35,830 bases of DNA from a virus, in the IMG/VR virus record IMGVR_UViG_3300035680_000040, positions 1 to 35,830 of that record, one strand, 5' to 3'. A program made the position numbers and the translations under genes. Positions 1 to 35,830 of the stretch are shown here, one piece after another (the first letter of the stretch is position 1; every line of letters begins with the position of its first letter). Under the pieces are notes generated by a model. The model searched no databases and was not told the origin of the DNA. It worked only from the letters and a program-made list of their open reading frames with translations.

Positions 1-76
1 GATAAAACAGGTGAACGAAAATAAAATGATGTTTTCATAAGTGATAAATGATTAAGTGAATGATTAATAACGAGGG

Positions 77-107
77 CAAATGTATAACGCCATTTTATTA
101 AAAGCAA
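77..107 (-). promoter_or_regulatory. Candidate leftward promoter
   Basis: Read on the minus strand, TTG (107-105), a 20-base spacer and TACATTTG (84-77) match the Bacteroidota -33/-7 pattern. It would drive a leftward transcript that leaves the window, making the 1-1373 region a divergent intergenic region. There is no gene in view to confirm it. Confidence 0.35.
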
Positions 108-266
108 TAGCATTTATAAAATAATCTAAAAATAATTTATAACAGCCTGATTATCAACCAAAAAAAATTTTAATGAATAATAAAATCTAATTTAATTAAT
201 CCTCTCTCAAACGAATAACCGTGCCAGCAAACGAAATTAAGGACCTGAATAAAAACCAGTATCAAA

Positions 267-313
267 TCAACCAGGCACAAAGGACGGAATAGGTTAATCT
301 TTGATCTGGTTGA
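267..313. repeat. Inverted repeat TCAACCAG / CTGGTTGA
   Basis: A perfect 8-bp inverted repeat with arms at 267-274 and 306-313. A second palindrome, CCTTTGTACAAAGG (346-359), lies just downstream. They could be protein-binding sites or part of an origin. Confidence 0.5.
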
Positions 314-345
314 ATGGAATGAGGGAAGGGAGGTAATTTCCGCAT

Positions 346-359
346 CCTTTGTACAAAGG
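346..359. repeat. 14-bp perfect palindrome
   Basis: CCTTTGTACAAAGG is self-complementary over 14 bp with no spacer, the geometry of a dimeric DNA-binding protein site. No gene or promoter lies next to it. Confidence 0.5.
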
Positions 360-394
360 GAAAGTAAGGAAATTTTTCAACCTTAAATTTATTC

Positions 395-416
395 AACCGA
401 ACCGAACCGAACCGAA
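395..416. repeat. Short tandem repeat (AACCG)x4
   Basis: Four exact copies of AACCG occupy 395-414 and a degenerate fifth (AACCC) follows. Each unit is 5 bp, so the array is not a coding repeat. Confidence 0.7.
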
Positions 417-834
417 CCCGGAACGAATAACCCAATACATAATACCATTTTACCAATAACCTGTACTTATAAGTTATATTATGTTAATTAAACTTTCCTT
501 CATAGGTTAATAGGTTGATAAACAAGCAATTAAGGAACGATTGATACCGGATTCAATAAAGTATTATTAAGGGACTGACAAGGTGGCACAAGGCAAGCCC
601 CTGCAAAGGATAGGAATGCACGAAATTAGGGACCCCCCTTTGCCGTTTTGCGGATTTCGGATTTTCGCCACAGCCAGCGGAGGGGGTGCTTTTATATAAT
701 CATACCCCCACTTCACATACGAAGTTTGTTTCGATAATTCGGATTGCGTTTCATGGCTTTGGGGTTTCTCGCCCGAAATTGCTACTACCGGATTTTGCAC
801 TGCTAAAAAAATCACGCACACCCCCAAATGAGGA

Positions 835-885
835 TTTGTTCGTCATGGAAGGGCAGGGATTGCAGGGCATGAAAATGCGAACAAA
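835..885. repeat. Imperfect 11-bp inverted repeat
   Basis: TTTGTTCG-t-CAT (835-846) pairs with ATGCGAACAAA (875-885), leaving one bulged T. The 28-base purine-rich loop contains AGGGCAGGGATTGCAGGGC. It could be a hairpin or a binding site; it has no T tract on either side. Confidence 0.45.
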
Positions 886-1163
886 CCGCAATGCGTGGGG
901 AATGAAATTTAAAGCGGCTGGAAGTTGGGATGATTGTTATTCAGGGTATCGGTAATTATTGTGTTTGCAAAACGACCACCCCGAAAAAATGAATGAGGGC
1001 AAATTGGGAGTTATGAACCGAAATGAATTTTTGAGTGGGTGGGTGGGAGTAGTGTGTTTTTGAGTTTAAGTGCTGTGGTTAGTTTAGTTTGTGGGTTAAG
1101 CACTAAACGATAAAAATGATAGGCTGAAGGGAAGGGAAGCGGAGGTGGAGTTCGTATAACAGG

Positions 1164-1211
1164 GATGTGCTATTGATTAAAAACAGTAAGTAAAAAACTG
1201 CGAAGCACATC
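1164..1211. repeat. Inverted repeat GATGTGCT / AGCACATC
   Basis: Perfect 8-bp arms at 1164-1171 and 1204-1211 enclose 32 bases. It lies about 120 bp upstream of the promoter of the RepL-like gene, so it is a candidate regulatory or origin element. Confidence 0.45.
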
Positions 1212-1328
1212 TAAGATAAGGGGCTTTTGTAACTGCTTGATACTCAGTATTTGGGTTGCTAAAAAGTGCCTCAAAAACCACAGTTTCTTGTCGTTTTCGG
1301 AAAAATAATTACACAAATTGAACGCTTT

Positions 1329-1359
1329 TTTGTTTTTTGTTTCAATCTTGCTAACTTTG
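1329..1359 (+). promoter_or_regulatory. Promoter of the RepL-like gene cluster
   Basis: TTTG (1329-1332), 19 bases, TAACTTTG (1352-1359) fits the Bacteroidota primary sigma consensus. Transcription should begin near 1364-1366, leaving about 8-10 bases before the ATG at 1374. This supports the 1374 start over the upstream in-frame GTG at 1266, which lies before the promoter. Confidence 0.7.
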
Positions 1360-1373
1360 TGATATTAATTATT

Positions 1374-1802
1374 ATGGATAGTGATAAAGTAGTTAATGAG
1401 GCTGAATTGAGTCCGTATTGCGGTAATAGGTATAGGTATGTCAGGTATTACAATGACAGTATCTTTAGCCTTAACTTCATGAGTGATAGTGAGTTCAGGT
1501 TATTTCGTTCATTGCTTTTCCATAGTGATGTTTTAAGTAACTGCGTTATGCTTTGTGATAGCAGGGTTAGGTTTGATGTAATAGGAATTGCTTATAGGGG
1601 TATTGATAGTTGGGATGGGAATGTCAGGAGGTATCAGAGGGATATGAAGGTATTGAAGGCTAAAAGGTTGGTATTGAGTAGTAATAGTGTAACAGGTCGT
1701 AGGAGTGTTATGGTAAATCCGAGAGTTGCCTTTGCAGGGGATTTTCATGACAGGAAAAGGGCTATTCAGATTTGGGATAGGTTGTTTGGTAGTAAGGTAT
1801 AG
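1374..1802 (+). CDS. RepL-like winged-helix replication/regulatory protein
   Basis: A protein of 142 residues. The body runs from a helical part (FRSLLFHSD) through CVMLCDSRVRFDVIG to a recognition-helix-like stretch (VRRYQRDMKVLKAKRLVLS). It ends with SVMVNPRVAFAGDFHDRKRA. That ending, a strand followed by 'NPxxxFxGxxxxRKxA', is the closing signature I associate with RepL-type plasmid replication proteins and related winged-helix proteins. The start at 1374 follows a clear promoter; the longer reading from GTG 1266 would begin before the promoter. The gene-free region with palindromes lies directly upstream and an SSB-like gene lies 560 bp downstream, which fits a role in replication initiation. 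It could equally be a transcription regulator. The fold call is moderately sure; the role is inferred. Confidence 0.55.
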   Translation: MDSDKVVNEAELSPYCGNRYRYVRYYNDSIFSLNFMSDSEFRLFRSLLFHSDVLSNCVMLCDSRVRFDVIGIAYRGIDSWDGNVRRYQRDMKVLKAKRLVLSSNSVTGRRSVMVNPRVAFAGDFHDRKRAIQIWDRLFGSKV

Positions 1803-1804
1803 TT

Positions 1805-2014
1805 ATGGAAGAAAATAAGGAACCAATTGAATTAAGCGAAGCAGACATGAAGTGGGTGAAGGATGTTGCGTTTAACGAGTTTAGCGGAAAGACAGACGAG
1901 GAGTTAGGTGATAGATGTGTGAATTGCGTGAAGTTTGGGGGTGATGGTGTTTGTGTTGAGAGTAAATTGGTTGTATTAAAGACTGACTGCTGTTGGTTGT
2001 TTGAGGGTAAGTAA
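1805..2014 (+). CDS. Small Cys-rich hypothetical protein
   Basis: A protein of 69 residues whose ATG lies 2 bases after the previous stop, so it is probably co-transcribed and translationally coupled. The first half is acidic and helical (ELSEADMKWVKDVAF). The second half carries five cysteines, CVNC at about 38-41, C50 and CC at about 62-63, a spacing that could bind a metal ion or form a small knot. The family is not recognised. It belongs to the early-type cluster with the RepL-like and SSB-like genes. Confidence 0.65.
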   Translation: MEENKEPIELSEADMKWVKDVAFNEFSGKTDEELGDRCVNCVKFGGDGVCVESKLVVLKTDCCWLFEGK

Positions 2015-2029
2015 GTTTAAAGTAAGTAT

Positions 2030-2344
2030 ATGGTAGCACTTGGGTTTTTGATTTTCTCTGGTTTTGTTGCAGTTAATCTGTCTTGGTATCTCTACTTAGC
2101 AAGAAAAGAGGAGGAACATAAAAAGGTTTGCCGTGTATATGATAGGGTAATTGAATCAAGGGATAAGGACATAGAAAATCTGCAAAGTAAATCCATCTTA
2201 TTCGATAAGACTATCATTCCGGTAGGTATGACCGAGGAGGAGTTTATTGAAAAAGTTAGGTTAGGAGAACCTGTTGGTGTAGCATTGGGTGGCAGGTCTA
2301 TTGAAGATTGCATTGCCTACATCAACAAATCTTTTATTAAGTAA
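2030..2344 (+). CDS. Small membrane-anchored hypothetical protein
   Basis: A protein of 104 residues. Residues 2-24 are hydrophobic (LGFLIFSGFVAVNLSWYLYLA) and form one transmembrane segment or uncleaved anchor. A charged, coiled-coil-like stretch follows (about 25-55, ARKEEEHKKVCRVYDRVIES). A small soluble domain ends the protein, containing TEEEFIEKVRLGEPVGVALGG. The layout resembles phage inner-membrane anchored accessory proteins, but no family is recognised. The leader AAGTAAGTATATGG around its start is repeated exactly at the start of the downstream SSB-like gene. Confidence 0.65.
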   Translation: MVALGFLIFSGFVAVNLSWYLYLARKEEEHKKVCRVYDRVIESRDKDIENLQSKSILFDKTIIPVGMTEEEFIEKVRLGEPVGVALGGRSIEDCIAYINKSFIK

Positions 2345-2366
2345 AATTGTAAACAAAAGTAAGTAT

Positions 2367-2780
2367 ATGGCAAATTCAAATTCATTGTATTCAGAGTTCC
2401 ATCAGGGCTTAAAGCCTGGGCAAGGAGTATGTAATGTAAACCACAAAACTGCTGGTGATAAAAAACCTGCTATTGATGCCGTTGTTCGTTTCCCTTTCAA
2501 AATTGTAACTGACGAAGGAGAAGTGTTAGAAGCAGGAACTCTAATGAAGTTCAGTTTTTGGGCAAGAGAAAGTAAGAGTGGTAAATTGTGGTACTCAGGA
2601 GGAGTATCTGCATTGGGGGAGAAGTTTTATCGTGGTGGTTCTTCAACAGGAAATGGGAATACGGGCGTTCCTACTACATCGACTCCCAATTCTGCTACCG
2701 CAACTGGAGCATCTGGCCCAACCCATACTACGGCCCATGGACATTCTTCACAGACTACGGACGACGACCTTCCGTTCTAA
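2367..2780 (+). CDS. ssb: Single-stranded DNA-binding protein-like (acidic DDDLPF tail)
   Basis: A protein of 137 residues. The C-terminus DDDLPF closely matches the acidic tip of bacterial SSBs (DDDIPF in Escherichia coli), which recruits replication and repair enzymes. It is preceded by a Gly/Ser/Thr-rich flexible linker (about 92-130), also typical of SSB. The N-terminal ~90 residues look beta-rich, as an OB fold would be (AVVRFPFKIVTDEGEVLEAG, LMKFSFWARESKSGKLWYSG), but do not match standard SSB by eye. The start at ATG 2367 is preferred over an in-frame GTG at 2289, which lies inside the previous gene; the 2367 ATG has the same 14-base context as the 2030 gene. Role: coats single-stranded DNA during phage replication. 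The tail is clear; the fold is inferred. Confidence 0.65.
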   Translation: MANSNSLYSEFHQGLKPGQGVCNVNHKTAGDKKPAIDAVVRFPFKIVTDEGEVLEAGTLMKFSFWARESKSGKLWYSGGVSALGEKFYRGGSSTGNGNTGVPTTSTPNSATATGASGPTHTTAHGHSSQTTDDDLPF

Positions 2781-2836
2781 AACGGCAGTTTAGGTTTGGT
2801 GGGTTTCACGAGTATGTAACCAACTATAATCCAGGC

Positions 2837-3169
2837 ATGGGGTTCCTGAATAAGAACAACAGGAAGAAGAGTGTTTACGACATTGATTTCTATGGGCATA
2901 TAAGATTGCCTTTGGAGCTTGGTGGTAAATTGTGCAGAGTTGGTATCTTTGTGAAGTTAATGCCTGATAAGAAAACCCAGTACCTGAGCTTGAAGTTTAT
3001 TGATCGTGAAAGTGTTTTTGAGGACAAAATAACTATTAAGACAGAGAAGATGCTTGCGGAAATGATAAACGATGGCAGTGTTTATGAGTTACCTGGTGTC
3101 AAGGAGAAGTTCGGGGAAATTGATAATATCGTAATAGATGGATTTAACGAAGTCAATGATGAATACTGA
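2837..3169 (+). CDS. Hypothetical early protein
   Basis: A protein of 110 residues from ATG 2837. It is beta-rich in the first 70 residues (SVYDIDFYGHIRLPLE, LCRVGIFVKLMP, QYLSLKFID) with a helical, acidic C-terminal part. The frame stays open upstream to a GTG at 2588, but that stretch lies inside the SSB-like gene in another frame and has an unnatural Trp/Tyr-rich composition, so it is rejected. No ATG, GTG or TTG occurs in this frame between the SSB stop and 2837. The strand pattern after SSB suggests a second nucleic-acid-binding protein, but this is a guess. Its 3' end overlaps the next gene. Confidence 0.6.
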   Translation: MGFLNKNNRKKSVYDIDFYGHIRLPLELGGKLCRVGIFVKLMPDKKTQYLSLKFIDRESVFEDKITIKTEKMLAEMINDGSVYELPGVKEKFGEIDNIVIDGFNEVNDEY

Positions 3170-3542
3170 TAGCGAATTAAATAAGGATAAACCTGTGTGC
3201 CGTCCCTGCGAAGAGAAGAATAGGTTAATTGAGGGCAGTATTGTTGCTGGGCAGGTAGAAGGATATGGTATAATTGACAAGGCTAAGAACCTTGTTAAAG
3301 GCGTTGTTGATATGGTCAATGAGGACTATGTAGATAATTTGGAGTACATGAGGCGTAAGGAGATATGCCGTAAATGTCCACATAGGATGAATGTACTTAC
3401 AGGTAAGTTTGAGGAAAAGAAGGTAAGCAAGTTAGATAAATGTATGGCTTGCGACTGCTTTTTAATTAGCAGAGTAGGTAAGATTAGGGGTAAGGCATGG
3501 CTTAAAAACCAAGATTGTCCTTTGGGGAAGTGGAAGGGTTAA
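3138..3542 (+). CDS. Zinc-ribbon phage protein (CxxC ... CxxCxC ... CPLGKW)
   Basis: A protein of 134 residues from ATG 3138; in-frame ATGs at 3156 and 3159 are also possible. It has CRPCEEKNR near 21-28, CRKCPHR near 77-83, then CMACDCFLISRVGK at about 102-115 and a final CPLGKWKG. The 'CxxCxCxLxxKxxxxxxxCPLGKW' ending is common in small phage proteins of Bacteroidota and other hosts and should bind zinc. Function is unknown. The start overlaps the previous gene by 32 bases, implying coupling, and the 3' end overlaps the converging minus-strand gene by 41 bases. Confidence 0.7.
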   Translation: MDLTKSMMNTDSELNKDKPVCRPCEEKNRLIEGSIVAGQVEGYGIIDKAKNLVKGVVDMVNEDYVDNLEYMRRKEICRKCPHRMNVLTGKFEEKKVSKLDKCMACDCFLISRVGKIRGKAWLKNQDCPLGKWKG

Positions 3543-3771
3543 AGGTTCGTATGTGATACACTAATTCATATCCTAATTCGTGTATAGTTTTTACATATTT
3601 GTCTTCGCTTTTTTCAGCATTGTCAAGTTCTTCTTTAGTGAACAACTGAAACTCCTCTAAGCAACTTCTTGATTCTTGAATAAATAATCGGTTCCCAACC
3701 TTACCTAAGATTGTACCTTTTGTTTTTCTTACTTCAAGAAAGTCTGAGAATGATAGTAGTGTTGTTTTCAT
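3502..3771 (-). CDS. Hypothetical protein
   Basis: A protein of 89 residues starting at ATG 3771 on the minus strand. The longer reading to 3870 lies wholly inside the upstream gene, so it is rejected. It begins MKTTLLSFSDFLEVRKTKG and ends with a basic/polar tail. No family is recognised. It is the last gene of a tight leftward cluster (gaps of 7, 3 and 47 bases) and its end overlaps the rightward zinc-ribbon gene by 41 bp, so the two transcription units converge without a separate terminator. Confidence 0.6.
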   Translation of the reverse strand: MKTTLLSFSDFLEVRKTKGTILGKVGNRLFIQESRSCLEEFQLFTKEELDNAEKSEDKYVKTIHELGYELVYHIRTFNPSTSPKDNLGF

Positions 3772-3778
3772 ATTGTGA

Positions 3779-4039
3779 TTACAAGTTCTTATCAAGTAAC
3801 TCAAGGATGTCCAACCATGTCTGTTTTTTCTTGAAGTAAATGTCCATTTCCATAGGACCTGCCTTCTCACGATTGAGGTAAACGGTCAAACCAAAAATCT
3901 CCGAATCGTCTTTAAATCCATAATACCCAGCGAAGTCAATTTGATTGAACGAGAACATTACAAAGCCATCTACATAGACTTTTACCCTGCCATTGTAAAT
4001 CTTAAAGTCGTAGGTGTGTTTTTTAGGTTGTGTTTTCAT
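3779..4039 (-). CDS. Hypothetical protein
   Basis: A protein of 86 residues beginning MKTQPKKHTYDFKIYNGRVK. It is beta-rich in its first 60 residues (YDFKIYNGRVKVYVDGFVMF, FGLTVYLNREKAG), with a C-terminal helix (WLDILELLDKNL). No family is recognised. It lies 3 bases after its upstream neighbour in a leftward cluster, so it is probably co-transcribed. Confidence 0.6.
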   Translation of the reverse strand: MKTQPKKHTYDFKIYNGRVKVYVDGFVMFSFNQIDFAGYYGFKDDSEIFGLTVYLNREKAGPMEMDIYFKKKQTWLDILELLDKNL

Positions 4040-4042
4040 AGG

Positions 4043-4420
4043 TTATTTCTTTTTATTTTGTTCGAACCAATATTTAGTTGTATCGCCTAAGTTTGGTGTT
4101 TTACCTTCACTCAATGCCAATCTATATTTTTGGAGTAGTTCAATTACCTCGCTTTCGCTATATGTAACATAGGGGTCGCAACCTGAAATGTATTTTGAAT
4201 ATTCTTCACCAAACATATTTTCTTTAACCATTTGTGTTGCCCTTAATTCAGCAAACTGGATTTTTCTGTTAGTATTTGCCGGCTTAAAATTATCGTTTGG
4301 CAATCTGCTTACCAAACTATCAACCAATGTTTTAAAATCCTCATTGGGCAACCTTAGTGCCAAAACCAATAATTGATTTATTTTCTCAGCATTATTTGGT
4401 TCTTCTTGTGGTTCTGCCAT
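4043..4420 (-). CDS. Hypothetical protein with internal RLPNxxFK repeat
   Basis: A protein of 125 residues. An internal repeat is visible: LRLPNEDFK near 28-36 and SRLPNDNFK near 38-46 are two copies of a short helical unit. The centre is helical and the C-terminal half has SESEVIELLQKYRLALSEGK before a basic end (EQNKKK). No family is recognised. It lies 47 bases downstream of the PAPS-reductase-like gene and 3 bases before the next leftward gene, suggesting one operon. Confidence 0.6.
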   Translation of the reverse strand: MAEPQEEPNNAEKINQLLVLALRLPNEDFKTLVDSLVSRLPNDNFKPANTNRKIQFAELRATQMVKENMFGEEYSKYISGCDPYVTYSESEVIELLQKYRLALSEGKTPNLGDTTKYWFEQNKKK

Positions 4421-4467
4421 AGTCTTTTCTTACGAGTTTCTGGGGTGAAAGTTACAGTGAATTGGGG

Positions 4468-5358
4468 TTATTTACCACATAAAAGACCGCAAGATGTTAT
4501 TTGAAGCATATCCTGAAAGTCTGTACCATCATTTGTGTTTATTGATTCAAAATTCATTTTTAACTGCCTTGTCTTTTCAATAAATTTTACAATTGAATCT
4601 GTCCTTTTATTAAATATTTCATCAGACCTATCCGATATGTTTTTAAGTGAATTGTCTTTGCCGTTAAAAAAATATTCAGAAACATTATGCTCCCATCCTT
4701 CATACTCCCAAAACATTTCTGGGTGATGTTCAAGCAATCCAATCCATTCGTAGAGGCGTTGATTAAAGCACATAGAACAATTTGTCCTTGACCTCCAAGC
4801 GAACAAAGCATCAATATCCCACTCCTTAAATGTATTTTTTATGTATTGTTCATCGCATTTTAAAACTACTGAATCCCATAGTCTTTGCCAAAAGAATACA
4901 GGAGGTTTTAATTTCGCTTTGTGATTTATTTCATATACCATAGGCAGTGTTATACCTTCTTCGATTAGTGGATAAATAGGAGTTATATTCTTGTACCTAA
5001 AGTTATTGTATCCAATTCTATTTTCATCTGCTCTAATTCCATAATAAACAAGCGTTTCCCCCTTACCAATAAACTTCTCCATTGGCTCTATTTTTGCCAT
5101 ACGAGTACAATATCTGGCTTGTCTTGAAGGTAAAAACCAGTTCATTTCATATTCTATAATTTCCTTCAAATCTTCACCAACCCTAATAATAGGTTTGCCT
5201 AAGTATGATTCTACTTTGTCTATCCACTGTATAACTTCTGGCAATTCTTGACCAGTAGGATTAAACATAAACTCATAATCAATGTTTGGCTCTCTATTCA
5301 ATTGAATCAAAGCCGTTGCTAAACTATCCTTTCCGCTTATTGGAATTATATGCCTCAT
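4468..5358 (-). CDS. PAPS reductase-like ATP-pyrophosphatase (adenine nucleotide alpha-hydrolase fold)
   Basis: A protein of 296 residues. The N-terminus HIIPISGKDSLATALI is the PP-loop of ATP-pyrophosphatases (usual form SGGxDS; here one glycine is missing, SGKDS). Downstream, RYCTRMAKIEPM (about 82-93) fits the conserved Cys/Arg/Lys motif of PAPS reductase-like proteins, followed by YGIRADEN (106-113). The C-terminal half has NCSMCFNQRLYEW (about 193-205) and a CGLLCGK end, so five or six cysteines could hold an iron-sulfur cluster or a redox site. Family members reduce sulfate donors or activate and thiolate nucleic acids; in phages such genes are common and their substrate is often unknown. 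It is the first gene of the leftward cluster. The family call is fairly sure; the reaction is not. Confidence 0.75.
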   Translation of the reverse strand: MRHIIPISGKDSLATALIQLNREPNIDYEFMFNPTGQELPEVIQWIDKVESYLGKPIIRVGEDLKEIIEYEMNWFLPSRQARYCTRMAKIEPMEKFIGKGETLVYYGIRADENRIGYNNFRYKNITPIYPLIEEGITLPMVYEINHKAKLKPPVFFWQRLWDSVVLKCDEQYIKNTFKEWDIDALFAWRSRTNCSMCFNQRLYEWIGLLEHHPEMFWEYEGWEHNVSEYFFNGKDNSLKNISDRSDEIFNKRTDSIVKFIEKTRQLKMNFESINTNDGTDFQDMLQITSCGLLCGK

Positions 5359-5470
5359 TATTATTATTTGTAATACTTACTACGATGTTTTACTTTTTTT
5401 GTTGCAGTAAATTATAGTTATTTACTATTATTACTATACTTTATACTACTTACTTAACTATACTTCCTCT
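5359..5470. other. AT-rich spacer upstream of the PAPS reductase-like gene
   Basis: About 110 bases, almost all A/T, with repeated TACTATT and TACTTA words. It must hold the promoter of the leftward cluster unless transcription comes from 5935, but no full TTTG...TAnnTTTG match is present on the minus strand. Confidence 0.4.
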
Positions 5471-5473
5471 TTG

Positions 5474-5785
5474 TTAGACCCTGAGATTACTGAAAGTAGT
5501 ACCATCCCCAAATTTGCTTCCAAATCCAGGTTGGTACCTTTCAGTTTCAATCAGTAACAGGTTTTCCTCCCCGTTGAGCCCTTTCGATAAACTGCCCAAT
5601 AGTCAACACATATGTGCTATTAGGTTGGAGCCGACTTTCAGGTGATATGCCACCCATCCAAACACTGTTTCTCCTTTGTAGTCAGTTTGCGGTGTGTTAG
5701 GAATCCCCCCGGTACCGCTTTTAGTTAGTACCCCGGTGGTCTTTATTCCCTCCCGATACATAACCGAGTTGCTTTCCAGGTATCC
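5474..5785 (-). pseudogene. Possible frameshifted leftward gene remnant in a GC-rich island
   Basis: The island is about 47-53% G+C in sampled blocks, clearly above its flanks. On the minus strand one frame reads well from ATG 5761 (MYREGIKTTGVLTKSGTGG) until a TGA at 5603-5605. A second frame reads well across 5681-5550 (GGISPESRL, YVLTIGQFIERAQ). The first frame then resumes as LLIETERYQPGFGSKFGDGT and ends at TAA 5474-5476. Two compensating single-base indels, near the GTGTTT and GGGG runs, would restore one frame of about 100 codons. Against this, the same segment contains strong hairpins (CTGAAAG-GTACCA with TGGTAC-CTTTCAG; AATAG/CTATT; GGTAC/GTACC) that could mean a structured RNA. No protein family is recognised. 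Confidence 0.35.
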
Positions 5786-5789
5786 CTAT

Positions 5790-5830
5790 AAAAAGAAAAA
5801 ACCCTGAAGGGTAGTGCGACCTCAGGGTTT
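5790..5830 (-). terminator. Rho-independent terminator (minus strand)
   Basis: On the minus strand AAACCCTGA and TCAGGGTTT arms (5830-5822 and 5807-5799) form a 9-bp stem with a 14-base loop, followed at once by a T tract broken by one C. On the plus strand the hairpin is followed only by TTTC, so leftward use is favoured. Confidence 0.7.
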
Positions 5831-5899
5831 CTTGGTAAAATACTGGGTAAAAGCCAGTAAAATCTTCAGTTACTCATTGACACGCACTACCGTAACAAC
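5791..5899 (-). ncRNA. Candidate ~110-nt leftward small RNA
   Basis: Bounded by a full minus-strand promoter (5935-5904) and a strong minus-strand Rho-independent terminator (5830-5790). There is no room for a substantial ORF. Predicted structure: the 5' segment GGTAGTGCG (5891-5883) is exactly complementary to CGCACTACC (5818-5810), which sits in the loop of the terminator hairpin, so it can form a 9-bp pseudoknot or an alternative long stem. A small hairpin, TACTGG/CCAGTA (5859-5854 with 5846-5841), lies between. Either a trans-acting small RNA or an attenuated leader for the downstream leftward region. No match to a known family was recognised. Confidence 0.5.
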
Positions 5900-5903
5900 G
5901 GAA

Positions 5904-5935
5904 CAAAGTTATATTGGGATTACGACAATCCCAAA
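5904..5935 (-). promoter_or_regulatory. Leftward promoter of the small RNA
   Basis: Read on the minus strand: TTTG (5935-5932), 20 bases, TAACTTTG (5911-5904), a full match to the Bacteroidota consensus. The inferred start is near 5899. The spacer is filled by a palindrome, described separately. Confidence 0.65.
5914..5934. promoter_or_regulatory. Operator-like palindrome inside the small-RNA promoter
   Basis: TTGGGATT (5914-5921) and AATCCCAA (5927-5934) form a perfect 8-bp inverted repeat with a 5-base spacer (ACGAC). It lies exactly between the -33 and -7 elements of the leftward promoter and 12 bp from the -33 element of the rightward promoter, the expected place for a repressor dimer. 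Confidence 0.55.
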
Positions 5936-5946
5936 TAAAAGTTACA

Positions 5947-5978
5947 TTTTGCTGAAAATATTTTTTTCATTACCTTTG
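5947..5978 (+). promoter_or_regulatory. Promoter of the packaging operon
   Basis: TTTTG (5947-5951), 19 bases, TACCTTTG (5971-5978). The expected start near 5984 leaves a leader of about 14 bases before ATG 5998. It is back-to-back with the small-RNA promoter, the two -33 elements lying 11 bp apart. Confidence 0.7.
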
Positions 5979-5997
5979 GGGAAACTAATTACCCGTC

Positions 5998-6279
5998 ATG
6001 GCAAAGAAAAAAGATTCACCCGAAACTACTGCTGAAACCACTACTCCGGTTATCGAGGCAGTTCCTGAAACAGAAAATGTCGTTACGATTCATGTAATAA
6101 TGAACGGAAAGACGATTGTTAAGACTTTCACTGTTAAGTCTGAGGACGAAATAGAAGAAAAGATTAAGCGTATCCAGCGTTCTGTGAAGTTTTGGGGTTC
6201 TATTTTAGTCCGGATTCTTGTAAACGGTAAAGCCAATCAGAAGTTGATTGATAGGATTAATAAAATCCTCGGTAAGTAA
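5998..6279 (+). CDS. Hypothetical protein, first gene of packaging operon
   Basis: A protein of 93 residues. The first ~28 residues are low-complexity (AKKKDSPETTAETTTPVIE), then two short strands (VVTIHVIMNGKTIVKTFTVK) and a basic helical C-terminus (KIKRIQRSVKFWGS...LIDRINKILGK). No family is recognised. Its position directly after a promoter and before TerL would fit a small packaging partner or regulator, but the sequence does not show this. Confidence 0.65.
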   Translation: MAKKKDSPETTAETTTPVIEAVPETENVVTIHVIMNGKTIVKTFTVKSEDEIEEKIKRIQRSVKFWGSILVRILVNGKANQKLIDRINKILGK

Positions 6280-6299
6280 GCATTTAACCAAACATATTT

Positions 6300-6584
6300 A
6301 TGACAGAAGTTAAGCCCAATGGTGTAAAAGTAAAGCACCGTACCTCAAATTTTGAGGTAAGCATAGACGAAAATACGGGAAGGAAACTTAAAGTCAGCGT
6401 TGATGTAGAAAAAAATGATTTCATCATTCACGGAATACCTAATCTGCTAAAGGAGGCTGAAAATTTCAAATTCAACCAACAAAGCATTGATGTAGATATT
6501 CGTGCATTAGATGAACTTTTTAAGCACACAATGGCACTTTTGTATTCAGCCCGAAACTCAGGACGGCTCGAAACAGAAGTGTAG
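6300..6584 (+). CDS. Hypothetical protein upstream of TerL
   Basis: A protein of 94 residues. The N-terminal half is strand-rich (VKVKHRTSNFEVSIDENTG, LKVSVDVEKNDFIIHGIP); the C-terminal half is helical (IDVDIRALDELFKHTMALLY). It lies 20 bases after the previous gene and 3 bases before TerL. Small size and position make a small-terminase role conceivable, but no helix-turn-helix or oligomerisation motif is recognised. Confidence 0.65.
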   Translation: MTEVKPNGVKVKHRTSNFEVSIDENTGRKLKVSVDVEKNDFIIHGIPNLLKEAENFKFNQQSIDVDIRALDELFKHTMALLYSARNSGRLETEV

Positions 6585-6587
6585 TAA

Positions 6588-8957
6588 ATGCCAGAACCAA
6601 GAGCAATAAATTACGAAAAGATACTATTACAGAATCTTTCAGACTTGTATTCAATGCTATTTGAGTACGGTGCTGAAAGTGTTATGCCTCCCAAGTATGT
6701 CGTAGAACTTGAACGCAAAGGTCATGCGATAAACAGCGACTATGCCCCTGGTGAATACATTGCCAAGGCTTTCCGAAAGAAACGAATAGCGAGGTCAAAA
6801 CGGCTTACAGGTAAACTTGAACAGAAGTTCGGGCAAACACATACAAAGCAGTTATTCGAACAAGTTAGCGATAACTACATAGAGATTTTAGAGGGGAATT
6901 TCAAGGATGCACCTACGGTAATTGTTACCGAGGAACGCAAACTTCAGGAGCAAGAAAATGTCCTTACGCATTACAGGGGCGGTAAGATTGTCAAGGCAGA
7001 TTGGATTCCATATAGGAATGGCGATAAGTTTGATTTCGACACAACCTTCGTTAAATGGGTAGATTCATGGTTCCCAAGGGGGTTCAGTTATGCAACAGAA
7101 TACTCTAAGTTCAATCTTTATTGCCAGCAAGCAGAGGATTGGTACCAAGCAGGGTATGATATAAACAATGCTTTTGGAATTGATGAACAGATTGATTTCT
7201 GCGTAGAGGAAAAGCGTAGGTATGAGCAAAACAGCCTGTACTATGTTTATAAAAACGGCAGGTTAAAAGATGGTAGTTATGATGGTGGCAGGAGGCGAAT
7301 AGAACCTTACAAAGCACAGAAACTACTTTTGTACCTTCTTGATTGCGAGTTATCTGCTGTAATCGGTAAAATGAGGCAGTTGGGTATTACGAGTATAATT
7401 GGAATGGGTGCTGCTTCTAAGACTATGTACCGCAGAGAGTGGTTTACCAAGTACATTTGTGAGGATGACAGCAAGACCCGAAGCGTATTTGAGGATAAAA
7501 TTAAGTACCCGATAAGCGAAACCCCACACTATTTAGTTCCAAGTAGTTTTAGCGACCAAGAAAGGCAGTTGAAGTTTGGATTAAAGGAGGTTAAGGGTAG
7601 AGTAGATGGGGCAAATTCTAAAGTTGAGGTAGTTCCTCCAAGTGCTACGGCTGTGAACTCAGGTAGTCCTCAATTAGTGCTTATAGATGAAATCGGGAAT
7701 ATCCCTATTCTGACTAAAATGGTCAACGAAGCTCGTCCGACTATGTTTATTTACAATCCAGAAACCAAACGGATTGAGTACAAACGGCAGTTGTTTATGT
7801 GGGGAACCGGTGGAGAAATGAAAACCGATAGTTTCGAAACAGAGTTTAAGGCTGCATTAGAGAATTGGAAGAAAAGGAATTTTAAGTACGGAATTATACC
7901 CGTATTTCTTGATGCTTTTTGTAAACCAGGTATCGAGGGAGAGTTTTACGAAAGTGAAAAAACGAATGCTTATTCGAAAATAGGTGCCGACAGAGATGCT
8001 ACCATAAGTCAGTTTCATGCCGGTTATCCCGTTCATATTGACGATATGTTCATCCGGAGTGTAAACACATTGGTTCCTATTTCTACCTGCAATAGTCATT
8101 TAAAGCGAATATGGGATTTAGAAGATGCTGCAAAACCTATTTACGGCAGATTTGAACCCGTTTTTGATACCAATAGTCCTACTACGGATATTAACGATTG
8201 GCCATATAGGGTTGTTGGAGTGATATTCGTGCCAATGGCTTACGAGGACGATCCACCAATAATTATGTTTCACGAACCCGATAAGAGGTGGAAGCATAGA
8301 TATTTTCAGGGAACTGACCCGATAAATACAGAAAGTGGGCATAGTAAGTTTTCGAGTACGATTTGGGATGCTGAGTGGAATACCATTAGTTGTCAGTTAT
8401 TTTGGCGTGTCCGGAATTTCATGGAGTGCTACCAACAGAGTTTATTGATGGGTTTATACTATGACCAAAAGGAGTGGAAGGGTACACCTGAGTTGATTGA
8501 GTACAATATCGGAGGGGATTACATTGGGTTTAGAGAACGCAAAGGATTTGACAAAAACCTGATTTATAACAAGGAGTTAAATCCTATGATGCACATTGAC
8601 GGCTCAAGGATAGGTATAAGCAATAAGGCTGCTACTAAGGGTAAGATTATCAACAAATTGAAGGAATTATCTGAAATGTATGGGGATAATATTTACATTC
8701 AGGAGTTCTGGGAACAGCACAAAACATTTATTCAGAAGGATACTGCTAACGGAGGCATTAAGTGGCAAGCCGAGAACCTAAAGAAGCATTACGATGATAT
8801 TCTTTTTAGTTCAACTTTTGCGTATATGGCTTCACAGGTTTATCAGAGTAGCCACAGGTATCCGGAGTTCATAGATGAAAACAGACCTAAAAAAGTAAAG
8901 AATACTTTTGTCAGGGATGCCAATGGGAACCTAAGGAGAATCACAAGTTTAGTTTAA
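6588..8957 (+). CDS. terL: Terminase large subunit
   Basis: A protein of 789 residues, the ATP-driven DNA-packaging motor and nuclease that docks on the portal. Motifs in order: GKMRQLGITS (260-269), a Walker A-like adenine/phosphate loop in the KxRQxGxxS form seen in many phage terminases; LVLIDEIG (363-370), Walker B with the catalytic Asp-Glu; FMWGTGGEM (403-411), the coupling motif; FQGTDPIN (573-580), the first nuclease-domain aspartate (D577); and HYDDILFSS (734-742), the last nuclease aspartates. The ~240-residue N-terminal extension before the ATPase makes it longer than the usual 450-600. It precedes a portal-like gene by two promoters' worth of small genes, the normal head-gene order. 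Confidence 0.85.
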   Translation: MPEPRAINYEKILLQNLSDLYSMLFEYGAESVMPPKYVVELERKGHAINSDYAPGEYIAKAFRKKRIARSKRLTGKLEQKFGQTHTKQLFEQVSDNYIEILEGNFKDAPTVIVTEERKLQEQENVLTHYRGGKIVKADWIPYRNGDKFDFDTTFVKWVDSWFPRGFSYATEYSKFNLYCQQAEDWYQAGYDINNAFGIDEQIDFCVEEKRRYEQNSLYYVYKNGRLKDGSYDGGRRRIEPYKAQKLLLYLLDCELSAVIGKMRQLGITSIIGMGAASKTMYRREWFTKYICEDDSKTRSVFEDKIKYPISETPHYLVPSSFSDQERQLKFGLKEVKGRVDGANSKVEVVPPSATAVNSGSPQLVLIDEIGNIPILTKMVNEARPTMFIYNPETKRIEYKRQLFMWGTGGEMKTDSFETEFKAALENWKKRNFKYGIIPVFLDAFCKPGIEGEFYESEKTNAYSKIGADRDATISQFHAGYPVHIDDMFIRSVNTLVPISTCNSHLKRIWDLEDAAKPIYGRFEPVFDTNSPTTDINDWPYRVVGVIFVPMAYEDDPPIIMFHEPDKRWKHRYFQGTDPINTESGHSKFSSTIWDAEWNTISCQLFWRVRNFMECYQQSLLMGLYYDQKEWKGTPELIEYNIGGDYIGFRERKGFDKNLIYNKELNPMMHIDGSRIGISNKAATKGKIINKLKELSEMYGDNIYIQEFWEQHKTFIQKDTANGGIKWQAENLKKHYDDILFSSTFAYMASQVYQSSHRYPEFIDENRPKKVKNTFVRDANGNLRRITSLV

Positions 8958-8968
8958 TTTTAATTTAT

Positions 8969-9238
8969 ATGTCAGACGAGAGGTTCATTTTACCACAATT
9001 TCAAGCCCCAAGTGAGGCACAACAGGCAATTCCACAGATTGAGTTGCCAGAGGGCGTAGCCAGAGTAGATTTCTTTGTATTCGAGAGAACGATGAAGAAA
9101 GATGGAAGTATGGATATGCAGTTAAGAATTGATAGTTCAGACCCTGAGTATCCGAATACCTTGTCTGCCTTTGAGGTAGTAGGGGTATTAGAAACTGCGA
9201 AGTTCAATGTAATGCAACACAGGTTTGCTAAAGGATGA
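8969..9238 (+). CDS. Hypothetical protein downstream of TerL
   Basis: A protein of 89 residues with a Pro/Gln-rich N-terminus (LPQFQAPSEAQQAIPQIELP) followed by a strand-rich core (VDFFVFERTMKKDGSMDMQL) and a C-terminal helix (LSAFEVVGVLETAKFNVMQ). The family is not recognised. It lies 11 bases after TerL, with a TTG start of the next ORF overlapping its 3' end. Confidence 0.65.
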   Translation: MSDERFILPQFQAPSEAQQAIPQIELPEGVARVDFFVFERTMKKDGSMDMQLRIDSSDPEYPNTLSAFEVVGVLETAKFNVMQHRFAKG

Positions 9239-9824
9239 AAACATTGACCCCGACAGGGTTGATATAATCCTGCACAACACACAATTGAAGAAGTTGATAA
9301 TCAAACGCATAAAGGATTTCAATGTAAGTCCTTTGCGTTTGACGGCTTCGACAGGGGTGAAGTACGATGATTTGAGATTGTGGCTAATTACAGACAGCGT
9401 AAATACTAAGTATATTAGTCATTATGAGGTACTTAGAGTTTGTGCATTGTTAAAAGTTAAGTTAAGAGTTCAGTTAATAATTGAAGATAAAGAGGTAAGT
9501 CCTGCGATAACAACAAAGCAAAGGTATGACAGAGAAAAATCAGATAGAGTTTCAGAACAAAATCAAACGGAAATTACCGGATACATCAGCGAAGTTACGG
9601 GAGTTAATGCCAACTCATTTAGAGTTAATAGAGTATTTGGTGAAAATGACGGCAGAAATAACCTCGGTGGAGGCGAAGCGGAGTTGCCCCAAGGAAATCA
9701 AGCACATTCTCAGGGAGTTGAGAAAAGTAGAGATACTGACAAAGATGTACCGAAAAGAGATTCAGGAAATATGGATACAAGATATGAAATATGGAGGCAA
9801 AGAGAGAGGGGCGGTTCTGAGTAG
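9225..9824 (+). CDS. Helix-turn-helix-like protein with TTG start; 3' half overlaps next gene
   Basis: An open frame of 199 codons beginning with TTG 9225; no ATG is available nearby. Residues ~20-95 look like an XRE-type helix-turn-helix (LIIKRIKDFNVSPLRLTAST, then YDDLRLWLI and VLRVCALLKVKLRVQLIIED). The remaining ~100 residues are polar and low in hydrophobic content and share DNA with the next gene in another frame. The N-terminal part is probably real; the C-terminal part may be only an open shadow, or the pair may be a fusion broken by a +1 shift. It overlaps the upstream gene by 14 bases. Confidence 0.5.
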   Translation: MLKDENIDPDRVDIILHNTQLKKLIIKRIKDFNVSPLRLTASTGVKYDDLRLWLITDSVNTKYISHYEVLRVCALLKVKLRVQLIIEDKEVSPAITTKQRYDREKSDRVSEQNQTEITGYISEVTGVNANSFRVNRVFGENDGRNNLGGGEAELPQGNQAHSQGVEKSRDTDKDVPKRDSGNMDTRYEIWRQRERGGSE

Positions 9825-9873
9825 TTCCAAGGCGGTTCGGGACAGGACAGATGAAGATTTTATTGAGGAATAA
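9526..9873 (+). CDS. Hypothetical helical protein
   Basis: A protein of 115 residues from ATG 9526. It is highly helical and basic (MTEKNQIEFQNKIKRKLPDT, LELIEYLVKMTAEITSVEAK, IKHILRELRKVEILTKMYRK). Its composition is far more protein-like than that of the frame overlapping it for 299 bases. It precedes the promoter at 9881 and so closes the packaging operon. No family is recognised; a small DNA-packaging or connector-assembly partner is possible. Confidence 0.65.
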   Translation: MTEKNQIEFQNKIKRKLPDTSAKLRELMPTHLELIEYLVKMTAEITSVEAKRSCPKEIKHILRELRKVEILTKMYRKEIQEIWIQDMKYGGKERGAVLSSSKAVRDRTDEDFIEE

Positions 9874-9880
9874 TTTATTT

Positions 9881-9913
9881 TTTTGTATAGTTTCTTAGAC
9901 AATTGTATATTTG
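9881..9913 (+). promoter_or_regulatory. Promoter of the head operon
   Basis: TTTTG (9881-9885), 20 bases, TATATTTG (9906-9913), then a leader of about 25-30 bases to ATG 9944. The leader contains AAGTTCAACTA (9918-9928), shared with the promoter of the exported-protein cassette. Confidence 0.7.
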
Positions 9914-9943
9914 TATCAAGTTCAACTATTTATTTAACAAAAA

Positions 9944-10711
9944 ATGGCTTTAAGGAATTATTCACTCATTGGGGTTTTGAACACAAACCCTTCCGTTGCT
10001 GCCGATGTGGCGATTGCAAACGGAGAATTAAGTGTTCAAGATACTACCGTAACCGTTGGCAGTTTGTCATGGGGTGGTGTTATCAATTGGGTAGATGTTA
10101 CAGATAACACTGTAACTGCTTCAAGTGCCGGTGTATTTCCTGTAAAGGAATTTAACACTGCTGCGGTTGTGCCTACTGCAAATACTCAGTACACGGTTCG
10201 GATTTTTCCTGACCCTGCAAGTGGGATCAATCCAAGTACCTACATTTACATTACTGGTACTGTTGCTCCTGCGATTGCCGCTTTGGTTACTGCTATTGCA
10301 GCACAAATCACAGCAGATTCACAAGGAACTTACACTGCTACGAATGTCGCAAACGACTTGCGTATTCAAGGTAACTTAGGTACTTTGAATCAGGAAGTTT
10401 ATGACTTCAACATGAGCATTAACCTTTCTGTTACTCAGACCGTAGTTACTGCTTTGGTTCAGCCAAATGGTACTCCTGCCGTAATCAATGCCAACACAGG
10501 TATTCCTTTGGCAAATCTTACTGCTGCGACTTACAACACCTACGAGGTTGCCTACACAGAGAAAGTTCAGAATGCCGCAGGTACTTTTGAGGTATTCAAT
10601 CGTGAGGCTGTTGTCTATGTAGACGACACCGCAGATGTTCTTTTCGCTGGAAGTTGGTCTACTATCTTTGGTGGTACAGGTGTTGCTGCCGATTACTTGG
10701 CTCGTCCGTAA
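9944..10711 (+). CDS. Beta-rich virion protein (candidate capsid decoration or head-fibre protein)
   Basis: A protein of 255 residues, rich in Thr, Val, Ala, Asn and Gly with few charges, typical of a beta-sandwich virion surface protein. Strand-like stretches recur (YTVRIFPDPASG, YIYITGT, YEVAYTEKVQNAAGTFEVF). A helical alanine-rich segment lies in the middle (APAIAALVTAIAAQITADSQ). It has its own promoter, implying high copy number. Position between TerL and portal in a phage head module supports a decoration, auxiliary capsid or tail-tube-like role. Which one cannot be told from sequence alone. Confidence 0.55.
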   Translation: MALRNYSLIGVLNTNPSVAADVAIANGELSVQDTTVTVGSLSWGGVINWVDVTDNTVTASSAGVFPVKEFNTAAVVPTANTQYTVRIFPDPASGINPSTYIYITGTVAPAIAALVTAIAAQITADSQGTYTATNVANDLRIQGNLGTLNQEVYDFNMSINLSVTQTVVTALVQPNGTPAVINANTGIPLANLTAATYNTYEVAYTEKVQNAAGTFEVFNREAVVYVDDTADVLFAGSWSTIFGGTGVAADYLARP

Positions 10712-10733
10712 TTCTAAATCGGGTATATAAAAA

Positions 10734-11468
10734 ATGGTTGAACTGCCTCCACAGGAAGAAATGGGAAAGCATCCCGAATCTCAAAAAGTGGAGAAACTCT
10801 CTAACGAAAGAGGTTTGGGGGCTGAAACCAAAAAACCTGATGTAAATCTTGGTGAGGATATACTGTTTGTTCCTAATATCAATAAGGACAATCGGTATAT
10901 CCTTACTGATTTACGGAAAGAATACCCTGAACTTGGCAGAATTGAAGAGTTCAAAATCCTAAAGACTTGGCAAATGTACTTTGTGTGGCTATACGCAAGC
11001 CCGTGTAGCGAATACGCAAAGACCGAAATGGCTGAATCTTCAAGGCGTAACAGGTCAGTAAAACGGGCTATGTGGGATGTCAATAAAGACAGACTGCGTG
11101 ATGGAATAAGCAATCAGGATTTCGACAATTACCTAAGAGGTACCTTTTCTGAGGAAGTAAATACTGCTATCCGAAGAATGGAAATGTTCAATCCCAATGC
11201 CAGGTTCAAGGCAAGGTTGATGGCTGAAAAGATATTGGACGATTTTATGTATTTTCTCAATAGAAATCCAGAGGAAATTACAGATACCGATGAAAGAAAA
11301 AAGTATGTTGATATGTGCGTGAAGATTCACGAAGAGTTACCAGCAGTAATAAAAAATGTGGAGGAGGGATATGGTGTTCGTACAGTTTCTAAGAAGATTG
11401 AAATAGAGGGTATGAAAGGCAGAACACTTATGGATATGGCACACGAAAGAGAAAAACAAGACAAATAA
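10734..11468 (+). CDS. Hypothetical virion-operon protein
   Basis: A protein of 244 residues, mostly helical and highly charged, with a polar N-terminal 45 residues. Segments include LRKEYPELGRIEEFKILKTW, MYFVWLYASPCSEYAKTEM and RRNRSVKRAMWDV. Its stop codon overlaps the portal ATG (TAATG), so the two are translationally coupled. This layout, a helical protein immediately before the portal, is seen in crAss-like phages, but no function is assigned from what is visible. Confidence 0.7.
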   Translation: MVELPPQEEMGKHPESQKVEKLSNERGLGAETKKPDVNLGEDILFVPNINKDNRYILTDLRKEYPELGRIEEFKILKTWQMYFVWLYASPCSEYAKTEMAESSRRNRSVKRAMWDVNKDRLRDGISNQDFDNYLRGTFSEEVNTAIRRMEMFNPNARFKARLMAEKILDDFMYFLNRNPEEITDTDERKKYVDMCVKIHEELPAVIKNVEEGYGVRTVSKKIEIEGMKGRTLMDMAHEREKQDK

Positions 11469-13729
11469 TGGAATACTCAACTACATCTATAAGACCGAAT
11501 AGGATTACCGGTATTGACGGCAAGAAAGGTGAGGATTATGATTTAGCTTGGGCAAACTATATTGTTAGCAGAATCTTTGATTGGAGGCTAACTTTTTTTA
11601 GAACAAAAACTGATACCAATTGGATGTTCCTTTTATCGAACTACCAAATGAAGTGGCAGTGGATGTTGGATGAAGATATTGATACATTCCTTAATGACGA
11701 AAGTGGACAGCCTAATGGCAGGGTTCGGTGGCAAGATAATATTATGGCACCTGTGCTTCGGCAGTATGTAGGTAATGCTATCAGAACAAGTTTCGAATAC
11801 AGAGCAGAACCCCTAAGCGAGAGTATTCAGCAGAAACGAGATGAAGAAATGAGCAAAATGATGATTATTTCTCAAATTGCTCAGGAAATGGGAGGTATGT
11901 TCAAGGATATTCTTCAAGACCAATTCCCGATTGGAGAAGGACCAGAAGATGCTGAAAGACTATTTGATGGTTATTATTTCGATACCCTTACTCGTGATGT
12001 AAACAACTTGATTAAGGTTGTTGCTGACAGGAATGATTTAAACGGCAAATTAAAGAAGTGGCTTACTAAGCAATTATGTGCTTCGGGGCTATGTGTTGCA
12101 TTTAACAAGGAACATTTCGGGCACCAAGTATTTGAGGGTTTAGATAGCCGGTATTTCTTTTGGGATGTAAGTGCTCAAAAAGATGACCTAAGCGATTCTA
12201 TGTATATGGGCCATAAAGCGTTTTTAGACCCTACATACATATATGAGAAGTACCCTGATTTGACCTTACTCCAAAGGGAGGATATCGAGAAGATTGCAAG
12301 TTATCAGAACAATGGCGACCAATTCGACAATGGTTTATGGACAGGCGACCAAACAGGTAGGGTAAGTACCTATTATGCTTTTTGGCGTGATATTGAGGAA
12401 CACGAATACGGAGTGGTTAGCGATGAAATGGAGAATGAGTTATTTGTCCGTATCAACTACGAAGGTGGGAAATACGAAGACAAAGACCTCATTGTTGCCA
12501 CAGACGAAAAGTATAAAAAGATTCTCGGACAGGGTTCAGGGAAAAATCGTAAGAACAAAAAGAAGCGGAAATTCAATGCTGATGTAGTTCGGTATTGTGT
12601 ATTCGTGTACGATATTTCAAGCAGTGCATTTGGCGAAGACGATGATATGGCTCCAATTGTTTTGGAATCAGGAATTATGCCTTATCAGGAAACAACGAGT
12701 TTAGATCCAAGCAGTGCAAAATTCCCATATAGCGTCCAAACTTTTGAGTATTGGAATGGAATGGTGGTTAGTCCGTTGGATTCTATGATTGACCCACAGC
12801 GAATGATTAACCGTTTTTGGTCAGCACAGGAGCATCAAGTTAATAGGGCAGTTCCACCTGTTACATTAATTGACAGAGGTATTATTGACGAGGAGGAAGG
12901 TGAAGAAGGGCTTAGAAGGAATATCCGTAATGGCGACCCTGTATTGGTAAATGGCAAATTTGGGTTGAATAATGCTGTTGCGAATATACCTGGAACAAGG
13001 CTTGATGGATTTGAGTATTTAAGTGCAGCGATTGGTCAGGTAAAAAGTGCTGCATTGGCAATTACGGGTGTAAACGAGCAAATGCTTGGAACTGGTAGTT
13101 TAGAGTTGGTTAGAAATAATCAGGCAATGATTAACAGAGGAACACTTATTCAGGAGGATTTCTACTTTAGTTTGGCTGATTGTATGAAGCAAATGTATCA
13201 GAGTATTGCTAATAGGGGTAGGAAGATATATGCTGATAGTCCACACACTTTGATAAATGCTGTTGGGGACGAAGGTGCTGAGAGAATAAGTTTTACGGCT
13301 GATGACCTATTGGCTGATTTCCGCATTAGTTTACAGCGTAGCGAACCCGAGAAGGAGTTGATTAACCAAGGTAATGTTGTTGCGATGCAGTTGTTGCAAA
13401 TGGGTATGCTTGACGAGAATACTCTTAGCAAGGTACTTAATTTGTGTACTCCGGCAGAGGTTTATAGTGCTGCGAGAAGATACTTGAAAATGAAACAGGA
13501 GATTCTGCGTCAACAAGAGGAGGCAATGGCAGCACAAGGACAGGCTATGGAGGCACAGGCACAAGAGCAACAGATAACTAATCAGATGCTACAATTAGAG
13601 CAAATGGAACGGGCTGATGCGAATATGGCTGAGAATAGGGATGCTAAGTTATTGGAAACAATGATGAAGTCAGAAGCTCAAATGGCAAGTCGGCAACAAC
13701 CGAGGCAACAGAGTAATCAAGTAATGTAA
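11468..13729 (+). CDS. Portal protein (P22/crAss-like type)
   Basis: A protein of 753 residues, close to P22 portal size (725). Portal proteins form the dodecameric ring at one capsid vertex through which DNA passes. Features in line with the family: an N-terminal helical/alpha-beta part (WQDNIMAPVLRQYVGNAIRT), a long central body with PLDSMIDPQRMINRFWSAQE and VKSAALAITGVNEQMLGTGS, and a C-terminal Gln/Met-rich coiled coil (about 680-745), which corresponds to the barrel region of P22. The 'D P x x x I N R x x S A' segment followed by 'A x x x x T G V N' is a common portal core pattern. Position between TerL and the scaffold/coat pair supports the call. Confidence 0.75.
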   Translation: MEYSTTSIRPNRITGIDGKKGEDYDLAWANYIVSRIFDWRLTFFRTKTDTNWMFLLSNYQMKWQWMLDEDIDTFLNDESGQPNGRVRWQDNIMAPVLRQYVGNAIRTSFEYRAEPLSESIQQKRDEEMSKMMIISQIAQEMGGMFKDILQDQFPIGEGPEDAERLFDGYYFDTLTRDVNNLIKVVADRNDLNGKLKKWLTKQLCASGLCVAFNKEHFGHQVFEGLDSRYFFWDVSAQKDDLSDSMYMGHKAFLDPTYIYEKYPDLTLLQREDIEKIASYQNNGDQFDNGLWTGDQTGRVSTYYAFWRDIEEHEYGVVSDEMENELFVRINYEGGKYEDKDLIVATDEKYKKILGQGSGKNRKNKKKRKFNADVVRYCVFVYDISSSAFGEDDDMAPIVLESGIMPYQETTSLDPSSAKFPYSVQTFEYWNGMVVSPLDSMIDPQRMINRFWSAQEHQVNRAVPPVTLIDRGIIDEEEGEEGLRRNIRNGDPVLVNGKFGLNNAVANIPGTRLDGFEYLSAAIGQVKSAALAITGVNEQMLGTGSLELVRNNQAMINRGTLIQEDFYFSLADCMKQMYQSIANRGRKIYADSPHTLINAVGDEGAERISFTADDLLADFRISLQRSEPEKELINQGNVVAMQLLQMGMLDENTLSKVLNLCTPAEVYSAARRYLKMKQEILRQQEEAMAAQGQAMEAQAQEQQITNQMLQLEQMERADANMAENRDAKLLETMMKSEAQMASRQQPRQQSNQVM

Positions 13730-13748
13730 CAATTTAAACTCCACATAT

Positions 13749-13895
13749 ATGATGATGCAACCAAAACCTGCTAAAAAAATGGCACCTGCCAAGAAAATGG
13801 CACCTGCCAAGAAAAGTTCTCCTGCTAAAAAAGCGGTTCCTGCGAAGGGTATGGCAACTGCAAAGAAAGCAATGATGAAGTACAAAAAGTATTAA
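13749..13895 (+). CDS. 48-residue Lys/Ala/Pro (PAKK-repeat) basic protein
   Basis: Three ATGs in a row (13749, 13752, 13755) open a 48-residue frame that is almost only Met, Ala, Pro and Lys: MAPAKK, MAPAKK, SSPAKK, AVPAKG, MATAKK, then MMKYKKY. About 15 of 48 residues are lysine and none is acidic. The PAKK repeat matches the tails of histone H1-like proteins and bacterial DNA-compaction proteins. It lies between portal and a strong terminator, so it is probably made with virion proteins. Inference: a DNA-condensing or packaged internal protein. DNA of the two MAPAKK units is nearly identical, indicating recent repeat growth. Confidence 0.6.
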   Translation: MMMQPKPAKKMAPAKKMAPAKKSSPAKKAVPAKGMATAKKAMMKYKKY

Positions 13896-13923
13896 CTTTG
13901 CTTTTACACTTCAAACGAGAGAG

Positions 13924-13964
13924 TGTCCGAGGGAATCAGCATCCCTCGGACATTTGTTTTTATT
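13924..13964 (+). terminator. Rho-independent terminator of the portal operon
   Basis: TGTCCGAGGGA (13924-13934) and TCCCTCGGACA (13942-13952) form a perfect 11-bp stem with a 7-base loop, followed by a T-rich tract. Confidence 0.85.
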
Positions 13965-13985
13965 TCAATTGTATATTTTTCTGTC

Positions 13986-14003
13986 CGTACAATTTTTTGT
14001 ACG
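13986..14003. promoter_or_regulatory. Operator-like palindrome over the -33 box
   Basis: CGTACAA-TTTT-TTGTACG is a perfect 7-bp inverted repeat with a 4-base centre. It contains the TTTG -33 element of the following promoter, so a protein bound here would block the promoter. Confidence 0.5.
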
Positions 14004-14027
14004 ATAATTAGGAATTTTATATCTTTG
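13996..14027 (+). promoter_or_regulatory. Promoter of the scaffold/coat operon
   Basis: TTTG (13996-13999), 20 bases, TATCTTTG (14020-14027), between the preceding terminator and the scaffold gene at 14048. The leader is about 15 bases. Confidence 0.7.
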
Positions 14028-14047
14028 TCTAAAATAATGGACAAAGT

Positions 14048-15196
14048 ATGTCAGAACAACAAGCACTTTTAACCCCTGAACAAGAAGTAGAAATCAGGGA
14101 GGCAATGGAATTAGACCCCGTTCTAAACCATTTATCACCGGTAGAATATGCCAAAGCAAAAGGTTATTTAACCGAAGTAGAGGATACTCCCAGACAACAA
14201 GCACCTGTTGAAACACCGGTAACTCCCGAAAATACCGAAACACCTGTAATCGAGGCTGAGGTAGAATTTGAGGAGGAACAGGATGAAGAAGAAGAAGTAA
14301 GCGTATTTCAAACCAAGAAAGGTACTAAAGTAAATTTCAAGGATGAAAGCGAAGCCAAAGGTTATATCAAGGACAAATTAGGAATTGATGTAAATACCCC
14401 TGCTGGATATGCAAAATTGGTTGAGGCTTTTAACAAGCAAAGAACCAATGCACAGAAGGCAACAGAACTCGAAAAATACAAGGAAGATATAGAAACAGCA
14501 TTTGCCGAAATGCCTCCTGAAATCGTTAAGGCTATCGAAGCCTATAACAATGGCAGTGATTGGAAACAAGCAATTATGTCTGCTCCTGGATTGAAACTTG
14601 ATTTTAATAAAGACTTGGAAAGTCAGGACAGATGGGCATTAATCGAAGCCTATGCACCAGATGAATTGACTCAAGAGGAATTTGAAGATGATCCAAATTC
14701 TAAAGAGGTCTTACGCTTGTTAAGGGTTGCTGAAAAGGCTTTCCGACTTGACAAACAACAGAATGACCGGCAGGTTGCTGAGGCAAAGCGTGTTCAAACC
14801 GAAAGAGAAAAATCTTTCAAGAATTCCGCACTCAGTTCACTCGAACAGGTCAAGGCTGACTTCCCTGGTATTGACGACAAAGAGTTGAAGAAACTCGAAA
14901 AAGTCTTAACAGGTGGCAGTTTAGGTTCTGAGTTTTTCAACAAGGATGGTACTTATCGGGTAGATGCCGCCAAAAAACTTGCATTGATTCAGTATGCTCC
15001 CACAGAAATCGAAAGATTGAGCAAAAAACTTACGAAGTTACAGCAGAAGAACAAAGAACTTTCTGACCAACTTGCAGGGGTTGTTAGCCGAGGGAGAGAT
15101 ACCGTTGCAGATGAAAAAGGTGGAGATAGTTCTATGAAATCCAATGAGCAAAGCATAGTACCAGATTGGCTTCGAACTAACACTCACAAAATTTAA
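14048..15196 (+). CDS. Scaffold protein-like
   Basis: A protein of 382 residues, hydrophilic and very acidic in its first third (EFEEEQDEEEEVSVF at ~75-90), then long helical segments. A coiled coil closes the sequence (IERLSKKLTKLQQKNKELSD, ~320-340) before a short tail. This composition, no Cys/Trp-rich core and position immediately upstream of the coat gene are typical of head-assembly scaffold proteins, which guide shell closure and leave the prohead. No protease active site was seen, so it is unlikely to be a fused prohead protease. Preceded by its own promoter. Confidence 0.65.
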   Translation: MSEQQALLTPEQEVEIREAMELDPVLNHLSPVEYAKAKGYLTEVEDTPRQQAPVETPVTPENTETPVIEAEVEFEEEQDEEEEVSVFQTKKGTKVNFKDESEAKGYIKDKLGIDVNTPAGYAKLVEAFNKQRTNAQKATELEKYKEDIETAFAEMPPEIVKAIEAYNNGSDWKQAIMSAPGLKLDFNKDLESQDRWALIEAYAPDELTQEEFEDDPNSKEVLRLLRVAEKAFRLDKQQNDRQVAEAKRVQTEREKSFKNSALSSLEQVKADFPGIDDKELKKLEKVLTGGSLGSEFFNKDGTYRVDAAKKLALIQYAPTEIERLSKKLTKLQQKNKELSDQLAGVVSRGRDTVADEKGGDSSMKSNEQSIVPDWLRTNTHKI

Positions 15197-15209
15197 TTCT
15201 TAAAAAGAA

Positions 15210-16451
15210 ATGGCAAGTACACAATACACCCCGCCTAATGCAGCGTATAATAATAACGCAGCAAACCCCCTTGGTTCCTTTTGGGGAGGTCTAACAGGCC
15301 AACAACAAGCAATCCTCGAAAGAGAGATTTACACTTCGATTGTAGATTCTGCCCCACAGCAGTTTTACGATTTGAAATTACTTATGGACAAATCACCTAT
15401 CACTAAGACAAGTGATGAACACGAGTGGTTTGAAGCTCCTTATGACCGTTATGGTCTTCCTGTAAATGCCGTAAGTGCAACTGTTACATGGCCAACTACT
15501 CAGAATGTAACCCTTGTTACTTCTGACAATGTTACCTTGAACATGGTATTGACTTACCCTAACAACAAGCAAGGAACTGTAACTGCTAAAGCCGGTAATG
15601 TTATTACCGTTACTCCAATGCAGAACGACAGCCTTCCTGGTATTGCAGCAGGTGATGTTCTTACCTTTGCTTCTCAAATCGAGGGTGATAGTGCTACCAA
15701 CATCAGCAACTACTACCGTTTGAACCTTCAGCGTAAATACAATTACATTTATCTGTTAGCGATTGGTATGCGTTATGGTTTTGTTGAATTGTTGAAATAC
15801 AAGTCAAACAACTACCTGCCTACTTTCCTTGCAGACGAGCGTGATAGAATGTTGAAAAACTTCCGTATCTCTATGTCCAACCAATTGTGGATGGGTAAAA
15901 AAGGTATGATGTTCTTGGCTGACGGAACTCCCGTTAAAATGATGGGTGGTATCTTGAACGAAATGTTGGCTGCTGGTAGTCCGAACATTCAAACTCCTAT
16001 TTCTTCTTTTGGAGATGCCGTTGAATCAGCGTTGCTGAACACAATGGGTGGTCCACTTGGAGAAGAGAAGTTCTTGTTTGCTACTCCTACTCGTATCCTT
16101 CAATTGTCTAAGCAGTTTAAGTCTGCCTTGACTCGTTACACTCCAAACGACATGGTTGCTAAATTGAACCTGAACATGATTGACATCGGTTCAGCAAAAG
16201 CAGTTTTAGTACCTAATTTGCGTTTTGAGGACAGAGCAAGTTTCCCTGCTGCATGGCAAAATTATGCCTTCGTATTGCAGAAAGAGAAAATCAAAACTGT
16301 TAAATTGTTAGGCTATGATGCTACTTGGACAATCAATCCTCGTAACAACGGTGGTCCATCTTTGAACAACTTCTATGAGTTCGGAATGAGTTCTTCTTTG
16401 GGCTTACAGTTTGAGGCTCCACAGTATTCTTCATTGATTACAATTCAGTAA
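15210..16451 (+). CDS. Major capsid protein
   Basis: A protein of 413 residues, the expected size for an HK97-fold coat protein. Features: N-terminal arm with Asn/Pro/Ala-rich sequence (1-35), a helical stretch (QQAILEREIYTSIVDSAPQQ), and a beta-rich insertion at about 75-160 (TVTWPTTQNVTLVTSDNVTL ... GNVITVTPMQ). A long helix with MRYGFVELLKYKSNNYL follows, then the P-domain region (AVLVPNLRFEDRA) and a C-terminal strand segment. Charges are low, codon usage is even and the frame lies directly behind the scaffold. The motif order suggests a crAss/SU10-like coat. The family assignment is inferred from length, position and composition rather than a diagnostic residue. Confidence 0.7.
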   Translation: MASTQYTPPNAAYNNNAANPLGSFWGGLTGQQQAILEREIYTSIVDSAPQQFYDLKLLMDKSPITKTSDEHEWFEAPYDRYGLPVNAVSATVTWPTTQNVTLVTSDNVTLNMVLTYPNNKQGTVTAKAGNVITVTPMQNDSLPGIAAGDVLTFASQIEGDSATNISNYYRLNLQRKYNYIYLLAIGMRYGFVELLKYKSNNYLPTFLADERDRMLKNFRISMSNQLWMGKKGMMFLADGTPVKMMGGILNEMLAAGSPNIQTPISSFGDAVESALLNTMGGPLGEEKFLFATPTRILQLSKQFKSALTRYTPNDMVAKLNLNMIDIGSAKAVLVPNLRFEDRASFPAAWQNYAFVLQKEKIKTVKLLGYDATWTINPRNNGGPSLNNFYEFGMSSSLGLQFEAPQYSSLITIQ

Positions 16452-16463
16452 TTTCTTTGTATC

Positions 16464-16511
16464 ATCGGTAAGGTTCAGGGAGGGCATTAAAATCCTCCCT
16501 GAATTTCCGAT
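16464..16511 (+). promoter_or_regulatory. Strong hairpin after the coat gene
   Basis: A perfect 10-bp stem TTCAGGGAGG (16474-16483) / CCTCCCTGAA (16494-16503), extended by ATCGG (16464-16468) / CCGAT (16507-16511). There is no T tract after it. It lies between the coat gene and the next rightward gene, so it may stabilise the coat mRNA 3' end or lower read-through rather than fully terminate. Confidence 0.6.
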
Positions 16512-16538
16512 ACAACTTATCACATTACATAAATTAAA

Positions 16539-17423
16539 ATGGGACAGAACAATCAGCCGAAACACGGCACAAACGCTGGAAATAACAGCGATAAAAGCCA
16601 AGCAGAATTACCTTTGACAGAGAAGGAGATTCACGACAATTCATTTACAGGTCAAATCGTTATCAATGATAAAGATGGCAAACCTGTTACTATTACCCTC
16701 GAACAACTCCGACAGATTCAGGAAAGCCTTGGTCCGAGAGTTATTCAAGTTGCAGAACAACATAATCGTGTTGCAGAGAAAACTACTGAAAGTACCAATC
16801 CTGAGTTACAATATCGGGTTGAGGATTACCTTGATGAACCCGTAGTATTCTTTTCTTTGCGTAGAGAGTTTATTGATTATGGTTGTTTCGACCACAAAAC
16901 AGGACGATACCACATTCCTCCTTTTAGGGATGAAGGCAAGAATAAAAACGAGAACGGTGAATATCCGGTAAAGCCAATTCACTTCAGATTCTCCTATGCC
17001 GAGAAGGTTGCCAATTACAAATTAGGGGAGTTTAACGACATTCCTTTCTGTACTTATTTCTGTAAGAATCAGAAGGAGTTGGATTACTTGTTGAACCATC
17101 CGAAATTAGGAATTGAGTTCTTCCGTGCGAAAAATGAGATTACCACCACAGATACCATTCGTGGCAGAGCTTTAGCAGATGCAGCCAACGAGGTTGATGT
17201 ATTGCGGAATGATAGCGTAATTGAGAGGTTGCAAAACTTAGGCAAGGAGGTATCTACCGATATGGGTCAGAATAGAAATCAGTTGATTGCTGTTTTGGCT
17301 GACGAAAGATTGAAGCAAGAAGATAAGATTATGGCTAACAACGCAATGCTTAGTAGCGATGGAAAGCGTAAGGCTATCTTCGAAATGGGTTCTAACAAAC
17401 CTGCGGTACACGAGAGAGTATAA
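16539..17423 (+). CDS. Hypothetical virion-operon protein
   Basis: A protein of 294 residues. The N-terminal 30 residues are Asn/Gln/Ser-rich and unstructured; a globular middle follows (YLDEPVVFFSLRREFIDYGC, KPIHFRFSYAEKVANYKLGE); the C-terminal third is helical (RALADAANEVDVLRNDSVIE, NRNQLIAVLADERLKQEDKI). The family is not recognised. Its position between coat and connector-like genes suggests a head-completion or auxiliary capsid role, without direct support. Confidence 0.65.
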   Translation: MGQNNQPKHGTNAGNNSDKSQAELPLTEKEIHDNSFTGQIVINDKDGKPVTITLEQLRQIQESLGPRVIQVAEQHNRVAEKTTESTNPELQYRVEDYLDEPVVFFSLRREFIDYGCFDHKTGRYHIPPFRDEGKNKNENGEYPVKPIHFRFSYAEKVANYKLGEFNDIPFCTYFCKNQKELDYLLNHPKLGIEFFRAKNEITTTDTIRGRALADAANEVDVLRNDSVIERLQNLGKEVSTDMGQNRNQLIAVLADERLKQEDKIMANNAMLSSDGKRKAIFEMGSNKPAVHERV

Positions 17424-17431
17424 ACTAAACT

Positions 17432-18307
17432 ATGATACAGGTACAGACCATTATAGACAGGATGAAGTCGGCTTTAGATGCTGAGGGTAGTGATTACTAC
17501 AATTTCGGCAGGGATTTTAAGCCAGCAATCAACTATGCTTTAGAGTGGTCTGTATCTGTTATTACTCCTTACCTTGGTCAAAAAAAGTTCTCCGAAGAAC
17601 TATTTCGGGAATTGACTTTCAGTAAAATTTGGCAGACAAGTGAGTACAGCAGGGTGAATATCAATCCGGCAGACCTGAACAATAGGGATATTTGGACAAT
17701 TCTTGCTATTTACCCTAAGCCTTATGTAGTTGTTGAAAGTGCTTCTGATTTAATTCCTAATCTTCCAGGTACTTACTACAACGAGATTCAGCCTTATTTG
17801 AATCAGCAGGTTTTTAATGCACCTATTGTTACACAGGCTTGGAACGCCACAGGATTAACTACATTACTTCCACACGAAGGTACATTCAGACCTGAATTAA
17901 GTTTCCTTAGAAGTGATAAAAGTTGCCGTAGAGAGAACCTTGAAAGGTATGCAACTAATAAAGGAAACCCATTTGCACCGGGTAATATTTCCTACAATGA
18001 CGATGTTACCGAATATGTTTATGTAAGTTACATTGATTATACTTCGGTTTATGGAGGTTACAAACTGACTATTCCCAGAGAATTAGAAATTGCACCCTAT
18101 ATTCCCAATGAATTAGTTGCTGTTTTCTACATTCATACTCCTGCTGAGGTAGTTTTAGCAACCGATACTATTCCATTTCCTGCAATTATGATGAATGTTT
18201 TAGTTTCTAAGGCATTGAATTATATCAGTATTAAGCAGAATAACGGCACGAATTTGAGGGGCACAACGGATCAAGAATTACTTTCATTACTTGGGGCAGT
18301 AGAGTAA
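17432..18307 (+). CDS. Head-tail connector / ring-like protein
   Basis: A protein of 291 residues. A helical N-terminus (MIQVQTIIDRMKSALDAEGS, INYALEWSVSVITPYLG) is followed by strand-rich segments and a final helix (MMNVLVSKALNYISIKQNNG). A helix-rich start with 'ALEWSV' and later 'PAEVVLATDTIPFPAIMMNV' resembles the gp4/gp10-like connector proteins of podoviruses, in which 'hxxPxxxxxhhhxxA' packs on the portal. It lies 8 bases after its neighbour. The call rests on order and composition, so it is only moderately sure. Confidence 0.5.
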   Translation: MIQVQTIIDRMKSALDAEGSDYYNFGRDFKPAINYALEWSVSVITPYLGQKKFSEELFRELTFSKIWQTSEYSRVNINPADLNNRDIWTILAIYPKPYVVVESASDLIPNLPGTYYNEIQPYLNQQVFNAPIVTQAWNATGLTTLLPHEGTFRPELSFLRSDKSCRRENLERYATNKGNPFAPGNISYNDDVTEYVYVSYIDYTSVYGGYKLTIPRELEIAPYIPNELVAVFYIHTPAEVVLATDTIPFPAIMMNVLVSKALNYISIKQNNGTNLRGTTDQELLSLLGAVE

Positions 18308-18313
18308 CAGATT

Positions 18314-18604
18314 ATGGCACAGAATCCAAAGCAAGGCATTTTGAAGCGTGTAGGCGTAAGTGGTTTTAACAAGCCTAAGCGTACACCAAGTCATCCAACC
18401 AAAAGCCATGTAGTTGTGGCGAAAGAAGGTGAAAAAGTAAAAACTGTTCGTTTTGGGCAACAAGGAGTAACAGGTGCTGGAAAGAACCCGAAAACTCCTG
18501 CTGAAAAAGCAAGAAAAAAGAGTTACTATGCGAGGCATAATGCCCAAGACCCCAATCCAAGTAAATTATCTGCTCGGTACTGGTCGCACAAGGTCAAGTG
18601 GTGA
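18314..18604 (+). CDS. Small basic conserved phage protein (KTVRFGxxGVTGAG ... KLSARYWSHKVKW)
   Basis: A protein of 96 residues, strongly basic. It contains KVKTVRFGQQGVTGAGKNPK (about 42-61) and a C-terminal block SYYARHNAQ ... KLSARYWSHKVKW (70-96). This pair of motifs, 'VRFGxxGhxxAG' and 'RxxYxARH...hSAxYWxxKxxW', recurs in small proteins in structural regions of many tailed phages, including marine ones, with no settled function. It sits 7 bases after the connector-like gene. An internal, DNA-binding or assembly role is conceivable given the charge. Confidence 0.65.
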   Translation: MAQNPKQGILKRVGVSGFNKPKRTPSHPTKSHVVVAKEGEKVKTVRFGQQGVTGAGKNPKTPAEKARKKSYYARHNAQDPNPSKLSARYWSHKVKW

Positions 18605-18619
18605 TAAAAAAAATCTTCT

Positions 18620-18627
18620 TATATTTG
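18620..18627 (+). promoter_or_regulatory. Candidate promoter (-7 element) of the exported-protein cassette
   Basis: TATATTTG matches the -7 consensus and the leader downstream shares AAGTTCAACTA (18636-18646) with the head-operon leader at 9918-9928. No clean TTTG -33 box lies at the right distance, so the promoter is weaker or differently controlled. Confidence 0.45.
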
Positions 18628-18661
18628 TATTCACAAAGTTCAACTAAAACATATTTCAAAC

Positions 18662-19141
18662 ATGAAAAAAATTCTTTTCCTCCTTTTGACAGCAGTGTTG
18701 CTGTTTGCCTGTGAGCCTTCTACGGCTACTGCACAAAGAACAATTACCTATGAAGTTACCAATGGTTACTTTTTGGTAAAATCAGGAACAACTAAACTGG
18801 TAACTTTATCAGTATTAGACGCAAAAGTCGATACGGTTCAAAGACCTTTGACTTCTTATGATTATACAACTTTGCGATTCACCGGAAATGGTACATTTAT
18901 AAATTTGCGATATTCTCCAACCAATGATACTATTTCAGGTCGTACTGCGGTTCAGGCTCGCAATATTATGAATCAGACTATTAATGCTGCGAAAGGAAAT
19001 TATCTTGGTGCATATAAGAAATCCGAGTTAATTGCCCCTGATACTGCTTTTACAGGTAATTACTACTACGATACCGACACTGCTACTTTTAGATTCAAGA
19101 GAGCAACAGGTGGGTTCCAAAGTATTCAACCTAAGTTTTAA
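18662..19141 (+). CDS. Exported lipoprotein, paralogue A of a tandem pair
   Basis: A protein of 159 residues. The N-terminus MKKILFLLLTAVLLFAC is a classic signal peptide ending in a lipobox (LFAC, Cys17), so the mature protein should be lipid-anchored. The body is Thr-rich and beta-like. The C-terminal half, from YSPTNDTISG through GNYLGAYKK to YYYDTDTATFRF, is matched by the next gene, which also has 159 residues. The ending 'YYYDxDxAxFRxxxxxxGxQSxQ' resembles the terminal motif of phage fibre proteins. Inference: a host-surface moron made from a virion operon, for example in superinfection exclusion. Direct evidence for function is lacking. Confidence 0.65.
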   Translation: MKKILFLLLTAVLLFACEPSTATAQRTITYEVTNGYFLVKSGTTKLVTLSVLDAKVDTVQRPLTSYDYTTLRFTGNGTFINLRYSPTNDTISGRTAVQARNIMNQTINAAKGNYLGAYKKSELIAPDTAFTGNYYYDTDTATFRFKRATGGFQSIQPKF

Positions 19142-19151
19142 TTAACCAACC

Positions 19152-19631
19152 ATGAAAAAACTTCTGTTTTTATCAATATTGCTTGTTTGCGTAGTTTCTG
19201 CGAAGGCACAGTCGTATAACATTCTTAGTTGGGAGTTCAAAAACGACATAATGTTGTTGAAGAGAAGTGGGAATAACCGAGTGTTTTTCAAAAGCAACAT
19301 AATGAACACTTATTTTGGGCCTTGTTACTTAACTTCTATATGTGTATATAATGATAGGGCTTTAACCAATTTGTCATATGCGAGAATTGACTATTCTCCA
19401 CTAAATCCTAACAGGGATACTATAATCGGATACACAAGAGACCAAGCTATTGACTTGTTAAATCAATCTGTAAATGCCAAAAAAGGTAACTATTTGGGTA
19501 ATTATCAGAAAATAGGATTATTTGTTCCTGACACCTCAACAGTTGGTTATTACTACTATGATAAAGACAGTGCATTGTTCAGAGTAAGGACAGAAGCATC
19601 TGGCTGGCAGAGTTTACAGCCTAAGAATTAA
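19152..19631 (+). CDS. Exported protein, paralogue B of a tandem pair
   Basis: A protein of 159 residues. The N-terminus MKKLLFLSILLVCVVSAKAQ is a Sec signal peptide with a predicted signal peptidase I site after AKA (19/20), not a lipobox. The C-terminal ~75 residues align with the upstream gene: YSP, NDTI/RDTI, KGNYLG, PDT, YYYD, FR and QS-QPK are shared in the same order. The N-terminal half has diverged and has two cysteines (SFGPCYLTSICVY-like region). It lies 10 bases after its sister and before a strong terminator. One copy is lipid-anchored and the other soluble or periplasmic. Confidence 0.65.
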   Translation: MKKLLFLSILLVCVVSAKAQSYNILSWEFKNDIMLLKRSGNNRVFFKSNIMNTYFGPCYLTSICVYNDRALTNLSYARIDYSPLNPNRDTIIGYTRDQAIDLLNQSVNAKKGNYLGNYQKIGLFVPDTSTVGYYYYDKDSALFRVRTEASGWQSLQPKN

Positions 19632-19658
19632 GGGTTAATTAGCGTTGCCTTTTGACAG

Positions 19659-19692
19659 AGCCCGGAGGATTGATGACCTTCGGGCTTTTTTT
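19659..19692 (+). terminator. Rho-independent terminator of the exported-protein cassette
   Basis: AGCCCG (19659-19664) and CGGGCT (19681-19686), with AGG/CCT continuing the stem across a bulge on each side, followed by a T run. It separates the cassette from the tail genes. Confidence 0.8.
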
Positions 19693-19693
19693 A

Positions 19694-19727
19694 TTTGTCC
19701 TATTTAATATACAATTTCGTATCTTTG
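19694..19727 (+). promoter_or_regulatory. Promoter of the tail-stub operon
   Basis: TTTG (19694-19697), 22 bases, TATCTTTG (19720-19727). The spacer is a little long. The ATG at 19732 is only 4 bases past the -7 box, so the mRNA is expected to be leaderless or nearly so. Confidence 0.5.
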
Positions 19728-19731
19728 GGGT

Positions 19732-20508
19732 ATGGCTGGATACACATATAGGGAGGTTGTCTATGATATTTGGCAATCCCTAAAACAGAATTTTGACGAT
19801 GGAGAACTGACCTTAGCACAGGTTTTGTACCATGTAAGCGTAAGTGCTAACAGGTTGAAATATCAGCATTTAAACAATGAATTAAAGGATTCAAGCACAA
19901 TTGGAGGCGATTATTTAAGGGTATATTCTAATATTCCTATTCAATCTCAAAGCACATCAAGCAATCCGAATGTAATTAAGAATCAAAAATATATCATCCT
20001 TCCTGCGAGAATAATTGACCTGCCGAGGGATGGAGGAATAAAGTACATTACTTATGACCATTTAGACCCAAATTGTTGTTATGGCCCAAATCAGGTGAAT
20101 TTTACAAGAACTACACCGGGTTTTGGAATTCAGAGGTTATATGGAAATGAGTATGAAAAACCGAGCGAAGCCAATCCGTATTTCTATGTAGTTGAGGACG
20201 AAAGTGGAAATGGGGTACGGATTTATTTATTGGGCTTAGAATGTAGTAGTATTGCTAAGTTGCAGATAGGGTGTTATGCCTATACTACTGCTGCTGACAT
20301 TAAAAGCCTTGATGATATTCTTGATTTGCCGGAACACCTGATTGAGGTATTGAAATACAATGTAATCAGCCTTGGTAAGTTTGTATTAGCAACGATTAGT
20401 GATAATATTAACGATGGGCAGAATACACTTTCGGCTGAAAGTGGATTAAGTCGTGCTGACCAATTGTATCAGCAACAAGTTACACAACAATTACAGGGAG
20501 GTAATTAA
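19732..20508 (+). CDS. Ring/tail-stub protein-like
   Basis: A protein of 258 residues. The N-terminus is helical (MAGYTYREVVYDIWQSLKQN, LTLAQVLYHVSVSANRLKYQ), the centre strand-rich with YIILPARIIDLPRDGGIKYI, and the C-terminal part helical with LPEHLIEVLKYNVISLGKFV. This layout, with a 'LP..ll.li....i..l...' end, fits the ring and tail-adaptor proteins that stack under the portal in short-tailed phages. The next gene is similar in architecture. Family not proven by eye. Confidence 0.5.
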   Translation: MAGYTYREVVYDIWQSLKQNFDDGELTLAQVLYHVSVSANRLKYQHLNNELKDSSTIGGDYLRVYSNIPIQSQSTSSNPNVIKNQKYIILPARIIDLPRDGGIKYITYDHLDPNCCYGPNQVNFTRTTPGFGIQRLYGNEYEKPSEANPYFYVVEDESGNGVRIYLLGLECSSIAKLQIGCYAYTTAADIKSLDDILDLPEHLIEVLKYNVISLGKFVLATISDNINDGQNTLSAESGLSRADQLYQQQVTQQLQGGN

Positions 20509-20510
20509 TT

Positions 20511-21275
20511 ATGGAATGGAGCGATAGAATTACTGCTGACGATATTATTTCTGAAGTAAGTATGATGCTTGATGATGCAGATTTACAGAGGGGATTAAGT
20601 CGTGGGTACTATATGAATAGTGTTCAAAGGGCTTATGAGGATTTGAATTTGCAATCGTTCATGACTATTCTTACTAAGGATATTCCCTTGGTTCCTGGTA
20701 GGTTTACTTTGGATATGCCTTCTGATAGTTTCAATATTCGTGAAATGTATTTGCATAATGGCGTATGTTGTCAGCCTGGAAGTGAAATGGCTGTTGTGCA
20801 TTGGAAGAGGTTGTATAACAATAGCCAAGGTGGTCCTGGATATACTGCTTTAGTAAAAGACAATCAGGCACAGGATTACTACTACAATGCAGGTGGACAG
20901 GGGTTCGATATTCAGAGTACAGGGTTTACTACTTACTTTGCCAATATTGAGAATAGACTGATAATGCTTAGTAGTCCTTCTTTGGAGTTCAAGTATTTGA
21001 GGTTAGTTTATAATAGCCTTGGAGGTGAGATAGGTTCTACCATTGAGATTCCGAGAGTAGTTAGGGAGTGCATTACTTTAATGACTGCAAAGCGTGTCTG
21101 TAAGGCATTATTAGCGAGGGATGAAAAGAAGTACCGGACTATATATCAAACGATAGTAGGCGACCTTGACGACCCAAGAGAAGGGGCATTAGCAAGGGCT
21201 AAAGTGTTTCTTGTCAGAATGGGAACATGGAAGCGTAATGAGTTTAATTTGAACAACGAAACCTCAAAGTATTAA
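20511..21275 (+). CDS. Tail tubular / adaptor protein-like
   Basis: A protein of 254 residues starting 2 bases after its neighbour, with GGGAGG upstream of the ATG. N-terminal helices (MMLDDADLQRGLSRGYYMNS, RAYEDLNLQSFMT) precede a strand-rich core with PSDSFNIREMYLHNGVC and YLRLVYNSLGGEIG. C-terminal helices follow (IEIPRVVRECITLMTAKRVC, KYRTIYQTIVGDLDD). 'LDMP.D...I.EMYL.NG' then 'IPRV...CI..M.A' is the kind of order seen in podovirus adaptor/ring proteins. Position just before the long tail-stub gene supports it. Confidence 0.55.
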   Translation: MEWSDRITADDIISEVSMMLDDADLQRGLSRGYYMNSVQRAYEDLNLQSFMTILTKDIPLVPGRFTLDMPSDSFNIREMYLHNGVCCQPGSEMAVVHWKRLYNNSQGGPGYTALVKDNQAQDYYYNAGGQGFDIQSTGFTTYFANIENRLIMLSSPSLEFKYLRLVYNSLGGEIGSTIEIPRVVRECITLMTAKRVCKALLARDEKKYRTIYQTIVGDLDDPREGALARAKVFLVRMGTWKRNEFNLNNETSKY

Positions 21276-21281
21276 TAGGAT

Positions 21282-21647
21282 ATGCCATTACAATCAACAA
21301 ATAGCGATTTAGTGTGTTTAGGCACATTGAGCATCAAAGAAAATACCGTTGAAATATGGTGCGATAAACTGCAAGTAGAGCCACCGTTTATAAAAATCAA
21401 TGGAATTGTTTGTGCAAAAAACCATGAATTGCCTATTAATATTAGCGACAAAGTTGAATTTATGGGTGATGATGTTTGTTTCGGTGGGGCACTTCTCATT
21501 ACCAACAATAAAACTCCACCTGTTCTCTTAAATATTCAAGACATGATAGACAACAGAACAACAGTTAATCGTTCTGAAAAATATTTCAATGATTTTGAAA
21601 TTAACAGGTACAGTGTTTATGTAACAAACGAATTTAAAAATCTTTAA
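21282..21647 (+). CDS. Stand-alone copy of an N-terminal domain of the next (tail-stub) protein
   Basis: A protein of 121 residues, alignable over about 100 residues with residues ~90-195 of the protein encoded at 21651: CLGT..VK...VE.WCD.LQ..PPF / APF, I.G.I..A...LPI.I, C.GG....T.N.T.P..LN.QDMID, EKYF..F...RY. Roughly 45% of positions are identical. Both genes start in the same context, ATATGCCATTAC, giving MPL. It thus looks like a duplicate that kept the start and one domain and lost the ~85 residues between. It could be an assembly chaperone, a subunit that competes with the long protein, or a recombination remnant kept by selection. Confidence 0.75.
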   Translation: MPLQSTNSDLVCLGTLSIKENTVEIWCDKLQVEPPFIKINGIVCAKNHELPINISDKVEFMGDDVCFGGALLITNNKTPPVLLNIQDMIDNRTTVNRSEKYFNDFEINRYSVYVTNEFKNL

Positions 21648-21650
21648 GAT

Positions 21651-24600
21651 ATGCCATTACCGATACATAATCAGAAGGGAACGGAGATAGATGTAAAAGC
21701 CTTTAACAAAGGTGCTTCATATAGCATTGACGAGCAGTTCCTTGGGCAGTCAGATTCAGGTATGTATATTGATGCCGAGAATATGCGACCAACGGGGCTT
21801 AATGCTGATGAAATGGCATTGTCAAGAATTAGCGGAGAGGAGATTGAGTATATTTCTGAGGATAATAGTTGTAATAGTTACTATGGTGCAACATTCATCA
21901 ATGGTGCATGGAGATGCTTAGGTACAATATTTGTCAAAGGAAAGATTGTTGAGTTGTGGTGCGATGAATTACAAACACTTGCTCCATTTATTCGTATTGA
22001 CGGCATTATTTACGCTGCAAGTCCACAACTACCAATTGACATAGATTATCCTATTCAGTTCCATTGGAATAATACCTGCCTTGGTGGGGAGATTTATCTT
22101 ACCGATAACAGAACTGCACCTATTATCCTGAATGTTCAGGATATGATAGATTCAAGCGAGCCTGTTTGTACGGAGAAATACTTTACTGAATTCGACAGAA
22201 GAAGGTATGAGGTAAATACACAGATGCCTCCACACATGATGTCGTTTGTTGAACTTACTCCAAGTCCGGGCTATCCTGCTGATAAAGTAATTGGTTCCGT
22301 AGGACTGAAAGTAGGTATGTATTCTTACTCGTTTCGGTATGTAACGACAAGTGGGGATAGAACTGCATGGACAAATGTTACTCCGACAATTCCTGTACCT
22401 GTTCAGATAAATACAAATAGCGGTCAATATCCGAGTATTAAGACTTATGGTGCTGACCCAAATACTCAAACAGGATATGGAATTGTACTTAATTTCAGGA
22501 TTCAGAATGAACTTGGGTATGACTACATTGAAATTAAGCGTTATTCGTACAATACAGGTGTTCCCGTAGGTTTTACTCCGAGTGCAGAACTTATAGGCAC
22601 ATTGGGATTAGTTGATGGCGAAAATGTAGTAAAGTATATCGTTGACTTTGGTGCAGTTGGAGAACCTATTACCGATGAAGATGATACCGTTCAGTATGGA
22701 CCTATTGAAGCTTGTAAGACTTTAAGGTACTTTGAGAATAGGTTACACCTTATGAATGTAAGGTATGCCTCGATGGATTTTACTCCGACATTCGTAAGCA
22801 ATGGGCGACCAAACTTATTCCCTGTAATGGCACCGCTTGGTATTGTTGGGTACAATGATGCCTATTACACTACTTATTATCGTAGTTTATTTAGGGGTGA
22901 GAAGTACGGCTTCGGAGTAGGTTTTTGGAATACTTTAATGGGGCAAAGTTTTGCTACGCCTGTTACGGGTTTTACAAATTATCAATTGCCTGACAGAAGA
23001 GATACTGCAAGTGCTGATACACAAACTTATAGTTATACTACTCTGCCAAGGGCTTCTGTTTATCAGACAAATAGCGATGATTTTTGCCACGAAACATATA
23101 GTTTAGTCAATGCCGTAACAAAGAATGATTGTTGCAGTTTTAAGAATATTGCTTGCGATGGGCAAAAACAAGACGGAGGAATTTTAACCTGCGATGGTAA
23201 TGAGGGCATAACTAATATGCCGGCTTTCTGCGGTTGTGGTTCTGTTTCGAATCCAACACAGGCTGTTGATATAGGATATCAACCATTAACTCCAATAAGT
23301 GAACGAGACCCAAGCGTAACCGGACACGATTATGTAATAAATACAAGGGTTCAGAATGATTGCAGTTCACTTGCGGATTTTCACCCTGCTGGTTTTGCAC
23401 CTGAATATTTCGCTTTAGGAGTTGCATTAAATGGTATTGATGACAGTCTTTTGCCTTCATATATTCAGGCATTTTCAATCCTTAGAACTAAACCTGCTGG
23501 CAGAGTTGTGTTTCAAGGCATAGGTGGTTACTATCTTTATCCGAATCCGAGTGGCAATGCAACAGACCCTGCATATAAAGCAACGGATAAATTATGGTTT
23601 TATAGTTTCGAAGCAAGTGCAAGGTCTGGTCTTATTTCTCAACAGGTAATTAATGAAATTGGTAACAATGTAAGTTCAAGGTATGAGGCTCAATTAGTTT
23701 CACCGGTTGGTATATTCCCTGAAGTTCCGCATGGAGAAAATAGAACAGGGCTTCAAGAAGACCATATTGATATGTGTTTGTATCCGAGATTCTATGAGGA
23801 TAACGCAACAATAAACCTTACTCCTGACCCTACGAGTACAGGTGGGTATGTTCAATTTGGTAAATGGAGAAATGCCGGCTTTCCGGGATGGGAAGCAAAT
23901 TTGAATATAAACAGAGCAAGTTTTGGATTAAATGAGTTCAGAAGTGCCAATAATTCAGGAACAGACACAAGTGGTATTGGTAATGAGTATTTAGGCGACA
24001 GAGGAAATCAATTCTTTGTTTTAGGTACAAGTACGGCTGTTTATAATGTTCAATCAGTTGGTTCAAACGCTTGTGATAACAAATACCCAAGTGCTGACCT
24101 AAAAAGCTTTCACGAACCTTGGTATAATATCAATATCATTGATACACTTGCGAATATTCCTGCTACTGATGTAACTACCTATTTTGATACAGGTGCATAT
24201 CAGAAACTAAGGTCTTGGGTAGGAACATACACACCTTCTACTACATTTTTTATACTTGCAGGTGATGAAAGATGGGAGGATATTAGACCTTGGACACCGA
24301 ACAATATTCTGACAGGAACAGTTACTGAGGTTAATGCGAATACCATTAATAGCATTATTCAGATTGAAAAACCTGATGGAACCGTTGAATATTACCTAAA
24401 TGTAGATGGCGTTGGTGCAGGTGCCGTTGCTGCTCTGTCTGCATTGTTGCCATTTACAATTGGTGCCGGTGCGACAAGTAAGCCCAATGTAACAATTTCA
24501 GGTCTTTATGGAACTACCCTTGCGACTACACCTTATCCAAGGATATACTCAATTGTGTTCAATGCAGGTTCAACACCCGTTACAGGTAGCAAGGTTATTA

Positions 24601-26258
24601 TCAAATACGATAATGAGGTTCCTGTTAAGGCTTTTGGAGGCGATGCTTATACCGGTGATGATACAGCCTGTTTTGTTGATAGACAAATTCCTAATGGCGG
24701 TGGAAATCCAGCAAATACAGGTACAAGTTCTCCACTACCACTTAACCTTGGTTTGCCTTACTATGAGATTCAGGTTAATCCAAGAATGTTTATTACTCAG
24801 GATGCCAGAGGTGGTGGAAACAAAATTCAAGATTGCAGTAGTTTGCAAAGTAGGTGGTTACGGCAAATGATTGCTTTATTCAATTGCGAAAGCCGGATTC
24901 ATCTGCCATACAACTACGAAGCACCAATAACAGACCCACCAAGTTATCAAATGGGAAAATTCTTCCCTGCGACAAACTATATCATGCGTCCTAATGAATG
25001 GGAAACAACAGTTCAGGACGATAACTTCTGTGGTGGTTCAGGTATTATTTATGACAACTATAAGTCTGACTATCCTGACGAATGGATTTATTGGAGATAC
25101 GGAGGTTACAGATACCAACCTCAATTCAATATTGACTATTTACACATCCAGAATGTTACTTTTTGGACAACTAAACCAACAACAGGATTTAGGGAATTAA
25201 CAGAATTTTGCACAAGGGATGCTTATAGCCTAAAGCGTGAAATTGCCAGAGTAGATTCTCCAGGTATCAGGACTTTCCTTGCCCAAAATGTTTATGACTT
25301 GGATGATCAAACAGGAGAAATCAAATTTGCTTGGTCTGCATTGGGAGGAAACAAGGGTAATAACCTATATGCTTTTACCGAAAGGGGTATGTGTTTATTA
25401 CTTACTGAGGATGCTATTATCAGGGATGCAACAGGTGAGCAGATAGCAATGGGGTTAGTAACTGAGGGTAAGGTTATCGGTGGCGAGTATTGGATTAGCC
25501 GAGAGATAGGCATGAATGAGGAGTCTTGGAGGTCAAGGGCTGAGTATAATAATTCATTGTATTTTATGAATAAGACAAGTGCTTATTTATTCAATGGGAA
25601 TGAAGCCTTAGATATTGCAAGGAAATTCAACTATTTCGCTAAGATAATTCAGTATTTGAATGCTTTTGGCAATGGATATGCTACTTGGATTACATCATGC
25701 TACGACACTAAGCACGAAGAGTATATGGTTCAGATACAGAATACAAGGGAGGAAACTCAATTGTTTGTGTTTAGCCAAAAGAATCAAGCTTGGAATGGCA
25801 GGTATTCATATCGTTATGACCAATACCTGAGCTTTGATAATCAAACTTACGGAATGGGTAGGTGGATAGATGGTGATGAAGCAGGTACTTACTTGTTGGA
25901 TACAGGGGATAGGATAAATAATAATGTTGTTCAGGCTAAGGTTTGGCAGTCAAGTGCTAAGAATCAGATATTGGCTAAGGAGTTTCAGGGTATTAGGGTT
26001 AGTTCAAGTCAGGTTCCTACGAGGGTAAATTTGTTTGACAATGTTCAACAAGCGGAGGCAGGAACGATTCAATGTTTTATCAATGGTGCTGATTTAAGGA
26101 ATTACGGAAGTGCTTTTGAGCAGTACATTGGTAGGAGAATAATTGCAGGAAACGACAATAGAATGCAGGGAACGGCAATTGTTTACGAAATAACCTTTGG
26201 TGGAAGTGGGGATTTTAAGATTGTGAGTTCCGGAATTTATTGGAAACCTTTAGTATAA
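21651..26258 (+). CDS. Large tail-stub / muzzle-like stabilisation protein
   Basis: A protein of 1535 residues. The N-terminus (KGTEIDVKAFNKGASYSIDE ... DSGMYIDAENMRPT) is a pattern I associate with the long tail-stub ('stabilisation' or muzzle) proteins of crAss-like and related podoviruses. A domain at ~90-195 is also encoded separately upstream. The middle is strand-rich with many Gly/Tyr/Thr and Cys/Asn-rich stretches, and the C-terminal third includes FAWSALGGNKGNNLYAFTER, EQIAMGLVTEGKVIGGEYWI and NNSLYFMNKTSAYLFNGNEA, repeating strand units as expected in a beta-propeller-type shaft. It should form the tail barrel that gates DNA exit. No enzymatic motif was seen. Confidence 0.6.
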   Translation: MPLPIHNQKGTEIDVKAFNKGASYSIDEQFLGQSDSGMYIDAENMRPTGLNADEMALSRISGEEIEYISEDNSCNSYYGATFINGAWRCLGTIFVKGKIVELWCDELQTLAPFIRIDGIIYAASPQLPIDIDYPIQFHWNNTCLGGEIYLTDNRTAPIILNVQDMIDSSEPVCTEKYFTEFDRRRYEVNTQMPPHMMSFVELTPSPGYPADKVIGSVGLKVGMYSYSFRYVTTSGDRTAWTNVTPTIPVPVQINTNSGQYPSIKTYGADPNTQTGYGIVLNFRIQNELGYDYIEIKRYSYNTGVPVGFTPSAELIGTLGLVDGENVVKYIVDFGAVGEPITDEDDTVQYGPIEACKTLRYFENRLHLMNVRYASMDFTPTFVSNGRPNLFPVMAPLGIVGYNDAYYTTYYRSLFRGEKYGFGVGFWNTLMGQSFATPVTGFTNYQLPDRRDTASADTQTYSYTTLPRASVYQTNSDDFCHETYSLVNAVTKNDCCSFKNIACDGQKQDGGILTCDGNEGITNMPAFCGCGSVSNPTQAVDIGYQPLTPISERDPSVTGHDYVINTRVQNDCSSLADFHPAGFAPEYFALGVALNGIDDSLLPSYIQAFSILRTKPAGRVVFQGIGGYYLYPNPSGNATDPAYKATDKLWFYSFEASARSGLISQQVINEIGNNVSSRYEAQLVSPVGIFPEVPHGENRTGLQEDHIDMCLYPRFYEDNATINLTPDPTSTGGYVQFGKWRNAGFPGWEANLNINRASFGLNEFRSANNSGTDTSGIGNEYLGDRGNQFFVLGTSTAVYNVQSVGSNACDNKYPSADLKSFHEPWYNINIIDTLANIPATDVTTYFDTGAYQKLRSWVGTYTPSTTFFILAGDERWEDIRPWTPNNILTGTVTEVNANTINSIIQIEKPDGTVEYYLNVDGVGAGAVAALSALLPFTIGAGATSKPNVTISGLYGTTLATTPYPRIYSIVFNAGSTPVTGSKVIIKYDNEVPVKAFGGDAYTGDDTACFVDRQIPNGGGNPANTGTSSPLPLNLGLPYYEIQVNPRMFITQDARGGGNKIQDCSSLQSRWLRQMIALFNCESRIHLPYNYEAPITDPPSYQMGKFFPATNYIMRPNEWETTVQDDNFCGGSGIIYDNYKSDYPDEWIYWRYGGYRYQPQFNIDYLHIQNVTFWTTKPTTGFRELTEFCTRDAYSLKREIARVDSPGIRTFLAQNVYDLDDQTGEIKFAWSALGGNKGNNLYAFTERGMCLLLTEDAIIRDATGEQIAMGLVTEGKVIGGEYWISREIGMNEESWRSRAEYNNSLYFMNKTSAYLFNGNEALDIARKFNYFAKIIQYLNAFGNGYATWITSCYDTKHEEYMVQIQNTREETQLFVFSQKNQAWNGRYSYRYDQYLSFDNQTYGMGRWIDGDEAGTYLLDTGDRINNNVVQAKVWQSSAKNQILAKEFQGIRVSSSQVPTRVNLFDNVQQAEAGTIQCFINGADLRNYGSAFEQYIGRRIIAGNDNRMQGTAIVYEITFGGSGDFKIVSSGIYWKPLV

Positions 26259-26270
26259 TGTGTATTTTTG
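26240..26270 (+). promoter_or_regulatory. Candidate promoter of the internal-virion genes
   Basis: TTG (26240-26242), 20 bases, TATTTTTG (26263-26270), at the very end of the tail-stub gene and 24 bases before the next ATG. Confidence 0.45.
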
Positions 26271-26282
26271 AAGTGTTAAAAT

Positions 26283-26289
26283 AAGGAGG
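26283..26289 (+). promoter_or_regulatory. Strong Shine-Dalgarno sequence
   Basis: AAGGAGG lies 5 bases before ATG 26295. Most starts in this window have only A/T-rich leaders, so this is a notable exception and fixes the start. Confidence 0.65.
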
Positions 26290-26294
26290 AAATT

Positions 26295-26978
26295 ATGGAC
26301 CCGATGACAATGATGATGGTATCGCAAATGGCAGGGGGTAAAGGTGGTGGAGGTGGAAGCGGTGCAGGATTGCCTTTAGCAATTGGAGGGGCACAACTTA
26401 TTCAGGGGCATATTCAACGGGCTAAGGCTAAGAGAATGCAACCAGCACAGGAAGATGCTCAACAAGTTACTGCAATGCAGGAGTATCAGCGTAGGGCGAA
26501 TAATGCTATGACAGGGGCTAATATCAGCAATCAAATGCGTAATTTAGCACAGATGCAGGGTGCAGGGGTTAAGGCTTTAAGTAGAGGTGGAAATCTTGGT
26601 CAATATGCTCAGTTAGGTAGGATTCAGGGTAATGCCTTGAATAATATTTTAGCACAGGGGCAAGCACAGGAGCAGAGTTATAGGACTATGTTTAACGATA
26701 TGCTTGAAACCGTTGCTGACCGCAGAATGAGGGTTCAAAGTAAGGCTGCTGATGCTATGAGTATGAGAAGTGAAAAGAATATCGGTGCAGGAACACAGGG
26801 GATTATGGCAGGGATGGCGAAGATGGGCGGAGGCAAGTCTACTAATACCGGTGCTGAAATTGGAACAAAGGGAACTTCCGGAAGTTCTTTTGGTCCACAA
26901 TCTATGAATATGGAACAAATTACTGCTGCTGGAAATGCCCCTATTATGGGTTTTGGTGGAATGCCGTTAGGGATATAA
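26295..26978 (+). CDS. Internal virion / ejection-type protein
   Basis: A protein of 227 residues, rich in Gly, Ala, Gln and Met. It starts with a methionine-rich hydrophobic segment and a poly-Gly stretch (GGKGGGGGSGAG, about 14-25). A Gln/Ala/Arg-rich helical core follows (MQEYQRRANNAMTGANISNQ, GRIQGNALNNILAQGQAQEQ). A Gly-rich tail ends it. This kind of composition and its position after the tail-stub gene match small internal virion proteins of podoviruses (for example T7 gp14-type) that leave the capsid with the DNA. By sequence alone it is a compositional call. Confidence 0.5.
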   Translation: MDPMTMMMVSQMAGGKGGGGGSGAGLPLAIGGAQLIQGHIQRAKAKRMQPAQEDAQQVTAMQEYQRRANNAMTGANISNQMRNLAQMQGAGVKALSRGGNLGQYAQLGRIQGNALNNILAQGQAQEQSYRTMFNDMLETVADRRMRVQSKAADAMSMRSEKNIGAGTQGIMAGMAKMGGGKSTNTGAEIGTKGTSGSSFGPQSMNMEQITAAGNAPIMGFGGMPLGI

Positions 26979-26989
26979 GATAAAAGAAA

Positions 26990-29188
26990 ATGAGCGTATT
27001 AGGGAAGTTAAAATCACTATTCGGGTTTAACGAAGAAAATCAAAATGATATTTCCTCATTTGAGGATGCAGGGATGACATTAGATGGAACGACAGGAACG
27101 GAAACTATTAATGCTGTTAGCCAAAACCAAACACTACCTGAAAATGTAGTAAATTCTAATCAACAAACAGGCACTCAAACAATAGGTAACGAAACAGGTA
27201 CTCAAACAGGTACTCAAACAGGTACTCAAACAACAGGTACTCAAACAACAGGCGGTGAAATAGGAGTTGCAAACACAAGAGGTGGTGGAACTCCTCCTCC
27301 TCCGGGTGCTACTCCAGGAATAGTTGGAGGTGGTGGAATTAACCTTGGTGCAGGAAGTGAGTTTGTTCGTGTGATGCCGGGGCAAGTAGTAGAAACCACT
27401 GACAAAAAAGGCGTAAAAAGCAAGTCTATTGAAGACCTTATCGAAATAGGTGGTTCAGGATTTGATGATGATGTATATGCTCGTAAACTTCGCAGACAGG
27501 CTGCTATGCCCGACTTGAAGAATGAGGATTACTTCCCAAATCAACCATTTTCTGAAAGCCGTACTGCTTGGGGCGACCCGATATTTTCCGGTGCAGGGGC
27601 ACAATTTCCTATGGCGGCCTACGATGCACAGCGAAAAGCAAGGGCACAAGCAGAACTTGACGAAGCTAAAAGCAATATAATGCAACTTAAAATCCCTGAA
27701 ATTGACACCGGGGCTTATGCTCAAAGATTCAAAACAGGCTTTATTGACGAAGTTTCAAGCCTTACGAATGACTATGTAAAGAGGTATGGAAACTCAAAGA
27801 AGGCTATTCAGGCTATGCGACAAGATGGTTCATTGGCTAATCTTCAAGCAAAGTTCGAGGGTATTGCAAAGAGTATTGACCAAACAGCAGGTAGGGCAAA
27901 AGATTTCCTTAAAGGGGCACAAGAAAAGGCTTCTACAATGTATTATTCTCCTGAAGGCGTTAGGGCTGCAACTAACTTCATGAATGGAATGGATGCCTAT
28001 GCAAAAGGTCTTATTACTCCCGAACAACTGAATCAGTTAGAACAACAGTTTAATACTGCCCAGAGATGGGATGACTACAAGGAGAAAGCCCTTAATGACT
28101 TTACCGATGACGAAGTTGTTCCGGGGCTTATGGGTGACAAACTTAGCCCAGAAGAAGAAATTGAATACCAAAAGCAACTTAATTTACCCGGTGGACTTAA
28201 AGATAAGCGACACTTTCTTGTTGTTAAAAAGTATAGTCAAGCAAATAAAGGTAAAATTATTGAAGGTATTGTTAAACCATTCTTTGATACCAATCGTACT
28301 GCATTTGAGCAATTGAAGCAGGGGAGTGAAACTAAAGAAGAAACCATTGACAGAGTTGCAAGAGGCATTGTTGCCATGAGAGGCAATAAGATTTTTGAAG
28401 ATGTTATTTCTGAGAGTCAGGATAAAGGGGTGAATATTACAAATGTAATGGGTGGCACTCCTTCTACTGAAACAGGATTCTACTACAATACAGCAGTAGC
28501 ACAGCCTCAAATTAAAGAGTATTTGACTTCTCAGTTTGAAGCCGTTAGAAGCGGTAAAATGACACCTAAACAAGCACTACAAGAAGCCTACAAATTAGCA
28601 GATAAAAGCGGTAGTTGGATTGCTGATAATACATACATGAGGGTAACAACTCCGGGCAAATGGGCTTCTATTAAAGAAGAAGTAAATCCAATACCATACT
28701 CCGAAATGTTTATCCCTACTCAGAGCGGAGGTTTTCAACCATATGATGCTAAAACAGCAACCGGAAATGCAAATGAGTCAGCAAATACCCAACCTGCCCA
28801 TAGTGTGATATTAGACACAGAACGGGCGTGGATGATACCTGATGGCGATGGATTTAAAATGATTTCACAGGAGCAGTATAAAAAACTTGGTATGCCTGAA
28901 AGTGCTATATCTTACAGGATTGACAAGGTTAATACATACAGAACCATTGATGACTTCAAAGAAAGTGGAGGCGCTAAAGACCCAAAAACAGGTCAATGGG
29001 TTATAAGTCCAGAGTTAATGAAAACCGGAAGTAAAAATGCCGGGAAGATTGCTTACCAAATATACCCTGAAACTGTTGAAGGAATTAGCGATTTAGATGT
29101 TATGGGTAGTAAGGATACTAAAACAAAATCTTCTGGCCCCGGAAAGGCTACAAAGATTAGTGTTAGTAAAAGTGTTGAGAATTTATAA
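26990..29188 (+). CDS. Internal virion / cargo-type protein with GTQT repeats
   Basis: A protein of 732 residues. Residues ~60-115 are a low-complexity linker built of TGTQTGTQTTG units and PPPPGATPG, followed by GGGGINLGAGSEF. The rest is mainly helical, hydrophilic and rich in Lys, Ala, Gln and Asp (AQAELDEAKSNIMQLKIPEI, TPEQLNQLEQQFNTAQRWDD). No transmembrane helix stands out. Position between a small internal virion gene and the giant gene fits a virion cargo protein ejected with the DNA in crAss-like podoviruses. No catalytic motif was seen. Confidence 0.5.
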   Translation: MSVLGKLKSLFGFNEENQNDISSFEDAGMTLDGTTGTETINAVSQNQTLPENVVNSNQQTGTQTIGNETGTQTGTQTGTQTTGTQTTGGEIGVANTRGGGTPPPPGATPGIVGGGGINLGAGSEFVRVMPGQVVETTDKKGVKSKSIEDLIEIGGSGFDDDVYARKLRRQAAMPDLKNEDYFPNQPFSESRTAWGDPIFSGAGAQFPMAAYDAQRKARAQAELDEAKSNIMQLKIPEIDTGAYAQRFKTGFIDEVSSLTNDYVKRYGNSKKAIQAMRQDGSLANLQAKFEGIAKSIDQTAGRAKDFLKGAQEKASTMYYSPEGVRAATNFMNGMDAYAKGLITPEQLNQLEQQFNTAQRWDDYKEKALNDFTDDEVVPGLMGDKLSPEEEIEYQKQLNLPGGLKDKRHFLVVKKYSQANKGKIIEGIVKPFFDTNRTAFEQLKQGSETKEETIDRVARGIVAMRGNKIFEDVISESQDKGVNITNVMGGTPSTETGFYYNTAVAQPQIKEYLTSQFEAVRSGKMTPKQALQEAYKLADKSGSWIADNTYMRVTTPGKWASIKEEVNPIPYSEMFIPTQSGGFQPYDAKTATGNANESANTQPAHSVILDTERAWMIPDGDGFKMISQEQYKKLGMPESAISYRIDKVNTYRTIDDFKESGGAKDPKTGQWVISPELMKTGSKNAGKIAYQIYPETVEGISDLDVMGSKDTKTKSSGPGKATKISVSKSVENL
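27167..27255. repeat. 12-bp tandem repeat in the 26990 gene
   Basis: The unit ACAGGTACTCAA is repeated perfectly three times at 27194-27229 and more loosely before and after. It encodes TGTQ and is a multiple of three, so copy number can change without breaking the frame. Confidence 0.75.
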
Positions 29189-29196
29189 ATTTCAAG

Positions 29197-32100
29197 ATGG
29201 GCAAAGAGCAATATAGTAGTAAGGTTTATAGTTTTCTTGCAAGAAATGGGGCGGTAGATTATAATAAGGTAAATGAGGTTGATTTCGTTAATAAAATGAA
29301 ACAGCCTGAATTTGCTCAATCTATGTATTCGTTTCTTCAAAATGCTCAAAAAGAAGGATACTTAGGCACTCTAAAACCATACGAAGAATTTGTTTCTGAA
29401 TTTGGCGTTACAGAAATCCCTTCTCCCCAACCTTCCCAAGTTCCAGGTTCAGAAGGGGGTTTTCCAAGACCGGAAGAGTTAAACACAACCAACATAATGG
29501 GTGCGACAACGGTAAGGCAACCTGATGGCGGTAATATTGCTTACGATGTACCGGTTGCCGGTGCAACGGGTGTTCCTGCTGAAAATATATACAACCCCAA
29601 CAGAACGCCCACTAACCAACCAAACGCCACTTCTGCTGAAACTCAAATAGCACCGCTTGACCAACAGGCAGGACAGGTTCAGGGAGGAATGACACAAGGT
29701 CAAGGGCTTGGTGCAGGGCAGTTCCAAATTACGGATACTCGCGGTGCAGAAGCGAAGCCTCCTGTTGCTTCCGAAACGCCACAGATGGCAGGAGTTCAGC
29801 CACAGGTAACTGGGGTAAGTGGAGAATCGGTAATTCCCGTTTCTGCTCCACAAAGTTCTGAGGTTAATCCATATCAATTTGGCGTTACTAAACTTGGTGA
29901 ATTTGAGGCAGGACTTATTGGTGGTATTGGAAGTGAATTAAGGGGAATTTCTGAATTAGGATATAGTATTGACAGTAAAATTGTCAATGCACTGAAAGGA
30001 ACTCCATTAGAGGGAAGTTATTCAATGCTTTCTAAACCTGAAGACTCTTGGATTTATCAAGCAGGGAAGGGATTAGAAAACTTTGCTGAAAAAGACCTTT
30101 ACAGAAATCCTCAATACGCAGGTGGGCTTACCGGAACGGTTGCAACTGCATTAGGTCAGGTAGGTTCAATAATGATGCAGGGAGGCTTAAATCCGGCAGG
30201 TGGCATTATGAAACTTGGCAGAGGGGCACTAACTAATAGGCAATTAATAGCCAATGGTGTAAAGAAATTATTTGGTCGTTCTTCTATTGCAGGTGGTTTT
30301 CAAATGGTTGGTGCAGAAACACAGGCTGCACGACAATTGCACAAAATGGCTAACTCAATGGACAAGGATGCCTATGTTCTTGAACGAGTTACAGCCGGTG
30401 AAAACGCTAAAGATGCAGGTGATTCTTGGGAATCATTAAGGAATACAACTGAGGACAAAGTAGCAAGTTCAATAATACCTACGGCTTTGTTCGCAGGTTC
30501 TTTGGAGGCTATTCCATTGGAAAGGTTAATGACAAGACTTGGGAAACCTGTAACGAATGTTGTTATAGATGCTTTCAAGCAAGGTGGTGTTCAGGGTGCT
30601 GAGGAGGCTATACAGGAAACCTTACAACAGGTGGTTCTTAATGCCGGAATAGGACAGACTTATAACGAGGCTCAAAGGCTAACGAGTGGCTTATATGAAA
30701 GTGCGGAGGGTGGTGGTGCAACAGGCTTTGTTTTAGGGGCGGTATTAACTGCTTTAACAGGCAAACGAGCAAAAGTAAGACAACAGGTTCAGAATGGCGA
30801 AATAAGCCAACAGGAAGCAATTGCGGAGTTAGAGGATATTAATAAGGCTGAAACTCTTGTTCAGGATAAGTTACAGGTCGTAGATAACTCTTTAAGTTTG
30901 GTTTCTGAAGAGGCTAAAAAAACAATGGAATCAAAGGAGGCTCAGGATTACTTTGAAACTAATAAGCCGAGCGAAACTAACGCTTTGGTAGTTATGCCTA
31001 CCGAGGTAGAAACTACTTTAGATAAGATTGCAGATAATATTCTTATTAGTTCAGAAGGATTGCATAGTGCTTATCAATGGGTAAATAATGCTGTTAAGTC
31101 TACCTTAAACAACCAAGCCATAAGTCAAGGTGAAAAAGGTGCTACCCTGAATATCCTTTCAGGAATGCTTGCCGATATTGACAAGGCAAATACAGAGGGG
31201 CAGAAATTCGTAGATGAAGTTGAGGCAGTAAGTGTTCAAGACAGAGTTCCTGCGGTAAGGGAGGGTGTTAAGCCATTACCTGCTGGTCAAGAACCTAAAG
31301 GTCAAGCCACGATAACTCCGAAAGGACAAGGGGAAAGTATAAGGCAGGCTCGTAGGGTACGAGGAGGTGTTAATGTACTACCGAGTTCAGGTGAGGTTAT
31401 AGTAACTCCACAATCAGCACAACAACAACTAACCATACAAGAAAATGAAACAGGCAAACAAGAAGTCCCCGTGTTGGAAGGGGTACGAGGCAGTGGGAAC
31501 CAAGGTCAAGTCGGGCAAGAAAGTACCCAATTGCGTACCCAAGAAGCAGGGCAAGCCCAAGCCAATGCGGAAGGGGAAGTAGAAACTGACAATGCTATAA
31601 TGTCCGGTGAATTTACGGATGTAGCAAAAATAAATAATGAAGATGTAAGCCTTCCGGAAAAAGGATTCATCATTTCTGATGTTACCCTAAAACCGGATTC
31701 AGAAAAAGGCAAAGGTTCAGGACAAGAGGTATATAAAAAAGCTCTCGACAAACATAAAGTTCTCTATTCATTTTTTCCGGTAAGTGAAGATGCTCAAAGG
31801 GTTCAGGACAAACTTGTTGAGAAAGGAATTGCCACGATTGAAAATATAACACTTCCTGATGGAACAGAGGCGAGAGTAATTAGAGCCACTTCTACCACCC
31901 CCCAACAAGTTCAGGCACAACCGGAGGTTTTAGCAGATGTGGAAAGTACGGCAAAGGCGTTGGAGGGGAAAGATTTAAGCAATATTCCAAGAAAAGCAAA
32001 GGGATATGAAGGTACAACAGAGGGAACGGTAGGCTATGGGCAAAGAGAACAAAGAGTTAAAACTAAAACTTTTAAAGTAGCAATAGACGGATATGGCTCT

Positions 32101-35100
32101 ATATCTTCTCAAAACTTTATAGAAAAGTTGGTTAGAAATGGCAGATTAGATAAAGATTTTTTAAGCAAAAAATCAAATAGGTTTACTGATGAATTTTATA
32201 ATGAGCAATTCAATAAAAATATAGACTTATTTGAAAGGCAGTTTGATGGAACAAAAGAAATCTCCGAAGCCTACCACAAAGCCAAGGCAGACGGAAGCAA
32301 TCCCGAACTCGTAAAAGCCGTTGAAGAACTTTTAACCCCCAAAGAAAATGCCGTTCAAATCGAAAGCACAGCAGAAGTTCCTGTTCAGCCAAAAGCCGGA
32401 GTTAGCCCGGAAGTGGCGGAAGGAAAACCCGAAGCAAAACCTGAAAGCCCTGCCCAACAAGGTCAAGGCGAAGCCACAGCCACGGAAGCCCAAGGGGAGG
32501 TAGAAATTAATAAAAGGGTACAAATCCCTGAATTAAATTCATCCTATATTGTAACCCCAATTAGCGAAAGCGACCCATTTTATAAATCAGGATACCGGTA
32601 TCTTGTTACCCATAGTTATCCTGAAAACCTTGGGGAAATGGGCAATTACAATGAATTTTGGGTAAAAACAATTCCAACTAAGCAGGATATTATTAATTCG
32701 ATTAATGATGAAATAAAATTTCAAATTGACGAGTTAAGCAATCAACAATACCTTTCAGGAAGGGATGAAAATATACTTGCAGAACTAAATAAAATAGGGA
32801 AGCCACAGGAAACAACCACAGCCCCGGAAGCCCAAGGGGAGGTAGCAGGAAAGCCCACCACGCCCACGGAGGCACCCGGGAAAACCCCGGCAACCCCGGA
32901 AACACAGGAAGCCACAGCGGGGGAGGTAGATTCTAAATTTGCCTCTGAATATGGAATATCCGTTGATGATGTAACCGCAAAACTTGAAGAAAAAAGAAAG
33001 GTATATGATGCTTATTCGCTATCTGACGCTTTAAAAGACTTAGGGGTTACTGCCGAAAAAATAAAGCAAGCGATTGCGGATTATACCAATATAATCATAA
33101 CAAAAATATTGCCAACTAAAACACCAACAAAAAAACAAAAACTTGAATCTGAATATCTAAAAGAGGGCGAGATAAACATTCAGCCTGTACCTAAAAAACT
33201 AAAGTCTGTTCCAAGCACAAGTACAACAAACAATGAAATTCTTGTTAGTATCGCATTAGGAGAGAAAGATAATAGGTATTATGCCATTCATAACAACGCA
33301 GAGGCAAAAGAAGTTGTAGCAACAGATGCTTTAGTAATGGTTATTATTAAGGATGATTCAATAAATGAAACAATTAATAAAAACCCCGATACAGGAAAAA
33401 AAGAAGATAGTATTGTTTATCCAAAATACAGAGATATAATTCCAACGAAGTTCAAAGAAACAACCAAACAGAATGCTCAGGAATTATATAACTCAGTAAA
33501 TGGCGTTGATAGAGCAACAAAAATGTTTGATTCTTCATTGTCTGTTAATGAAAACAAAATTCCTATAAGACTAAAATTTGGCGATAGTGATGTTTTTGTT
33601 GTTGCAGGAAATCTTTTAAGGGCGTTAGACCCATTTGTTCGTGCTGGTATTAAAGATATTGAAGTTAAATTTACAGGGGAGTCATCAAAGCCGATAATAA
33701 TAACAGGAGGCAATATAGAGGCTTTGGTTATGCCAGTTATGATGGAAGGTAAAGGGCATTCTTTTAAAACTTTAATAGACACAAGTACAAAGCCACAAGA
33801 CCAATCTACTCCCCAACCCACCCTATCCCCTATCAACGCCACAGATGTAGCACAAGTTGAGAAAATAGAAAACGCCCCAGAGAAAGGGCGTGAACTCGCA
33901 CTCGCAAAGCCGACTAACAAGGAACTCAAAAGGGCATTCGATAATAGCCAAGACCTATCAGATAGAGCCCGTAAAGCAGGAATATACGATGGCAAAACCC
34001 TGAAAATCGGAGGGCAAGAAATAACCCTCGATACCCCTGCGAAGTTTAAGGCATTCCTTCTAAATGATGGGAATTATAAGGCATTGAGCGAGGCTGTGAA
34101 GGATGTGAAACCTGACACAAAGCAAGAAACAATCCCTGAACCTACTCCAAAGCAAGTTAAGAAAAATGCAGATGAAAGAATGGAGGATGCAAAATCTACA
34201 TTTGTATTCCCAATAGGGCTTAATCCTAAATTTAAGTTCGATGTAAGACTGCCTAAAAAAGTAGTTAATTTCTTCAAGGAATACTTTAGACCACAAGGGT
34301 TATTTACCAAAGAATTGTTTGGAGCAAAAAGAAGAAACGAAGCAAGAATAGCCTCCCAATCAGAACGGACAAAGTATAAAGTAAAGGATTTATATAGTGC
34401 TATTAAAAAAGCATATCCTAAAGGAGTAACAACTGCTGATGTAGAAAGAATGAATGACTTTTTACAAGGCAATCCTGTTGAACTTCCTCCTGCTTTATAT
34501 AAGCCATTAGAGGCTATGCGTGAACATATAGACGAATTGAGTAAGTTAATGATTAGAGAAGGAATTATTGACGAAAAACTCGTACCTGTTTTTGATGCAA
34601 ATATGGGTATCTATACTACTCGTACTTATAAAATACACAATGACCCTGAAACATGGATGAATTATATTGCCAATACTCCAGAAGGGCAACAACTCAGAAA
34701 TAATGCAGTTAATTGGCTAAGGGAGCAATACGAAGCCAAGGCAGACCGAATAGATGAAATTGCAGACAAAGCCGAAGCACAGGGTACAAACCTTATGCGT
34801 AGGGCTGAATTAAGCGAAACAAGCGACCCAGAACAGGCTCGTAAGTATGAAGATAGGGCTGAGGCATTATTTATAAGGGCGGAAAATCTAAGGGCAAAAT
34901 CAGAGGCTTTAAGGCAAGGGGATTTCGATGCCAAAATAGATGCTTTCTTACACGCTGAATCAATGCCATTGGATATTGTTAAAAAAGGAAATGTAGGGGC
35001 AAAAGACTTGGGTATATTAAAGAAGCGTAGCGATATTGACGAAGTAATGCGTATGTTAATGGGTGAAGAAAAAGACCCAATTACAAACTACATGATGTCG

Positions 35101-35830
35101 GTTGCTAAAATGTCTGCACTGATTTCTAATAATCAATTCTTGAATGAAGCAAAAGTTCAGGGATTGAAAGATGGAACATTTACTAAAGACGAAAGAGGTA
35201 AAAATATTGAAAAGATTGCCTCTGAGGGAACGGAGAGTATGAATCCACTGAACGGATTATATACTACTCCTGAAATAGCACAAGCATTTAAAGAGTATGG
35301 AGAAATAGTAAACTCTCCTTGGTACATTGATTCGTTGCTTAGAATAAATGGGTTTATAAAAATGAATAAAACCCTTTTATCTCAACAAACACATATAAGA
35401 AACTTTACTTCTAACCCAATTATAGAACTTGCAAACGGGGCGTTTAGAATAGGTAAGTTAAAAGAATCTGCACTTAGTCAATATGAGAATATATTTGGGT
35501 TGCCAGAAGGAGAAAGAAGAGTTAAGTATCGTGAATATATAGAACGACTGACTAAGTTAGGGGTGTTAGACCAAGGGGCAAATTATCGTGATGCTTTGTC
35601 TTTTTACGAAGATATGAAAGGCGGTAAGTTTGACTACCAAAAAGTAATTGAGCCAAAACTAACTAAACTTGGCAAAACTACTTTTGGCAAAATAAAAGAA
35701 GCGTACAAAGCAGAGGATGATTTTTGGAAGGTGTATGCTTTTGAGAATGAAAGAGCGACACTGAAAGAGGCTTATGGCGATACAAAGACAGACCAAGAGT
35801 TAGATGAAATGGCTGCGGAGAAAGTACTTA
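29197..35830 (+). CDS. Giant polyvalent-type virion protein, 3' end beyond the window
   Basis: The frame stays open from ATG 29197 to the window end (2211 complete codons, no stop), so the full length is unknown. Order: a helical start (MGKEQYSSKVYSFLARNG); a Gln/Thr/Pro-rich linker (~70-230); Gly-rich hydrophobic segments that could insert in a membrane (GGLTGTVATALGQVGSIMMQ ~308, GATGFVLGAVLTALTG ~507). A GNAT-like stretch (~800-895) contains GKGSGQEVYKKAL and SEDAQRVQDKLVEKG. Pro/Glu/Ala/Thr linkers with repeated QGEV boundaries follow (~1068-1250). A long helical end (~1665 on) has a coiled coil at ~1841-1908 and a LLSQQTHIRNFTSNP motif (~2059). This mixture matches phage polyvalent proteins injected with DNA. 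No single enzymatic activity is proved; the domain names are tentative. Confidence 0.6.
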   Translation, partial: MGKEQYSSKVYSFLARNGAVDYNKVNEVDFVNKMKQPEFAQSMYSFLQNAQKEGYLGTLKPYEEFVSEFGVTEIPSPQPSQVPGSEGGFPRPEELNTTNIMGATTVRQPDGGNIAYDVPVAGATGVPAENIYNPNRTPTNQPNATSAETQIAPLDQQAGQVQGGMTQGQGLGAGQFQITDTRGAEAKPPVASETPQMAGVQPQVTGVSGESVIPVSAPQSSEVNPYQFGVTKLGEFEAGLIGGIGSELRGISELGYSIDSKIVNALKGTPLEGSYSMLSKPEDSWIYQAGKGLENFAEKDLYRNPQYAGGLTGTVATALGQVGSIMMQGGLNPAGGIMKLGRGALTNRQLIANGVKKLFGRSSIAGGFQMVGAETQAARQLHKMANSMDKDAYVLERVTAGENAKDAGDSWESLRNTTEDKVASSIIPTALFAGSLEAIPLERLMTRLGKPVTNVVIDAFKQGGVQGAEEAIQETLQQVVLNAGIGQTYNEAQRLTSGLYESAEGGGATGFVLGAVLTALTGKRAKVRQQVQNGEISQQEAIAELEDINKAETLVQDKLQVVDNSLSLVSEEAKKTMESKEAQDYFETNKPSETNALVVMPTEVETTLDKIADNILISSEGLHSAYQWVNNAVKSTLNNQAISQGEKGATLNILSGMLADIDKANTEGQKFVDEVEAVSVQDRVPAVREGVKPLPAGQEPKGQATITPKGQGESIRQARRVRGGVNVLPSSGEVIVTPQSAQQQLTIQENETGKQEVPVLEGVRGSGNQGQVGQESTQLRTQEAGQAQANAEGEVETDNAIMSGEFTDVAKINNEDVSLPEKGFIISDVTLKPDSEKGKGSGQEVYKKALDKHKVLYSFFPVSEDAQRVQDKLVEKGIATIENITLPDGTEARVIRATSTTPQQVQAQPEVLADVESTAKALEGKDLSNIPRKAKGYEGTTEGTVGYGQREQRVKTKTFKVAIDGYGSISSQNFIEKLVRNGRLDKDFLSKKSNRFTDEFYNEQFNKNIDLFERQFDGTKEISEAYHKAKADGSNPELVKAVEELLTPKENAVQIESTAEVPVQPKAGVSPEVAEGKPEAKPESPAQQGQGEATATEAQGEVEINKRVQIPELNSSYIVTPISESDPFYKSGYRYLVTHSYPENLGEMGNYNEFWVKTIPTKQDIINSINDEIKFQIDELSNQQYLSGRDENILAELNKIGKPQETTTAPEAQGEVAGKPTTPTEAPGKTPATPETQEATAGEVDSKFASEYGISVDDVTAKLEEKRKVYDAYSLSDALKDLGVTAEKIKQAIADYTNIIITKILPTKTPTKKQKLESEYLKEGEINIQPVPKKLKSVPSTSTTNNEILVSIALGEKDNRYYAIHNNAEAKEVVATDALVMVIIKDDSINETINKNPDTGKKEDSIVYPKYRDIIPTKFKETTKQNAQELYNSVNGVDRATKMFDSSLSVNENKIPIRLKFGDSDVFVVAGNLLRALDPFVRAGIKDIEVKFTGESSKPIIITGGNIEALVMPVMMEGKGHSFKTLIDTSTKPQDQSTPQPTLSPINATDVAQVEKIENAPEKGRELALAKPTNKELKRAFDNSQDLSDRARKAGIYDGKTLKIGGQEITLDTPAKFKAFLLNDGNYKALSEAVKDVKPDTKQETIPEPTPKQVKKNADERMEDAKSTFVFPIGLNPKFKFDVRLPKKVVNFFKEYFRPQGLFTKELFGAKRRNEARIASQSERTKYKVKDLYSAIKKAYPKGVTTADVERMNDFLQGNPVELPPALYKPLEAMREHIDELSKLMIREGIIDEKLVPVFDANMGIYTTRTYKIHNDPETWMNYIANTPEGQQLRNNAVNWLREQYEAKADRIDEIADKAEAQGTNLMRRAELSETSDPEQARKYEDRAEALFIRAENLRAKSEALRQGDFDAKIDAFLHAESMPLDIVKKGNVGAKDLGILKKRSDIDEVMRMLMGEEKDPITNYMMSVAKMSALISNNQFLNEAKVQGLKDGTFTKDERGKNIEKIASEGTESMNPLNGLYTTPEIAQAFKEYGEIVNSPWYIDSLLRINGFIKMNKTLLSQQTHIRNFTSNPIIELANGAFRIGKLKESALSQYENIFGLPEGERRVKYREYIERLTKLGVLDQGANYRDALSFYEDMKGGKFDYQKVIEPKLTKLGKTTFGKIKEAYKAEDDFWKVYAFENERATLKEAYGDTKTDQELDEMAAEKVL
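32484..32845. repeat. Exact 20-bp repeat in linkers of the giant gene
   Basis: The same 20 bases (encoding EAQGEV) occur at 32484-32503 and 32826-32845, each inside a Pro/Glu/Ala/Thr-rich linker. Related GEV boundaries lie near 31576 and 32919. They mark where domains have been joined or duplicated. Confidence 0.6.

Follow-up and report, generated by a model that had tools for sequence, protein, structure and literature searches.

A tandem pair of predicted exported paralogues between the virion genes of an IMG/VR virus, with a possible role in blocking re-infection from inside the host envelope

What do two small and apparently exported proteins do that a phage encodes in the middle of its virion genes? 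This question is raised by two open reading frames (ORFs) on the plus strand of the virus record IMGVR_UViG_3300035680_000040, which was analysed as a whole (35,830 bases; the window). P1 (18662..19141) and P2 (19152..19631) are ORFs of 159 amino acids each. P1 comprises a predicted signal peptide, an N-terminal domain and a C-terminal half that it has in common with its paralogue P2, which also has a predicted signal peptide, with AKA-Q and no lipobox. By BLASTP, 65 of 164 positions were identical in the two proteins (40%, E 6e-32), and 25 of the 73 columns of the C-terminal part were invariant in an alignment of nine sequences comprising P1, P2 and their relatives. The tandem 159-residue paralogues with a conserved C-terminal half that had been described in an earlier, sequence-only reading of this DNA were thus recovered.

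The pair is flanked by the gene of a basic protein of 96 amino acids (18314-18604) and by a gene for 258 amino acids (19732), which is probably the connector. The surrounding module includes a portal protein (PHROG 6547, E 6e-27) and a protein of 413 amino acids (15210) that is taken as the major capsid protein from its position, and for which the Pfam and PHROGs searches gave no family match. ORF 20511 is possibly an SU10-type adaptor (E 8e-4, under the Pfam cut-off). Membership of the crAss-like group is not claimed: Pfam CrAss_Ring_2 matched ORF 19732 at E 0.018 only, and the search of the whole record gave no match at E 1.

Export signals were predicted with a crude rule that combines N-terminal charge, a hydrophobic core and either a lipobox or [AVST]xAQ. 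The rule was applied to the 35 non-overlapping window ORFs of at least 50 amino acids and to eight other stretches. In the window it was passed by P1 and P2 only (2/35). In the other stretches it was passed by the relatives of P1 and P2, by one more lipoprotein (L043) and by two candidates that are probably false, namely an antisense ORF in L049 and an internal start in L041. The N-terminus of P1 reads MKKILFLLLTAVLLFAC-EPSTATA-Q. LLFAC is a permissible lipobox; in P1 it contains Cys17 and is followed by an ATAQ site with Gln25. The N-terminus of P2, MKKLLFLSILLVCVVSAKA-Q, contains AKA-Q and has no [AGS]C at the place of the lipobox. The lipobox Cys was found in every aligned P1 and in no aligned P2. 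Signal peptides on both proteins and a lipobox in P1 alone had been claimed before, and this holds with the correction that P1 carries ATAQ as well.

In Capnocytophaga, Bacteroides and Flavobacterium, lipoproteins of the cell surface are described with export signals of the C-X-K-(D/E)2-X, SDDDD or SDDFE type, the residues of which are only partly conserved even in the reported cases (PMC5080379). These three published Bacteroidota signals were absent after the Cys of P1, where the sequence reads CEPSTATAQ or CEPSVKAQ; the signal of the true host may differ. P1, if lipidated, is therefore probably periplasm-facing, and such an anchor was used as the default guess. A periplasm-facing protein that works from inside fits better than the remodelling of the outer surface that had been suggested.

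The N-terminal half of P2 differed strongly between otherwise similar genomes. When the window was compared with contig L004 per 100 bases, identity was 92-99% at 17450-18449 and 94-100% at 19450-21249, and it was 96-99% in P1 except for one stretch of 81%. In the N-terminal half of P2 (19150-19449) it was 51-81%. For the P2 N-domain pN was 0.33 and pS 0.87 (saturated), versus a pS of 0.19 in the C-terminal part of the same gene. Between the window and contig L003 there were zero differences in 61 codons of the P2 N-domain, with a pS of 0.16 in the P2 C-terminal part and of 0.19 in the next gene; L003 and L004 were 91-100% identical across P1. From these identity and pS values, the N-terminal half of P2 is best read as having been replaced between genomes by recombination and not by gradual drift, while the C-terminal half was conserved. 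A diversity-generating retroelement was considered for the N-domain; the gaps and the many synonymous changes fit recombination better. As dN/dS was below 1 for every gene compared (1268-1275 codons of the 1535-aa gene were present in the loci), positive selection is not claimed. Variation comparable to that of the P2 N-domain was seen in the 96-aa gene and, in patches, along the 1535-aa gene.

A lambda-type moron is a unit between virion genes that is equipped with a promoter and a terminator of its own, and P1 and P2 had been regarded as a unit of this kind. Like such morons, the unit is bounded by a promoter-like box and a terminator. The pattern TAnnTTTG, which we take to be the Bacteroidota-type -7 promoter box, is matched by TATATTTG (18620..18627, plus strand) 42 nt upstream of P1, and this box was identical in 6/6 aligned sequences (the window and five relatives). 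In the window the pattern occurred 55 times versus 43.5 expected, a number reached in 2 of 100 shuffles. It was located 8-60 nt upstream of six of 25 gene starts, which were our choice of plausible starts, versus 1.2 expected (P 0.003, 20,000 circular shifts). Downstream of P2, an intrinsic terminator is formed by a 12-bp stem and a subsequent T-run (19657..19688, plus strand). Its stem sequence is altered in distant relatives, yet it folded in all four alleles that were folded, at -17.1 to -20.3 kcal/mol. As sequence signals, the candidate promoter and the strong terminator amid the structural genes were confirmed. Six terminator-like sites were counted at 17000-22000 versus 3.0 in shuffles; elsewhere in the scan the counts were not above those of the shuffles.

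After the terminator, a further box (TATCTTTG, 19720..19727, plus strand) was kept as TA(T/A)CTTTGGGGTATGG in 6/6 aligned sequences and possibly marks a restart of transcription. Only 12 nt separate it from the ATG of the 258-aa structural gene; either the message is leaderless, or the true start is further in. No terminator was detected in the scan between the 96-aa gene and P1, so that read-through into P1 and P2 is possible. Another terminator-like site (13921-13955, 14-bp stem) is followed by TATCTTTG at 14020-14027 and precedes a gene for 382 amino acids. Internal transcription boundaries are therefore not peculiar to P1 and P2, and this second junction in the late region is a difference from lambda-type morons. 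Given possible read-through and other internal boundaries, the P1/P2 unit is not proof of a late-inserted moron.

The distribution of the genes also bears on their origin. Scans of IMG/VR located P1 on seven contigs: L001 and L002, which show no difference from the window over 12.5 kb, L003, L004, and the more distant relatives L015, L016 and L017, which have P1 only. P1 of L015 stops at a TAA four residues earlier (150 versus 154 residues in L016 and L017). P2 was present on four of the seven site-spanning contigs (L001, L002, L003 and L004). With the portal as query, 13 loci were located on 12 contigs, seven of which are the P1 contigs already found; the other five are uninformative because each ends before the P1/P2 site. 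The scan of the viral collection with the 413-aa protein gave nine loci on eight contigs, all of them known already. No empty site was seen among the seven site-spanning contigs, which sample few lineages. With P1 in 7/7 contigs and P2 in 4/7, the simplest histories are that one lineage gained P2 through a duplication of P1 or that the other lineage lost it, and the data do not decide between them. The G+C content of P1 (0.371) and P2 (0.346) was below the mean of 22 genes (0.397, sd 0.030) by 0.9 and 1.7 sd, respectively. At third positions it was 0.275 in P1, the lowest of the 22 genes, and 0.356 in P2 (mean 0.348, sd 0.042). P1 and P2 may also differ from lambda-type morons in the lack of a visible empty site and in their modest difference in composition. 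Of the moron claim, the unit's own promoter and terminator signals stand, and it is weakened by the presence of P1 in all seven contigs, by the modest G+C offset and by the second junction at 13921-14027.

P1 and P2 were compared to Pfam, PHROGs, NCBIfam, PADLOC, PDB sequences and named phages, and no match was above a curated cut-off or had a convincing E-value. The named phages contained no relatives of either protein (rows at E 1 or higher), and the PADLOC search returned no exclusion family. The nearest matches were set aside as weak: PHROG 902, of unknown function (E 0.0055, P1 residues 1-45), NCBIfam GLPGLI (E 0.0027, residues 2-146, 17.5 bits versus a cut-off of 50), and PHROG 26854, which was matched by two of nine mature forms (E 0.035). 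P1 and P2 are a genuine orphan family with few known members.

By analogy with Llp of phage T5, we tentatively propose that P1 and P2 are a pair of envelope proteins which prevent re-infection from the inner side. An uncultivated phage of a probable Bacteroidota host would make both as exported, envelope-located proteins, P1 most likely lipid-anchored and periplasm-facing, and P2 as a soluble paralogue in the periplasm or secreted. The proteins would bind an outer-membrane receptor or another envelope target from inside. With this target blocked, related phages could not adsorb or inject, and progeny would not be stuck to debris. By having a lipid-anchored and a soluble copy with an exchangeable domain, the phage could deal with two receptors or with two states of a receptor. 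We infer this function, together with host phylum, timing, lipidation, location and partner, from what can be read directly in the DNA, that is, the ORFs, their paralogy, the conserved signal peptides, lipobox and transcription signals, and the replaced N-terminal half of P2.

Llp is described as a periplasmic lipoprotein of T5 that alters the receptor from inside (PMC9586334). For T5-like phages it is reported that the gene of the receptor-blocking lipoprotein adjoins the receptor-binding gene, that the T5 and BF23 versions are non-homologous, and that mosaic exchange takes place near llp (PMC4728585), to which the replacement of the P2 N-terminal half may be compared. P1, a predicted lipoprotein whose gene lies among virion genes, resembles Llp of T5 and BF23 in this respect; the periplasm-facing position shown for T5 is proposed for P1. 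With a cut at Cys17, the mature form of P1 would have about 143 residues, over twice the 61 Llp residues compared (PMC9586334). In contrast to Llp, P1 is followed by a soluble-type paralogue, and candidate fibre-type genes, recognized by eye, lie about 17-18 kb downstream of P1 and P2 and not adjacent to them. Llp was set beside P1 by description; the comparison of sequence models covered the Cor exclusion lipoproteins (PHROG 1119, NF047972). Like P1, these are small phage proteins with a lipobox signal peptide. The matches were below cut-off: PHROG 1119 matched P1 in the signal peptide only (residues 1-35, E 0.073), and NCBIfam NF047972 matched P1 of L016 over a short stretch (E 0.15, 12 bits versus a cut-off of 31).

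Exported proteins encoded in the virion gene regions of phages are candidate receptor blockers, and the receptor-blocking lipoproteins compared with P1 above, Llp of T5 and BF23 as well as Cor, come from enterobacterial phages. If the proposal is true, a conserved lipoprotein beside a paralogue with a swapped domain would suggest that the blocking strategy arose independently in a probable Bacteroidota phage, and the variable domain of P2 would be a handle on the receptor. The pair might even be an exchangeable blocker in two formats and a new family unrelated to Llp, Cor and the other exclusion proteins known, in a phage group without any named member among the phages searched, with one lipid-anchored and one diffusing copy, the N-domain of the soluble copy being swapped by recombination to follow changing receptors and the C-terminal half remaining constant; in this extended form the idea is quite improbable. 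Titles and abstract openings of the literature searched described no such exported pair, which is no proof of its absence from print.

P1 and P2 could also serve many other envelope tasks, such as altered uptake by the host, blocking of an envelope-based defence, or stabilization of the envelope until lysis. The same export signals and the same conservation would apply to such tasks, and the family searches gave no pointer to exclusion specifically. However, a replaced N-terminal half beside virion genes is more reminiscent of a matched recognition part than of a general function, which is suggestive only. Such tasks, although somewhat doubtful in themselves, are nearly as likely as a block of re-infection, and for this reason the latter is put forward no more firmly than above.

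A different alternative concerns the processing of the two proteins and is compatible with any of the other readings. As P1 carries ATAQ besides its lipobox, it may be cut by signal peptidase I at this site; both proteins would then be soluble products of signal peptidase I, and the Cys of P1 would be incidental. In 9/9 aligned proteins, [AV]xAQ (five AxAQ, four VxAQ) was located ahead of the mature domain, a pattern that matches the Q-rule given for signal peptidase I substrates of Bacteroidetes (PMC5837995), and like these substrates all nine have Gln right after the predicted cut; P1 differs from them by the extra lipobox upstream of the Gln site. The Cys and its context ACEPS, however, were retained in 8/8 P1 genes (the window and seven contigs) down to 50-54% identity, and we consider it unlikely that both proteins are soluble. 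For the phage itself, the promoter type and the Gln site point to a probable Bacteroidota host. Two scans of genome contigs, with alignments of the pair and of the portal, detected no relative in host genomes, and the host assignment is therefore drawn from these two features.

P1 and P2 could further be virion-associated mini-fibres or decorations, either with a hydrophobic tail in place of the supposed signal peptide or as exported proteins that are picked up by virions at lysis. Their place among the structural genes favours this, and one comparison of predicted folds seemed to do so as well. The AlphaFold (AF2) prediction for P1, with nine sequences as input, resulted in two fair models (mean pLDDT 67-68) and three poor ones (37-39). 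Residues 25-111, approximately, were modelled fairly, as beta strands and a helix, and the C-terminal part poorly; block means of pLDDT were 76-91 (residues 21-60), 65 (61-70), 80-88 (71-110) and at most 53 beyond. The P2 model was unusable (mean pLDDT 36). Foldseek retrieved no BFVD or PDB row at E 0.001 or lower with the P1 model. The sole BFVD row with E below 0.01 was a 343-aa protein of Tenacibaculum phage Gundel_1 (E 5.8e-3), which we take to be Gundel1_88 from its length, a fibre-like protein because of its collagen-like repeats. The TM score of this row was only 0.32 (rmsd 10.7), however, and comparison of the P1/P2 profile with Gundel1_88 gave no match (probability 0.1), so that the row is a lead to a fibre link and not a result. 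PDB fold rows for the P1 model (E 0.095 or higher) and PH/PTB-like rows of VIA-align (residues 25-113, approximately; Z 6.8 or lower, within the stated background) were not counted as evidence.

The P1/P2 profiles had no other significant match in the eight records searched, and against six-frame translations of 13 stretches, including the tail genes of the relatives, the next best E was 0.3. A likeness of the YYYD..FR ends to phage fibre motifs had been noted before; it was not borne out by the profiles, which had no significant match to tail genes of the phage group, PDB, Pfam or PHROGs. Moreover, a conserved lipobox and [AV]xAQ are not expected in a cytoplasmic virion part, and a place of P1 and P2 in the virion appears distinctly unlikely. 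A lysis factor, with P1 as the spanin subunit of the outer membrane or as another protein that disrupts this membrane, is the least probable explanation. In its favour, P1 is a predicted phage lipoprotein, and its gene has the same orientation as the virion genes. Against it, no adjacent ORF resembles a membrane-anchored inner-membrane partner (by eye), spanin pairs do not include a soluble paralogue, and membrane-anchored lysin-like candidates (L043:14402-14848 and L039:8488-8928, by eye) as well as a DUF5675 gene, another likely lysis gene (L038:16939-17421), are located elsewhere.

Several observations were made on other genes of the phage group. The basic 96-aa protein belongs to PHROG 7595, with 58 records in named phages, and reaches 75% identity with hypothetical proteins from phages of Roseobacter, Puniceispirillum, Synechococcus and Aeromonas. 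For the 413-aa, portal and 291-aa proteins no significant relative was found in named phages, and the terminase had one partial match. The C-terminal half of the 96-aa gene in the window differs from L003 and L004. This gene looks like one that moves widely between aquatic phages. In the distant relatives, one to three extra small basic genes are located around it (L015, 6266-7402; L016, 7000-7389; L017, 6254-7390), which marks this site as one where genes are gained and lost.

A 121-aa ORF (21282-21647) is similar to a portion of the N-terminal region of the next gene, which encodes 1535 amino acids; it is absent from L003, L004 and L015-L017 and was judged by eye to be a partial tandem duplication. 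Within the 1535-aa gene, identity between genomes that are otherwise alike is low in three patches (21850-22050, 22950-23250 and 24250-24550), which are candidate host-contact regions. Gundel1_87 of phage Gundel_1 (L061:17341-17988) adjoins the lysin and combines a membrane segment at its N-terminus with a charged coil; by eye, it resembles an inner-membrane spanin. A PEGA-domain protein of 129 amino acids with a lipobox (L043:13406-13792, minus strand, E 3.5e-10) is possibly another phage lipoprotein of the same phage group. In IMGVR_UViG_3300047094_001400 (L045, L049), the first 4,558 bases are repeated at the end with 99.96% identity, and this genome is therefore probably complete at about 65.9 kb.
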